The notes beneath the pieces are model-generated. The model was not told the DNA's origin, ran no database searches, and saw only the letters and a list, made by a program, of their open reading frames with translations. DNA of 64,000 nt from Clostridiaceae bacterium (GTDB lineage Bacteria; Bacillota; Clostridia; Acetivibrionales; DTU013), in NCBI GenBank assembly GCA_012519745.1, contig JAAYPO010000082.1, positions 1 to 64,000 on the forward strand. Direction: 5' to 3'. Every line of letters begins with the position of its first letter. Position 1 is the first letter of the stretch. Made by a program: the position numbers and the translations under genes. Below, one piece after another: positions 1-64,000 of the stretch.

Positions 1-123
1 AGAAGTAAGGGGGACACGCCTCTGCAGGGAGAAGGACTCCGTTGGTTGAGGCATGAAACAGAAGTAAGGGGGACACGCCTCTGCAAGGAGAAGGACTCCG
101 TGGTTGAGGCATGTCCCCTTTTG
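1..123. repeat. Two tandem copies (period 59 bp) of a GGGGACA-type hairpin element; the second copy is complete with AAGGGGGACACGCCTC...GAGGCATGTCCCCTTTT
   Basis: Direct reading: 'agaagtaagggggacacgcctctgca.ggagaaggactccg.tggttgaggcatg' occurs at 1 and again at 60; complementary arms in copy 2. Confidence 0.85.
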
Positions 124-267
124 TAAGTTGTTGTTTTTGGGCGTGTAAATGAGGGAACAGAGATAGTGTTAAGCGACGACTTGTTGCACAAAAACACCCC
201 CTTTACCTGCAAATTTGAGAATTGCTCAAAATTTATTCATCAATAAATGATGATACGAGGTGATTTT

Positions 268-1800
268 ATGAAAAACAAATTGGTGGCACTGATCATTCTT
301 GATGGATTCGGTATAAATAACAGTTCTGACGGAAATGCCATAGCAGCTGCAAAAAAACCTAATCTGGACAGCTTCATGAAGCAATATCCCACAACCGTGA
401 TCCATACGAGCGGAATGGATGTCGGGCTTCCGAGAGGCCAGATGGGCAACTCCGAGGTAGGGCATACAAACATTGGAGCAGGACGGATAGTATATCAGGA
501 GCTTACAAGAATAACGAAGTCTATTCAGGATGGAGATTTTTTTGAAAAGCGTGAATTTATCGATGCAATAGAAAACTGTAAAAAGAATGGCACGAAGCTG
601 CATCTATACGGGCTGTTGTCTGACGGAGGAGTCCACAGCCACAACACGCATCTGTACGCATTGGTGGAATTGGCCAGGAGATATGGATTGAAGGATGTTT
701 TCATACATTGCTTCTTTGACGGCAGAGATGTGCCTCCGGATAGCTCAAAGGATTTTGTAAAGGAGCTTGAGGAAAAGCTGGCTGAGATTGGAACTGGCAG
801 CATCGCCAGCGTTATGGGCCGGTACTATGCTATGGACAGGGACAATCGCTGGGAAAGAGTAGTACAGGCTTATAATGCTATGGTACTTGGACAGGGTCTG
901 ACTGCAGAGTCGGCATCTGCTGCAGTTGCGGAGTCCTATGCCCGTCAGGAATTTGACGAATTTGTCAAGCCGACGGTTATAACAAAGGATGGAAAGCCTG
1001 TTGCAACCATTGGCAAAAATGATTCGATAATATTCTTCAATTTCAGGCCGGACAGGGCAAGAGAAATAACCAGGACTTTCGTGGATCCCGAGTTTACCGG
1101 ATTTGAAAGACCTAATGGATTTTTCCCGGTCCACTATGTCTGCATGACACAATATGATAAAACACTGCCCAATGTGAATGTGGCCTTCAAACCAGAAAGC
1201 CTGACCAATACATTCGGCGAGTACATCAGTAAAAATGGCCTGAAACAGCTCAGGATCGCGGAGACTGAGAAATATGCCCATGTCACATTCTTCTTTAATG
1301 GGGGAACTGAGACGATGTATGAAGGAGAGCACCGTGCACTGATCCCGTCTCCGAAGGTAGCCACATATGATCTGAAGCCTGAGATGAGTGCATATGAGGT
1401 AACAGAGGAGGTTCTCAAGAGGATCGACTCTAAACAATACGATGTAATAGTATTGAATTTTGCGAACTGTGATATGGTAGGACACACAGGCTTCTTTGAT
1501 GCGGCAAAGGCCGCTGTTGAAGCCATAGATCAATGTGTGGGAAAGATAGTCGAGGCAATACGGTCTCAGGACGGAGTCGCACTGATCACAGCCGACCACG
1601 GCAACGCAGAGCAGATGGTCGACTACGATACAGGCGGACCGTTTACGGCACATACTACAAACATAGTTCCGCTGATAGGAATCGGTTTGGGAGACAGGCA
1701 GTTGAAGGAAGGCCGCCTGGCAGACCTGGCGCCGACGATGCTGGAGCTGCTCGGTCTGGAAAAGCCTGCCGAAATGACCGGCGAGTCGCTGTTAAGGTAA
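268..1800 (+). CDS. gpmI: 2,3-bisphosphoglycerate-independent phosphoglycerate mutase
   Basis: [25 protein letters not shown]..., [34 protein letters not shown] motifs; RBS gaggtg before ATG 268. Confidence 0.97.
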
Positions 1801-2002
1801 GGGGACACTCCTTTGCAGGGGGGTATTCCTTAATGGATAAGGAATGTCCCCTTTTGATAGGTAAGGGGAGAACGAGGAAAGGGATACACCTCAGCAGCAA
1901 GCAGGAACCCAAGGCTGAGGTATGTCCCCTGAAGGATGGGAACAAAGGGACATATCCTGAGCTATGCATCGCAGCAAAGCTACTCAGGTGTGTCCCTTTA
2001 TA
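1797..2002. repeat. Three consecutive GGGGACA-family hairpins downstream of gpmI
   Basis: aaggggacactcctttgc...aaggaatgtcccctttt; aaagggatacacctcagc...gctgaggtatgtcccct; aaagggacatatcctgag...ctcaggtgtgtcccttta. Confidence 0.8.
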
Positions 2003-2022
2003 TATGTCCGCATCTTGCGGAA

Positions 2023-2163
2023 TGTACAAAAATTCAAGTAAAGGGCACTTTTTGGGAAATAATCGTGAAATTATTCCATAAATAGATTACATAAGCCATG
2101 CGTTTTTTACTATATGTTAACTTGTATTTGGAAAATAGTCACCTTTACTTGAATTTTTGTACA
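2023..2163. mobile_element. Putative 141-bp MITE-like element with perfect 22-bp terminal inverted repeats
   Basis: TGTACAAAAATTCAAGTAAAGG (2023-2044) and CCTTTACTTGAATTTTTGTACA (2142-2163) are exact reverse complements. Confidence 0.6.
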
Positions 2164-2194
2164 GTCGAACAACCAGACGGTAAGGCGGCGGAGT

Positions 2195-2347
2195 GTCTGG
2201 TCATCTGGGGAGTCGGGTCATCCGGAGTGTCGGGTCATTTGGGGAGTCTGGTCATCTGGGGAGTCGGGTCATCCGGAGTGTCGGGTCATCTGGGGGGGCG
2301 GGTCATCTGGGGGGTCAGGTCATCTGGGGAGTCTGGTCATCCGGAGA
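2195..2347. repeat. G-rich minisatellite, nine 17-bp units
   Basis: Units such as GTCTGGTCATCTGGGGA / GTCGGGTCATCCGGAGT / GTCGGGTCATTTGGGGA; units 1-2 identical to units 4-5. Confidence 0.95.
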
Positions 2348-2379
2348 ACCTCCGGCCTTTGCAGAGCGCTGCGGTCTGC

Positions 2380-3984
2380 CTAAGTGCCTCCGTCCTTCTT
2401 GTATTCATAGATGGTCTTGCCGGTGATCTTTTTGAAGAGCTTGGAGAAGTATTTGGGGTCTGTGTATCCTACCTTCAGGCTGACCTCACTTATCGTCATC
2501 GACGGGATCATGATCAGCTTCTTTGCATTTTCTATCCTGACGATTGTCTTATAGTCTATGAAGCTCATGCCTGTCTGCTTCTTGAACAGCTCGCTCAGAT
2601 AGGCAGGGCTCAGGTGCACATGCCGGGCGACCTGTTCCAGGCTGATGTCCCCCGCATAATTGCTTTCGATCACTTTCTTTGCATTTTCAATGAGGTTAGT
2701 GCTGTCAACAGGATTCTTATCATGATAAAAATCAAAAATATGCTGCAGCAGGGTTTTTACATAATCATCCAGATCCGACAAGAAGACCATATCTCTTATC
2801 TTCTCATAGGGTTGCTCGCCTGAGATGGTGGACTCCTGACGGAGGAAGGGCAGTTGGATGTTGAGCATTATGATGATGGATTGTATGAATTGCCAGTAAA
2901 ACTCTTTTACAAGCTCGGGTCTGAAACCCTTGCCCTCCGAAATAAGGGATCTGGTCACGCCATCTATATACGAGACTGCTGTTTGCAGATTGGAAAGCTT
3001 GATGTTCAGTATTATCTTGTTGAGGATTTCTTCGGATAGCGAAAGCTTTGGATCAGCCGACAGGCAGTTAGCCGAGTACTGCGCAAATGTGCCGCGGCCG
3101 TTCCAGAACCTGGTACCAAGTGCCTGTACTGCATCGGGCAACAGCTTTTGTATCATGCAGGGTGTATGTGTCTCCCCGCTGAGACCGCATGAAATGCTGA
3201 GACCATGCTTTTTTTCCAATATACGCCTACAGACATCGAATGCCTTTTTGAGCCCCTGTACCGCCTTTTGTCCGCATGCCAGTGAAACCACCAGGTTTTT
3301 ATCCTGAGCCGGATGGAATGTGACGGCACCGGCATATCTTTTCATGGACCGATTTACAAGGGCTTTATAATGCTCATATATTTCAGGCTCCCCGCCGGAC
3401 AGAACATTTTCATCCGGGGCCGTAAGGCATAGAATGAATGAACTGCTTTTTTCAAAACCGCTGCAGTACTTTCTGAATTCACTCTTTATGTTTTCCACAG
3501 TCAGACTGTTGTGGGATATGAGTCTGTTCAGGAATGCTTCGCACATGACAGGGAAGGCTTTTTCATATTGCTCCTGCCTTGTTTCCTTTTCTCTGATCAG
3601 CCTTTCTGCCTCCCACAGCTCATCGATCATCCTCTCCAGGACCTGTATCAGTTCGTTTTCATCCACCGGCTTCAGAAGGTAATCCTTTATACCATATTTC
3701 ATGGCCGTTTTTGCGTATTCAAAATCGTTATAGCCGCTGATCACAGCGATTTTAATATCAGGCAGCAGAGTGCGTATCTCGCTTATCAGCTCAAGGCCGT
3801 TAAGTCCCGGCATCATAATATCTGTCAGCAATATATCAGGTTCGTGCCGGCGGCAGAGCTCCAGAGCCTCTATCCCGTTGGCAGCTTCACTTGACAGTAC
3901 CAGATCCAGCTTTTCAAATGGTATTATGGATTTGATCGCTGTCCTCACCCATTTTTCATCATCTGCGATAATAAGCTTGAGCAT
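2380..3984 (-). CDS. YesN-like response regulator, receiver plus C-terminal AraC-type HTH
   Basis: MLKLIIADDEKWVRTAIKSII...DILLTDIMMPGLNGLELI...LLKPVDENEL; C-terminal HVHLSPAYLSELFKKQTGMSFIDY...VGYTDPKYFSKLFKKITGKT. Confidence 0.95.
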   Translation of the reverse strand: MLKLIIADDEKWVRTAIKSIIPFEKLDLVLSSEAANGIEALELCRRHEPDILLTDIMMPGLNGLELISEIRTLLPDIKIAVISGYNDFEYAKTAMKYGIKDYLLKPVDENELIQVLERMIDELWEAERLIREKETRQEQYEKAFPVMCEAFLNRLISHNSLTVENIKSEFRKYCSGFEKSSSFILCLTAPDENVLSGGEPEIYEHYKALVNRSMKRYAGAVTFHPAQDKNLVVSLACGQKAVQGLKKAFDVCRRILEKKHGLSISCGLSGETHTPCMIQKLLPDAVQALGTRFWNGRGTFAQYSANCLSADPKLSLSEEILNKIILNIKLSNLQTAVSYIDGVTRSLISEGKGFRPELVKEFYWQFIQSIIIMLNIQLPFLRQESTISGEQPYEKIRDMVFLSDLDDYVKTLLQHIFDFYHDKNPVDSTNLIENAKKVIESNYAGDISLEQVARHVHLSPAYLSELFKKQTGMSFIDYKTIVRIENAKKLIMIPSMTISEVSLKVGYTDPKYFSKLFKKITGKTIYEYKKDGGT

Positions 3985-3996
3985 TGTATCAGCCTC

Positions 3997-5853
3997 CTAG
4001 CTTTCTTTAACGGCAGGTAGTGTTATTTCCACTGTCGTGCCGGCCAGCGCATCTCTGAACCTCAGTCCGTACTGCTCACCAAAGTAAAGCCTGATACGTG
4101 AGTTTACATTCATTACGCCTATACCGGTCCCGGTGCGCACACCTTCGTCAGTGCTTCTGCTCTTGTCATTTGTAAGGGATCTGTTCAGTTCCTCGAGTTT
4201 TTTTGGCGGGATGCCAAGGCCGTCATCGGATATGATCAGCTTAATGTTGCTTTCCAGGGACAATATCTCAATTTTGATCGTTCCCTTTCCAAGCTTCATC
4301 TCCAGACCATGCTTGATAGAATTTTCTATCAGCGGCTGCAGTGTCAGCTTAAGTATCTTGTAATTCATCAGTTCAGGCGGTATGTTGTATTCAAGCTCAA
4401 ATTTATCTTCAAATCTGAAATTCTGTATGGATATATAGTTCTCCAGATGCTGGAGCTCCTCCTTTACCGAAACCAGGACCCGCTCGCTTATGCTGTAACG
4501 GAAGAGCAAAGACAGGGATTTGGACATGGAGGCAATCTCGTGAATGCCGTGATAGAGCGCTGCGCCGCGTATGGATTCCAGAGTATTGTATAGAAAATGG
4601 GGATTGATCTGATTTTGCAGCGAGTTGAGCTCTGCTTCCTTTTGACTCAGCTTTATACTGCTTATCTTATTGATTAGATAGTCTACTTCAGAGGTACTGC
4701 CTGCAGCAGAGTCATTTTTCCGTACCTGGAGCAGTGGTATCTGGCCTTCGGCGCCGGGATACTGGTTTTCATAATCAGAAATGACTGCTGTCAGCTCATT
4801 GATGGGCTTGAGCAATCCCAATGTAACACCCAGATATATAAGGAGCACGAGTCCGAACAGTACAAGGACGACTGTAAGCATCGGACTGCGCAGCCACAGC
4901 CGTTCCGATACATTCGAGGCCGGATTGAGGTCGATGAAGATCCATTCCTGGGCAGCATAATCAGTATAGGTCATGAAATAATCAGAGCCTTTGTAATTGA
5001 CCGGCACAAAGCTTTTGTCTCCGGCCCTCATTGCCGAAATAATGGCCTCATCAGCCTTGGTGGTTAGCTTTCCCCTGTCACGGCTGTAAAGGATATTGCC
5101 CTCCCGGTCGAGTATGAGCCTCTCTGCAGCTTTGTGTCCCCCATTGGAGTCAGGGCCGTATCCATCTGAGACTATCAGAAAATCAGAAAGAAGACTGTAG
5201 TTGAAATCAAAGAGCAGGACAGAGGGCGGTGCCGTGTCTATTCCGGCATTCAATGATTTTGCGGCACTCAGGACCATTTTATTGACACCTTCGGAATAGA
5301 AACGCTGCGTGGTGCCCAGCATAACGATATTCCCTGTGTCTGCAGATGCATCCATGAACCATTTCTGGGATGAAGGGCTGCTGATGACAGCATGGGCTGA
5401 ATCCGGTCCGTAGGACGCGATGATGCCGCCTTCGTTGATCACATATACGGCCGATAATGCATTTTGCTGTGCCGGTGAGAAATTGTCCTTTATCATAGCG
5501 GATAGTATGTCAGAGCTTTCCGCGCCGGCGGATGTGCTTGTCAGATGCTCCGCATCCTCCGTACCTATCGCCGAGGCTGCCATATGTATGGTGAGCTTTA
5601 GCTCATCAAGGTAATTGCCGATGAGCTCCTTTTCCTGAGTGATCCTTGAAACCGCCGCGTTGTAAGACATTTCTTCCGCAAGTGAACGCGTGTGGGAATA
5701 GAGTATGGCAACCGTCAGTAACGACGGGATCATAACAAGCAGAAAAAAGTACATGGTGATCCTGGATTTCAGTCTCATGTACAGCTTGCTGATGCTTTGT
5801 GCTTTGCGGTATGCTTTGCCGAAGCGGACAGGAAATATTTTCATTATGTACAC
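3997..5853 (-). CDS. YesM-like sensor histidine kinase with large extracytoplasmic sensor region
   Basis: INPHFLYNTLESIRG H-box, LQPLIENSIKHG, DDGLGIPP, TGIGVMNVNSRIRLYFG; N-terminal TM plus ~250-aa external region and second TM. Confidence 0.94.
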   Translation of the reverse strand: MYIMKIFPVRFGKAYRKAQSISKLYMRLKSRITMYFFLLVMIPSLLTVAILYSHTRSLAEEMSYNAAVSRITQEKELIGNYLDELKLTIHMAASAIGTEDAEHLTSTSAGAESSDILSAMIKDNFSPAQQNALSAVYVINEGGIIASYGPDSAHAVISSPSSQKWFMDASADTGNIVMLGTTQRFYSEGVNKMVLSAAKSLNAGIDTAPPSVLLFDFNYSLLSDFLIVSDGYGPDSNGGHKAAERLILDREGNILYSRDRGKLTTKADEAIISAMRAGDKSFVPVNYKGSDYFMTYTDYAAQEWIFIDLNPASNVSERLWLRSPMLTVVLVLFGLVLLIYLGVTLGLLKPINELTAVISDYENQYPGAEGQIPLLQVRKNDSAAGSTSEVDYLINKISSIKLSQKEAELNSLQNQINPHFLYNTLESIRGAALYHGIHEIASMSKSLSLLFRYSISERVLVSVKEELQHLENYISIQNFRFEDKFELEYNIPPELMNYKILKLTLQPLIENSIKHGLEMKLGKGTIKIEILSLESNIKLIISDDGLGIPPKKLEELNRSLTNDKSRSTDEGVRTGTGIGVMNVNSRIRLYFGEQYGLRFRDALAGTTVEITLPAVKES

Positions 5854-5974
5854 CTCATTGTTATTTTATTAAATCCATACTAAAAAAGCAAACGTAAATG
5901 ATCCGTACAAAAAAAAGACACCCTCATCAAAAAAAAACCATCTATCTATATACCCGGTATAATGCTAAAATGAA

Positions 5975-7057
5975 ATGAAACTGGATAAATCCGACTTTTA
6001 TCGTGAGGTGTTGAAATTGACTAGAATCTATCAAAGCAGGTGCAGCAAGGTCATACGCAATATGACAGCCATTGTTCTTGCTGCTTTTTTTACGACGGCA
6101 CTCTCTGGATGCTATTTCTTTCCAAAGGAGGAGGAAGTTCTTGCTCCACCGATAAAAGTGCCGGATGAGATCACATATGAGACCATCGAAGTCAAGAGGG
6201 GAACTATCGAAAACACGATCAGATGTCCCGGCAGCTTTGTTTCCGTGTCACAAAAGGATCTGTTCTATGAGGACAGAGGCGGCAGACTAAAGGAAGTATA
6301 TGTCGTGTTGGGTCAGAATGTCAAAAAGGGCGAGGTTCTGGCTGAGATAGATACTGATAATATAGTGAATGATATAAAGCTTCAGGAGCTGGCAGTGCAG
6401 AGATCCCAGCTGCTTTACGATGACGCAAAGACCCGTTATGAAATAGATGGGGGCAGCAGGACAGAGCTGGAGATGGCAAGACTGGACTACGAATCGAACC
6501 TGCTGAGGCTCGAAAATCTGAAAACCGAACTGCAAAAAGCCAGGCTGGTTTCTCCAATAGACGGACAGGTCATATATGTAACAGGTACTAAGCTTGGAGA
6601 ATATGTAAATGCATTCCAGACCGTTGTCAGGATCGCCGATCCGATGCATCTGCAGCTGAGACATTCGCAGGACAAGGTGAACAGCTTTAGTTTGGGCATG
6701 AAGGCTACAGTGAAGATCGACAATGAGGAGTATGAAGCAGAGGTGACAATGACACCTGCAGAAGCTCCGGAGGATGCGGACGAGCAGTCCAAAAAATCGG
6801 TATTCCTGAGGGTGGACAACATCCCTGATACTGTCAGGATCGGAAAGAACGCGACCATCAGCCTGACCCTCGAAAGGCAGGAGGATGTCATCATCATTCC
6901 CAAACAGGTCATCAATAACTTTGCAAACAGGAAATTTGTCAATGTGTTGAAGGACAATATCCGGGAAGAGCGTGATATCGAGGTGGGCATACAGAATGAT
7001 ACGGAGGCCGAAGTAATCAAGGGTCTTGAAGAGGGAGAACTGATCATAATCAGATAA
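5975..7057 (+). CDS. HlyD/MacA-like periplasmic adaptor-type lipoprotein (efflux subunit)
   Basis: Lipobox-like LSGC; GRLKEVYVVLGQNVKKGEVLAEIDTDNIVND; VSPIDGQVIYV; C-terminal VLKDNIREERDIEVGIQNDTEAEVIKGLEEGE. Exact start uncertain. Confidence 0.9.
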   Translation: MKLDKSDFYREVLKLTRIYQSRCSKVIRNMTAIVLAAFFTTALSGCYFFPKEEEVLAPPIKVPDEITYETIEVKRGTIENTIRCPGSFVSVSQKDLFYEDRGGRLKEVYVVLGQNVKKGEVLAEIDTDNIVNDIKLQELAVQRSQLLYDDAKTRYEIDGGSRTELEMARLDYESNLLRLENLKTELQKARLVSPIDGQVIYVTGTKLGEYVNAFQTVVRIADPMHLQLRHSQDKVNSFSLGMKATVKIDNEEYEAEVTMTPAEAPEDADEQSKKSVFLRVDNIPDTVRIGKNATISLTLERQEDVIIIPKQVINNFANRKFVNVLKDNIREERDIEVGIQNDTEAEVIKGLEEGELIIIR

Positions 7058-7121
7058 AGCTTCTGCGGTGCCGACAGTTTTGTCGGATATGGAATAAGCT
7101 CTGGAATGGAGGCGCTTTGGT

Positions 7122-9971
7122 TTGCTCAAGACAGTAATCAGAAGGATGTTCAGCAACTTCTGGATGATAATATGCCTGCTTTTGGGATCTATCCTGACAA
7201 CGGCACTGGTCAGCTGTATACCGATATACACAGATGGTATAATGCAAAGGATGCTGACTAAGGACATGGAAAGATTCCAGCTGGATACAGGAAAATTTCC
7301 CGGAGAATATCAGGTCACGGCAACGCTCAACTACAATTTCAAGCATGAGGACAGGGTAAGGGCACTGCGCTATTTTGACAAGGAGATCCTGACAAATAAG
7401 ATACCTCAGTTGGATCTGCCCTTGTATTATGTTTCTCAGGGCTTTACAATGGGGGACCTTAAGATACCCCTGACAATAGAAGAAAAATATGATCACACAA
7501 GTGACCTGATGTTTGCACAGCTGGGGACCCTTTCCGGCATCGAGGACCATATAAAGATAACGAACGGCAGGATGTATTCAAAAGAAAGAGTCGATGGGGT
7601 CATCGAAGTGATAGCGTCACAGCAGGCAATGAAAATGCAGAACCTGCTGCTGGACAAGGAATACATACTCCTGAATCCGATCAAGGACTATACCGAAGCC
7701 TGCAGGGTCAAACTGGTAGGTGTATACACTTACAAGGATGCCAGCGATGTCTATTGGACCCATGGGCTGTCAAGACACAATATGGAATTCATGATGGACT
7801 TTGAATTGTTCGGCAGAGACTTCCTTGTCGATGAAAACAGCATGGTCACGGAGGCACAGTGGAACTGTGGATTTGATTATCACAGCATAACACTGGAGAA
7901 CCTGTCGAGACTGGCGAATGTATATGAGGAGCAGGAGAAGTGGTTTGCAAGATACAGAAGCAGCCTGGATTTTGAGATGCCTGTGAGCACCATACTCAGC
8001 CGGTACAACGAACGGGCAAAGCAGCTCAGGAACATGCTGTGGGTACTGACGGTACCTGTGCTTATCATGCTTACCTTCTACATTTTCATGGTGTCGCAGC
8101 TCATTGTAAGCCACGACGAGAATAGCATCAATGTGTTTAAAAGCAGAGGAGCCAGCAAAAGCCAGATATTCCTAAGCTATCTGATGGAAAGCGGCTTGAT
8201 AGCCGGTGTTGCATTTATATTCGGACCTCTTCTTGGTATCTTTATCTGCGGCATCCTGGGGTCGTCAAACGGATTTATGGAGTTTGTCCAAAGGACTGCG
8301 CTGCCTGTTTCATTGACTCCCAAGGTATATTTGTACTCATTGGGGGCAGTTTTTGTAATGATCATTACAATGCTGGCTCCTGTTGTCGCCGCATCCCGCA
8401 GCACTATCGTAAAATACAAGCAGGAAAAATCCCGTATGAAGAAAGCAGCCATATGGAAAAAGTTCTTCCTCGACATTGTACTGCTGCTCATAGCAGGCTA
8501 CGGGATCTACAGATACCAGCAACAGCAGAAGGTGCTGGAAGCCACCGGAATATCGGCCAACGAGCTGCAGATAGATCCGCTTTTGTTCCTGACATCGACG
8601 GTGTTTGTTCTTGGCGCCGGGCTTCTGTTTATTAGGCTCTATCCGTATCTGATCAGAGCTATATACTGGCTGGGCAGAAAGTTCTGGACGCCGGTACCCT
8701 ATATATCACTGATCCAGGTGGGCAGATCAAGAGGTCAGGAACAATTCCTCATGCTGTTTATAATACTTGCGATTTCAACAGGACTGTTCAATGCGAATTC
8801 AGCAAGAACAGTGAACAAGAACATCGAAGACAAGATCAGGTATTCCATCGGAGCGGACGTGCGGCTGAAGGCATTATGGGATGATAATCAGCTTCCGGTG
8901 ATGCCGGGACTGCCCCAGGCGGAAAAGGACAAGATAAAACAGCCGCCGCTGAGGTATTATGAGCCAAACTTCAATGATTATGAAAGCCTTCCCGGGGCAG
9001 AGCTTGCCACAAAAGTACTTTACAGGGAAGACGGTGTTATGCAGACCACATTGTCCTGGGCGGACAATATACACATAATGGGCATCATACCAGATGAGTT
9101 TGCAAAGGTGGCGTGGTTCAGGAACGACCTGCTGCCTTATCATATAAATGATTATATCAATCTGATGGTGGACGCGCCAAAGTCATTCCTGGTTTCGGCG
9201 AACCTGAAGGAGAAATACAAGCTCAAGGAGGGCGACACCATCCATATTTCCTGGGGAGACCAGAATTATCTGGAGGGCGTGATATACGCCTTTGTGGATT
9301 ACTGGCCCACCTACAATCCCAATCCGGTCACAAAGGGAAAGGAGCCCCCCGGACTGATTGTTGCCAACCTGTCATACATCCAGAACAAGATGGCGCTCCA
9401 GCCCTATGAGGTTTGGATAAAGAAGACGGAGGATGCAACAGACAAGCAGATAAATGACAAGATCGTCGAAAAGGATATGCAGCTGGTCAAGCTCCAATAT
9501 ACGGACCAGGAGCTTGTAAAGATGAAAAACGATGCATTGCTCCAGGGTATGAACGGCATGCTGACACTCGGCTTCATTGCATCTATGCTCATAAGCCTGC
9601 TGGGCTTTCTGATATACTGGATCATATCAATACAGGGCAGGGTGCTGCAGTTCGGTATATTGAGGGCCATGGGAATGTCACTGACCAAGGTGATAGGTAT
9701 GCTGGCCTGCGAACAGCTGCTTGTGTCAGGAGCTGCTATACTTATCGGTATATTGATAGGCGGCATCATGGGTGATCTGTTCATACCGCTCCTTCAGATC
9801 ATGTACAGCTCAGCCGACCAGGTCCCTCCATTCAAGATAATGGCAAATGGGGCAGATTATATAAAGGTGTATGCAGTGATAGGAACGATGATCTCGATGG
9901 GATTCCTGATACTCTGGAGGATAATTTCCAGGATCAAGATCGACCAGGCAGTCAAGCTTGGAGAGGACTGA
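7122..9971 (+). CDS. ABC transporter permease, FtsX/MacB-like, large extracytoplasmic domain
   Basis: 949 aa; N-terminal TM, FtsX-like helices (INVFKSRGASKSQIF, FGILRAMGMSLTKVIGML), C-terminal TM block. Confidence 0.9.
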   Translation: MLKTVIRRMFSNFWMIICLLLGSILTTALVSCIPIYTDGIMQRMLTKDMERFQLDTGKFPGEYQVTATLNYNFKHEDRVRALRYFDKEILTNKIPQLDLPLYYVSQGFTMGDLKIPLTIEEKYDHTSDLMFAQLGTLSGIEDHIKITNGRMYSKERVDGVIEVIASQQAMKMQNLLLDKEYILLNPIKDYTEACRVKLVGVYTYKDASDVYWTHGLSRHNMEFMMDFELFGRDFLVDENSMVTEAQWNCGFDYHSITLENLSRLANVYEEQEKWFARYRSSLDFEMPVSTILSRYNERAKQLRNMLWVLTVPVLIMLTFYIFMVSQLIVSHDENSINVFKSRGASKSQIFLSYLMESGLIAGVAFIFGPLLGIFICGILGSSNGFMEFVQRTALPVSLTPKVYLYSLGAVFVMIITMLAPVVAASRSTIVKYKQEKSRMKKAAIWKKFFLDIVLLLIAGYGIYRYQQQQKVLEATGISANELQIDPLLFLTSTVFVLGAGLLFIRLYPYLIRAIYWLGRKFWTPVPYISLIQVGRSRGQEQFLMLFIILAISTGLFNANSARTVNKNIEDKIRYSIGADVRLKALWDDNQLPVMPGLPQAEKDKIKQPPLRYYEPNFNDYESLPGAELATKVLYREDGVMQTTLSWADNIHIMGIIPDEFAKVAWFRNDLLPYHINDYINLMVDAPKSFLVSANLKEKYKLKEGDTIHISWGDQNYLEGVIYAFVDYWPTYNPNPVTKGKEPPGLIVANLSYIQNKMALQPYEVWIKKTEDATDKQINDKIVEKDMQLVKLQYTDQELVKMKNDALLQGMNGMLTLGFIASMLISLLGFLIYWIISIQGRVLQFGILRAMGMSLTKVIGMLACEQLLVSGAAILIGILIGGIMGDLFIPLLQIMYSSADQVPPFKIMANGADYIKVYAVIGTMISMGFLILWRIISRIKIDQAVKLGED

Positions 9972-10022
9972 TGCTGCAATAGGGATATTTGCTGCGGGAA
10001 AGGCCGCTTATGGAGGTATTGT

Positions 10023-10703
10023 ATGAGTGCTATCATAAAGACAGACAATCTTGTAAGAGACTTTAAATCAGGCCCTGTGACGGTCCATGCCCTGAAGGAT
10101 GTCTCCATTGAGATAGAAAAAGGCAAGCTCACTATACTGAGGGGCCGTTCGGGCTCTGGTAAAACTACGCTGATCAACCTTGTCGGAGCACTGGACAAAC
10201 CAAACTCCGGAAAGATATTTTTTGACGGCATCGATATAACCAATTCAGGAGAGAGGGTAAAAAATGAGCTTAGAAGAAAGAGAATGGGCTTTGTGTTTCA
10301 ATCCGTTGCGCTTATATCGATGATGTCTGCATATGAGAATGTCGAGTTCGGGCTGAGGATCGCAGGAGCCGGTGCGAAGGGAAGGGATGAACGCGCCAGG
10401 CATTGCCTGTCCCTTGTGGGATTGGCAAAGAGGATGGATCACAGGCCTCACGAGCTTTCAGGCGGCGAGCAGCAGAGGGTTGCCATTGCCAGGGCAATAG
10501 CTCACAGGCCGGATATCGTATTTGCAGATGAGCCTACGGCAGAGCTGGACACCCATATGGGCCTCCAGGTGGTCAAGCTTTTTAAGAACCTGGTGGAGCT
10601 GGAAGGGCTGACGGTAGTCATGACTACCCATGACCCCAGCATGATAGATATTGCGGATCATGTACTGACATTGGAGGATGGTGAGATTACTGATGCGAGA
10701 TGA
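10023..10703 (+). CDS. ABC transporter ATP-binding protein (LolD/MacB type)
   Basis: GRSGSGKTTLINLVGALDKP, LSGGEQQRVAIARAIAHRPDIVFADEPTAELD. Confidence 0.96.
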   Translation: MSAIIKTDNLVRDFKSGPVTVHALKDVSIEIEKGKLTILRGRSGSGKTTLINLVGALDKPNSGKIFFDGIDITNSGERVKNELRRKRMGFVFQSVALISMMSAYENVEFGLRIAGAGAKGRDERARHCLSLVGLAKRMDHRPHELSGGEQQRVAIARAIAHRPDIVFADEPTAELDTHMGLQVVKLFKNLVELEGLTVVMTTHDPSMIDIADHVLTLEDGEITDAR

Positions 10704-11685
10704 GAAAACCGACAAAGCTGTGCAGATGGGGAATACAGCCGGAGCTGACGGTTTGGAGGACGGCTTGCAGCAGCTGGGGGAACAGACGGGACGTCCTAAA
10801 ATGATCGAGTGTGAGAACCTGGTCAAGATATACAAGACAAAGGATCTGGAGGTCGTTGCTTTGCAGGGGCTGGATCTTGTCGTTGAGGCTGGGGAGCTGA
10901 TGGCGATCATAGGAAACAGCGGCAGCGGAAAGTCTACGCTTCTCAACATGCTTGGAGGCCTTGACAGGCCATCTGCAGGCAAATTGCGTGTGGATGGACA
11001 TGATTTGCTTAAATTCAATGATCAGCAATTGATCAAATATAAACGTGATACAGTTGGCTTCATATGGCAGAATAACAGCAGAAACCTTGTGCCTTATCTG
11101 ACTGCCCAGGAGAACGTCGAGATGCCGATGCAGCTCACAGGGAAGATGAATGTAAGGAGCAGGGCGCTGCAGCTGCTTGATATGGTGGGGCTGCTGAACA
11201 GAAGGAGCAACAAGCTGAGTCAGCTCTCCGGAGGTGAGCAGCAGCGTGTGGCCATCGCCATCGCACTGGCAAATAACCCGAAGCTGCTTCTGGCCGACGA
11301 GCCTACAGGCTCTGTGGATAGTAAGACTGCAGCTGATATTTTGGATGTTTTCAGGGAACTCAACAATACTTTTGGTATCACTGTCGTTATTGTTACCCAT
11401 GACAGGCAGATCTCACGTAAGGTGGACAGGGTGGTTGCTATCAGGGATGGCCGCACCAGCAGTGAGTTTATCAGAAAGGTGTCTTATGCGGATGAGCTGG
11501 CGGAGATGGGCAGTTTGCTCACAAGCCATGGCGATGATGTGCATGAGGAGCTGGTGGTGCTTGACCGGACCGGCAGGCTGCAGATACCTGCCGAATATAT
11601 ACAGGCCCTTGGGCTTAAGGGCAGGAACAAGGTGAAGGTTGAACTGGAAGGCGACAGAGTCGTCATGTACGCCCCTGAGAAGTAA
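10693..11685 (+). CDS. ABC transporter ATP-binding protein with C-terminal AbrB-like extension
   Basis: GNSGSGKSTLLNMLGGLDRP, LSGGEQQRVAIAIALANNPKLLLADEPTGSVD; tail VVLDRTGRLQIPAEYIQALGLKGRNKVKVELEGDRVVMY resembles the AbrB/SpoVT fold signature. Confidence 0.9.
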   Translation: MRDEKTDKAVQMGNTAGADGLEDGLQQLGEQTGRPKMIECENLVKIYKTKDLEVVALQGLDLVVEAGELMAIIGNSGSGKSTLLNMLGGLDRPSAGKLRVDGHDLLKFNDQQLIKYKRDTVGFIWQNNSRNLVPYLTAQENVEMPMQLTGKMNVRSRALQLLDMVGLLNRRSNKLSQLSGGEQQRVAIAIALANNPKLLLADEPTGSVDSKTAADILDVFRELNNTFGITVVIVTHDRQISRKVDRVVAIRDGRTSSEFIRKVSYADELAEMGSLLTSHGDDVHEELVVLDRTGRLQIPAEYIQALGLKGRNKVKVELEGDRVVMYAPEK

Positions 11686-11760
11686 ATGATGCGAGACTTC
11701 GCAGCGGCGTTGGGGTTTGGTAAGAGGATACTTCAGAGTTGTGCTTTGAGGCAGAGCTTA

Positions 11761-12042
11761 GTAGGGTGTCCTCTTTTTTATGTGCGTATCCGGCGGGCCG
11801 CGGTCATTGCATCGACTCCGTTCACGGACAGTCTGTAATATCCTTGCTCGTTCTCATGCTGGCGCTGCCAAACCGGCATCGTGCCTTATTGGCTGCGCCT
11901 GCGGCGTCCGTGCCGCAGGATCATGTTCCTGGTGCCGCATTCGAACATCGCAAGGATATACAGTCTGTAGCCGTTCTCTTCGTATGATGCTCTGACCGCA
12001 GCCCGCCGGATACGCCACTGTTTTGTTCAAGAGGACACTACC
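11761..12042. other. ~280-bp nested imperfect inverted repeat (fold-back element or structured RNA)
   Basis: GCGTATCCGGCGGGCCGCGGTCA (11784-11806) vs TGACCGCAGCCCGCCGGATACGC (11993-12015); inner ACAGTCTGTAATATCCTTGC vs GCAAGGATATACAGTCTGT; apical CCTGCGGC-GTCCGT-GCCGCAGG (11898-11919). Confidence 0.8.
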
Positions 12043-12114
12043 TCGAGGCAGAGCTTCAAAGCGAGTCTCAGAAGTGTCTTCGGAGCCGCCTCTGACCGCT
12101 CCAGCGCCTTCCTA

Positions 12115-15100
12115 TTACAGGCCGAAGTATGCCTCGACGGCTATTTTGAAGCCATCTACGAAACCCAGGGGCACTTTCGGCCCTTTCAGTATCCTTTCGA
12201 TTTTCTTGATATCCACACCGGTTTCTTCCGAGGCCTTTTCCTTGATCTTATCCTTGATCTTGCTCTTCACATAGCCGGACGGGCCTTTTTCGGCCAGACT
12301 CATCAATTCCTCCAGCATCTCGAGCACATCTGCGCACAACATAGCTGCATGCGCCTTGATGGTGGCGTAGTCGTCGAACTTCAGCGCATAAGCTGATATG
12401 GACCAGCTGGCACAGCTTAATCCTACGAAATACCCAACGTATGTCTGCATGACCTTATTGTTCATCATGCCCAGTGTATATGAGGCCATGCCGGATCGCT
12501 CGCCTGTGTCAAAGACAGATACTGCCTCGTAAGTATTTGCATCGATCTCCAGCCATGCCCACCGCTGCTTGCCTGCCACTGTACCCGGTTGCTCAGGTAC
12601 TAAAAATACTGTGCTGTTACGCGCGTCCAATGATTGTTGTATATGCTCCAGCAATACCGCAGGATATTTCCCCTGCATTGTGGCCAGAGCTTCAGTGCGG
12701 GCATCCTCGCTGTTTTCCACCAGTATGAAGCCGGTTCCCTTGGGGAGGGCTGTCCATACGTCAAGGAAGCTGATGCTGTCGCTGCCGGGCAGAGCACTGC
12801 CTTCGAGCACAGAGGCATAGATCCCGCTGAACAGGTTATATGCATGTATGTTAGCTTCTTCTCCCTTCAGCACCTGATTCTGATGGTGCATCAGGTCGAA
12901 GCTTGCTATTGCATTGGTGCCGTCTGATTTACAAGTGATCATGACAGCCATCGGCTGATCTACCCTTCCCATAATAAGGTCGAGCTGCTTCGAGATTTCA
13001 ATGTCATAGGTCGTCCGCGCAGCTATATAGCGATAGAGGGCATTGCGTGTGAACCATTTGACTTTTGATGCATTGCTGGCTTCCACAGCTGGCTGTGGGC
13101 CGGAGCTGCCTGATGCTGCTGCGATGGCGTTGCTCTCCTGCATCAGTATGTTGACGGTATTCTCACCCATCTCAGGCAGTCCGAATCCGAGAGTGTGGCA
13201 AATATCGGTTAGCTTTTGACCGCTTTCGAGGATAGTTGTATGAACATAAGCATTTTCCGGTGTGCCCGACACGCGCATTCTCACAGTGACAGACTTTATT
13301 TTGTCACGGCCTGTATCTATTGCGTCACTGCCCTGCAGCAGGCCGTCAGTGGTGCTGACCACGACCTTTACCAGATCGCCCCCGCCTTCGGATTTTGCCG
13401 CAGTATAGTAGCCGATATCTATAGGACCAAGACTGAGAGAGGGTATTGAAAGCTCCTTGTTGAACAGCTCGATCTCCTTCGTCACAATTTCGGAAGTCTC
13501 TGTGCCGCCTGTCGATCCGCCTGCCGCCTCGGCAAATGCCCCGAATATGCCGGACTGTCCGGAGCCTTCGGATTGCGGTGCACCTTCGACAGTGGCAGTT
13601 ATGATCATTCTTGCAGTGGCCGGATTTGTCTTGTTTCCTTTTGAGGATGGCAGATAGATCAGTCCGGACAGGTCTGCAGCATCCCTCATGAACGGTACCA
13701 CGAATATATGGGGCTGTCCGCTGTCGTCAGTGAAGGCCAGTGCAGGCAGATGATGCGGAGCTTTATCAGTACCGCTGAGATAATTCAATGCTTCCTTACC
13801 TCTCTCAAGCACCTTTACCAGCCTGAATTCGCTTTCGATGCCCAACGTTGCCAGCATATGCTCTGCAAGCTCCAGCATGTCGGATTCTGAACCCCAGCCC
13901 TGTGCAAGGACTGCCTCCGGCGCATAGTAGCTGTTATCATATCCTCCCGGCGACGGCAGCCACCGTATGGCGTACATCACATGGTAGAAATCCTGCAGCG
14001 ATGTCAGCTGATCCATCACCTTGCTGCCGAAAACCGATGCAGCCGGTGCAGGTATGTCCGCGCCCTCCGGTTCGTCTGTCGAAAGGCCTATGGTTTTTGC
14101 CTTCGGTTCGGCTGACGGCTTTGAGGCTTTATATTTTGCCACTGCTTTGCTTACCGCCTCACTCAGTCTATCTTCAAAGCTAGTGTCGACTTTGACAGGA
14201 TGCTTCATTGCCATAAGTTCCGGGTGAGGATATGGATCCGCACTTATTTTTACAGCCATTTCCGGGATATGAGGGGAACGCAGAACATATTTGCCATGCT
14301 GATCATAGTTGACGGGGAATTCCACGATGCCGCGCCTGGTCTGGCCGTCGAGGACAGCCCAGCTGCTGTCGATCCCGTACAGGTATTCGCTTGTGCGTCC
14401 GCTTGGCTCGATATACCGGCGATTATCATCAGATGCCTTTGTATCTTCAAGGGCCAATATGTTATTCAGGCTTGTTGTACCGTAGCCATCCTTTTTATCT
14501 GTGACTGTTATATCCAGTATGACATAGCTGCTGCTAAAAGCACTGGGTGACAATGAATTTATGGTCAGATCGAAATATTCATGTGAGAACCTCAGGCCCA
14601 TGGACGAGGTCCGGACCGGTGAGCCGGCTGTTACCGGTATGTCGAGGCTTCCTCCGCTGATATCGCCGGTCAGCCTTGATGAGGCCGACGAAAATGCCTC
14701 AGGTATCTCAAAGGGCATAAGGACCATGTTTGAGGCGCCGGGTGCCATCATCGTCTGTCCAGTGAACCCAAGGGGCATATTATAGACCATGTTGCTCATT
14801 TTCGTCATGAGAGGACCTTCAGCTGTGTCCAGTACGTAATAGAAGCGTTCCATCGGGTCGATATTCAAAAGTGCCTGGACCTTGCTGTCGAACCTGGCCT
14901 GTATCGTCCTTAACACCGTATACCGTCGGTATTCCTTATGCTCCGGCGTATATTGGGGTTCACGCATAAAGGTACCGTATTCCTCTTGGTCAGATTTCCC
15001 TGTGACACTCATGGAGAATACATCAGTAATCCTGGATGGCGAAGATGTGGGAAGTTCGGATATTTCCGCAAGCTGATCGCTGATCTTGCCTGCCAGTGGT

Positions 15101-18100
15101 ATTTGAATATGTCCGTATACAGTATCATAGTAGTGTAATGAGAGCTGTGATATCCTCTGCGGCTTGTCGGCATGAAATACCAGAACACCTGTCTTTTTAT
15201 CGCCCTTTTTGATCGTTACGGATGCATTGCCTGGTGCCGAAAGGGGTTCGGAGGCCAGCCAGGTAGCTTTTGATGCAGGCACAGGTGAACCGTTGTTCAC
15301 ACTCAGATAGAAGTGCTGCAATATCGAAGGGATCAAATATGCCTCCAGCTGTGACGGACTATTTTTGGGAAAATCAATCTCTATATTAAGTGCCAGGAAT
15401 TGTTTTTCTCTATTGGCAGCCACGCCGCTCAAAACATCAAAGGTATAGGCATCCTTAACAGTCATCGTGATGAGTTGGTTTTTGCCCGATTTGCCGTATG
15501 ATGTGCTGCCGGTCATTTCTGAAGGGGCAGCCGCATCTGAACCGTCAGACGGCTGTGCGGTCTTATCCTGATCATCTTCATAAGCAATATGGGATGTGAC
15601 AGACAATACCTCATTGCCGGGTTTGACTCCGCCGGTGATAAGCCGGGCAGTCTTTTTGTCATACAGCGGGATCATCTTTCCGCCTGTGGTGATCCTGGGA
15701 GCTCTCGGCTCCTGGGTCTTGCCTGCTTTCGTTTTCAGGGAGAATCCGGCCAGACTTTTGGTTGCATAATAGTCCATTGTGGATCCATCGTCCGTTTTTG
15801 CCTTTATGCCGATGGAGAACGGTAGCCTGTCTTCCTGATTTAGCGGTACCAAGACCTTTTTCTCCAGCTCCTTCAGCCTGGCTGTAACTTCAGCGATATT
15901 ATTTGTGATTATATAATCACCGCCTGTCATCTCTGCAGCGTATTTAAACGACTCCTCCACTGAGGATGCATCGCTGACACCTACGAATAGACAGCGTATC
16001 CCTTCGTCCTTCAATTCCTTTAGGACGGCATCGGCATCTCCGCCTCCGCGATAGCTGACTTCATCCATAGCGGCATCAGTCACAAAAATAAAGGCCTTTT
16101 TATTTGTAGGAAGCGGACTGAGCTGCTTTGCTGCCGCTTTGAGCGCCTTGATGACTTCGGTACCGCCTCCGGTGTTGCCTTCCTCGGCCATAGCCTGCAT
16201 GAGGGCAGGCTTCTGATCCGTAGTCATATGCATCATATCTATACTGCTTCCGAATTTGGAAAACTGTATAAGCGATCCATTCGGCAATGCCGTGAAGAAA
16301 TCATGGAACATGGTCATGACGGCGTCCCTGTAGGGGCCCATGGAACCTGAGTCGTCGATTATGACGCCGACTACCGGCTGTTCGGATTTTATATCCGCTG
16401 TTGATTCCGGCCGCTTGTATGTTATTACAAACTCGTTGCCGAATTTTCCGGCGACGGCGGCAAAGGCCTGATCCAATCCCGCTTCGTCATTGGCTGAGAA
16501 ATATGCGCCCTTGTCATTGGCCATGCTCATTGCGATCAATGCCTCCGGATCATGTCCTTCACCAAAACCAATAGTCAATACGGTGGTTTCACTGTTCTTT
16601 ATCTTTGATACTATCTGATCACGGGATAAAGAAGAGCCTTTGCCCTGATTTTTCAGCTCACGGGAATCCGCACCGTCTGCAAACACGACTAAGAAGTTGT
16701 TCTCGCCGCTGCCCAGCAGATCGAGGCCTTTTGATGCGGCATCATACAGTGCGGTGCCGCCTTTGGACTTCAGCTTGTCCAGGTTTTTTAAGACAGCTTC
16801 TCTTCCGGCCTCCTTGTACTCGGTGATATTCGACTCGAAGGAGATCAGCCGGATATTCGTTTTGTCCGGCAGCCCGGATACGAATTTTTTAGCGGCCTCT
16901 ATGGTAGGCTTCATGAAATTGCCCATGGAGCCTGAGGTGTCAATGACCAGAACAACGTTTACCGGAGCAGTCTGCCGCTTGATATCGAGTATCTCGCCCG
17001 GTATACCGCCCTCGGTGATTGTCACGTCCTTCTTTTCAGGAAAAACATCGCGCTTCAGAGGGTCGTTTATAAGGAAGGACACTTCGGCCGTGTCGCTGTT
17101 ATCCTTGTTGTCATGTATGGAGATAGAGCCTTGATTTGTATTGAAATTGCCGAAAATGGATTCAAAAGAGGAATATGTCGATTTGAACTCATTTGGAAGC
17201 ACTACCTCTGTCAGCTCGCCGCTGCTTACCGGCACCATGCGTATTCCTCCCTCTCCTTCGCCGGGGAGGGCTGCCTTGATATTGTAGTATCCGGCGGGGA
17301 CATGGAATACGGTGTTACCTTCGCTGTCAATAGCTCCGTTGAGAGAATATCCGCCCTCATACCTTATGTCGAACAGTGCGGACTGCAGGTTCAGCGTTGC
17401 GCTGCCCGGTGCGCCGAAGACACGAATACTGCCCATCTGCTCACCGATATTGACCGGTATGATGGAGCCTGTCTTTTCAAACCTAATGGTGACAGATTCG
17501 GGAACATGTGTGCCCGAGCCGAAGGAGACGTACCAAAACAGCGGTTCGTCTGTTTGGGGGATGTTATCGAGTGCATACCGGCGGCAGTATTTTGCTTCCA
17601 CATCTTTTGAATAGCTGAAGGAGCGGGCATAGGTACCGATCCTCTTGTACTGAGCAGCCTTTACGTAGGCACTTGCCGCATCCGAACCATTTATTTCCAC
17701 AAAGGCTGTCACAAAATCGCCGCTTCCGGCCTTTGTCATGAAGCAATATTGGCCGTCGATCAAATCAGATGGTTTCAATGTTATTGTCTGTCCATACGGT
17801 AATATATCCTGCTTTACAATTACAAGATCTGCCCTGGTGTATTCCAGGTTGCTCCATGTAGCTGACGCCCACCATATCTGGCTGCCCTTCTCGAGCCTGA
17901 AGGTGACCCTGTCGTCTGTGTTGTTGAGCAGTGTTGCGCCGAGTTCCTTTGCGTACCAGCGTATATAGTTTGTGGTCAGCTTTTCATTGTCGATCCCAAG
18001 CTCCCATCTTTCGCCATACACGCGCTGTGTGACTTCGCTCACTCCTTCAAGCCAGCTTATGTCAGCATAATCGTTGCCTAAGGGCCTGTACCTCGCATTT

Positions 18101-18456
18101 GAGTACAGGCTTTTGGAACCGAGGGGGTTTACTAATGGCGCCGGCATATCGGTCCAGTCGCTGGGATCACCTGTCTCAAGCAGCTGGAAATCCACTCCCG
18201 GCTTGCCGATGGGATCCGGAGCAGCCTGGAGGAATCCGTCCAGCTTCGGCGGCTCGGCTGCCGACAGCAATAGATGTCCCGAGGGCAATGTGTTTCCCGC
18301 AGTGGCTTGTTGTCCGGTGCTGTCCTGTGGACCCTGCTGTGTCTGTTGATCCGGGGGATCATTTTTCTTATCCTTCGGCTTTAATGCACATCCTGCCAGT
18401 AGTGAAACGAGTATTGATAAAATCAATACAATCGAAACGATGCGTTTTGTCGACAT
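12115..18456 (-). CDS. Giant lipoprotein (~2,113 aa) with two von Willebrand factor A domains
   Basis: MSTKRIVSIVLILSILVSLLAGC lipoprotein signal with RBS (ggagg) upstream of ATG 18456; VNVVLVIDTSGSMG...GGTALYDAASKG...VVFADGADS and VVGVIIDDSGSMG...GGGTEVIKAL...FVTDAAMD. Confidence 0.92.
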   Translation of the reverse strand: MSTKRIVSIVLILSILVSLLAGCALKPKDKKNDPPDQQTQQGPQDSTGQQATAGNTLPSGHLLLSAAEPPKLDGFLQAAPDPIGKPGVDFQLLETGDPSDWTDMPAPLVNPLGSKSLYSNARYRPLGNDYADISWLEGVSEVTQRVYGERWELGIDNEKLTTNYIRWYAKELGATLLNNTDDRVTFRLEKGSQIWWASATWSNLEYTRADLVIVKQDILPYGQTITLKPSDLIDGQYCFMTKAGSGDFVTAFVEINGSDAASAYVKAAQYKRIGTYARSFSYSKDVEAKYCRRYALDNIPQTDEPLFWYVSFGSGTHVPESVTIRFEKTGSIIPVNIGEQMGSIRVFGAPGSATLNLQSALFDIRYEGGYSLNGAIDSEGNTVFHVPAGYYNIKAALPGEGEGGIRMVPVSSGELTEVVLPNEFKSTYSSFESIFGNFNTNQGSISIHDNKDNSDTAEVSFLINDPLKRDVFPEKKDVTITEGGIPGEILDIKRQTAPVNVVLVIDTSGSMGNFMKPTIEAAKKFVSGLPDKTNIRLISFESNITEYKEAGREAVLKNLDKLKSKGGTALYDAASKGLDLLGSGENNFLVVFADGADSRELKNQGKGSSLSRDQIVSKIKNSETTVLTIGFGEGHDPEALIAMSMANDKGAYFSANDEAGLDQAFAAVAGKFGNEFVITYKRPESTADIKSEQPVVGVIIDDSGSMGPYRDAVMTMFHDFFTALPNGSLIQFSKFGSSIDMMHMTTDQKPALMQAMAEEGNTGGGTEVIKALKAAAKQLSPLPTNKKAFIFVTDAAMDEVSYRGGGDADAVLKELKDEGIRCLFVGVSDASSVEESFKYAAEMTGGDYIITNNIAEVTARLKELEKKVLVPLNQEDRLPFSIGIKAKTDDGSTMDYYATKSLAGFSLKTKAGKTQEPRAPRITTGGKMIPLYDKKTARLITGGVKPGNEVLSVTSHIAYEDDQDKTAQPSDGSDAAAPSEMTGSTSYGKSGKNQLITMTVKDAYTFDVLSGVAANREKQFLALNIEIDFPKNSPSQLEAYLIPSILQHFYLSVNNGSPVPASKATWLASEPLSAPGNASVTIKKGDKKTGVLVFHADKPQRISQLSLHYYDTVYGHIQIPLAGKISDQLAEISELPTSSPSRITDVFSMSVTGKSDQEEYGTFMREPQYTPEHKEYRRYTVLRTIQARFDSKVQALLNIDPMERFYYVLDTAEGPLMTKMSNMVYNMPLGFTGQTMMAPGASNMVLMPFEIPEAFSSASSRLTGDISGGSLDIPVTAGSPVRTSSMGLRFSHEYFDLTINSLSPSAFSSSYVILDITVTDKKDGYGTTSLNNILALEDTKASDDNRRYIEPSGRTSEYLYGIDSSWAVLDGQTRRGIVEFPVNYDQHGKYVLRSPHIPEMAVKISADPYPHPELMAMKHPVKVDTSFEDRLSEAVSKAVAKYKASKPSAEPKAKTIGLSTDEPEGADIPAPAASVFGSKVMDQLTSLQDFYHVMYAIRWLPSPGGYDNSYYAPEAVLAQGWGSESDMLELAEHMLATLGIESEFRLVKVLERGKEALNYLSGTDKAPHHLPALAFTDDSGQPHIFVVPFMRDAADLSGLIYLPSSKGNKTNPATARMIITATVEGAPQSEGSGQSGIFGAFAEAAGGSTGGTETSEIVTKEIELFNKELSIPSLSLGPIDIGYYTAAKSEGGGDLVKVVVSTTDGLLQGSDAIDTGRDKIKSVTVRMRVSGTPENAYVHTTILESGQKLTDICHTLGFGLPEMGENTVNILMQESNAIAAASGSSGPQPAVEASNASKVKWFTRNALYRYIAARTTYDIEISKQLDLIMGRVDQPMAVMITCKSDGTNAIASFDLMHHQNQVLKGEEANIHAYNLFSGIYASVLEGSALPGSDSISFLDVWTALPKGTGFILVENSEDARTEALATMQGKYPAVLLEHIQQSLDARNSTVFLVPEQPGTVAGKQRWAWLEIDANTYEAVSVFDTGERSGMASYTLGMMNNKVMQTYVGYFVGLSCASWSISAYALKFDDYATIKAHAAMLCADVLEMLEELMSLAEKGPSGYVKSKIKDKIKEKASEETGVDIKKIERILKGPKVPLGFVDGFKIAVEAYFGL

Positions 18457-18741
18457 AGGACAAAAACCTCCGTTATAGATAACGATTATGATGGATACCA
18501 TTTGCATATGTGTGACAGCCTGCTGTCTTTTCCCTGTACTGCTGTAGCCGGATGGAAGGAATATACCAATTCAATTACATAGTATCACAAACATATGATG
18601 ACAGGGGGAGTATTTTTCTGCTGTCAAGGGGTGATTAAGGATGATTTTTGTTTTATTTCGCTGGTTTGTGGTTAAAATAAGTCAGATACCATCAGTGGTG
18701 GACATGCAGTCGGCAGCTGTGGTATAATATGGAAATGATAA

Positions 18742-20073
<1,332 letters not shown>

Positions 20074-20246
20074 GTGTGCAGATAAATCATTTTTGGACTT
20101 TTGACAAAAATGCGCAACGGGATTTCCGGGCTGCAGACGCGTATGATGACCGAAGCTGACTGCACTGCAGGTCTGCAATGTTATGCTTGTATTTTTGTAA
20201 GATATGTGTTACAATTTGTCTTGTCAATTTTTCGGGAGGTGTTACT

Positions 20247-20489
20247 TTGAACGCGATACAAATCATAGTATCTATTTTCCATATAATATTTGCGCTCTCC
20301 ATCATAATAGTAGTGCTTTTGCAGTCTGGAAAGTCAGCGGGTCTGTCAGGCTCCATCGCTGGAGGGGCGGAAACATTCTTTGGAAAAAACAAGGGAAGGA
20401 CGCTGGATGCTTTATTGGGCAAATATACTTCTGTTGCTGCGATCGCATTCCTCGTTACTTCAGTGGTATTGTTCCTTGTACTTAAATAG
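20247..20489 (+). CDS. secG: Preprotein translocase subunit SecG
   Basis: Two TM helices, IIVVLLQSGKSAGLSGSIAGGAETFFGKNKGRTLDALLGKYT; TTG start with gggaggt RBS. Confidence 0.95.
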   Translation: MNAIQIIVSIFHIIFALSIIIVVLLQSGKSAGLSGSIAGGAETFFGKNKGRTLDALLGKYTSVAAIAFLVTSVVLFLVLK

Positions 20490-20503
20490 AAGGCAAAGAA
20501 AAC

Positions 20504-20532
20504 AGACTGTGCAGCGATGCATAGTCTTTTTT
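20504..20532 (+). terminator. Rho-independent terminator after secG
   Basis: AGACTGTGCagcgatGCATAGTCTTTTTT. Confidence 0.75.
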
Positions 20533-20622
20533 ATACCATCAGGGTTTGCATAATCAGTCGATCATAAATATCACGGCATGTGTAGGCGATCCATCATTAA
20601 TTACACGAAACGGGGTGGATAT

Positions 20623-21174
20623 ATGGACAGAGAGCAGGCGTTGGCTGAATTGACGGCAAGGGTCAAAAACCCTAACCTTCTGAAGCATTCTCTGGCTGTA
20701 GAAGCTATTATGAGAGGGCTTGCGACTATGGTGAGAGACAACGTGGAGGTCTGGGGCTTGACAGGACTGCTCCACGACATAGATTATGAAAAAACAGCAA
20801 GCGATCCGTCCAGGCACAGCATAGTGGGTGCCGAAATTCTTGAAGACCTGGGCTTCGACAGTGAGATCGTATATGCTGTCAAGGCTCATAATTCATATCA
20901 CGGCATAGAAAGAAAAAGAAAAATAGACAAGGCCTTGTACTGTGCAGATCCTGTTTCGGGACTCATAACTGCGGCTGCGCTTATACTTCCTTCAAAGAAG
21001 CTTGCAGATGTGACACCGGATTTTGTAATAAGGAAAATGAGTGAAAAAAATTTTGCAAAGGGCGCTGACCGTGACCAGATAAAAAGCTGCAGTGGTATAG
21101 GTGTGTCACTGGAGGATTTTATATCGATATCCCTTGAAGCAATGAAGAAGATATCCGATCAGTTAGGGCTTTAG
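20623..21174 (+). CDS. HD domain (HDIG-type) hydrolase
   Basis: KHSLAVEAIMRGLA, LTGLLHDIDYE, HSIVGAEILEDLG, VKAHNSYHG. Confidence 0.9.
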   Translation: MDREQALAELTARVKNPNLLKHSLAVEAIMRGLATMVRDNVEVWGLTGLLHDIDYEKTASDPSRHSIVGAEILEDLGFDSEIVYAVKAHNSYHGIERKRKIDKALYCADPVSGLITAAALILPSKKLADVTPDFVIRKMSEKNFAKGADRDQIKSCSGIGVSLEDFISISLEAMKKISDQLGL

Positions 21175-21213
21175 CAAGTGCGGCGATATTGAACTGTATT
21201 TCTGTGGTAATAT

Positions 21214-21240
21214 GCCCCCCATCTATGCAGGGGGGCTTTT
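21214..21240 (+). terminator. Rho-independent terminator
   Basis: GCCCCCCatctatgcaGGGGGGCTTTT. Confidence 0.9.
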
Positions 21241-21328
21241 CAATGCCTGTTGCGGGTCGATTTGGTTTAAAAATCATTTTTGCAGGAATAATAGAGAATA
21301 AAGAAACAGATGGATCGAGAGGTTTAAA

Positions 21329-23713
21329 ATGGATATAATGCAGGAACGAAAAAGCAGGATAGTTGAATTTATGAAAGAAGCCGCGTACAGACCGCTGAAA
21401 TTTGAGGAACTGGCAGTGGTGCTGGATGTGCCGGCTGAGGAAAGGGATGATCTGGCTGAATTACTTGGCTCTCTCGAAATCGAAGGCCGGATATACAAAA
21501 CAAATAAAGACAGGTATGGAATACCGGCCAGGATGAACCTGATCGTCGGAAGACTTCAGGGAAATGAACGGGGATTTGGGTTTCTGATACCGGACGACGA
21601 GGATGCAGTCGATGTTTTCATACCGTCTGACGGACTGTCCGGTGCAATGCACAACGACAGGGTCATAGCCAGGATAACCGCCAAAAGCACGGACGGCAAA
21701 AGAGCTGAGGGTGAGATCATAAAGATCCTCAGGCGTGCAGTGACCAAGGTTGTCGGCACCTATGAGAGCAGCCGTTACTTCGGATTTGTTGTGCCTGATG
21801 ACAAAAAGATCCCGGGAGATATATTTATTCCAAAGGATGAGGTAAACGGGGCAATGCCCGGCTTCAAGGTAGTGGCTGAAATAGTGAAATGGCCTGAGAG
21901 CAGGCGGAACGCTGAGGGCAGGATCATAGAGATCATCGGTGACAGCAGGGATACCGGTGTGGATATATTATCCATAATGAAAACCCACGGTCTTACCGAA
22001 ACCTTCCCGGATGATGTGATACAGCAGGCAGAAACCATACCAGAAAGTGTCAGCGAGGATATGCTGGCGGGCAGGCGTGACCTGAGGGACCTCAGGATAT
22101 TCACCATCGATGGGGAGGATGCGAAGGACCTGGATGATGCAGTCTCGATCCAGATGCTTCCGAATGGCTGCTACAGGCTGGGAGTGCATATAGCGGATGT
22201 AAGCCATTATGTGACCGAAGACTCTCCGCTGGACAGGGAGGCGCTGAAAAGGGGTACCAGTGTTTATCTTGTAGACAGGGTCATACCAATGCTGCCCCGA
22301 AAGCTTTCAAACGGTGTCTGCAGTTTGAATCCGAATGTAGACCGACTTGCATTTTCTGTTATGATGGACATCGACTCTAAAGGCAAAGTGATCGGACATG
22401 ACATTTTTGAAAGCGTCATCAAAACGACTGAAAGAATGACATATACGAATGTGTACAAGCTTCTGGAGACCGCTGACACCGAGCTTCTGGAGAGATATGG
22501 GCATCTGATGGACGATCTGAGGACTATGAAGGAGCTTGCTCTGATACTCAGAGGCAAGAGGGTCAGCAGAGGAGCCATTGATTTTGATTTCGATGAGGCA
22601 AAGGTCATCGTGGATGATAAGGGCAGGCCCATCGATGTCAAACGTTATGAGATCACCATTGCCAACAGGATAATAGAGGAATTCATGCTGGTATGCAATG
22701 AGACAGTTGCCGAGCGTTTCCACTGGGTGGGGATGCCGTTTGTATACAGGGTCCATGATGAGCCCGAATCTGAGAAAATAATGGCTTTCGCTGAATTTGC
22801 AAAGAACCTGGGATATCCTCTCAAGGGCATAAATAATGTACACCCCGGTGCTTTGCAGGACCTGCTTGACAGGGTCAGGGGTTCAAGGGAAGAGATGATT
22901 GTGAGCACCGTCATGCTCAGATCCATGGCCAAGGCAAGGTACAGCCATCAGAATACGGGCCATTACGGCCTGGCTGCCAAGTTTTACTGCCACTTCACCT
23001 CCCCTATCAGAAGGTATCCCGATCTGATAATACACAGACTGATGAAGGAGGAAATCAAGGGCGGCCTGACGGAAGCCCGTGAGCTTTACCTGGAGCAAAG
23101 ACTTCCGGAGATAGCAAGGGACTGCTCCGAGAGGGAACGCGCAGCCGACGAGGCGGAGCGTGAGACCGAGGATCTCAAAAAGGTTGAATATATGAGAGAA
23201 AAGCTCGGTGAGACCTTCGAAGGTATTATTTCAAATGTTACCTCCTTTGGCATGTTCGTCGAGCTTGAGAACACCATTGAAGGGCTGGTCAGGGTCAGCA
23301 GCATGTATGATGATTACTATATATTTGATGACCGCCGCTATCATCTGACCGGCGAGCGGACAGGTAAGCGCTACAGGATAGGTGATAGCGTCAGGGTGAT
23401 ACTTGTACGGGCGGATATATCCACAAGACAGCTGGAATTCTTTGTCGCCGATCAGGTCGAAAAAAGCGGGAATGGAACCGGCAGAGAAAAAAACGGAAAA
23501 CACAGTGAAGGCAAGGTCTTTCGAAAAAAGACCTCCCGGAACGATGAGACGGATGCAAAGCATGCATCCTCCCAAAAGTCCGGCGCCGGCAAAAAACGAA
23601 GCAAACAGCCGAAAGAGGCCAAACAGCTAAAACAGCCGAAAAAAGCCAAGCAGCTAAAACAGCCTAAGCTGCCCGAGCAATTGATAAAGCCTAAGCTGAA
23701 TGATCCGGAATAA
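21329..23713 (+). CDS. rnr: Ribonuclease R
   Basis: IDGEDAKDLDDAVSIQ, LGVHIADVSHYV, HYGLAAKFYCHFTSPIRRYPDLIIHR, C-terminal S1 domain and Lys-rich tail. Confidence 0.98.
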   Translation: MDIMQERKSRIVEFMKEAAYRPLKFEELAVVLDVPAEERDDLAELLGSLEIEGRIYKTNKDRYGIPARMNLIVGRLQGNERGFGFLIPDDEDAVDVFIPSDGLSGAMHNDRVIARITAKSTDGKRAEGEIIKILRRAVTKVVGTYESSRYFGFVVPDDKKIPGDIFIPKDEVNGAMPGFKVVAEIVKWPESRRNAEGRIIEIIGDSRDTGVDILSIMKTHGLTETFPDDVIQQAETIPESVSEDMLAGRRDLRDLRIFTIDGEDAKDLDDAVSIQMLPNGCYRLGVHIADVSHYVTEDSPLDREALKRGTSVYLVDRVIPMLPRKLSNGVCSLNPNVDRLAFSVMMDIDSKGKVIGHDIFESVIKTTERMTYTNVYKLLETADTELLERYGHLMDDLRTMKELALILRGKRVSRGAIDFDFDEAKVIVDDKGRPIDVKRYEITIANRIIEEFMLVCNETVAERFHWVGMPFVYRVHDEPESEKIMAFAEFAKNLGYPLKGINNVHPGALQDLLDRVRGSREEMIVSTVMLRSMAKARYSHQNTGHYGLAAKFYCHFTSPIRRYPDLIIHRLMKEEIKGGLTEARELYLEQRLPEIARDCSERERAADEAERETEDLKKVEYMREKLGETFEGIISNVTSFGMFVELENTIEGLVRVSSMYDDYYIFDDRRYHLTGERTGKRYRIGDSVRVILVRADISTRQLEFFVADQVEKSGNGTGREKNGKHSEGKVFRKKTSRNDETDAKHASSQKSGAGKKRSKQPKEAKQLKQPKKAKQLKQPKLPEQLIKPKLNDPE

Positions 23714-23731
23714 TGAGCGGGAGGTGTCACC

Positions 23732-24202
23732 ATGTATCTTGTGAGCGCATGCCTATTAGGTGTGAATTGCCGTTATGACGGGGGCTGCTTTAATAATGAG
23801 AGCCTGCTGGAGCTGACCGGACGGGGCCAGGCAATACCGGTATGTCCGGAACAGCTGGGCGGCTGTAAAACTCCAAGGCTGCCATGTGAAATATGTGGCG
23901 GCAGCGGAGGTGATGTCCTGGACGGGAAGTGCAGGGTAATGAGCGTAAAGGGAGAGGACAAAACTGATAATTATATCAGTGGGGCGATGGAGACCCTAAA
24001 AATTGCTAAGGCCTGCGGCGTAAAAAAGGCAATACTTAAAGCCAGAAGTCCGTCATGTGGCTGCGGAAAAATTTATGATGGCACATTCAGCGGAAAAACT
24101 GTCTGCGGAAATGGTGTGACAGCGGAGCTGCTGATCAGGAATGGGATAGAGGTCATGTCGGATGAAGATTTCGGGGAACAGCGCCGGGGGGATGACATAT
24201 AA
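23732..24202 (+). CDS. DUF523 family protein
   Basis: MYLVSACLLGVNCRYDGG, CPEQLGGCKTPRLPCEI, KARSPSCGCGKIYDGTFSG. Confidence 0.92.
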   Translation: MYLVSACLLGVNCRYDGGCFNNESLLELTGRGQAIPVCPEQLGGCKTPRLPCEICGGSGGDVLDGKCRVMSVKGEDKTDNYISGAMETLKIAKACGVKKAILKARSPSCGCGKIYDGTFSGKTVCGNGVTAELLIRNGIEVMSDEDFGEQRRGDDI

Positions 24203-24221
24203 AGTCACCGGTAAAAGCATC

Positions 24222-24254
24222 AAGCCCTGAGGATCCTGGGATCGCCGGGCTTTA
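24222..24254 (+). terminator. Rho-independent terminator
   Basis: AAGCCC...GGGCTTTAT stem between convergent genes. Confidence 0.6.
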
Positions 24255-24258
24255 TCCG

Positions 24259-24486
24259 TCAAACCATGAAAGGTTTTATTTCGTTGCTGAAGCTTTCACA
24301 GTCGTCCGAATGGACTTCCACCCTGATGGGTTTGTTGAAGTCAAGGCTGAATATCCCCATGATGGATTTGGCATCGACTACATAGCGTCCTGATGTCAGA
24401 TCGATGTCAAAATCGTATTTGTTGGCTATATTCACAAAATCCTTTACATCGTTTATTGTTTTGAGCATGATGGTAAATGCTTTCAT
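24259..24486 (-). CDS. HPr-fold protein, apparently lacking the phosphorylatable His
   Basis: MKAFTIMLKTINDVKDFVNIANKYDFDIDLTSGRYVVDAKSIMGIFSLDFNKPI; AKSIMG matches the HPr Ser46 region. Confidence 0.85.
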   Translation of the reverse strand: MKAFTIMLKTINDVKDFVNIANKYDFDIDLTSGRYVVDAKSIMGIFSLDFNKPIRVEVHSDDCESFSNEIKPFMV

Positions 24487-24733
24487 ATCTTCGCCTCCGT
24501 TTCCCTGGCAACATCTTAAAATCCTAGATAAATGATATCCTGTATTTGCCATCAAGTCAATTACTATATTGTTAAAAATTTGTGTCAAAGCGGCTGACCC
24601 ATCCATTGGGAATGTGTGCTCCTTGGTTATAATCCGTCCGGGCAGATTGACAGATACTTTTTATAAACAGATATGTTACAATAATTGATATACATCAGGG
24701 AACCATATCAAGAAAACTGACATTGGAGGAACC

Positions 24734-26032
24734 GTGGATAAAGTTGCTTTTTACACGCTGGGATGCAAAGTGAATCAATATGAAACCGAGGCTATGGCAG
24801 AGGCATTTGAAAATGCAGGCTATGAGATCGTCGAATTTGATGAGGCTGCTGATGTTTATGTGATCAACACATGTACGGTCACAGGTCTGAGTTCAAGGAA
24901 GTCACGCCAGGCTATACGCAGGGCAAAGCAGCTCAATGGCAGCGCCATCGTTGCCGCAGTAGGCTGTTATCCTCAAACAGCCAGGGAAGAGGTCGAAAGC
25001 ATACCTGAGGTGGATATAGTGGTGGGAACAGCCAACCGCCTTGAGCTGCCGCGACATGTGGAGAAGTTCCGCAGCGGAGGAGATAGGATATCAGCGGTGG
25101 GTAATATAATGAAAAAGCATGACTTCGAGGATCTGAAGATAGAGAGATACAAGGGACGCACCAGAGCGTTCCTGAAGATCCAGGAGGGGTGCAGCCAGTT
25201 CTGTTCATATTGCATCATACCATACGCAAGAGGCCCGATACGCAGCAGACCTGCCGAAGATGTGGCCGAAGAGGTGCGCAAGCTTTCTGAAGCCGGCTTC
25301 AAGGAGGTCGTGCTGACAGGAATACATATAGCCTCCTATGGGAAGGATCAGGGACAGATCAGGCTTGCGGACCTTGTCAGGATTATACATGGCATGGATG
25401 GAATTGAAAGGATCAGACTCGGATCCATAGAGCCGACCATGATCACATCGGACTTTGTTTCGCAGGCAGCAGGGATGGAGAAGCTCTGCCCGCATTATCA
25501 CATATCTCTGCAAAGCGGATGTGACGAAACGCTGGCCAGGATGAACAGAAAGTATAAGACCGCGGATTACAAAAGGGCTGTTGATATGCTCAGGGAGCGG
25601 ATACCGGATGTGGCGATAACGACGGATGTTATGGTAGGTTTTCCGGGCGAGACCCAGGAGGAGTTCAACAAGACCTTTGAGTTTCTGGAGATGATACGAT
25701 TTGCAAAGATGCATGTGTTTAAATACTCCCCGAGGAAGGGGACTCCTGCGTCAACTTTTGAGGATCAGGTCGACGGGAAGGTGAAGGAGTACAGGAGCGC
25801 CAGGGTCATGGAGCTATCTGACCGCTTGGCATTCGAATTCAACAGCAGCTATCAGGGGCGGGAAATGTCTGTGCTGTATGAGCAGGAGGTCAGGGGCAGC
25901 GACGGTCTGTATGAAGGTCTGACGCCGAATTACATAAGGGTGCTGTCAAAGGCGGATAATGGAATAGTGGGAAATATAACGGCAACGAAGCTTATCCGGG
26001 CGGAAAAAGATTTTATGATCGGTGAGATTTAG
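24734..26032 (+). CDS. mtaB: tRNA (N6-L-threonylcarbamoyladenosine) methylthiotransferase
   Basis: VAFYTLGCKVNQYETEAM, INTCTVTGLSSRKSRQAIRRA, KIQEGCSQFCSYCIIPYARG radical SAM motif, TRAM C-terminus. Confidence 0.96.
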   Translation: MDKVAFYTLGCKVNQYETEAMAEAFENAGYEIVEFDEAADVYVINTCTVTGLSSRKSRQAIRRAKQLNGSAIVAAVGCYPQTAREEVESIPEVDIVVGTANRLELPRHVEKFRSGGDRISAVGNIMKKHDFEDLKIERYKGRTRAFLKIQEGCSQFCSYCIIPYARGPIRSRPAEDVAEEVRKLSEAGFKEVVLTGIHIASYGKDQGQIRLADLVRIIHGMDGIERIRLGSIEPTMITSDFVSQAAGMEKLCPHYHISLQSGCDETLARMNRKYKTADYKRAVDMLRERIPDVAITTDVMVGFPGETQEEFNKTFEFLEMIRFAKMHVFKYSPRKGTPASTFEDQVDGKVKEYRSARVMELSDRLAFEFNSSYQGREMSVLYEQEVRGSDGLYEGLTPNYIRVLSKADNGIVGNITATKLIRAEKDFMIGEI

Positions 26033-26171
26033 GGGCTTTCAGGGTTTTTTCAGTATTTTCGTATTGCATATATTTTCCGTATGTTATATTATATATTCAT
26101 AATCAAACGTGTGTTTTGTAAAAGCCGGGCGGTCATGCCGGGCATTGCATGAAGGCGGGAGAGTGTTTATA

Positions 26172-26426
26172 ATGGCTGACAGAGAAACGATGATGTTCAA
26201 AATGGACAAGGACAAGGAAAATGAGGCAAGAGATATCCTGTTTACGGTTTACAAGGCCTTGAACGAGAAAGGCTACAATCCGATAAACCAGCTTGTAGGA
26301 TACATACTTTCGGGAGATCCCACATATATCACGAACCACCTGAACGCAAGAAGTGTTGTACGAAGGCTTGAGAGGGACGAATTGCTCGAGGAGATAGTCC
26401 GGTTTTACCTTGAAAACAAGAAATGA
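26172..26426 (+). CDS. IreB family regulatory phosphoprotein (UPF0297)
   Basis: [49 protein letters not shown]. Confidence 0.95.
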
Positions 26427-26430
26427 CAAA

Positions 26431-26459
26431 AGCCCCGACATGTTCGGGGTTTATTTTTT
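26431..26459 (+). terminator. Rho-independent terminator
   Basis: AGCCCCGACATGTTCGGGGTTTATTTTTT. Confidence 0.85.
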
Positions 26460-26471
26460 GGAGATCACAAA

Positions 26472-27419
26472 ATGCAATATGTACAATTGGGGAATACGGG
26501 AATAAGGGTTTCCCGGATGTGCTTCGGAGGGCTTGTCATAGGTCCGCTGCAGTGCAACATGTCAGTTGCCGGGGGAGCTGCTGTTATCAGAGCGGCACTG
26601 GAAAGAGGCGTGAATTTTATTGACACAGCAGAGCTTTACGGGACCTACGAGCATATCAGGGAGGCAATAAAGGGGCTTGACGAGAGACCTGTGGTCGCGA
26701 CAAAATCCTATGCATATTCGGCCGAGGGCGCTGCGGAAAGCGTCGAGAAGGCAAGATGCGGGCTCGATGCCGATGTACTGGACATATTTCTCATGCATGA
26801 GCAGGAAAGCCGACTCACACTGAGAGGACACCGGGAGGCGCTGGAATATTATTTGAATGAGCGGGAAAAGGGAAGAATAAGGGCTGTTGGTGTATCTACA
26901 CATAATATCGAGGTCGTGAAAGCGATATGTGACATGCCGGAGATAGATGTGGTACATCCTTTGGTCAATATTTCCGGGATAGGCATTGGCGACGGTACCA
27001 TCAGCGAGATGCTGGAGGCTGTGGAATTGGCGTTTGACCGGGGTAAGGGCATTTACAGCATGAAACCGCTGGGCGGAGGCAATCTGCTGCATTCCTATGA
27101 CGAGTGTCTGGATTTTGTGTTGGGTCTGCCATATATACATTCCATAGCGATAGGCATGCAAAATACCGATGAGGTGGAAATGAATACCCTCAGGTTCGAA
27201 GGCCGCAGTATTCCGTCAGGTCTGAAAGAAGCAGCGCTGAACAGAGAGAAGCGCCTGCATGTGGATTATTGGTGCGAAGGCTGTGGCAGATGCGTTGAAA
27301 GGTGTAAACAGCATGCCATCTCTATGATCGGGGGAAAGGCAGAGGCTGATCGTGAAAAATGTGTACTGTGTGGTTATTGCGGAAGTGTATGCCCACAGTT
27401 TGCGATAAAGATATGCTGA
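26472..27419 (+). CDS. Aldo/keto reductase with C-terminal 4Fe-4S ferredoxin domain
   Basis: NTGIRVSRMCFGGLVIGPLQ, FIDTAELYGTYEHIREAIKG, IDVVHPLVNISGIGIGDGT; C-terminal CEGCGRCVERCKQHAI...CVLCGYCGSVCPQFAIK. Confidence 0.92.
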   Translation: MQYVQLGNTGIRVSRMCFGGLVIGPLQCNMSVAGGAAVIRAALERGVNFIDTAELYGTYEHIREAIKGLDERPVVATKSYAYSAEGAAESVEKARCGLDADVLDIFLMHEQESRLTLRGHREALEYYLNEREKGRIRAVGVSTHNIEVVKAICDMPEIDVVHPLVNISGIGIGDGTISEMLEAVELAFDRGKGIYSMKPLGGGNLLHSYDECLDFVLGLPYIHSIAIGMQNTDEVEMNTLRFEGRSIPSGLKEAALNREKRLHVDYWCEGCGRCVERCKQHAISMIGGKAEADREKCVLCGYCGSVCPQFAIKIC

Positions 27420-27571
27420 GGATGAGCTTATCATGTTGCCTTAAGGATCTGACAAGCAGGAGACAGGAGATAAGCAGACAGGCATACAGGAATATAGGCG
27501 GATTGGCATACAGGCAGGAAACATGCATACAGGAACGAATATGAAAATGGAATCTGGAATGGAGGTCCCTT

Positions 27572-27988
27572 ATGCGTATAATGGGAATAGATTTTGGGGA
27601 CAGTAGAATCGGCATCGCTTTGAGCGATCCTATGGGCTGGACGGCTCAGGGACTTGAAACGGTACAGCGAAAGGGATCTGTGGAGCAGACAGCCGAGGAT
27701 ATAAAGAAACTGGCCATACAGCACAATGTGGAGAAGTTTGTTATCGGACTGCCTAAAAATATGAATGGCACTATCGGACCCAGCGGTGAGAAAGCAATGG
27801 AATTTGGCAGCATCCTGGCTGATATCACCGGGCTTGAGGTGATAAACTGGGATGAAAGACTTACGACTGTAGCTGCCAATCGGGTGATGCATGAGGTCGG
27901 CATGAAGACTTCCAAAAAGAGAGGTTCAGTTGACAGGATAGCTGCAGTGTTAATATTGCAGGGATATCTTGACAGTCTGCCGAAATAA
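27572..27988 (+). CDS. ruvX: Holliday junction resolvase-like protein RuvX/YqgF
   Basis: MRIMGIDFGDSRIGIALSDPMGWTAQGLETV, FVIGLPKNMNGTIGPSGE, DERLTTVAANRVMHE. Confidence 0.96.
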   Translation: MRIMGIDFGDSRIGIALSDPMGWTAQGLETVQRKGSVEQTAEDIKKLAIQHNVEKFVIGLPKNMNGTIGPSGEKAMEFGSILADITGLEVINWDERLTTVAANRVMHEVGMKTSKKRGSVDRIAAVLILQGYLDSLPK

Positions 27989-28019
27989 AGGTATGTTAAT
28001 AGAAAAAGGAGGGATCGCC

Positions 28020-28313
28020 ATGGATGAAGAAAGGGATGACATAGTCGTTTTAATAGATGAAGACGGCGAGGAAGTCGAATTTGAACATATCGATACTATC
28101 GAAATGAATGATAACGAATATGTGGTATTAGCTCCCCTCGATGAGGATCAGCAGGACGACCAGGAGGAAGAGGAGGTCATCATACTGAAGGTCGAGCACA
28201 ATGAAAATGGTGATGATTCATTCGTGACCATAGAGGATGATGACGAGCTCGATGAGGTGTTCAATGAATTTCAGGCCAGGATGGAAGAGGAATTCGGTTC
28301 TGATGAAGATTGA
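28020..28313 (+). CDS. DUF1292 family acidic protein
   Basis: MDEERDDIVVLIDEDGEEVEFEHIDTIEMNDNEYVVLAPLDEDQ...EEEVIILKVEHNENG. Confidence 0.9.
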   Translation: MDEERDDIVVLIDEDGEEVEFEHIDTIEMNDNEYVVLAPLDEDQQDDQEEEEVIILKVEHNENGDDSFVTIEDDDELDEVFNEFQARMEEEFGSDED

Positions 28314-28337
28314 TCAATAAGTTCCGGCGAAACAATG

Positions 28338-28364
28338 ACCGCCGTTCATATCATGAACGGCGGT
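28338..28364. terminator. Bidirectional terminator-like palindrome
   Basis: ACCGCCGTTCATatcATGAACGGCGGT perfect 12-bp arms between convergent genes. Confidence 0.8.
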
Positions 28365-28398
28365 TTGTCGTGTATATTGTCTTCTTTAGCAGCTCCAT

Positions 28399-29166
28399 CT
28401 ATTTGTCCTTTTTAAGAAGCAGGCGCTGCTGCTCAAATATGTATTTTATCAGATTATCCTGATCTCTTTTTGTTAGTTCGGTAAAGTGCAGGCCCAGCTC
28501 ATAGCTTTTGCCCCTTCTGACCTCGATCTGCTGACTTCTCAATATGACACACCTGGCTTTGAACTTGATATCATTGTCCAGATCCAGCTCGATCTTGACA
28601 TTTGTGCCCTTTGGAAAGTTGGTATCACTTATTATACATACACCGGAACCGCTCAGGTTTCTGGTATACGCTTTGACGGGATCAGCTTCTGCGGCCTTGT
28701 CCGATGCTGATAGCGGATCCTGTTTTATGTTTTCTCCGGCTGCTTGTGTGCCGGAGGCTTCCGCGTCCGCATTCTCTGAGTCTCCGGGCCCTGACTGTGT
28801 ATCGTCAGGCCATATCAATGCATCAGTTATGACATCCAGCCTGAAATGTTCCCTTCTTTGGATCTTTTCAATATTTTCATCCGGCTCGGCTATAAGTACT
28901 GCGATATTTCCTTTATACTCCTTTGACCTGACTTGTGCTTTGAAACCAAGCAATCCATGGAGCTGATGTACAAAGGTGAGACGGACTGTTATTCCCGTGG
29001 GCACAAAGACGACTCTAGACTCGGTAATGGGCGCAGAAATAACTATACTGCCGTCGTCCTGGTGTTCCAGCAGCTGGCTTACAAAGGTATTGCCCACTTT
29101 CTCATCATTTTTGTTCAGCATTTCAAATTCAAGTCTGGTGCCAATTTTTACTTCTTGTGGTGTCAT
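28399..29166 (-). CDS. YcgR-like flagellar brake / PilZ domain protein
   Basis: N-terminal IGTRLEFEMLNKNDEKVGNTFVSQL; VQRREHFRLDV-like (IQRREHFRLDVITDALIW) then NLSGSGVCIISDTNFPKGTNVKIELDL. Confidence 0.87.
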   Translation of the reverse strand: MTPQEVKIGTRLEFEMLNKNDEKVGNTFVSQLLEHQDDGSIVISAPITESRVVFVPTGITVRLTFVHQLHGLLGFKAQVRSKEYKGNIAVLIAEPDENIEKIQRREHFRLDVITDALIWPDDTQSGPGDSENADAEASGTQAAGENIKQDPLSASDKAAEADPVKAYTRNLSGSGVCIISDTNFPKGTNVKIELDLDNDIKFKARCVILRSQQIEVRRGKSYELGLHFTELTKRDQDNLIKYIFEQQRLLLKKDK

Positions 29167-29189
29167 AGTACATTCTCCAGGATTAGAAC

Positions 29190-29289
29190 AAGGTAAGGGG
29201 ACAGTTCTGTCAATGTTCCCTGCCCGAGAACAGTCCGCCAAAGGTAAGGGGACAGTTCTGTCAATGTTCCCTGCCCGAGAACAGTCCCC
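29190..29289. repeat. Tandem (51-bp period) GGGGACAGTTCT...AGAACAGTCCCC hairpins upstream of the PilZ gene
   Basis: aaggtaaggggacagttctgtcaatgttccctgcccgagaacagtcc occurs at 29190 and 29241. Confidence 0.9.
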
Positions 29290-29417
29290 TTTATATTATA
29301 CTTGTATTTGGGATGTTGTCCAAGGGCTATCTGTATATTATGTCGGCATCTGTCGTAAATTCATTTGGCAAATTTCTGCCATATAAGAGGATTTGACCCT
29401 CGCGAATAGAATTATAT

Positions 29418-29437
29418 ATGTGTCGCATATGACACAT
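29418..29437. promoter_or_regulatory. 20-bp palindrome, candidate operator upstream of the DUF3048 gene
   Basis: ATGTGTC-GCATAT-GACACAT. Confidence 0.45.
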
Positions 29438-29471
29438 CGTTATCATCACTTATACCCCGGGAGGAGTACAC

Positions 29472-30560
29472 ATGAGAAAAGGACTAGCTCTTTTGATTGC
29501 GCTTATATTGACTGCCTTGTCAGCTGCGGCATGCGGCTCGGCTGAGGAGCCTGATACACAGCCGGTGGTTGTGGAGACCGACGTGCCTGAACCGCCGGTA
29601 ACTATGCCTCCGGCAGAAGGACCCAAGGAGCAGGATGGTCCCGATGAGCCCGCAGAACCTGCGGAGCCGCTGAAGGACGATTATTCGCTGCCCTTTGAAG
29701 GGATGCGGCCTATGGCGGTAATGATCGATAATGAAGGCACCCGGGTATTGCCCCAGGGAGGGCTGGATAAGGCCCAGATAGTTTACGAGGTGATCGTGGA
29801 GGGCGGTCTTACAAGGCTGATGCCGGTATTTTGGGGGACGGAGCCTGAAATGATCGGTCCGGTCAGGAGCGCCAGACATTACTTCCTGGATTTCAGTATG
29901 GAGTACGATGCCATATATGTGCACTATGGAGGCAGCCCGCAGGCAGGGGAGGAAATAAAAAAGTTCAAGCAGCATGAGATCGACGGCATGTATCTGGGAC
30001 CCGACGTTTTCTGGGATCTGACAAATGACAGGAGAAACTGGCAGGATTCATATACTTCAATGGAAAAACTGAAAAAGCACGCAGAGAAAAAGAAGTTCCA
30101 CAACATGGCTGAAGTTAAGTTCCCCTTCACATATAATGAGGCCTGTAAGGATGTCGTTCCCGGAGGGGACAATGCATCCGTTGTTACACTGAAGTATCCT
30201 TCAATGACTTCAAAGTATGAATATGACAGTACTTCGGGCATGTACAAGCGCTTCAGGTATGGCAAGGAGCATATGGAAAGAGTAACCGGCAAGCAACTGA
30301 CCGCAAAGAACATCATAGTACTGTATGTGCAAAACTGGGATATAAAGGGCGACTATGCAGGCCGTCAGGACATGAAGACTACAGGGAGCGGAAACGGCTT
30401 TCTCATTAGCTGCGGTAAGGCCGTAAAAATAAAATGGTCTAAAGAGTCCAGAAGCGCACAGACCAAATATACATATGAGAACGGAGATCCTCTGGTGCTG
30501 AACCGCGGCCAGACATGGATACAGATAATGCCGCTCAATGCCAAGGTCACCATGGAATAG
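29472..30560 (+). CDS. DUF3048 domain (YerB-like) lipoprotein
   Basis: Lipobox LSAAACG; RPMAVMIDNEGTRVLPQGGLDKAQIVYEVIVEGGLTRLMPVFW...IGPVRSARHYFLD...RGQTWIQIMPLNAKVT. Confidence 0.9.
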   Translation: MRKGLALLIALILTALSAAACGSAEEPDTQPVVVETDVPEPPVTMPPAEGPKEQDGPDEPAEPAEPLKDDYSLPFEGMRPMAVMIDNEGTRVLPQGGLDKAQIVYEVIVEGGLTRLMPVFWGTEPEMIGPVRSARHYFLDFSMEYDAIYVHYGGSPQAGEEIKKFKQHEIDGMYLGPDVFWDLTNDRRNWQDSYTSMEKLKKHAEKKKFHNMAEVKFPFTYNEACKDVVPGGDNASVVTLKYPSMTSKYEYDSTSGMYKRFRYGKEHMERVTGKQLTAKNIIVLYVQNWDIKGDYAGRQDMKTTGSGNGFLISCGKAVKIKWSKESRSAQTKYTYENGDPLVLNRGQTWIQIMPLNAKVTME

Positions 30561-30653
30561 GAGGTGAATAACCAAATATTTGTTAATGTGTTAGTAAAGT
30601 GATTTCATGGGAATATATAAGGCGTACATTATTTTGATAACGGAAAGGATGAT

Positions 30654-30995
30654 ATGTCAATGAAGAAACTCTGGAGATGTGGTGTGTGCGGGTATATACA
30701 CGAGGGTGATGATGCTCCTAATGCCTGCCCGAAGTGCGGCGCACCGAAGGACAAATTTACCCAGCTCAGCGACGGGGAAGCGGAGAAAATATACATATCA
30801 GACAGAACAAATGATATCCATATGGAGATCATAAATCTTGCAGGAAGGATCGCGGCGCTGGCTCAGGAGGGCATAGACATCGATCTGGATCCGCCGTGCG
30901 TAGCACTCTTTAAGGATGCTATCAAGGAATCCTGGGTAATCAAGCAGAGATCAAAGGCAGAGTTGGAAGGACATATGAAAAGAGGAAAATGGTAA
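30654..30995 (+). CDS. Small rubredoxin-like domain protein
   Basis: [34 protein letters not shown] rubredoxin-type CxxC pairs. Confidence 0.85.
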
Positions 30996-31023
30996 TATAG
31001 CCCGGCGGCAGATAGCCGGATTC

Positions 31024-31056
31024 ATACTGTGCGGGCCAGAACTCCGCACAGTATTT
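31024..31056 (+). terminator. Rho-independent terminator
   Basis: ATACTGTGCGGgccagaactCCGCACAGTATTT. Confidence 0.8.
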
Positions 31057-31073
31057 CCATCATGCGGTCGATA

Positions 31074-31694
31074 TCATATAGTAACGATCAAAGGCGGCAT
31101 CAGACGAATCGATGAGGGCTGAGGAGAATTGAGTATCAGCCCTTCCGCCAGGCATGCCGCCACAAATGCTTTTCCTGTCGGCTCAGGAAGGTCAAAGGCA
31201 ATCAGCAAACCTGAGCCGCGTATATTTTTTATTGGATATTGCTGCATCAGCTCACCAAGCTGCTCCTTAATATAGTCGCCCATTATCTCAGCTCGTTCAG
31301 GCAGATTCTTGCCTATGACCTCATTTATAACGGCAAGCCCTACTGCCATTGCCAGAGGCTGGCCCGTATATGTACCACCCTGGTCACCTGCGTCGAATAT
31401 ATTATATTTCTCTTTCGTCAGCATGGCTGAGAGCGGAAAGCCTCCGCCAATACCCTTGGCCAGTGTCATTATATCGGGTTCGATGCCGTAATGTTCGTAT
31501 GCGAACATCTTTCCAGTTCTGCCGATACCAGTCTGTATCTCATCAAATATTAGCAGTATGCCTTTTTCATCACACAGCTTGCGAAGCTTCCTTAGAGAGG
31601 CGCTTCGGCAATAGGCGGGGATAAGCTGATTTGCCCGCCTGTCAGGCGGCAGGAATAAAACCATTGAACGGGTGGATGCAACAGCCTTCATCAT
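31074..31694 (-). pseudogene. Truncated class-III aminotransferase remnant (acetylornithine aminotransferase-like)
   Basis: LRKLCDEKGILLIFDEIQTGIGRTGKMFAYEHYGIEPDIMTLAKGIGGGFPLSAML (PLP site) present, but the N-terminal third and extreme C-terminus are missing. Confidence 0.85.
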
Positions 31695-31905
31695 AGGCTG
31701 TCAGCATTTCCCGTTTTTTGTGTCGTAAAATACGACTTTTTCATGCCATCTTTTGTAATCTGAAAATATTTCACCTAATGTGAAAAATGTTGCGTTGAAG
31801 TGGACTAGAATACACCTTATCATAATAAGTGTAATAAAGCTAAATCAAATTTCACAGTATTCCCGAAACTGATTATGTAAATTACAGAATAAGGAAGGAA
31901 ACGAG

Positions 31906-32943
31906 ATGGCACTTCAAAAGAACACCTTTATTAAAGATAAGCTTATCCTTGGAATAAAGGAATACATGAATGAGTTATCGATTGCGGCACTTATTGTTTT
32001 AATAACTTGCATATCACCACTTCTTTCATCGGTGTTCCTTGCAGGTGATAACCTGCTGAATTTACTGAGGCAGACATCTTATACAGCAATAGCTGCTATG
32101 GGTATGTACTTTGTAATACTGATCGGCGGCATAGACCTGTCTATCGGTGCCACTATCCAGGTTGTCGGTATGGTATCCATAATGATGCTGACCAGCGGGT
32201 ATTCTACTGTAACTACGATTGTCTGCGTTGTATTGATCGGACTTGTGATCGGTCTTGTAAATGGAGTTCTGGTCACTTTCGGAAAATTGCAGCCATTTGT
32301 TGTGACACTGGTCACAAAGAGTATTATGGATGGTATTGTCCTGGTGACAACAGATGGGGCAAGCATATCGGGCAAGGTGCCGGAAAGCTTTGTTAAAATC
32401 GGGACAGAATATATCGGTATTTTCCCTGTTCCTGTCGTCATCACGATGATCGTGTTCGGTATAACATTTATTCTAATGTCCAGAACAACCTACGGCAGAA
32501 GACTTTTTGTAACAGGCTCCAACAAAGTGGCGTCGTACAATTCGGGAACGAATGTGCGTTTGATACAGATCAGTGCATATATCCTGTGTGCGCTGCTGGC
32601 AACGATCTCAGGTGTCCTTACGGTGGCAAGGATCGGTGCCTTCCAACCCTCAACAACACATGGAGGTGCTACCGGTATGGAACTCAATGCAATTGCTGCA
32701 GCGGTAATCGGCGGTGCATCCTTGTCTGGCGGAAAGGGTTCTGTAATAGGGGCACTGTTCGGAGCATTGCTTTATGGAGTACTTTCTAACCTATTCCCTC
32801 TGATTGGAGTGAACTCGTATTTACAGCAATTGATACAGGGCGTGATAATAATAGTAGCAGTGATTGCCGCCGGCAGAAACAGCAGTTCCTCCAAAATCAA
32901 ACTTAGAAAGAGTAATGGAGGCAGCCATGAATACAGTACTTGA
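31906..32943 (+). CDS. RbsC-like ABC transporter permease
   Basis: VILIGGIDLSIGATIQVVGM, GATGMELNAIAAAVIGGASLSGGKGSVIGALFGALL. Confidence 0.95.
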   Translation: MALQKNTFIKDKLILGIKEYMNELSIAALIVLITCISPLLSSVFLAGDNLLNLLRQTSYTAIAAMGMYFVILIGGIDLSIGATIQVVGMVSIMMLTSGYSTVTTIVCVVLIGLVIGLVNGVLVTFGKLQPFVVTLVTKSIMDGIVLVTTDGASISGKVPESFVKIGTEYIGIFPVPVVITMIVFGITFILMSRTTYGRRLFVTGSNKVASYNSGTNVRLIQISAYILCALLATISGVLTVARIGAFQPSTTHGGATGMELNAIAAAVIGGASLSGGKGSVIGALFGALLYGVLSNLFPLIGVNSYLQQLIQGVIIIVAVIAAGRNSSSSKIKLRKSNGGSHEYST

Positions 32944-34417
32944 ACTAAAAGGTATATCGAAAATATTTGCAGGCACTCCGGTTCTTGACAATATAGACCT
33001 GGCCTTCAAAAGCGGTGAACTGCATGCATTAGTTGGAGAAAATGGTGCCGGAAAATCAACATTGATCAAGATAATATCAGGCGTATACCATCAGGAAGCG
33101 GGTAAAGTCTATCTAAATGGTAAGGAAGTACACTTTGCCACTCCAAATAGTGCACAAAAAGCTGGTATCAGTACACTGTTTCAGGAGATTCAGGAGATAC
33201 CTGAAATGACAGTGGCAGAAAACGTATTCCTTGGTCGTGAACCAAGATACAAAAACTCACCCATCGTTGACACAAAGCAGCTGAAGAGTGAGGCTGAGAA
33301 GCTTGTTAAAAGGCTCGGACTCAACATAGATGTCAGTACAAAGATGCGAGAGCTGCCTGTATCGTCGAGAAAAATGGTCGAGATAGCCAGGGCTATGAAT
33401 CATCAAGCTTCAGTAGTAATAATGGATGAACCCACTGCCAATCTGAATGCGGAGGAAATGGCTGCGCTTTTTAGAATGATAGATGAACTGAAAAAGAACC
33501 GGACGACTATCATATATATTTCACACCGTATGAATGAGGTTTTCAGCCTGGCTGATCGTGTAACGGTGCTTCGTGACGGAAAACTAATCGCTACACTCAA
33601 CAATGATCAGTATGATGAAAAGAGCCTGATCGCACTGATGATTGGACGTGAGCTTACCGATCTTTATCCGGAACGAGAACATAGTATCAAGGAGGTCGTA
33701 CTGGAGGTCAAAAATTTATCACTCGGTGAGCACTTCAAAAATGTTTCATTTGATGTACACAAGGGTGAGGTGCTTGGTCTTGCAGGGCTGGATGCATCAG
33801 GCGCAAATGCTGTGACGAAAACCATATTCGGATTGTGCGGTAAACCGGAGGGAAAGGTGTTCCTCAATGGAGCGGAGCTGGATATAGTAAATCCGTCGAC
33901 AAGCATAAAGCAAGGGATGGCGTTCCTGACAGAGGACAGAAAAACACAAGGATTGTTCCTGAATCAGAATATGGTCAACAATTTCACTATCAGTGCACTG
34001 GCTAAGGTGTTCAGCAACAGAGCATTTATGAAAAAGAAGAAGGAAAGGCTTGAAAGCAACAAAATGGTCGATAAGCTGCAGATAAAAACCGCAGGCCTTC
34101 ATACCCGGCTTTCTGAATTAAGCGGCGGTAATCAACAGAAGGTAATGCTTGGCCGTTGGATGCTGGACAGGTATAAAGTCCTTATCATGGAGGAGCCGAC
34201 CAGGGGAGTCGATGTAGGAGCTAAATCTGAAATATACTATCATATCAACAAGCTTGCCGAAGCAGGCCTTGCGGTAATCATGTATTCAACAGAGATGCCT
34301 GAACTGTTGGGCATGTGCGACAGGATACTGGTGTTCTCGGGTGGAGAACTGAAGGCGGCTCTTTCAAAGGAAGAAGCAACACAGGAAAGTATAATGCAGC
34401 ATGCATTAGTGAGGTGA
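32927..34417 (+). CDS. RbsA-like double ABC ATPase
   Basis: GENGAGKSTLIKIISGVYHQ, second domain ELSGGNQQKVMLGRWMLDRYKVLIMEEPTRGVDVGAK. Confidence 0.95.
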   Translation: MNTVLELKGISKIFAGTPVLDNIDLAFKSGELHALVGENGAGKSTLIKIISGVYHQEAGKVYLNGKEVHFATPNSAQKAGISTLFQEIQEIPEMTVAENVFLGREPRYKNSPIVDTKQLKSEAEKLVKRLGLNIDVSTKMRELPVSSRKMVEIARAMNHQASVVIMDEPTANLNAEEMAALFRMIDELKKNRTTIIYISHRMNEVFSLADRVTVLRDGKLIATLNNDQYDEKSLIALMIGRELTDLYPEREHSIKEVVLEVKNLSLGEHFKNVSFDVHKGEVLGLAGLDASGANAVTKTIFGLCGKPEGKVFLNGAELDIVNPSTSIKQGMAFLTEDRKTQGLFLNQNMVNNFTISALAKVFSNRAFMKKKKERLESNKMVDKLQIKTAGLHTRLSELSGGNQQKVMLGRWMLDRYKVLIMEEPTRGVDVGAKSEIYYHINKLAEAGLAVIMYSTEMPELLGMCDRILVFSGGELKAALSKEEATQESIMQHALVR

Positions 34418-34421
34418 CACG

Positions 34422-35378
34422 ATGAAAAAATTTGAGTTATCTAAGCTGTTGTCAATAATTATGCTGGTTGTATTGATTTTATTGGGCTCGCAGTTGTCAG
34501 ACAGTTTTCTATCCGTCAGGAATTTCTCGAACATCATTCAATACTCGGTGGAGACTGCATTGATTTCAATAGGAATGGCACTGGTGCTCATCATTGGCGG
34601 AATAGACCTGTCAGTTGGATCGGTGCTGGCATTTTCTACGGTCGTCAGTGCTAAGCTGGCGCTCGCCGGAGTAAATACGGCAGTTATACTAATCGTTACC
34701 ATCGTGATTGGGTTTACAGTCGGAGCAATAAACGGACTTCTGATTACTAAAACAAAAGTGGAAGCTTTTATGGCAACTCTTGGAACTATGATGGTAATGA
34801 GGGCGTGTACCTTCCTGTTCACAGGAGGGGGTCCGCTGACAGGCTCTATAAAAACGAGCTTCCAGCAAATTATCAAAGGAAAATTTCTTAACGTTCAGTA
34901 TGGGATATTCTACGTAATAATCATGTTTGTACTCGCTGGGATCATACTGTCCAGAACACGCTTCGGCAGACATGTTTACGCAGTGGGCGGCGGTGAGGAA
35001 ACTGCAAAGCTATTTGGTGTACAGGTAGATAAGGTAAAAATTGCTGTTTACATCATAAGCGGGATACTTGCGGCATTGGCCGGCATGATCATTGCAGCAA
35101 GGATAGGTATAGGAGAGCCTAGATCCGGCTACGGATACGAAATGATAGCGATTACAGTATGCGTTGTCGGAGGAGTCAGCATGACAGGCGGAAAGGGCAC
35201 TGTGACAGGGACTTTTATCGGACTGATGGTTATCAGTATCATTAAAAACCTGATGAATCTGATGAATATCGATACAAACGCGCAGCCGATTGTCAACGGC
35301 ATAATAATTCTGATCGTAGCACTGATCATATCAAGAGAAATGCTTGGAAAAAGGAAATCACTGGTCAAACAGATTTGA
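34422..35378 (+). CDS. RbsC-like ABC transporter permease
   Basis: VLIIGGIDLSVGSVLAFS, GYGYEMIAITVCVVGGVSMTGGKGTVTGTFIGLMVI. Confidence 0.95.
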   Translation: MKKFELSKLLSIIMLVVLILLGSQLSDSFLSVRNFSNIIQYSVETALISIGMALVLIIGGIDLSVGSVLAFSTVVSAKLALAGVNTAVILIVTIVIGFTVGAINGLLITKTKVEAFMATLGTMMVMRACTFLFTGGGPLTGSIKTSFQQIIKGKFLNVQYGIFYVIIMFVLAGIILSRTRFGRHVYAVGGGEETAKLFGVQVDKVKIAVYIISGILAALAGMIIAARIGIGEPRSGYGYEMIAITVCVVGGVSMTGGKGTVTGTFIGLMVISIIKNLMNLMNIDTNAQPIVNGIIILIVALIISREMLGKRKSLVKQI

Positions 35379-35439
35379 ACAGACTCAGTCTGTTTAAATA
35401 GCAGCACATTACAAAAAAGTTATTGAAAGGGGTAACAAA

Positions 35440-36471
35440 ATGAAAAGAATCGTAGCATTACTGATTTTACTGACTCTAGCATTTACGATGGCTGCATGCG
35501 GACAGACATCCAACATCTCACAGACTCCGGCAGCACCAGCGGATACACCATCGGCTGCACCGGCTGCAAATGAAGGAACTGAAACAGCAGCAGAAAAGAA
35601 TACTTTCAAGATCGGTTTTTCACAGTGCGTTATGAACCACCCGTTCCGCATAGCAATGGTTGACTCATTTAAAGAAGCAGCAAAAGCTTATGATGATGTA
35701 GAAATTGTCGTAGTTGAAGGCGATGGAAACGTACAGACTGAGATCACAAACATTGAATCACTAATACAGCAGGGCTGTGACGCCATAATTGTAAGCTCTC
35801 TTTCAGGAACTGCTATATACCCGGCATACAAGCAGGTCCAGGATGCAGGTATCCCGCTGATAATTGCTGCATCAGGAAATGCCAAGGAAGATGAAGACGC
35901 GTATAACTACTATGACACTTTCGTCTCTACTGATGAAGTCGAGATGGGTATTGCCGCTGCTGATTATGCAAACTATCTTCTAAATGGTGAAGGCAATGTT
36001 GTCATGATCCGTGGTGTTGTAGAGTCTACAAACTCAATCAACCGTTATGTCGGCTGGAACCAGCAGATAGTAAATTATCCAGGTATAAAGGTAATCGCTG
36101 AGCAGTCAGCAGAATGGCTGAGACTAAAAGCTAATGAAGTGATGACGAATATACTCCAGGCTAACAAGGAAATCGACCTGGTATATGCGGAGAATGATGA
36201 AATGGCACTTGGAGCTTTGATGGCTATCCAGGATGCAGGCCGTGAAAACGAGATCAAGATCATATCCATGGATGGTCAGGAAGATGCCGCAATGGAAGTT
36301 AAGGCAGGCGGACCCTTCAAGCTGACCATAACTAACAACTCGGATACCAAGGAAGCTCTTGCAGCGGCATACAAACTGGCTAAGGGAGAAAAGGTAGACA
36401 AGAGGATAGTACTCCCATACGAAAAGGTTACATCTGAAAATGTTGATGAATACCTTGCAAATAATTTCTAG
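35440..36471 (+). CDS. Periplasmic-binding-protein-type substrate-binding lipoprotein
   Basis: Lipobox MAACG; FKIGFSQCVMNHPFRIAMVDSFKEAAKAYDDVEIVVVEGDGNVQTEITNIESLIQQGCDAIIVSS. Confidence 0.94.
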   Translation: MKRIVALLILLTLAFTMAACGQTSNISQTPAAPADTPSAAPAANEGTETAAEKNTFKIGFSQCVMNHPFRIAMVDSFKEAAKAYDDVEIVVVEGDGNVQTEITNIESLIQQGCDAIIVSSLSGTAIYPAYKQVQDAGIPLIIAASGNAKEDEDAYNYYDTFVSTDEVEMGIAAADYANYLLNGEGNVVMIRGVVESTNSINRYVGWNQQIVNYPGIKVIAEQSAEWLRLKANEVMTNILQANKEIDLVYAENDEMALGALMAIQDAGRENEIKIISMDGQEDAAMEVKAGGPFKLTITNNSDTKEALAAAYKLAKGEKVDKRIVLPYEKVTSENVDEYLANNF

Positions 36472-36528
36472 CAGATTGACTTAATCAGACAGTAAAAAAT
36501 TAATCAAATATAAGGAAGGAGAAATATC

Positions 36529-37686
36529 ATGGGTTACGAAGACGTATTACAGAACATACCTGTAGCTGAATTTCAGGATCGTCTGGCCAAAACAAAGGCT
36601 GAGATGGAGAAGAAGGGTTTAGAAGGCTTGCTGGTATATTCAGACTCTGCAAGGATGAGCAATGTCAGATGGCTTGCAGATTACCGAGCATTTGACGGTG
36701 TGTTTCCCTACCCTGCAATGGTGTTCGTTCCATTGCATGGAGACCCGATACTATTTGCCGAAGGCAGTCTTGTAGGTTATGCCGAGGACAAGACATGGTT
36801 CGATGATACCCGCGGCATAAGACAGGAGCTTGGCAATGTTGTACGCGATTTTGCCTCAAAGCATCCCGGAGCTAAAATCGGCCTCAGTGGTGCGAAATAC
36901 TGCGCATTGGAATTCTACGAACAGATAATGGCAAATATCGGCTCTGCAAAGCTTGAGAAGACAATGCTCATCGAACAGCTCAAATCTGTTAAGAGCGAAC
37001 GTGAAATCCGCAATATGAAGGTAGCAGGTGACATTGCAGACAAGGGACTCTGGAAAATCAAGGAATTGCTTGAAACTGAGAAGGACCTTACGGAACGTGA
37101 AGTAGCACGGCAGGCAATGGCTGAGATGTTCCGACTCGGAGCAGATACAAAATCATTCGATATAATGGTGCAGTCTGGTGTAAATGCAGAGAAATACTTC
37201 CTTGCATATCCGTCAGATAAGATAGTCAAGAGAGGCGAAATAATACTTGTTGATATCGGTGTAAGGTTCAATGACTATTCCTCGGATATGGCCAGAGGAA
37301 TCGAGTATGGAGAAATGACCGACGAGCAGCACAGACTCGCAGAAACCTGCCTCAAGGCATGGGAAGCCGGAATGGCAGCGCTCAGGCCGGGAATGACCGG
37401 CAGGGAGGCTGATGTAGCTGCAAATGAAGTGATACACAATGCAGGCTATGATCACTCGGCAGGAGAGGGACGCGGATGTGCCCACTCCACCGGTATGGAC
37501 CCCGAAGAGGAAATCCCGACCATCGGACCGGAAAGCGATGATATTCTGCAGGTCAACCAGACATTCTGCTTTGAGATCACATTGCTTGAACCAGGTGTGG
37601 GCGGAACCCGGATAGAAGACACATGCGTACTGCGATCTGACGGTGTTGAAAGCCTTACCAATTTCCCGAGAGTTAATAGATGGTAG
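36529..37686 (+). CDS. M24 (aminopeptidase P / prolidase / creatinase) family metallohydrolase
   Basis: IILVDIGVRFNDYSSDMARGI, HSTGMDPEEEIP, FEITLLEPGVGGTRIEDTCVL: candidate D/D/H/E/E metal ligands all present. Confidence 0.92.
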   Translation: MGYEDVLQNIPVAEFQDRLAKTKAEMEKKGLEGLLVYSDSARMSNVRWLADYRAFDGVFPYPAMVFVPLHGDPILFAEGSLVGYAEDKTWFDDTRGIRQELGNVVRDFASKHPGAKIGLSGAKYCALEFYEQIMANIGSAKLEKTMLIEQLKSVKSEREIRNMKVAGDIADKGLWKIKELLETEKDLTEREVARQAMAEMFRLGADTKSFDIMVQSGVNAEKYFLAYPSDKIVKRGEIILVDIGVRFNDYSSDMARGIEYGEMTDEQHRLAETCLKAWEAGMAALRPGMTGREADVAANEVIHNAGYDHSAGEGRGCAHSTGMDPEEEIPTIGPESDDILQVNQTFCFEITLLEPGVGGTRIEDTCVLRSDGVESLTNFPRVNRW

Positions 37687-37697
37687 AAACTTACTGC

Positions 37698-37736
37698 AAG
37701 ATCTTGGCCTTGTCCTATGACAAGGTCAAGGTCTTT
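37698..37736 (+). terminator. Strong Rho-independent terminator after the M24 gene
   Basis: AAGATCTTGGCCTTGTCctatGACAAGGTCAAGGTCTTTC. Confidence 0.88.
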
Positions 37737-37849
37737 CTACATATTTTGATGTTGTGGACAAACTTCAATAATGGTAACATAAAATTAAGCGGCATAATAT
37801 GCAAGGCTCCGGGGTCTGCCGGAAATATGATCAGCATCGTGGTGGCGAA

Positions 37850-39469
37850 ATGAAAAGGGAAGTTCTTGGCTTACACAATGTTTCATACAAAACGGCCGCC
37901 GAATCGATACTGAACCATGTTACCTTCAGCCTGTATGAAGGAGAGGTTCTCGGGATTGTCGGAATAAATGCGGCTGGAAAGAGTACTCTGGCAAAAATCA
38001 TTGCAGGTGTCCTTGAACCGACCATGGGGCAGGTCAATTCAGGCCTGGCTGACGACATTGAAAGCGCTGGCAGCAAAAGGCCTGGCAGAATCGATACGGA
38101 CAGTTCGGGTAAAGGCAGTATGAGATTGGGTATTGGGTATATCAGTGAAGCACCGGATCTGCTTGCGAACATGACAGTGGCGGAAAACCTTTTTCTTGGC
38201 GAAAATGAATACCATGGAATTTTCCTTAACCATATCAAACTAAAAAAGCAGGCCCAAAATGTGCTAAGTGGGTTCGGTCTGGACATCAATCCATCGCTGA
38301 CGGCAGCGGAACTGACATATCCGCAGAAGAAGCTGGTACATATAGCAAGGCAGCTTATACATCCTCCGAGGGTCATCGTTATTGATGAGCTGACAGATGG
38401 ATTTTCAGAGAAAGAAATAGATATGCTTTATGATATCATACGCAATGTAATTAGCAAAGGAACTTCTGTTGTATATACGGCGCATAACTATATTGAAGCT
38501 ATGAGATTTTCAGACAGACTGCTCATTATGAGAGACGGAGTCATCGTAGCCGAATTCAAAAGCCCTTACAGTGATAAGGAGACAATCCGCAGGACGGTCT
38601 ACCATACAGATACGCCGGCAAGCCCTCACCGGATATATCCCGCAGATACCGCAGAAGAAAACACGGCTCAGTCCGGTGTAAATCTTACTGATACGGGATC
38701 AGATGATATAATATTTGAGACCGCTGCAGTGCCGGTGTTTGAGGTTCAACATTTATACTCGCAGCATATCAGCAATGTTTCGTTTGTGTTGAATAAAGGT
38801 GAGATACTTGGAGTCACAGGTTTTATCGGAAGCGGCAAAACAGAGCTCGCCAAGTGCATTGGTGGTCATATACCATACTATTCAGGCGGACTTGTATTAA
38901 ACGGGAAGCCGATAAGCTGCCGCAGTCCGAAACAGGCAATTGCAAATAAGATATGCCTGTGCCTGGAGGACCGTAAAGAAATGCTGCTGCCATTATCCCA
39001 GTCAATTAGGACGAACCTGTCCATGATGGTGCTGGACAGGATAAGTAAATGGTCTTTCATCAAAAAAAACAGGGAGAAACTGCTGGCGGATGAGTACAGC
39101 GCAAGGTTCGGTATAGGAATGGATGGCGACAGGAGAACCGGCGAACTGAATAATGCAGCGCTGACAAAGCTTACCATAGCCAAGTGCATGGTTATTAATC
39201 CGAAACTGATTATTCTTGACGAACCGACAAGAGAGCTCGATCAGAACGGGGTCAGGGATTTATGCTCGATTCTGAAGGAGATCAGCAAATCCTGCGGAGT
39301 TATAGTAGTCTATTCCAAACATGATGCTCTCGCTGAGATATGTGACAGAAATATCGTGCTGCATAAGGGAAAACTAATCGGAGAGCTCGAAAGAGGCGAG
39401 GCAACATACGACAAAATAGCGCAGCTTATTGAAACAGCAGATATGAAGGGGTTTGAAGAACATGATTGA
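37850..39469 (+). CDS. Divergent RbsA-like double ABC ATPase with degenerate signature motifs
   Basis: GINAAGKSTLAKIIAG and GFIGSGKTELAKCIGG P-loops; LSGG sites replaced by LTYPQKKL and LNNAALTKL; Walker B VIVIDELTDGFS and LIILDEPTRELD. Confidence 0.9.
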   Translation: MKREVLGLHNVSYKTAAESILNHVTFSLYEGEVLGIVGINAAGKSTLAKIIAGVLEPTMGQVNSGLADDIESAGSKRPGRIDTDSSGKGSMRLGIGYISEAPDLLANMTVAENLFLGENEYHGIFLNHIKLKKQAQNVLSGFGLDINPSLTAAELTYPQKKLVHIARQLIHPPRVIVIDELTDGFSEKEIDMLYDIIRNVISKGTSVVYTAHNYIEAMRFSDRLLIMRDGVIVAEFKSPYSDKETIRRTVYHTDTPASPHRIYPADTAEENTAQSGVNLTDTGSDDIIFETAAVPVFEVQHLYSQHISNVSFVLNKGEILGVTGFIGSGKTELAKCIGGHIPYYSGGLVLNGKPISCRSPKQAIANKICLCLEDRKEMLLPLSQSIRTNLSMMVLDRISKWSFIKKNREKLLADEYSARFGIGMDGDRRTGELNNAALTKLTIAKCMVINPKLIILDEPTRELDQNGVRDLCSILKEISKSCGVIVVYSKHDALAEICDRNIVLHKGKLIGELERGEATYDKIAQLIETADMKGFEEHD

Positions 39470-41054
39470 TGTTGTTATCGTAGATGATGAAATCTGGGTA
39501 ACTAAGCTTATCGAGAATATTATCGATTGGAACTCTTACGGTTTCCGTATTGTCAAGGTCTATCATGATGGATTTGATGCTCTCGAGGGAATAAAGCTGT
39601 TAAAGCCCGACCTCGTTTTCACGGATATACGAATGCCGGGGATTACCGGACTGAACATTATCCGAGAGCTTTCTGCCGAAAACAAAGACACTTTATTTGC
39701 CATAATCAGCGGTTACAGCGACTTTGAATATGCAAAGGCAGCTCTCACCTACGGCGCAGTCGGTTATTTGCTCAAGCCCATCGACAAAAAGGAACTTGAA
39801 AAAATACTGATAAAGGTAAAGGATATGATATCGGCTGAAGGTTCAAGACAACAGGATATCCTCAATCTGAAAATAACTTACGATAATGCTATTGACAAGC
39901 TTAGAGAGCAGTACTTCGAAAAAATATTCGAAGGTGTTGTAGATGAAAGCATTTCGATCGAAAAAATAAACAGCGAACTTAATTTGAACTTCCATGAAGG
40001 TACCTTTCAGGTGCTTGAAATAGTATACGGACAGGTCGACAACGAGGCCCAGGTGGTGGAAAGGGTTCTTAAAAACCTGTGGGAATGCGGACTGCCCTCA
40101 TTATGCATTGCAATAGTTGCCCTGAATATCAACCATAAGATCGTTATAATACTTAATTACAAGCGGGAGCTTGCCGAATCTGCCGGGAAATGCATCAGGG
40201 ATTTCTTTGGGAGCGTCCTGGAAGACAGAATCACAAAGGAATTGGTTCTGTCAATCGGGACTGAGGAACAGTCGATTTCCGGGCTGCGCAGTTCATACAG
40301 CAGTGCTAAATTGATCTGTTTCGCACGGCTGACCCAGGGTGTCAATCGAATATTCGACTGCAGGGATTTTCTGCAGCTGGAAAACAGCACCCCGCCCGAT
40401 CCCGAGTTCGACGTAGAGCTGAAGCAGGCCTTGAACAGCAATGACAAGGCACTGGTAGTTTCTATGATCAGCAAAAAGATTATGGAACTGACCATAGTTA
40501 ACGCCAAAAATCCTGTAACGCTGTACAACGGAATAATGTACATTCTCAAGCTGTTATCCGGCAACATCTTCGGAACTTCTAAGAAACCCGATGAATGGCA
40601 GGACTATTTCGAAGAAAAAAGAGTCAGAATAGAGTCATCTGTAGGGAAAGCAGCTATACTGGTCCTGTTCTCCGAAATCGCTGAGGATATAATCAGCCTC
40701 AAGTCAAATGATGAACTTAACAAGAACAAAATCATGATAGAAGACGCTAAAAGGTATATCGACAGCAACTATATGTGTGATATAGGCCTTGAAGACGTTT
40801 CAAAAACCGTGCAATTGAATCCAAACTATTTCTGTGAGCTGTTTCGCAAGGAAACGGGTTACAATTTCAAAGAGTATATTTCTCTGCGAAGAATGGAAGC
40901 TGCAAAAGAACTGCTCAAGAATATTTCATACAAGCTGTCGGACATATCCTCGCTTGTAGGCTATAATGATGCTAAATATTTCAGCAGAACATTCAAGAAA
41001 TATGTTGGCATTACTCCTTCAGAATACAGAAAGTTAATGGTTGGATATGAATAG
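39462..41054 (+). CDS. YesN-like response regulator with AraC-type HTH
   Basis: MIDVVIVDDEIWVTKLIENII...DLVFTDIRMPGITGLNII...LLKPIDKKEL; SKTVQLNPNYFCELFRKETGYNFKEY...VGYNDAKYFSRTFKKYVGITPSEYRK. Confidence 0.95.
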   Translation: MIDVVIVDDEIWVTKLIENIIDWNSYGFRIVKVYHDGFDALEGIKLLKPDLVFTDIRMPGITGLNIIRELSAENKDTLFAIISGYSDFEYAKAALTYGAVGYLLKPIDKKELEKILIKVKDMISAEGSRQQDILNLKITYDNAIDKLREQYFEKIFEGVVDESISIEKINSELNLNFHEGTFQVLEIVYGQVDNEAQVVERVLKNLWECGLPSLCIAIVALNINHKIVIILNYKRELAESAGKCIRDFFGSVLEDRITKELVLSIGTEEQSISGLRSSYSSAKLICFARLTQGVNRIFDCRDFLQLENSTPPDPEFDVELKQALNSNDKALVVSMISKKIMELTIVNAKNPVTLYNGIMYILKLLSGNIFGTSKKPDEWQDYFEEKRVRIESSVGKAAILVLFSEIAEDIISLKSNDELNKNKIMIEDAKRYIDSNYMCDIGLEDVSKTVQLNPNYFCELFRKETGYNFKEYISLRRMEAAKELLKNISYKLSDISSLVGYNDAKYFSRTFKKYVGITPSEYRKLMVGYE

Positions 41055-42099
41055 TATCATAAGAAAAAGAAAACGTTATAACCTAAGAATAGGGATCATT
41101 GTGCATCTGGTTCTTGAGATAATCATGCTGCTGCTGTTTGTTGCCACGATCCTTGAATGGAAAGAGGGACAGCAATTTTCAGCTTTCAGGGCAGGTGTCT
41201 CTGCTGCCTATTTGGTGATGCTTATTATTAACGTACTCATTCTTCTAAGAAAAATCTATATCCCTATATCCGACGTTGAGAAAAAGGTAAATATATTGAT
41301 GCAGTCAAAGCAGCTAAAGGACGAAAATGCTGCTGCGGATTCACCTATAGACTATAGTGATTATAGTTTGATAGATATATTGAAGCTGTTGTTGAAACGT
41401 GAGTCGGATGCGGCACTTATGAAAAAGCAAGCTGAGATCAATGCACTTCAAAACCAGATAAACCCGCACTTTTTATACAATACGCTTGAGATGATACGAG
41501 GACAGGCTATTTGCTGCAACTCTCCGGAAATTGCCGAAACGACAAAGGCATTAGCGGACATTTTCAGATACAGTATCAGTAAAAAAGGTTCAATGATATA
41601 TCTATGGGAAGAACTGGCAAATATAAATTCCTATATGCAAATACAGCAACTGCGGTTCAATAATAAATTTAGTCTGGAGACAGAGATCGAAACTGATGCA
41701 ATGAATGTAAAAATACCAAAGCTCCTGATCCAGCCTGTGGTTGAGAATGCGCTCAAGCATGGACTGGAGATAAAACGAGATAAGGGGCATATAAAGATCA
41801 TCGCATTCCGCACTGTAGACAGGATAGTGGTTTCTGTCGAGGATGACGGCCTGGGAATGACTTTTGATAAGCTGAAGGAAATAAATAACAAGCTGTATGG
41901 CAAAGGTAATGTGCACCCTATTGTCAAAGACACGTACGAAGGCACCGGTGCTGAAAGCAGCGACGGAAGGAGCAGCATCGGTCTTGTGAATATAAACGAA
42001 AGAATAAAGCTGATCTACGGACCCAAATACGGTGTAACGGTCATGAGTGCCCAGGGTATAGGAACAAAAATCACTCTCACACTTGGCATTATTACGTAA
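41047..42099 (+). CDS. YesM-like histidine kinase with short two-TM N-terminus, no evident extracellular sensor domain
   Basis: INPHFLYNTLEMIRGQAICC, LIQPVVENALKHGLE, EDDGLGMTFDKL, SSIGLVNINERIKLIYG; only two closely spaced TM segments before the kinase core. Confidence 0.93.
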   Translation: MNSIIRKRKRYNLRIGIIVHLVLEIIMLLLFVATILEWKEGQQFSAFRAGVSAAYLVMLIINVLILLRKIYIPISDVEKKVNILMQSKQLKDENAAADSPIDYSDYSLIDILKLLLKRESDAALMKKQAEINALQNQINPHFLYNTLEMIRGQAICCNSPEIAETTKALADIFRYSISKKGSMIYLWEELANINSYMQIQQLRFNNKFSLETEIETDAMNVKIPKLLIQPVVENALKHGLEIKRDKGHIKIIAFRTVDRIVVSVEDDGLGMTFDKLKEINNKLYGKGNVHPIVKDTYEGTGAESSDGRSSIGLVNINERIKLIYGPKYGVTVMSAQGIGTKITLTLGIIT

Positions 42100-42461
42100 A
42101 AAACTATATATGGAGAGTTTATTAAGGGAGGATTATTCTGCCGAGGATTATTCTGCCGAGCATCGAATCATATACTCGCTGCGAAGTCAATTCACCCCAT
42201 TACTTGCGAATTTGAGCAAGTCTCATGATTTCTTCTAAATATGAAGGATTATTTTGCTAAACATCGAATTATTCAAATCAAATGCTGGTTTGCTATCGAA
42301 TAACAAAAGAGCGTCAAAGACGGTTTGACAGTACCGATAGGCACCCGGGCCGGAGGCCAGTTTCTATGGACAGGAGCGACAGAGGCAATATGGGCAGTAG
42401 TGGAGATTACTCTGTGGACATGAGTGATAGGGACTTTGTGGATATGAGAAGTAAGGGTTCT

Positions 42462-43520
42462 ATGAATATTAAAGCCTGGTTTTTTGCAGGTAATAGGCGT
42501 ACGCTTCTGCAGAGAACAGCTTTGTTTTTGTGTTTTTTTTACATATGCCTAGCACTATGTGGGTGCACAGCCAATAATAAAGACTTGTCTGCCGGGGACA
42601 GCATTCACTCTGAGGACAGTCTCACCTCTGGGGATGACATCTCATCGAAGGATAATCTTCGCTCCACGGATCAAAGCAAAGACCAGAACCCTGTGGAAAA
42701 GAACGAAGAACTCCGCAAATCAGGCATAAGCCTGCCGCTGGAGGAGTCCAGGGTGATCGATATTTCGATAGAGAGCGAAATCATGGGCAGGAAGATGCCA
42801 TGTAAGGTTTATCTCCCGAAGGGATATGGCAGCGGGGAGACTCACCCTGTCTGGTATGGCCTGCATGGCTATGGCTCTGATGAATCCATGTGGATAGATC
42901 AGGTCGGAATTGCTGAGGCTTCTGATGAGCTGGTGGATGATGGTGTAATAAAGCCAATGATAATGGTTTTTCCATATACAAGAGACGCCACAATGAATGA
43001 GATCAGTAAAGATCTGGAGGACGATGGCAAATTCGGAGAGAGAAATATGGATCGGTTCATTTGTGAGGAATTGGTGCCATATATTGATTCAAGGTATGAT
43101 ACCGCTGCATCGGCCGGCAACAGGTATATCGGAGGGTTTTCCATGGGAGGAATGATCGCGGTCCGCATAGCCTTCCACCATCCGGATATGTTCAGCAAGG
43201 TCGGCGGTTACAGCGCTGCTGTGATTTCCAGTGATTATTCCGGCAGACAGCTGGAAGAATGGCTGTTCCCATACGATAATGTCAACGAAGTTGCAGATAT
43301 TGTCGAGTTTGACAGACAGAAAGGACTGGACAGACTTACTGTTTATCTCAATTGCGGTACTAACAACGATCCGTTCCTGACAGGGCTCCAATCGCTTTGT
43401 GAAGCGCTGCAGCAGCGGGGCATACCTGCAGAGCTCGAAATGTATAAAGGCGGGCATGATCTGGAGTATTCTAAAGCAAATGCAAAAGGATACCTGTTGT
43501 TTTATGCCGGAAAACACTGA
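42462..43520 (+). CDS. Putative esterase (Esterase D/feruloyl-esterase-like alpha/beta hydrolase) lipoprotein
   Basis: Lipobox LALCGC; PVWYGLHGYGSDESMW, YIGGFSMGGMIAVRIAFHHPDMF (GFSMGG nucleophile elbow), KGGHDLEYS. Confidence 0.88.
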   Translation: MNIKAWFFAGNRRTLLQRTALFLCFFYICLALCGCTANNKDLSAGDSIHSEDSLTSGDDISSKDNLRSTDQSKDQNPVEKNEELRKSGISLPLEESRVIDISIESEIMGRKMPCKVYLPKGYGSGETHPVWYGLHGYGSDESMWIDQVGIAEASDELVDDGVIKPMIMVFPYTRDATMNEISKDLEDDGKFGERNMDRFICEELVPYIDSRYDTAASAGNRYIGGFSMGGMIAVRIAFHHPDMFSKVGGYSAAVISSDYSGRQLEEWLFPYDNVNEVADIVEFDRQKGLDRLTVYLNCGTNNDPFLTGLQSLCEALQQRGIPAELEMYKGGHDLEYSKANAKGYLLFYAGKH

Positions 43521-43702
43521 AACGAACAAGTCTCTCGAAGGGATGACCCTTGTCTGGAGATGTCCCTTGCTTATCTTAGACATTATCTGTTTTTTGATTG
43601 ATGACGAGTTAAGCATTTTTTTGTATAATAATGGACAATGGGATTGGTTGACCATAGCTTACAATTTTAGCCGCCAGTGGCCGCGGCGGAATGGAGAATT
43701 TT

Positions 43703-44386
43703 ATGAAGAAGATCTATGAAGGAAAAACAAAGGATGTATATGAACTGGAAAATGGGAATGCCCTGTTAAAGTTCAAGGATGACTGTACCGGCAAGGATGG
43801 TGTATTCGATCCGGGAGAGAACACCGTAGGATTGACCATTGAGGGGATCGGCAGAGCAAATCTGCAAACATCTGTCAGGTACTTTGAACTGCTGAAAAAG
43901 GCGGGGATCAAAACCCATTTTATCAGTGCCGATATTGAAAACGCGACAATGGAGGTGCTGCCGGCGAAACCCTTCGGAAAAGGGCTCGAGGTAATATGCC
44001 GCCTGAAGGCAACGGGGAGCTTTATCCGCCGGTATGGCGCATATATAGCCGATGGCACGGAGTTGCCCGGTGGATACGTTGAAGCGACCCTAAAGGATGA
44101 TGAAAAGGGTGATCCGCTGATCACAAGTGAAGGCCTTGCGGCTCTTGGCATCATGAGTGAAGAGCTTTTCAAAAGCATGAAAGAGCAGACCTTGAGAATA
44201 ACAGGCATCATTGCAGATGACCTAAAGACTATGGGACTCGAGCTGTGGGATATCAAGTTTGAATTCGGATATAACATTGGAGAGGTCATACTGATCGATG
44301 AGATATCCAGCGGTAATATGCGGGTCTACAAGGACGGGAAGATAGTTCCGCCTGTAGATTTGACCAAAATCATTAATTCAAGATAG
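43703..44386 (+). CDS. purC: Phosphoribosylaminoimidazole-succinocarboxamide synthase
   Basis: [70 protein letters not shown]. Confidence 0.97.
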
Positions 44387-44401
44387 GCGTGAGCATAAAC
44401 A

Positions 44402-44431
44402 AAGCGGGCTTTCATTTACTGAAACCCGCTT
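44402..44431. terminator. Terminator hairpin between purC (+) and tRNA-Pro (-)
   Basis: AAGCGGGcTTTCatttactGAAACCCGCTT. Confidence 0.75.
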
Positions 44432-44437
44432 ATCATG

Positions 44438-44513
44438 TGGTCGGAGTGACTGGACTTGAACCAGCGGCCTCTTGGTCCCGAACCAAGCGCGCTACCAGCT
44501 GCGCTACACCCCG
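44438..44513 (-). tRNA. tRNA-Pro, anticodon CGG, CCA encoded
   Basis: Reverse complement CGGGGTGTAGCGCAGCTGGTAGCGCGCTTGGTTCGGGACCAAGAGGCCGCTGGTTCAAGTCCAGTCACTCCGACCA; acceptor, anticodon (TTCGGGA loop) and T arms pair. Confidence 0.93.
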
Positions 44514-44641
44514 ATATGCATTCCCGAAATCGCGCTTTATTATTCTAACACCAAACAGGATTTATTGCAATGGTAAAATTGCAAAACATTTATTTGGGCG
44601 GGGTTGTTTGGCATAAGCAGAGGTCTTGGTGAAGCATATAA

Positions 44642-46042
44642 ATGAAAAGGAAGTTGAGGCTAATGAACAGGGATGCAAAAAACATCAATATCGCCTACAT
44701 AGGCGGCGGGTCGAAGGGATGGGCCTGGAGCCTGATGAAAGATCTGGCTTTAGAGAGGGAAATATCCGGTACTGTCAGACTCTACGATATAGACTTTGAG
44801 GCGGCTCTGATAAATCAGAGGATAGGCAATATGCTGACGGCGCGGGAGGATGTTCCGGGAAAGTGGCAGTACAAGGTAGTTGGTTCACTCAAGGAAGCCC
44901 TGACAGGTTCAGACTTTGTATTAACATCGATACTGCCCGGTACTTTTGATGAAATGGAGTCGGATGTCCATACACCCGAGAAATATGGCATATATCAGTC
45001 CGTTGGAGATTCAGTCGGCCCCGGAGGACTGATCCGCTCACTGAGGACCATCCCGATGTTCGTTGAAATAGCTAAAGCTATCAGGGAATATGCCCCGGAA
45101 GCCTGGGTGCTCAATTATACGAATCCCATGTCGGTATGTGTAAGGACGCTGTATCAGGTGTTCCCGAAAATCAAAGCCTTCGGATGCTGTCATGAAGTAT
45201 TCGGCACACAGAAGCTGCTAGCTATAGCCCTGGATAAAATAATGGGGATAAAAGGTGTACAGCGTCAGGAGATCAGGACCAATGTTCTTGGAATAAACCA
45301 CTTCACCTGGATCGATAGGGCTTCATACCGGGATATCGATCTGTTCCCGGTATACAGGGAATTTGTCCAGCGCTATCATGAGACAGGCTTTACCGATGAA
45401 AAAGCCGATAAGAACTGGATGAACGATCATTTCAGTTCCGCTGACAGGGTCAAGATGGACCTGTTCAGGAGGTATGGGCTTATGGCGGCCGCAGGTGACC
45501 GGCACCTGGCTGAGTTCGTGCCTGGCAGCCGGTATTTGAAGGATCCTGAAACGGTGAAGAAGTGGAAGTTCAGCCTCACATCCGTGGCCTGGAGAAAGAG
45601 CGACTTACAGGAAAAGCTGAAAAAGAGCGAGTTGCTTGCATCCGGCAAGGAGCAGCTTAAGGTCGAACAGTCAGGTGAAGAGTGTACTTTGATGATGAAG
45701 GCGCTCCTTGGCCTGGGAGATATGATCAGCAATGTGAATGTGCCCAACGTGGGACAGATCAGCAACCTGCCAATGGGAGCGGTAGTAGAGACCAATACGC
45801 TGCTTTGCAGGGACAGTGCAGCTCCTGTATTTGCCGGTGCGCTGCCCATTGATATCCAGCACATTGTGATGCGCCATGTGACCAACCAGGAGGGTATACT
45901 TGAGGCTTGCCTGAAAAACGACAGACGTCTGGCTTTTGAGGTTTTCATGAACGATCCTCAGATGACGCTTGACCCTGATGCCGGCTACGAACTGTTTTCA
46001 ACAATGATAGAGCGCACGAAAAAATACTGCTTTATAAAATAG
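44642..46042 (+). CDS. Glycoside hydrolase family 4 (alpha-galactosidase/alpha-glucosidase-like, NAD-dependent)
   Basis: INIAYIGGGSKGWAWSLMKDLA, GDSVGPGGLIRSLRTIPMFVEIAKAI, NYTNPMSVCVRTL, FGCCHEVFG, LGINHFTWI. Confidence 0.93.
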   Translation: MKRKLRLMNRDAKNINIAYIGGGSKGWAWSLMKDLALEREISGTVRLYDIDFEAALINQRIGNMLTAREDVPGKWQYKVVGSLKEALTGSDFVLTSILPGTFDEMESDVHTPEKYGIYQSVGDSVGPGGLIRSLRTIPMFVEIAKAIREYAPEAWVLNYTNPMSVCVRTLYQVFPKIKAFGCCHEVFGTQKLLAIALDKIMGIKGVQRQEIRTNVLGINHFTWIDRASYRDIDLFPVYREFVQRYHETGFTDEKADKNWMNDHFSSADRVKMDLFRRYGLMAAAGDRHLAEFVPGSRYLKDPETVKKWKFSLTSVAWRKSDLQEKLKKSELLASGKEQLKVEQSGEECTLMMKALLGLGDMISNVNVPNVGQISNLPMGAVVETNTLLCRDSAAPVFAGALPIDIQHIVMRHVTNQEGILEACLKNDRRLAFEVFMNDPQMTLDPDAGYELFSTMIERTKKYCFIK

Positions 46043-46054
46043 CCAGCCGTTTAT

Positions 46055-46355
46055 ATTATCGGCCGGAATCCGGCCTTAAAACCGATTCGCAAAAGGGAAA
46101 TACACACTTTACCTGCAATTTGGAACAGCTCACAAGCCTGGGTGTTCCGTTTTTCAAGTAAAGTGTGTTGACTGTAGACATAACATCGGGTTATCCTCAA
46201 TTATCGGCCGGAATCCGGCCTTAAAACCGATTCGCAAAAGGGAAATACACACTTTACCTGCAATTTGGAACAACGCAACCACCCAGGTGTTCCGTTTTTC
46301 AAGTAAAGTGTGTTGTGTGTAGACATAACACGGGTTATCTGCAATTATCGGCCGA
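46055..46355. repeat. Tandem ~145-bp repeat (two units plus partial third), each with a long ACACACTTTAC...GTAAAGTGTGT hairpin
   Basis: ATTATCGGCCGGAATCCGGCCTTAAAACCGATTCGCAAAAGGGAAATACACACTTTACCTGCAATTTGGAAC starts at 46055 and 46200; ATTATCGGCCGAATCG again at 46344. Confidence 0.95.
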
Positions 46356-47409
46356 ATCGTATCCCTGTTATCGATCCAAACGGTGACATCCTGCAATATG
46401 CCCTCATAGGCATCAGTTATTGCGAGATTAAGATCTAAATCTACAATATCATATTTCGGATCTCCATATTTGCTGATGATTTGATTCCTCAGATGATCCA
46501 GCGTATTCCTTGCATCAGGGACCACCTGGAATTCGGTAATGCCTGTTTCTTTCTTCTTAAGTGCGGGTATGGGCCAGGGGTTTGTCGAAGCGTAGGGCCT
46601 TTCAGGGGTGATGCGCAGTACTGTAAAATATTTATCTATATTATAGATATAATCCCAGCCGATATCCGGATTTTGAAAAAGGTTGGCCCGCATTACATGC
46701 GCAAAGTGATCCTTGCCCTTTTCCAGCCCCATGTTGACAAGACCCGCAGGAATATTGTCATCATTCATGATACCCGGGTTAAAGCCGGATTCGGTCAAAG
46801 CATCGCGCATGAACTTATTTATTCCTCTGTCAGCAGTGGTGATGATGATCGTGGTAGTGTCGAAAGGTTTTCCGGATGTGCCATAGGGCGTACTATCAGT
46901 CCAGATAATTCTGTTGCTTATCTGATCACCCAAACTTGCTCCGATATAGTGATAAAAACCGGTACGGCTACTGCCGGTTGTGATTACACCAGTGTAGTCC
47001 TTCTCGGGTTTGTTCTTAACCAACGCCAAATAACTTTAAAACTAAAGTAGGCTGAAGGCGGAGGTGTTCGTCCGATTATTACTATCGCTTCGTCTGGACG
47101 CAGCTTGTAGTGAAGCCCCGGCGAAATAAAGTCAAGATTGGGCGGATAATTATTCTGACTGAAGAAATCATAACCGATCGGTGGTCTCTGCCCGGGCGAT
47201 GGTTCCTGATTTGGCGCCGGAGGAAGGAAACAGTTTGTATATGGTGCTCCTGTTATATTGCCCAAGGCGGTGCTGGAGTTACCTTTTTTCTCAAGAAGCT
47301 GTATAAAATATTTGATGCTGCCGACTTTGTCAAAGTAATATTCATACATGGGTGTATCAACTTTGCTTTTAAAGCTGCATTTTTTATCAATACTATCCAA
47401 GTCGATCAC
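46340..47409 (-). pseudogene. Unknown-family gene, apparently frameshifted near 47010 and truncated at its 3' end by the tandem repeat
   Basis: Upstream ORF ends ...IIGRTPPPSAYFSFKVIWRWLRTN; continuation LALVKNKPEKDYTGVITTGSSRTGFYHYIGASLGDQ is in the next frame; C-terminus beyond ~46355 is encoded by repeat sequence. Confidence 0.65.
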
Positions 47410-47692
47410 TCCTTACTTGTGATACTATATGTTTAGGTCGCGCACTAGACAGGAGTGACTTGCACCTGCATATTTCTGCAGGAAATCTGTCATGGCTGTT
47501 ATACTCTGGGACAGGTTCCCCGATTTGGCTTTTTTGCATGTTTCTTTTATTGACTTTTTATGACCTGAGGCACTAAAATATGATACAATGTGAAGAGACC
47601 CATATGTGGGATACATCATTATCTGCAGCATATCTGGATGGTCCCCGGATATTCTTTTTACACTTATTTTTATATCGGGATGATGTAACTGA

Positions 47693-49210
47693 ATGAGAAA
47701 AACAAGAAACTGGGATACAACGGCAATGTTTCTCATACTTGAGGGCATTGCCTATACAATGGTGCTGAACCTAAATAATCCCTTTACACAGATGTTCGCC
47801 AAGAGGATGGGCGGGAATGACCTGCACACGGCTCTGATAAATGCTCTTCCTCCTCTGACGGCCATTTTTTTGCTGTTGCCTGCCGGAATACTTATAGAGA
47901 GGCTCAATAAAAAGAAACAGACCGTAATAATACTGCTTTCTGTCATAAGCCTGTTTTATGCATCCATTGCCTTTGTGCCGATGATACCCCATGAGGGGAA
48001 GGTCATGATCTTCGTCATCCTGATCGGCTTGATGAACGGCCCGGGGGCATTATACCTGACTACCTGGCAGTCATATTATGCTGACAATTTCCAGGGAAGC
48101 TATGCGTCGAGACTGTATACCGTAAGGAGCAAGTACAGCGCATTTTTCGGGCTGCTGACAGTTCTGGTCACAGGCCTTCTTCTTACTAACATACCTAAAA
48201 CAGATGCCGAAAGACTTATATTGTATCAGATATTCTATGGTACGTGCTTTGCGCTGACAATAATACAGATACTGTTTTTCTCAAGTGTCAATAAGGTCCG
48301 GACAACCGGTACGGTCGGCATCAATGTTCTGCCGCCGAAGAACGGGCATGCCGGCGGTGATGCGGAGGGCAGTGAACAGAAGGGCGGCAATTCAGAGGGC
48401 GGCAGGGCGATAGAGGTCGAACCGGAGGACGGCAAGACGAGGGACAGTGAACGAGAGGGCGGCAGGGCGATAGAGGTCGAACGAGAGGACGGCAATTCAG
48501 AGGACGGCAGGGCGATAGAGGTCGAACCAAAAGATAGCAAACCAAAAGACAGCAAAACTAAGGAAAGGATCTGTCTGTTCAGGAAGGAAGATTTTGCAGG
48601 TCTGCTAAAAAACAAAAGGTTCCTGCTGTTTTGCCTGTGCGGTATTGTTTTCCATATGGCATGGCAGATGGCGTGGCCTTTGTTCTTCATATACTATACC
48701 GATCATGCGCACCTTAACGAACTGCAGATCAGACTTATCAACCTTGCATCAGGTTTGACACAGTTCCTTTCGTTTTCGTTATGGAACAAGGTGATCGAGA
48801 AAAAGGGAGGCAGCCTTGTTATAATATTTGGAGCTGCCGGGCTTGCAGTGACTCCATTTGTATTTACCTTTCAAGTGGGGTTCCCGCTGATAATAATGCA
48901 GAACCTGTTTGCAGGAGTATTCCAGGCGGCGTTCAATGTGACACTATTCCTTTGCCTGCTTGAAACACTGCCGCCGGGGAAGAAGACTGTGTATATAGCA
49001 GTTTTCAATACGCTGACGAGTCTTACGGGTTTTGCAGCTCCTCTGATCGGTCTTCGGATCCTGAATATGACCAATATCCATATTGCCATGGCAATCGCCG
49101 GTGCTTTCAGGGTAACAGGAACGCTGATGTACCTGATTCGCTGGCTGAAGGAGAGAAAAAGAGCGCTGCCCGTAAGTCCAGGCGCGGCAGGGGAGAAGCT
49201 GGCCGGGTAG
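47693..49210 (+). CDS. MFS transporter with repetitive charged cytoplasmic linker
   Basis: ~12 hydrophobic segments; central EGGRAIEVEPEDGKTRDSEREGGRAIEVEREDGNSEDGRAIEVEPKDSKPKDSK linker. Confidence 0.9.
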   Translation: MRKTRNWDTTAMFLILEGIAYTMVLNLNNPFTQMFAKRMGGNDLHTALINALPPLTAIFLLLPAGILIERLNKKKQTVIILLSVISLFYASIAFVPMIPHEGKVMIFVILIGLMNGPGALYLTTWQSYYADNFQGSYASRLYTVRSKYSAFFGLLTVLVTGLLLTNIPKTDAERLILYQIFYGTCFALTIIQILFFSSVNKVRTTGTVGINVLPPKNGHAGGDAEGSEQKGGNSEGGRAIEVEPEDGKTRDSEREGGRAIEVEREDGNSEDGRAIEVEPKDSKPKDSKTKERICLFRKEDFAGLLKNKRFLLFCLCGIVFHMAWQMAWPLFFIYYTDHAHLNELQIRLINLASGLTQFLSFSLWNKVIEKKGGSLVIIFGAAGLAVTPFVFTFQVGFPLIIMQNLFAGVFQAAFNVTLFLCLLETLPPGKKTVYIAVFNTLTSLTGFAAPLIGLRILNMTNIHIAMAIAGAFRVTGTLMYLIRWLKERKRALPVSPGAAGEKLAG

Positions 49211-49330
49211 ATCCTTGATCAGCATTTTCGGGCAGGACATTTGCTAATTAGTGCATAATTGGGTATATTATTGTGAGAAGTAAATCAATGAAACATATGA
49301 AACAACAAATATCAACGACTTTGCTGTAGT

Positions 49331-51271
49331 ATGCAGAAAATTGCATTGAAGACGTTTATGGAGGTTAATGTGCCGGTAATAATTAGGGACGATATACTGC
49401 AGAGTGTCGAAAAGCCAGCCAGATACACGGGCGGTGAGCTGAACAGTATAATCAAGGATCCGTCAAAGGTCAGTATCAGGTTTGCCTTCTGTTTCCCCGA
49501 TGTATATGAGGTGGGGATGTCCCATCTGGGGATGAGGATACTCTACAATCTGCTCAACGAGCGGGAGGATACATACTGTGAAAGGGTCTTTGCGCCATGG
49601 ACGGACATGGAGGCAAGGATGCGTGAAAACGGGATACCGCTTTTTTCGCTTGAAACACGCCAGGCTGTGGGCAGCTTTGACTTTGTCGGGTTTACTCTGC
49701 AGTACGAGATGAGCTATACCAACATACTGAATATGCTGGATCTGGCCGGGATACCGCTTGAGAGGGCAGACAGGGGAGAGGGACAGCCCTTTGTCTGTGC
49801 CGGAGGACCTTGTGCATACAACCCTGAACCTCTTGCTGATTTTATTGATTTTTTCATGCTTGGTGAGGGTGAGGAAATCATAAATGAAGTAATGGATGTT
49901 TATGGAGAGTGGAAAAAAGAAGGTGCATCAAGAGAAGAATTCCTGAACAGGATAGTAAAGATCGAAGGGATCTACGTACCGGGCTTTTATGAGCCGAAGT
50001 ACAAGGGCGATGGGACCCTGGAGGCCGTATCTCCGCTGAAGGCTTCTTATCCTGCGAAGATCAGAAAGAGGATCATCAAAGATCTGGACAACATATATTT
50101 CCCTGAAAAGGCCATCGTGCCGTATATCAATATCGTACATGACAGGATAATGCTCGAACTGTTCCGGGGCTGTACCAGAGGCTGCAGGTTCTGCCAGGCG
50201 GGGTATATTTACAGGCCGGTAAGAGAGCGGACTCCCGGCAAGCTTGCAGAGCTGGCCGGGAAGCTGCAGGAGAGCACCGGATATGGGGAGATATCGCTGA
50301 CATCACTAAGCACCAGCGATTACTCGGGACTTCCGGAGCTGACCGGGGAATTGATAAAGGAAATGGAGCCCAAAAAGGTCAACCTTGCGCTGCCGTCCCT
50401 TCGTATCGACTCATTCTCGCTGGATCTGATGGAGAAGGTCCAGAAGGTCAGAAAGAGCGGACTGACATTTGCGCCGGAGGCAGGGACCCAGAGGCTGAGA
50501 GATATAATCAACAAGGGAGTTACAGAGGAAGACCTGCTCAATTCCGTGGGCTTGGCCTTCGGAGGAGGATGGAGCGGAGTCAAGCTGTACTTTATGATAG
50601 GGCTGCCCTTTGAGACCATGGAGGATGTGGAGGGTATCGCAAAGCTCGGCAGATTGGTGGCGGATGAGTACTTCAAGGTCCCGAAGGAGAAAAGGGGCAA
50701 GGGACTCGAGGTTTCAATAAGCACATCGTCCTTCGTGCCAAAGCCCTTCACGCCGTTTCAGTGGGAAGCTCAGGACAGCATCGAGACATTGAGACAGAAG
50801 CAAAAATTCCTGAGAGATAAAATCAGCGGCAGACATTTGAAATATAGCTGGCACGACCCTGAGCTGAGCATGCTGGAAGCCGTTTTTGCAAGAGGCGACA
50901 GACGGGTCGGAAGGGTGCTGGCCAGAGCGTGGGAGCTGGGCTGCAGCTTCGACAGCTGGGGTGAGCATTTCAAGTTTGATGTATGGATGCAGGCATTCAA
51001 TGACTGCGGGATAGATCCGGCGTTTTATGCCAACAGAAAAAGAGATCCTGACGAAGTATTTCCGTGGGATCATATCGATATCGGAGTTACAAAGAAACAC
51101 CTGCTTCGGGAATATCAGAAGGCTGAAAAGGGAGAGGTCACGCCCAACTGCATGACTTCCTGTGTTGGCTGTGGAGCAACGGTATTCGGCCAGGGGATTT
51201 GTTCTGAGTATTCCGGCGGAGGCAGGAAGCAGCAGAACATCGCTTCTGATGGGAGGGAAGAGAGTGAGTAA
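49331..51271 (+). CDS. B12-binding domain radical SAM protein (partner of DUF2344 protein)
   Basis: FAFCFPDVYEVGMSHLGMRILYNLLNE, ELFRGCTRGCRFCQAGYIYRPVRERTP, TFAPEAGTQRLRDIINKGV. Start uncertain (GTG near 49370 possible). Confidence 0.93.
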   Translation: MQKIALKTFMEVNVPVIIRDDILQSVEKPARYTGGELNSIIKDPSKVSIRFAFCFPDVYEVGMSHLGMRILYNLLNEREDTYCERVFAPWTDMEARMRENGIPLFSLETRQAVGSFDFVGFTLQYEMSYTNILNMLDLAGIPLERADRGEGQPFVCAGGPCAYNPEPLADFIDFFMLGEGEEIINEVMDVYGEWKKEGASREEFLNRIVKIEGIYVPGFYEPKYKGDGTLEAVSPLKASYPAKIRKRIIKDLDNIYFPEKAIVPYINIVHDRIMLELFRGCTRGCRFCQAGYIYRPVRERTPGKLAELAGKLQESTGYGEISLTSLSTSDYSGLPELTGELIKEMEPKKVNLALPSLRIDSFSLDLMEKVQKVRKSGLTFAPEAGTQRLRDIINKGVTEEDLLNSVGLAFGGGWSGVKLYFMIGLPFETMEDVEGIAKLGRLVADEYFKVPKEKRGKGLEVSISTSSFVPKPFTPFQWEAQDSIETLRQKQKFLRDKISGRHLKYSWHDPELSMLEAVFARGDRRVGRVLARAWELGCSFDSWGEHFKFDVWMQAFNDCGIDPAFYANRKRDPDEVFPWDHIDIGVTKKHLLREYQKAEKGEVTPNCMTSCVGCGATVFGQGICSEYSGGGRKQQNIASDGREESE

Positions 51272-52007
51272 GATCCGTGTCAGGTTTTCAAGAGGCGAAG
51301 CGGTAAAATTCATATCCCATCTGGATCTGATGAAGGTGTTTGAACGCGCCATAAGGCGGTCGGGACTCCCGATAGACTACTCGAAGGGCTTCAATCCCCA
51401 TCCCCAAATGGTATTCGGACTTCCGCTGCCGGTGGGGATGACAAGTGACTGTGAGTATGCGGATTTTACGCTTGCAGAAGAGACGGGAACGGAGGAGTTC
51501 ATGCAAAGACTCAATGCCTCTCTGCCTGAGGGCATCAGGGTGACGGCAGCGGCTGTGAACAATTCAAAAAAGAACATAATGGCTTCGATAAGAGGTGCCG
51601 AATACTTGCTGCAGATATTCACCAATGAGGTCCTATCCTTAGAAAATGTATCAGCCGGCCTTGAAAATATGTTAAAATGTGAGAGTATCAAGGTCGGGAA
51701 GGAATCTAAGGGCAAGGACGGAAGAAGGGTCCTGAGGGAGACGGAAATCAGACCGATGATCCTGAAGGCGGCAATTGAACCTGTGAGGGTGCTTCCTGAG
51801 GGTTATGAAGGCTTCGGATCCGCATATTTGATAAAGGCGGAGCTGAAGGCCGGAAGTGAGGCCAATCTCAGGCCGGACCTGTTCCTGAAGGCGTTTGCAC
51901 AGCAGCTTGGGACGACGGCTGATGCCGTGAGGATGCACCGCAGCGCCCTATATTCGGAGGTCGGCGGAGCAAAGGCGGATCCGTTGGACAAGGCCTGTCT
52001 TTCATGA
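51264..52007 (+). CDS. DUF2344 / radical SAM-linked protein
   Basis: KIRVRFSRGEAVKFISHLDLMKVFERAIRRSGLPIDYSKGFNPHPQMVFGLPLPVGMTSDCEYADF. Confidence 0.93.
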   Translation: MSKIRVRFSRGEAVKFISHLDLMKVFERAIRRSGLPIDYSKGFNPHPQMVFGLPLPVGMTSDCEYADFTLAEETGTEEFMQRLNASLPEGIRVTAAAVNNSKKNIMASIRGAEYLLQIFTNEVLSLENVSAGLENMLKCESIKVGKESKGKDGRRVLRETEIRPMILKAAIEPVRVLPEGYEGFGSAYLIKAELKAGSEANLRPDLFLKAFAQQLGTTADAVRMHRSALYSEVGGAKADPLDKACLS

Positions 52008-52023
52008 ATATATGATTTGAGGT

Positions 52024-53337
52024 GTGGATTTGAGTAAACAATTGATCGTAGAGATCGGAACCGGCGGAAACAGGGTTGCGTTGCTTGAGGACGATGATCT
52101 GGCTGAAATTTATATCGAGAAGCCGGGTACTGAAAGAATGGTGGGCAATATTTACAGGGGGAAGGTCAGCAGTGTCCTGCCGGGAATGCAGGCAGCTTTT
52201 ATAGATATTGGATATGAGAAGAATGCCTTTCTTTATGCCGGAGATATCGTTGCAAAAAAGGAATACAGCGAGGATGACGATGATGCGGAACCAAAGGATT
52301 ATTACATAAATGAATTGATCAGCGCCGGACAGGAGCTGACAGTTCAGGTCATCAAGGAGCCCATCGGCTCAAAGGGACCCAGGGTCACCACCAACATCAC
52401 CCTTCCCGGAAGACATCTGGTATTGCTGCCGGGTGCTGATTATACCGGTGTGTCCAGAAGGATAGAAAATGAGGCTGAACGCGCAAAGCTGAAGAGGATC
52501 GCCGAAAGCTTAAAACCGGATGGGATGGGACTCATTGTAAGGACAGCTTCGGAGGGTATGGATGAGGAGAATTTCAAGGATGACCTGAGTTTTTTGTTGA
52601 GGCTTTGGGACAGCATAAATGAAAAAGAAAAGAGCGGGCCGGTACCACGCTGCCTCCATAAGGATCTGTGCCTTGTGTACAAGATGGTACGCGACCTCTT
52701 TACACGGGATGTAGACAAATTTGTGATCAATGACCGGGACCAGTATGAAAAGGTACTGGAGCTGGTGGATATGATATCTCCTGAGCTTAGGATGAGAGTC
52801 GAGTATTATTCAAGGGACTACGATATGTTTGAGTACTATCAGCTTGAATCGAAGCTGGCCCGGGCATTGTCGAGGAAGGTTTGGCTGAAGTGCGGCGGCT
52901 ATCTGGTCATAGACAGGACAGAGGCCCTTACGGTCATAGATGTAAATACGGGGAAGTATGTGGGAGGCAGCAATCTCGAAGATACAGTCCTCAAGACCAA
53001 TATCGATGCTGCGTCTGAGATAGCAAAGCAGCTGAGATTAAGGGATATCGGGGGCATAATAATAATCGATTTCATCGACATGCATGAGCATGAGCATCAG
53101 CAGATGGTGATGGATGCGCTGAAGCAGGCACTGAAAAGGGACAGGACCAAGACGACTGTGGTCGGGATGACTGGTCTTGGGCTCATCGAGATGACCAGGA
53201 AAAAGGTGAGGCAGGATCTGTCGACGGTCCTGCATGTGGACTGTCCCTGCTGTGACGGAACAGGCAAGATACCTGCGGATGACGAGAAGGGGAAGAAAGC
53301 GGAGGCATGGAGACATGGCGCAGGAATGTCACAATAA
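52024..53337 (+). CDS. rng: Ribonuclease G/E family
   Basis: VGNIYRGKVSSVLPGMQAAFIDIGYEKNAFLYAGD, IDVNTGKYVGGSNLEDTVLKTNIDAASEIAKQLRLRDIGGIIIIDFIDM, TRKKVRQDLSTVL, CPCCDGTG. Confidence 0.97.
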   Translation: MDLSKQLIVEIGTGGNRVALLEDDDLAEIYIEKPGTERMVGNIYRGKVSSVLPGMQAAFIDIGYEKNAFLYAGDIVAKKEYSEDDDDAEPKDYYINELISAGQELTVQVIKEPIGSKGPRVTTNITLPGRHLVLLPGADYTGVSRRIENEAERAKLKRIAESLKPDGMGLIVRTASEGMDEENFKDDLSFLLRLWDSINEKEKSGPVPRCLHKDLCLVYKMVRDLFTRDVDKFVINDRDQYEKVLELVDMISPELRMRVEYYSRDYDMFEYYQLESKLARALSRKVWLKCGGYLVIDRTEALTVIDVNTGKYVGGSNLEDTVLKTNIDAASEIAKQLRLRDIGGIIIIDFIDMHEHEHQQMVMDALKQALKRDRTKTTVVGMTGLGLIEMTRKKVRQDLSTVLHVDCPCCDGTGKIPADDEKGKKAEAWRHGAGMSQ

Positions 53338-53384
53338 TAAAATTGGCGTTGACATCCGCTTGCGCCATGTGTTAGAATATTGCG

Positions 53385-53474
53385 GTAACCGCTCGGCCAG
53401 GGCTTTAAAATGCTGGAGCATTTGAAACAGCTGCCTTTACGGTCCGGCGAGTCTGATAGCAGGAGGTATATACC
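53385..53474 (+). promoter_or_regulatory. Candidate L21 ribosomal-protein leader upstream of rplU
   Basis: Position directly upstream of rplU; promoter-like TTGACA...TAGAAT near 53344-53374 followed by ~90 nt GC-containing leader ending in AGGAGG. Confidence 0.4.
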
Positions 53475-53786
53475 ATGTACGCAGTAATTGAGACAGGCGG
53501 CAAGCAGTACAAGGTACAGGAAGGCGATGTAGTATTCGTAGAGAAGCTCGAAGCTGAAGACGGCGCTACAGTCACATTTGACAAGGTCCTGGCTGTATCG
53601 AGTGAAGGCAATGTTACCTTTGGTAAGCCGTTGGTAGCAAATGCAACGGTATCCGCAAAGGTACTCGGTCAGGGCAAGGACAAGAAGATCATAGTTTTCA
53701 AGTTCAAGCCTAAAAAAGGCTACAGGAGAAAAGCGGGACACAGGCAGCCTTACACTAAAGTACAGATCGAAAAGATCAGTGTTTGA
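53475..53786 (+). CDS. rplU: 50S ribosomal protein L21
   Basis: [25 protein letters not shown]...[21 protein letters not shown]. Confidence 0.99.
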
Positions 53787-54133
53787 TAATGATAAGGATC
53801 GTTATTTCAAGGAATTCGGCAGGTTCTATCAACAGTATGAAGATCGACGGACATTCAGGCTATGCGGAGGAAGGATCGGACATCATCTGCTCAGCGGTAT
53901 CGGTAACAGCATATACAGCAGCCGGCGCGCTGGATGAACTCGCAGGACTGAAGGGTTGTTATTCTGAAGGCAGCGGTCATATGACGATACGTCTGCCGGA
54001 CGGTTTGAACGCAAAGCAGGCAGAAACTGCGGCGGTCATAATGGAAACAACGGCGATAGGCTTCAAACAGATAGAACATTCATATGGCAGGTATGTTTCG
54101 GTAATGGATGAGGAGGTGCAATCCGATGATTAG
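53783..54133 (+). CDS. prp: Ribosomal-processing cysteine protease Prp
   Basis: [33 protein letters not shown] (His/Cys motif) between L21 and L27. Confidence 0.96.
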
Positions 54134-54404
54134 AATCAATCTTCAGTTGTTTGCTCATAAGAAGGGAGTCGGCAGTTCAAGGAACGGTCGTGACAGTGCG
54201 GCTCAGAGACTTGGTGTCAAAAGAGCTGACGGACAGTTTGTGCTGGCCGGCAATATCCTGGTCAGGCAGAGGGGAACAAAGATCCACCCCGGTGACAATG
54301 TGGGAAAAGGCAAGGATGATACCCTTTTTGCTCTGGCAGACGGCAAGGTAAGGTTCGAAAGAGTGGGCAAGGACAGAAAGCAGGTAAGTATAGTAACGAT
54401 GTAA
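54126..54404 (+). CDS. rpmA: 50S ribosomal protein L27 with N-terminal Prp-cleavable extension
   Basis: [56 protein letters not shown]. Confidence 0.99.
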
Positions 54405-54417
54405 CAGGCAAAAAATA

Positions 54418-54447
54418 AGTCCCGGCACATAAAAGCCGGGACTTTTT
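54418..54447 (+). terminator. Rho-independent terminator
   Basis: AGTCCCGGCacataaaaGCCGGGACTTTTT. Confidence 0.88.
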
Positions 54448-54468
54448 GCATATGGAGGGAATTAGGAC

Positions 54469-55743
54469 ATGTTCATTGATCGTGCCAGTATACATATAAA
54501 AGCAGGTGACGGCGGCAACGGCATCGTTTCATTCCACAGGGAGAAATATGTGGCAGCCGGCGGACCCGACGGAGGTGACGGAGGGAAGGGCGGCGACATC
54601 ATCTTTGTGGTTGATGAAGGGCTAAGGACTCTTATCGATTTCAGATATAAAAGAAAATATGCTGCACAAAACGGTGAAAATGGCGGTGCATCCAGACGCA
54701 CCGGAAAAAGCGGCAAAGATACTGTCATCAGAGTACCCCCCGGGACCATCGTCAGAGAGGTAGGGACAGGACGTATCCTGGCCGATATGGTCGAGCATGG
54801 ACAGCAGACTGTTGTGGCAAAGGGGGGAAGGGGAGGCGCCGGCAACCAGCATTTTGCGACCTCCACAAGACAGGTCCCCAGCTTTGCAAAGCCTGGAGAT
54901 CCGGGAGAAGAATTCGATGTGGAGCTTGAGCTGAAGCTCATTGCAGACGTAGGTCTTGTGGGATTTCCCAATGCAGGAAAATCCACTATCCTTTCTGTTG
55001 TTTCGGCAGCAAGGCCTAAAATAGCCGATTACCCGTTTACAACACTGGAGCCGAATCTTGGAGTAGTCAGTATCGGTGAGGGTACCAGCTTTCTGATGGC
55101 GGATATCCCCGGATTGATTGAGGGGGCTCATGAGGGCGTCGGCCTGGGCTTTGACTTTCTCAGACATGTGGAGAGGAACAGGCTGCTGCTGCATGTGGTG
55201 GATGTGGCAGGAGTTGACGGACGCGATCCTTTGAGCGATTTTGAGCAGATAAATGAGGAGCTGAGGAAGTACAACCCAAAGCTCGCAGCCAGACCTCAGG
55301 TGGTTGCCGCCAACAAGACGGATCTGCCTCAGGGAAGGGAGAACCTTCAAGGGTTCGTAAAGGCAATCGAGGAAAAGGGCTATAAGGTATTCCCCATATC
55401 AGCGGCATCCAACAGCGGGGTCAAGGAGCTGATGCAGTATATAGCGGCCCGGTTGAAGGAGCTGCCCGAGACAATGCCTGTGTTCGACCAGGTGAAAGAG
55501 GTGGTTTACAAGGCTGAGGAAGAGGAGCCTTTCACTGTCCGCAGGGAGGGCAATGTATTCATCGTTGAGGGCAACTGGATAAAAAAGGTGGTAGGCTCCA
55601 CCAACTTCAATATTTTTGAGTCGCTCCAGTATTTCCAGCGCTCACTGAAGAACAAGGGAGTGATCGAGGCTCTCGAGAAGCTGGGGATCAATGAAGGGGA
55701 TACGGTAAAAATCTATGACATAGAGTTTGAGTATATGAGGTAA
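54469..55743 (+). CDS. obgE: GTPase Obg
   Basis: MFIDRASIHIKAGDGGNGIVSFHREKYVAAGGPDGGDGGKGG, GFPNAGKSTILSVVSAARPKIADYPFTTLEPNLG, C-terminal OCT domain. Confidence 0.99.
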   Translation: MFIDRASIHIKAGDGGNGIVSFHREKYVAAGGPDGGDGGKGGDIIFVVDEGLRTLIDFRYKRKYAAQNGENGGASRRTGKSGKDTVIRVPPGTIVREVGTGRILADMVEHGQQTVVAKGGRGGAGNQHFATSTRQVPSFAKPGDPGEEFDVELELKLIADVGLVGFPNAGKSTILSVVSAARPKIADYPFTTLEPNLGVVSIGEGTSFLMADIPGLIEGAHEGVGLGFDFLRHVERNRLLLHVVDVAGVDGRDPLSDFEQINEELRKYNPKLAARPQVVAANKTDLPQGRENLQGFVKAIEEKGYKVFPISAASNSGVKELMQYIAARLKELPETMPVFDQVKEVVYKAEEEEPFTVRREGNVFIVEGNWIKKVVGSTNFNIFESLQYFQRSLKNKGVIEALEKLGINEGDTVKIYDIEFEYMR

Positions 55744-55755
55744 AGGGAGATAAGT

Positions 55756-56061
55756 ATGCTGACAAGTAAGCAAAGAAGCTATTTGAGAGGCCTGGCCAAC
55801 ACGATAGAGCCAATATTCCAGATCGGGAAGGGCGGAGTAAGTGATAACCTTATAAAGCAGTTCAATGATGCACTTGAGTCACGGGAGCTGATCAAGGCTA
55901 CCGTTCTAAAAAATTCGGAAGCGGGAGCTCGTGAAATAGGCGATGAGATCGCCCAAATCGTTGGTGCAGATGTTGTACAGGTGATAGGAAACAAGTTCGT
56001 GCTCTACAGGGAGTCTGAAAAGCACAAGGAGATCACCTCTGCTTTGTCAGTGATCCGATGA
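55756..56061 (+). CDS. yhbY: YhbY-type CRM domain RNA-binding protein
   Basis: MLTSKQRSYLRGLANTIEPIFQIGKGGVSDNLIKQFNDALESRELIKATVL...VQVIGNKFVLYR. Confidence 0.96.
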   Translation: MLTSKQRSYLRGLANTIEPIFQIGKGGVSDNLIKQFNDALESRELIKATVLKNSEAGAREIGDEIAQIVGADVVQVIGNKFVLYRESEKHKEITSALSVIR

Positions 56062-56611
56062 TTTCTGCATAGATCTGGGAAGAGTGTTTTTTCCAGCTTT
56101 CACATACCGACAGCGCATCTTTTTTTGTGCCTACGGCTGCCTTCAGTTCGATCAGGGTGAAGCCCCTTTCCCTCATGCTGCAGACAACCGTGTATTTATC
56201 CTCGCTCTCAGGTATATAATCGGCTGTGATAAGGGAGTCCTCCTCTATTTCCCTGCGCACTGCAGGTGTTATCTTATCCAGCCTTTTTTTTATGCCTGGT
56301 GCGATCAGGTCGATGAAATATTGCAATGTATTGCGGCCTGCTTTTGTAAGAATATAGCTTGCGGGCATCTCTCTTTTCTGATCCTCCCCAGCTGCCTTTG
56401 ATGAACCTGAAGCGGTTTTTTCCAGCTCTACCAGTCCGCCTTCGCAAAGCTCGTTAAAGCATTGCTGAAACATGAAATAGTTCATCAGGCGGGTTTCAAG
56501 AACCAGCTTTGTGATGGTGCTGTTGCTTGCGGAAATATTCAGTCTGTGCAGTATATACATGATTATCAGCTTGTTCTGGACTATTTCCTTGTTGCTTCCG
56601 AGTGGATTCAT
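56033..56611 (-). CDS. DUF4364 family protein
   Basis: KLIIMYILHRLNISASNSTITKLVLETRLMNYFMFQQCFNEL...YILTKAGRNTLQYFIDLI; overlaps the yhbY 3' end convergently. Confidence 0.85.
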   Translation of the reverse strand: MNPLGSNKEIVQNKLIIMYILHRLNISASNSTITKLVLETRLMNYFMFQQCFNELCEGGLVELEKTASGSSKAAGEDQKREMPASYILTKAGRNTLQYFIDLIAPGIKKRLDKITPAVRREIEEDSLITADYIPESEDKYTVVCSMRERGFTLIELKAAVGTKKDALSVCESWKKHSSQIYAEIIGSLTKQR

Positions 56612-56838
56612 CTGTACCTCCTTGACCCATTGCACATGATATCCTGATACAGGGACATACGCATTGATTATAGCATATTAAGCCCATATGTACTATTCAT
56701 TATTTCCGACATGCACACCCGGACCTCATAGCAGACAATATATTTTTGATACAATAAATGGTATTTAAACCTATGGTTAAATCAATCCGGCTGTGGTATT
56801 ATTATTTTAAGGACAATTTTCACAAAGGAGAAGACAGG

Positions 56839-57558
56839 ATGCAGAAGTACCATGAGCTTATGCATTTGCTTACAGAACTCGGCGCGTCATTTACGGGATA
56901 TTCAGATGTGAGCGGAAAAACAGCTGATGGCTTCATGAATCTGCATTATGCAGTGACTATCGGTATGCGTTTGTCTGACGCAACAATAGATGAAATAACA
57001 GACAAGCCCACCTTCACATATTTTCATCACTATAGGACAGTGAATGCAGCCCTTGACCAGATAGCGCTAAGAGGTGCAATGTTCATCCAGCAGTGTGGAT
57101 ACGACGCAGTTGCTGTACCGGCGTCTCAGACAGTCAATGATGCAAGTGGTCCGTATATGGGTATATTTCCACACAAAACGGCAGCTGTCATGGCCGGATT
57201 GGGCAGTATAGGAAGAAACGGTCTTTTTCTTCACAAGGAGTTCGGTCCCAGGGTAAGGCTGGCAACTATTTTGACAAATATGGAAGCAGGAGAACAGTAT
57301 ATTTGCTTCCCGGACAGAGAGGAAGCTGATGGACAGTCCCCATGCGTTGGATGTGATCTATGTGTCAAGGCATGTCCGGCCATGGCTCTGACGGGCAGGG
57401 ACTGGCATTATGGAATGGCCAGGGAGGAGATCGTTGATGCTAAAGCATGCAGTGACTATATGAACAGTAAATTCAAGCATATCGGACGGGGTTCTGTCTG
57501 CGGCATTTGCATCAAGGTATGCCCGGCGAGGATAAGGCATAATATATTGAACAGATAA
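56839..57558 (+). CDS. Epoxyqueuosine reductase-like (QueG-like) 4Fe-4S protein
   Basis: HKTAAVMAGLGSIGRNGLFLHKEFGPRVRLATILTN; CVGCDLCVKACPAMAL...CGICIKVCPARI. Confidence 0.88.
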   Translation: MQKYHELMHLLTELGASFTGYSDVSGKTADGFMNLHYAVTIGMRLSDATIDEITDKPTFTYFHHYRTVNAALDQIALRGAMFIQQCGYDAVAVPASQTVNDASGPYMGIFPHKTAAVMAGLGSIGRNGLFLHKEFGPRVRLATILTNMEAGEQYICFPDREEADGQSPCVGCDLCVKACPAMALTGRDWHYGMAREEIVDAKACSDYMNSKFKHIGRGSVCGICIKVCPARIRHNILNR

Positions 57559-57596
57559 ATCATACGATTTGCAGACAAGCATAGGGGGGATGTACG

Positions 57597-58877
57597 ATGG
57601 TTAAAAAAGAAATTATTGCTCTGTTGCTGGCCGGAGGGCAGGGAAGCAGACTTGGGATCCTGACCAAAAAGGCAGCAAAACCGGCGGTGTTGTTCGGCGG
57701 CAAATACAGGATCATCGATTTCTCACTGAGTAATTGTATCAATTCGGGAATAGACACAGTAGGTGTCCTGACTCAGTATCAGCCGCTCAAACTGAACAAT
57801 CATATCGGCATAGGAAAGCCTTGGGACATGGACAGGATGAACGGGGGTGTCACGATACTATCGCCCTATATGAAGGAGAGCAGCGGAGAATGGTACAAAG
57901 GAACTGCCAATGCCATCAGCCAGAACATTGATTTTGTGGATAAAACAGCGCCAAAATACGTCATTATACTGTCCGGTGACCACATATACAAAATGGACTA
58001 TTCGGAGATGCTCAAATTTCATATCAAGAATAATGCAGAGGCTACGATATCAGTAATAGATGTACCCTATGAGGAGGCGTCCAGGTACGGCATAATGAGC
58101 TGTGATGAGAAAGGCCGCATATATCAATTTGAAGAAAAGCCCCAACATCCTAAGAGTACGCTGGCATCTATGGGAGTCTACATATTTACCTGGGAAGTGC
58201 TCAGAGAATATCTGGTGCGTGATGAGCAGAGGGAGGATTCAGACCATGATTTCGGCAAGGATATCATACCTGCCATGCTTTCTGAGGAGAGAAGACTCTA
58301 CGCGTACAAGTTTTCAGGCTATTGGAAGGACGTGGGTACGATACAGGCCTTCTGGGAGTCGAATATGGATTTGGTAAAAAGGGTACCTGAATTCAATCTG
58401 TATGATCCCGAATGGAAGATATATACCCTCAACCCTGTCAAGCCGCCCCATTATGTTGCCCCATCCGGCAGCATAAAAACTTCGGTGATAGCAGAAGGCT
58501 GTATGGTCTATGGTACTGTGAGGAACTCTGTGCTTTTCCCCGGTGTCATAGTGGAGAGGGACACTTTGATAGAGAACTCCATCGTTATGTCCAACACACA
58601 TATCGGAGAGGGATGTGTGCTTGATCATTGCATAATTGGAGAGAGTGCGACTGTCGGAGCCAGAGCCTCGATAGGAAAGGGTGAAGAGGTACCCAATGCG
58701 GATAGACCCAGTATCTACAACTCAGGTATCACTGTCGTGGGAGAACGTGCCGAAATACCCGAGGGCACTGTGATAGGGAAAAACGTGATGATCGATATGT
58801 ATGCCCAGCAGGAGGATTTCTGCTGCAGCACAGTGGCTTCAGGTTCCAGTATATATAAGGGTGGTGTGTGTGAATGA
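57597..58877 (+). CDS. glgC: Glucose-1-phosphate adenylyltransferase, catalytic subunit
   Basis: [62 protein letters not shown]. Confidence 0.98.
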
Positions 58878-59995
58878 CAAATACAATGGGATTGATACTT
58901 TCTGGCTGGAGAAAGCCTGAGCTTAAGGATCTTTCATACATCAGGTCCGTATCTGCCATTCCTTTCGGAGGAAAATACAGAGCCATCGATTTTATATTGT
59001 CAAATATGGTCAATTCCGGCATCAAGAATGTTGGTGTACTGACTCAGTACAGCTTCAGATCGCTGATGGACCATCTTGGAGCCGGGAAGGAATGGGACCT
59101 TGACAGAAGATACGACGGCCTGTTCATATTCCCCCCTTCGCTTTCCGACGATGAGAGCGGCTGGTACAAAGGAAGCGCCGATGCAATGTATCACAACCTT
59201 TCCTTCCTGAAGCGAAGCAATGAGGACTATGTGGTTATTTCCCAGGGAAACAGCATTTTCAAGATGCAGCTGGATGAGATGCTTGAGTACCATTTGGAAT
59301 CCAATGCCGATATAACCCTTGCATACAGAAAAATGTACGACTACAGCCGTGAAGACCTTTCCAGGCTCGGGATAATAAAGCTCAATGAGAACAACAGGGT
59401 GACGGATCTTCAGGAAAAACCGCTCAATCCCCAGTCTGATCTGGCATCTATAGGTCTCTATATGATCAGGAGGACATTGCTCATCTCTCTGCTGGAGGAA
59501 TGTATTGCACATGGAGATTATGACTTCGTAAAGGATATAATGATAAAGAAGCTCGACAAGCTGGTCATCAATGGCTATGAGTTCAAGGGCTACTGGCGCA
59601 ACATCAGCTCTGTCCGCAACTATTACAGATGCTCCATGGATATGCTCAATCCCGCTGTGCGGGAAGAGCTCTTTATTTCAAACGGAAAGGTGTACACCAA
59701 GGTAAAGGATGAAGCTCCGGCCAAGTACAATGAGGAGGCGGAGGTCAGAAATTCCATCGTAGCCGACGGATGTTTTATCGAAGGTGTCGTGGAGGACAGC
59801 GTGCTGTTCAGGGGCGTTACTGTCGCAAAAGGTGCGGTAGTGAGAAACAGTATTGTTATGCAGGCTGCGGTGATCGAGGAGAATGCATCGATAAATTACG
59901 CGATACTGGACAAGAACGTTGTGCTTACAAAAGGAAAGTACCTGAAGGGAGAATATGATTACCCCGTAGTAGTCAGCAAAAACTCGGTGGTCTGA
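58874..59995 (+). CDS. glgD: Glucose-1-phosphate adenylyltransferase subunit GlgD
   Basis: [59 protein letters not shown]; start overlaps the glgC stop. Confidence 0.97.
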
Positions 59996-60125
59996 GAGGT
60001 GCTGAATACTGCGGCAGAGCAGTGACAATGATATGAACGCAATAAGGTGCCGAATATAGCAAAGCGACAAATGGGCCCTCAAAATCGAAAGGACAAGATC
60101 ATTCTTGCATAAGGTTAATTGATAG

Positions 60126-61013
60126 ATGTCTAAAAAAATAAAAGCGGATCTGCTGCTGCTGATAATTACGGTTATCTGGGGAGCATCTTTTCCGATAATG
60201 AAGATCGTGCTGGCATATATTCCGGCATATGCTTACCTCACACTCAGGTTTCTGCTGGCGGCTGTGGTGTTGGCTTTGATATACCCAACGTCATTGAAAA
60301 AAATTAATAGAAAAACCTTGTTCCGTGGGTGCATACTTGGGCTGTTCATGTTTGGAGGAATGGCATTTCAGGTCGTCGGCCTGTATACCACATCCGCCTC
60401 CAACTCAGGATTCATCACCGGTCTTAATGTGGTGATGGTGCCTGTGATTTCTGCCGTGCTGCTGAAAAAGAGGCCGGACAGAGCATCTGTCATTGGTGTC
60501 TCAGTTGCATTTGCAGGTCTCTTTTTTCTCTCAGGAGGACTGAAGTTCGACTTTAATATCGGCGATTTTCTGACGTTTCTCTGCGCTATTTGCTGGGCAT
60601 TCCAGATAATCTTCATAGATAGATTCACCGAGACCGAGGATGCTTCACTGCTGGCGATCCTTCAACTGGCCTTTACCGGAATTGCCAGTGCAGGCATGTG
60701 GATCGGGGCAGATATGGGCAAGCCAATGGTCATTAACGGTACTGTGATCCTGATACTGCTTTTTACAGGCATCCTTGGCTCAGCACTCGCCTTTGGCGGA
60801 CAAACTATCGCCCAAAAGTATACTACTCCGACTCACACTTCATTGATATTTACCGCGGAGCCTGTTTTTGCCGCATTATTTGCCATGGTAATTCCAAACG
60901 CTGACGGACTGACCGAGATCCCGTCTATCACAAAAGCTGTCGGCTGCCTCATGATCCTTGCCGGCATGCTCGTCTCTGAGCTCAGGCTAGGGCATAGGAA
61001 GCTCAAGACCTGA
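60126..61013 (+). CDS. DMT superfamily (EamA) transporter
   Basis: Ten hydrophobic segments; LLLIITVIWGASFPIMKIVLAYIPAYAYLTLRFLLAA, SLIFTAEPVFAALFAM. Confidence 0.94.
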   Translation: MSKKIKADLLLLIITVIWGASFPIMKIVLAYIPAYAYLTLRFLLAAVVLALIYPTSLKKINRKTLFRGCILGLFMFGGMAFQVVGLYTTSASNSGFITGLNVVMVPVISAVLLKKRPDRASVIGVSVAFAGLFFLSGGLKFDFNIGDFLTFLCAICWAFQIIFIDRFTETEDASLLAILQLAFTGIASAGMWIGADMGKPMVINGTVILILLFTGILGSALAFGGQTIAQKYTTPTHTSLIFTAEPVFAALFAMVIPNADGLTEIPSITKAVGCLMILAGMLVSELRLGHRKLKT

Positions 61014-61076
61014 AATCACAATACTTGTATATCCATAACTTATAATTATTGTATACAATGTAAAGTATGGTACAAT

Positions 61077-61298
61077 ATGTACATGATCATGAATTTAAAA
61101 GGTAAATTTACGGTGCAAAAAATGAATGACAATAATAAAAGTGAACTAATTTTAAGCATCGATAAGCTAATTACGACTCATAAGCTGAAAGACAACCTTT
61201 ACAGAGTCTTTAAAGAAAACAATGTAAATTTATTAACTGCATCAGATGCCCATAGACTTGAAGATGTTGGAAGATATTTAGCAAGGTTAAAAGTTTGA
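61077..61298 (+). pseudogene. Short ORF; C-terminus resembles the end of PHP-domain histidinol phosphatases (fragment?)
   Basis: NVNLLTASDAHRLEDVGRYLARLKV resembles the 'SDAHRPEDVG' PHP motif; the rest of the domain is absent. Confidence 0.45.
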
Positions 61299-61321
61299 GG
61301 GCGCTGCATACAGTGCAGGGC

Positions 61322-61376
61322 GTTATATGAAATTTTGCTCGTCAGACGTCGCCCAGGCTCCAGTTGTCGGGCGAAA
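61322..61376. repeat. Hairpin-bearing ~55-bp dispersed repeat, copy 1
   Basis: GTTATATGAAATTTTGCTCGTCAGACGTCGCCCAGGCTCCAGTTGTCGGGCGAAA. Confidence 0.75.
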
Positions 61377-61454
61377 TTAACACTCTGTGATTATGGTTAA
61401 ATGAAATGATAGTATAAATTAGAATGATAGTATAAATTAGATGGAGGAAAAAGA

Positions 61455-61820
61455 ATGGGTGAGATTATTCGGCGTGACGTTAACAATGAGTGGGCACATT
61501 CTGGCATTGTTGAGGCTGGAGACTTTGTATTTGTAAGTTACTGTGTCGGGAATATCGGTCAGAGTATCGAAAACCAGATCAATGGAGCATTTGACCATCT
61601 AGAGAGTCGGCTGAAGTCTATCGGTTTACCTCTTGATTCGGTAGTAAAGATGGACTGTATGTTCCGAGATGTCTGGAATATACCCGTTATGGAAAAAGTC
61701 ATTAAGGAGAGGTTTAAAGGCAAGTATCCGGCTCGAAAAACGATACAGACGGAGTTTGCGCACACTGGTGGAGAAAACGGACTGTTATTCCAACTTGATG
61801 CAATAGCGTATAAAGGCTAG
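61455..61820 (+). CDS. RidA (YjgF/YER057c/UK114) family protein
   Basis: GEIIRRDVNNEWAHSGIVEAGDFVFVSYCVGN...NQINGAFDHLESRLKSIGLPLDSVVKMDCMFRDVWNIPVMEKVIKERFKGKYPARKTIQTEFAHTG; weak confidence in orthology. Confidence 0.8.
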   Translation: MGEIIRRDVNNEWAHSGIVEAGDFVFVSYCVGNIGQSIENQINGAFDHLESRLKSIGLPLDSVVKMDCMFRDVWNIPVMEKVIKERFKGKYPARKTIQTEFAHTGGENGLLFQLDAIAYKG

Positions 61821-62297
61821 ATGCAAGTGTGAGTGAGATGCTTAGGAAAAAGGAAATCCGGCCTTGACTACGGTCGTGCGGCTGAGGAACAGTCGACACT
61901 TCACATAACAAAGCAGTCAGCACAAAAGTGCACAAGGTCTGAGTCCTAGAGCTTTGTTCAGAACCAGAATTACAGCCTGATACTGCTGTTGTTGTACAGA
62001 AAAAAAGAAAACAGATGTAAAAGGGCCGCCGTTCGTGGCACGGGTTCCAAACCAGGTGTGGATCCTTGGCATTTCCAGCAATGGTAAGGCTTGTATACCA
62101 ATATATAGTTATTTATTGCGTTTGATGTAAAGTATGGTATAATATGTACACATGTATTAACAAGAAATGAAGGTTTTCATGATAGAGATACGAAGAAAGC
62201 CGCCCAATGATTTGACATTAAGTTTCGAGTATAAATTATTAATAAAGTCAAAACCATAAGTGGCAGGGAGTGGGACGCAAAAAACAAGTATTGGATC

Positions 62298-63261
62298 GTG
62301 CCCAATAACTCAAAAACTTTGAGCCGTATAAATGCGCTGTTTGACAGGGCGATTCTAATTGATAACACAGGGCTTGCACTTTTTAGTGAGCAGGCTGGTA
62401 AACTAAAGCCCTGGGAACAACAGACATTGGATAAGTTAAGAGATGCATTGAGGTTAAAGGGTTACAGTTCTAAAACGATTAAGGCATATATCGGGCATAT
62501 AAGGAGATTTATCAGCTTCAATGAAAGTAACCCTCCGGAATTGACCAAAGCCGATATCGATAATTATCTGCTGTATTTGTTGGATGATCATAACTGTTCT
62601 CATTCGTATACCAACCAGGCTATTAGTGCTGTTAAGTTTCTGTATAGTGAAGTATATGATAATAATGAAGTATGTTTTGACATATCAAGGCCCCAAAAGG
62701 AGAAAAGGCTGCCAGAAATCTTAAATAAAGATGAAGTGGTCAAGCTATTGGAGGCGGTATCAAATATTAAGCATAAAGCTATAATGTGCCTGATTTATTC
62801 ATCAGGTCTCAGAGTAGGTGAGGCAGTAAGATTGAAGGTAACCGATATTGACAGCAGAAGGATGCTTGTTCATATAGTTCAGGGCAAAGGTAAAAAGGAT
62901 AGGTATACGATTCTGTCTGAGACCGCAGACCGCATTGAAAATACTAAGAGAGTATGCTAAAGAATATAAGCCGGATTACTGGATTTTTGCGGGACAGTCT
63001 GCAAACAAGCACCTAACTGAGAGGACTGTTCAAAAGGTGTTCGATACTGCAAGGCGAAATGCAGGAATAATGAAGGATGTATCTGTGCATAGTCTAAGAC
63101 ATTCATTCGCTACTCACTTACTGGAAAGCGGTGTGGATCTGAGATATATCCAAGAACTACTCGGACATGAAAGCAGTAAAACTACTGAGATATACACGCG
63201 TGTGACAGAAAAAAGCATAAGCAAAATCGTGAGCCCACTCGATTCGATTATGATGAAATAA
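62298..63261 (+). pseudogene. Tyrosine recombinase (XerC/D-like), disrupted by an apparent frameshift near 62935
   Basis: SSKTIKAYIGHIRRF...LIYSSGLRVGEAVRLKVTDID...[15 protein letters not shown], then in a different frame [17 protein letters not shown]...[41 protein letters not shown]. Confidence 0.85.
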
Positions 63262-63388
63262 AAACATGGTAGTTGAGAATATAATAACTTTTAAACTGCA
63301 GACACACATAGTAAGCATTCACGAAATACTTCGCAGATAATATCATAGTATGAGGCATTCACGAACCTTTTTGTTCGTTAACGGTATA

Positions 63389-63442
63389 GTTATACGCAAT
63401 ATGGCCTGTCAACGTCGCCCGGGCTCCAGCCGTCGGGCGAAA
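63389..63442. repeat. Hairpin-bearing ~55-bp dispersed repeat, copy 2
   Basis: GTTATACGCAATATGGCCTGTCAACGTCGCCCGGGCTCCAGCCGTCGGGCGAAA; ~45/55 identical to copy 1. Confidence 0.75.
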
Positions 63443-63499
63443 AAATGGTGTTCTGAGTAATTGTAAAATAAGGCGAATTAATAAAAATGAGGGGTTAGT

Positions 63500-63949
63500 A
63501 TGAGTCAAAGAGTTGTACGGTGCCAAGGCGTAATTGTAAAAGACAATAATGTTCTTGTTTTAAGACAATATAATCAAAAAAGATGCGAAGAGTATTGGAT
63601 GTTACCTGGTGGTGGTTTAGAAGCCGGAGAGACTGAAGAAGAATGTTTACGAAGAGAAATAAAAGAAGAAACGGGATTAGAAGTTGATATTAAAGATATA
63701 TTATTTGATTCTCCTGGTAATGGCAAAGATGTGTATGAAAGATATGTGACATTCCTTTGTGTTCCAGCTGCAGGCAGCATTGAGAAAATTGGTTCTGAAA
63801 CAGTACATTATAGACAAATAATGGAGTTGGTTTGGTGTTCAATAATTAATGAGGGCCAATGGAATCAACATATATTAAGTGAGCAATTTTATCCGTCAAT
63901 GACAAAAATAAAAGACAAGTTGTTATATCTTAATGATAAAAGAAAGTAA
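63500..63949 (+). CDS. NUDIX hydrolase
   Basis: MLPGGGLEAGETEEECLRREIKEETGLEVDI (GX5EX7REUXEEXGU Nudix box). Confidence 0.95.
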   Translation: MSQRVVRCQGVIVKDNNVLVLRQYNQKRCEEYWMLPGGGLEAGETEEECLRREIKEETGLEVDIKDILFDSPGNGKDVYERYVTFLCVPAAGSIEKIGSETVHYRQIMELVWCSIINEGQWNQHILSEQFYPSMTKIKDKLLYLNDKRK

Positions 63950-64000
63950 TGTATTTTTGTTACATAGTATTTATATATGATGAAATAAGCGATATTAATA

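Follow-up and report, generated by a model that had tools for sequence, protein, structure and literature searches.

A degraded RbsA-type ATPase encoded with a sensor-less YesM kinase and a YesN regulator beside a CUT2 importer: a candidate three-component sensory system

We analysed a 64,000-nt window from a Clostridiaceae bacterium (contig JAAYPO010000082.1, forward strand), in which an RbsA-derived ATPase, a YesN-type response regulator and a YesM-type histidine kinase are encoded in that order next to a canonical CUT2 importer (Table 1). The first-pass annotation had described overlapping stop and start codons within this trio, and both junctions are indeed 8-nt overlaps. Pfam-type domain matches assigned two ABC_tran domains to the ATPase, Response_reg and HTH_18 to the regulator, and only His_kinase and HATPase_c to the kinase. 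As in YesN proteins, REC and an AraC-type HTH are both present in the regulator, and the kinase has the YesM combination of PF06580 with the phospho-accepting His plus HATPase_c. Domain and family searches also bore out that no permease lies inside the unit and that the RbsC-RbsA-RbsC-RbsB set upstream has a canonical RbsA of its own. A strong terminator had been placed between the two units, at 37698-37736; we found a strong hairpin of 17 bp there (-25.7 kcal/mol, z -6.9), but its U tract is weak and a consensus terminator scan did not call it. We found no repeat of the TAATSTGAAAA type upstream of the trio, and the importer and trio upstream regions of the window share no 8-mer.

Table 1. 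Features of the trio, the upstream importer operon and the DNA around them, in window coordinates
Feature	Position	Strand	Basis
Direct repeat TAATSTGAAAA (spacing 20 nt) preceding the importer operon; putative YesN operator	31756..31786	+	p ~0.004, dinucleotide shuffles
RbsC-like permease (BPD_transp_2), putative cognate importer	31906..32943	+	domain/family match
Canonical RbsA ATPase with LSGGNQQK	32927..34417	+	family match, motif
Second RbsC-like permease	34422..35378	+	domain/family match
RbsB-like sugar-binding protein	35440..36471	+	domain/family match
M24 peptidase/Xaa-Pro-dipeptidase-like gene, last in importer operon	36529..37686	+	domain/family match
Terminator-like hairpin of 17 bp with a weak U tract, separating the importer operon from the trio	37698..37735	+	folding
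RbsA-derived double-NBD ATPase of 539 aa, signature of NBD2 degraded; putative accessory subunit for signalling	37850..39469	+	ORF, domains, motifs
YesN-type response regulator, REC + AraC HTH_18, 530 aa	39462..41054	+	8-nt overlap with ATPase stop
YesM-type histidine kinase of 350 aa with two closely spaced TM helices and neither Cache nor HAMP	41047..42099	+	8-nt overlap with regulator stop

The ATPase aligns over its full length with RbsA, MglA and XylG and has the two fused ABC_tran domains of the RbsA family. Its best NCBIfam match reached 269 bits, far short of the cut-off of 699; the curated cut-offs of this family are strict, since the canonical RbsA of the window also falls below its own (520 of 689 bits). 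Both P-loops are retained, as had been proposed (GINAAGKST in NBD1, GFIGSGKTE in NBD2), and NBD2 keeps LDEPTREL beside its P-loop. In NBD1 the Walker B motif (VIDEL) and the H-loop His are present together with Walker A. The first Walker B had been read as abnormal (VIDELTDG), a reading we do not share: D and E are both kept and the motif is intact. The earlier suggestion that the ABC signatures are replaced held for NBD2, where LSGGNQQK has become LNNAALTK, but not for NBD1. The canonical RbsA NBD1 signature is of the LSVSKQQMVEIA type and likewise without LSGGQ, so a degenerate first signature is ordinary for the RbsA family, and we rejected it as a sign of degeneration. All 23 canonical RbsA sequences compared retain LSGGNQQK in NBD2. 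Further departures are the missing Q-loop Gln of NBD1 (ISEAP versus IHQEL) and an insertion of ~30 aa, of low confidence, behind Walker A1. The RbsA-family habit of being encoded with a permease is also absent here, the neighbouring importer having its own RbsA.

As first described, the kinase has two closely spaced TM helices (windows of residues 15-33 and 49-67, 15 residues apart); its NPHFLYN H-box is at residue 138. A TM and domain scan gave no match to an extracytoplasmic Cache-type sensor or a HAMP domain. The open frames of six other YesM-like kinases of the same genome span 488-644 aa. The other YesM kinase of the window had been credited with a Cache-type domain; there is a dCache match, but it is below threshold.

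When the window ATPase was used as a BLAST query within its family, order and class, only canonical RbsAs were retrieved, and it was searching with the regulator instead that surfaced related operons. The matches listed in a plasmid search were distant RbsA/GguA-type ATPases at 24-27% identity. We assembled a neighbourhood set of 80 loci from GTDB genomes, picked on degenerate-ATPase peptides alone using two search patterns. YesN/YesM genes were present at 78 of the 80, with YesM directly upstream of the ATPase in 75. One of the two remaining loci is cut by the contig end and the other is an intact exception, in whose genome the ATPase appears to be encoded away from a YesMN-importer operon with a short kinase. 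Linkage to the two-component system (TCS), for which sporadic adjacency had been named as the refuting outcome, is thus conserved at 78 of 79 testable loci, versus none of 20 canonical RbsA loci. Kinase and ATPase genes overlap at 37 of 67 junctions and lie within 25 nt at 63, and a complete canonical RbsA-RbsC importer flanks 67 of the 80 loci. The kinases measured in these loci all have lengths of 333-357 aa, and a Pfam scan of 33 of them gave no sensor or HAMP domain. A dedicated partnership between the ATPase and a YesMN pair without a sensor is therefore supported by the neighbourhood in relatives, and its assignment as a dedicated third component is strongly supported. One short kinase (locus L095) has no adjacent ATPase. 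At loci L090-L092 the genomic context is inositol-like. An apparent 922-aa kinase-ATPase fusion (L174/L175) was rejected as an out-of-frame, GC-rich ORF. Overall, close counterparts of the trio recur beside sugar importers in about a hundred bacterial species, such as Ruminiclostridium cellobioparum and Kineothrix alysoides.

Most of the related ATPases have lost the Walker A, Walker B and signature motifs: the Walker A1 Lys persists in only 25 of 80, and the second Walker B Asp is gone. Conservation drops at Walker A1 and A2, Walker B1 and the signature, and climbs at the post-Q groove in both halves. Because one of the two search patterns was the NBD1 groove peptide itself, conservation there is inflated, and independent evidence for the groove comes only from NBD2. 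Such motif loss might suggest a decaying duplicate hitchhiking in the operon. We regard this as extremely improbable, as frames are intact in about 80 species genomes and the pairs that allowed measurement give dN/dS values of 0.06-0.21, indicating purifying selection. These values led us to reject a pseudogene reading for the family; the window copy has no close relative. In a phylogenetic tree the TCS-linked ATPases split from the 23 canonical RbsAs. The window ATPase is placed towards the TCS-linked side, but on a long branch and with its exact position uncertain. The trio has the gene order and the adjoining importer of the ATPase-YesN-YesM form. We did not retain it as a member of the fully degenerate clade (profile E 1.9e-37 versus better than 1e-200 for members). 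It is less decayed than these members and may still bind ATP. In some early-branching forms (L188, L087) every motif is kept, and the sensor regions of the accompanying kinases are longer.

The intact motifs of these early forms, the two P-loops and Walker B of the window protein and the adjoining RbsC-RbsA-RbsC-RbsB set would also fit an ordinary transport ATPase that works as a second or heteromeric ATPase with the upstream permease or a distal one and overlaps the TCS genes for co-expression only. We think this improbable: the active composite site is left incomplete by the loss of LSGGQ in NBD2, the genes linked in relatives are those of the TCS rather than a permease gene, and related forms that have lost their motifs cannot be ATPases. 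Somewhat less improbable, though still unlikely, is a cytoplasmic ligand or energy sensor that binds nucleotide or a sugar metabolite and controls the kinase directly, with no contact to the permease. Consistent with this are the P-loops and Walker B residues that the window protein retains and the lack of any other input domain in the kinase, but the nucleotide-binding residues are missing from most relatives and the NBD2 groove region is conserved in them. Since the related pseudo-ATPases have lost their ATPase motifs and adjoin a complete canonical RbsA-RbsC, the ATPase probably does not power import alone. This upholds by extension from relatives the first-pass view that it is not an import motor, but the window protein may still bind ATP.

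The operon structure and the motif loss are established, and the evidence in relatives consists of conserved linkage, purifying selection, a complete importer alongside and, in front of that importer, a tandem operator-like motif. This motif, CCCCYTWATTCRAAA, precedes rbsA at 18 of 26 held-out loci and 15 of 21 independent-position loci, and precedes yesN at none of 60. The operator pattern of the degenerate clade has no close match to the window repeat (best, four mismatches). On balance we favour, with some reserve, a three-component system in which the RbsA-derived pseudo-ATPase couples the sensor-less kinase to the neighbouring CUT2 importer. As the tree suggests, a duplicated RbsA-type ATPase would have been recruited into a YesN-YesM operon and turned into an accessory signalling subunit. 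Because the kinase itself has no sensor, its input would arrive via the ATPase. This would most likely dock, through the coupling groove it has kept, on the RbsC permease next door, or alternatively on the kinase in an equivalent way. It may then relay importer occupancy or substrate absence to the kinase, which would phosphorylate YesN and so switch the importer operon via the tandem operator sites. A kept groove, lost catalysis and a canonical RbsA in the neighbourhood could instead describe an importer brake, a pseudo-ATPase competing with RbsA for the permease while something else controls the kinase. This seems to us highly improbable: the closest coupling is to the kinase gene, and the kinases in relative loci are sensor-less and therefore need a partner. 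That pseudo-ATPase coupling represents a widespread, undescribed three-component class of Bacillota, with the pseudo-ATPase replacing the YesM sensor and reading the CUT2 importer by docking on its permease, is an extension we offer tentatively. No description of an ATPase-YesMN system was found in the open-access literature searched.

To our knowledge, the inputs of most YesM-type kinases are unknown. Here a large set of YesM kinases lacks any sensor domain, and a conserved cytoplasmic derivative of an importer motor is the obvious candidate for the input. The conserved trio points to a mechanism, not recognised so far, by which bacteria could sense the need for an importer or its activity. 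If this is true, a function would be found for about a hundred proteins placed by family searches only as generic ABC ATPases.

Compared with known systems, the window ATPase shares two fused ABC domains and evident ancestry with the CUT2 ATPases RbsA, MglA and XylG, but lacks the NBD2 signature and is encoded with a TCS rather than a permease. The kinase and regulator have the domain content of YesM-YesN systems, whereas in an ordinary YesM the extracytoplasmic region is large and often of Cache type, and HAMP may or may not be present (other window YesM, L011). In Bce modules (BceAB-BceRS), the kinase has two TM helices and a very short outer loop and receives its input from an ABC transporter (PMC10314905). 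The window kinase is also a two-TM protein with a short loop, and the BceS structure is its fourth fold match. It is, however, a YesM (PF06580) kinase paired with an AraC-type regulator, and its partner is a lone importer-derived ATPase rather than BceA with a BceB permease; the neighbouring permeases are BPD_transp_2 proteins, and a BceAB-type permease with a large outer domain is not present. XylFII-LytS-YesN is a three-component system linked to a solute-binding protein (SBP). In another, CuaDSR of Ruminiclostridium cellulolyticum, an importer SBP is the third component of a YesN-type TCS controlling a sugar importer (PMC10384115). These systems and the trio are alike in recruiting an importer part as third component of a YesN-type TCS, but theirs is a binding protein outside the cell, where it acts on a large outer domain of the kinase, whereas the trio uses a cytoplasmic ATPase homologue and a kinase without an outer domain. 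If the proposed coupling is true, a cytoplasmic pseudo-enzyme route would join the Bce and SBP-linked routes of transporter-coupled signalling.

The RbsA-like double ATPase, YesN regulator and YesM kinase of the window (the trio) are encoded by overlapping genes, as the first-pass annotation had reported, with an 8-nt overlap at both junctions. Its description of the kinase as stripped of a sensor also held: Pfam shows nothing N-terminal to His_kinase and HATPase_c, and the protein has two TM windows, at residues 15-33 and 49-67, and an H-box at 138. Elsewhere in the same genome, the open frames of six other YesM-like kinases run to 488-644 aa, compared with 350 aa here. A second YesN-YesM pair in the window includes a 618-aa kinase with a sub-threshold dCache domain.

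Positions of features in the window and at two related loci
Feature	Sequence	Position	Strand	Remarks
Double ABC ATPase, 539 aa	window	37850-39469	+	two ABC_tran domains (Pfam)
YesN-type regulator, 530 aa	window	39462-41054	+	REC + HTH_18 (Pfam)
YesM-type kinase, 350 aa	window	41047-42099	+	His_kinase + HATPase_c (Pfam)
Second YesN-YesM pair	window	2380-5853	-	
Tandem repeat TAATSTGAAAA at 20 nt	window	31756-31786		before importer operon; p about 0.004
MCP gene	L102	10511-12760		
Single-domain ATPase	L061	9207-9938		

Blast with the window ATPase as query returned canonical RbsAs only; the regulator as query led to operons in which a degenerate RbsA-like ATPase stands beside YesN and a short YesM. 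For an unbiased scan, an alignment of 12 degenerate ATPases was used alone against 85,462 species genomes, giving 100 relatives, with 80 loci kept. A same-strand YesN/YesM system is present in 78 of these 80 ATPase-picked loci, including two (L121 and L152) where the contig ends before yesN; in these relatives, then, the neighbourhood is conserved. YesM lies directly upstream of the pseudo-ATPase in 75 of the 78, and a chemoreceptor gene intervenes in three R. cellobioparum-type loci. At L137 the contig is cut 150 nt upstream, and the remaining locus without an adjacent system, L109, matches the ATPase locus of genome G379 in size, neighbours and score; we take them to be the same genome. In G379 a short-kinase YesMN-importer operon (L095) stands elsewhere, apart from the ATPase. 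The lone pseudo-ATPase (L109/L200) lies beside an ileS-like gene and peptidase-like genes. None of the 20 canonical RbsA loci used as a control had YesM or YesN as an immediate neighbour; in nearly all of them the permease was next door. Kinase and ATPase genes overlap in 37/67 junctions and are within 25 nt in 63/67; the conserved partner ATPase is probably translationally coupled. At L102, L103 and L104 (Ruminiclostridium cellobioparum and a relative) an MCP gene, up to 750 aa, separates the pseudo-ATPase from YesN-YesM, and MCPs also occur close to L095 and L138, suggesting a shared sugar taxis input.

Judged by their sequences, the relatives are pseudo-ATPases under selection. The Walker A1 Lys is retained in only 25 of the 80. 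Nearly every sequence has another residue for the second Walker B Asp, and 67 carry Gln in place of the catalytic Glu of that motif. Pseudo-ATPase dN/dS is 0.06-0.21 in measurable pairs, similar to the kinase, and this selection contradicts, for the family, the reading of the ATPase as a decaying copy. Conservation is lower in the relatives at Walker A1 (3.40 to 1.81), Walker A2 (2.60 to 1.58), Walker B1 (2.80 to 2.05) and signature 2 (3.27 to 2.25). It is higher in the post-Q-loop segment, which in ABC importers faces the permease coupling helix: from 2.67 to 2.95 in NBD1, inflated because that peptide is one of the two scan patterns, and from 2.09 to 2.79 in NBD2, where the segment, itself no scan pattern, ranks second in conservation across the protein. 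Kinases measured in degenerate-ATPase loci span 333-357 aa, and no Pfam sensor or HAMP domain was found in the 33 kinases scanned (29 from these loci, three early-branching ones and that of the window).

In the window ATPase the NBD2 signature is indeed replaced: it reads LNNAALTK, where 23/23 canonical sequences have LSGGNQQK. Also abnormal are the loss of the Q-loop Gln from NBD1 and extra residues inserted behind Walker A1. Two other supposed anomalies proved ordinary: canonical RbsA itself has no LSGGQ in its first signature, which makes LTYPQKKL unremarkable, and Walker B1 (VIDEL) retains Asp and Glu. The active composite site of the RbsA family comprises NBD1 Walker A/B and the NBD2 signature, and is predicted to be impaired here because the latter is abnormal; ATP could possibly still bind at either P-loop. 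Both halves fold well in AlphaFold2 (mean pLDDT 85), with a disordered linker at 255-291.

A starred branch of the tree (97/86) parts all TCS-linked ATPases from 23 canonical RbsAs, and the fully degenerate clade forms one group (100/99). Long branches make the position of the window ATPase among the TCS-linked ATPases unsure, and membership of the degenerate clade was rejected (profile 1.9e-37 vs better than 1e-200 for members). Its ATPase-first gene order is shared by L084, L187, L188, L189, L190, L061 and L087, most of which adjoin a canonical importer. Their motifs range from intact (L188, L087) to lost, and their kinases are longer (441-602 aa). These early-branching loci were found via the regulator, so linkage there provides no unbiased count. 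At L061 a degenerate 243-aa ATPase precedes YesN and a 602-aa YesM. In the window, then, the ATPase is half degraded and the kinase completely stripped.

The full Rbs set noted upstream of the trio is a complete CUT2 importer (RbsC-RbsA-RbsC-RbsB), accompanied by an M24 peptidase-like gene. The strong terminator claimed between them is in part sustained: a 17-bp hairpin is present, with a weak U tract and uncalled by a consensus scan. Canonical RbsA-RbsC also occurs in 67/80 degenerate-ATPase loci, and the pseudo-ATPase is therefore not needed to power import. The importer upstream of a degenerate trio often includes a double solute-binding protein of 596-627 aa, a single ORF with two tandem SBP matches (L149, L151, L153, L157, L159, L165 and L179). 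At L090, L091 and L092 the trio adjoins, by eye only, IolD-, IolB- and IolE-like, aldehyde dehydrogenase and transaldolase-like genes, and these inositol-catabolism-like neighbours are a clue to the imported substrate.

The motif CCCCYTWATTCRAAA recurs between pseudo-ATPase and rbsA and is doubled at 20-22 nt in some loci, as would be expected of an AraC-type regulator. With the four loci that suggested it excluded, it is present in 18/26 loci, at a density in those 26 of 5.97 per kb vs 0.078 elsewhere and 0.13 in shuffles. Where the importer is at another position, the motif lies upstream of rbsA in 15/21 loci; upstream of yesN it was found in 0/60. The window's tandem repeat before the importer differs from the relatives' motif, and none was found before the window trio.

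Given a sensor-less kinase, a conserved ATPase, an importer with its own ATPase and operator-like sites before that importer, in the simplest model the partner ATPase would supply the kinase input, probably by contacting the permease, and YesN would switch the importer; the contact, the signal and its direction are steps that we infer. Rival readings would make the ATPase a cytoplasmic ligand sensor or a transport subunit, ordinary or brake-like. The PDB matches of the ATPase are generic ABC ATPases. Those of the kinase include GanS, then BceS, among the top ones.

No curated NCBIfam family fits the ATPase group at its cut-off, and searches of the open literature turned up no description. Two known systems resemble the trio. 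The Bce module shares its two-TM kinase, which there is driven by an ABC partner (PMC10314905), as proposed for the trio. In CuaDSR, and apparently in the trio, a component of an importer was recruited to a YesN-type TCS (PMC10384115). A lone ATPase of importer type as third component sets the trio apart from both.
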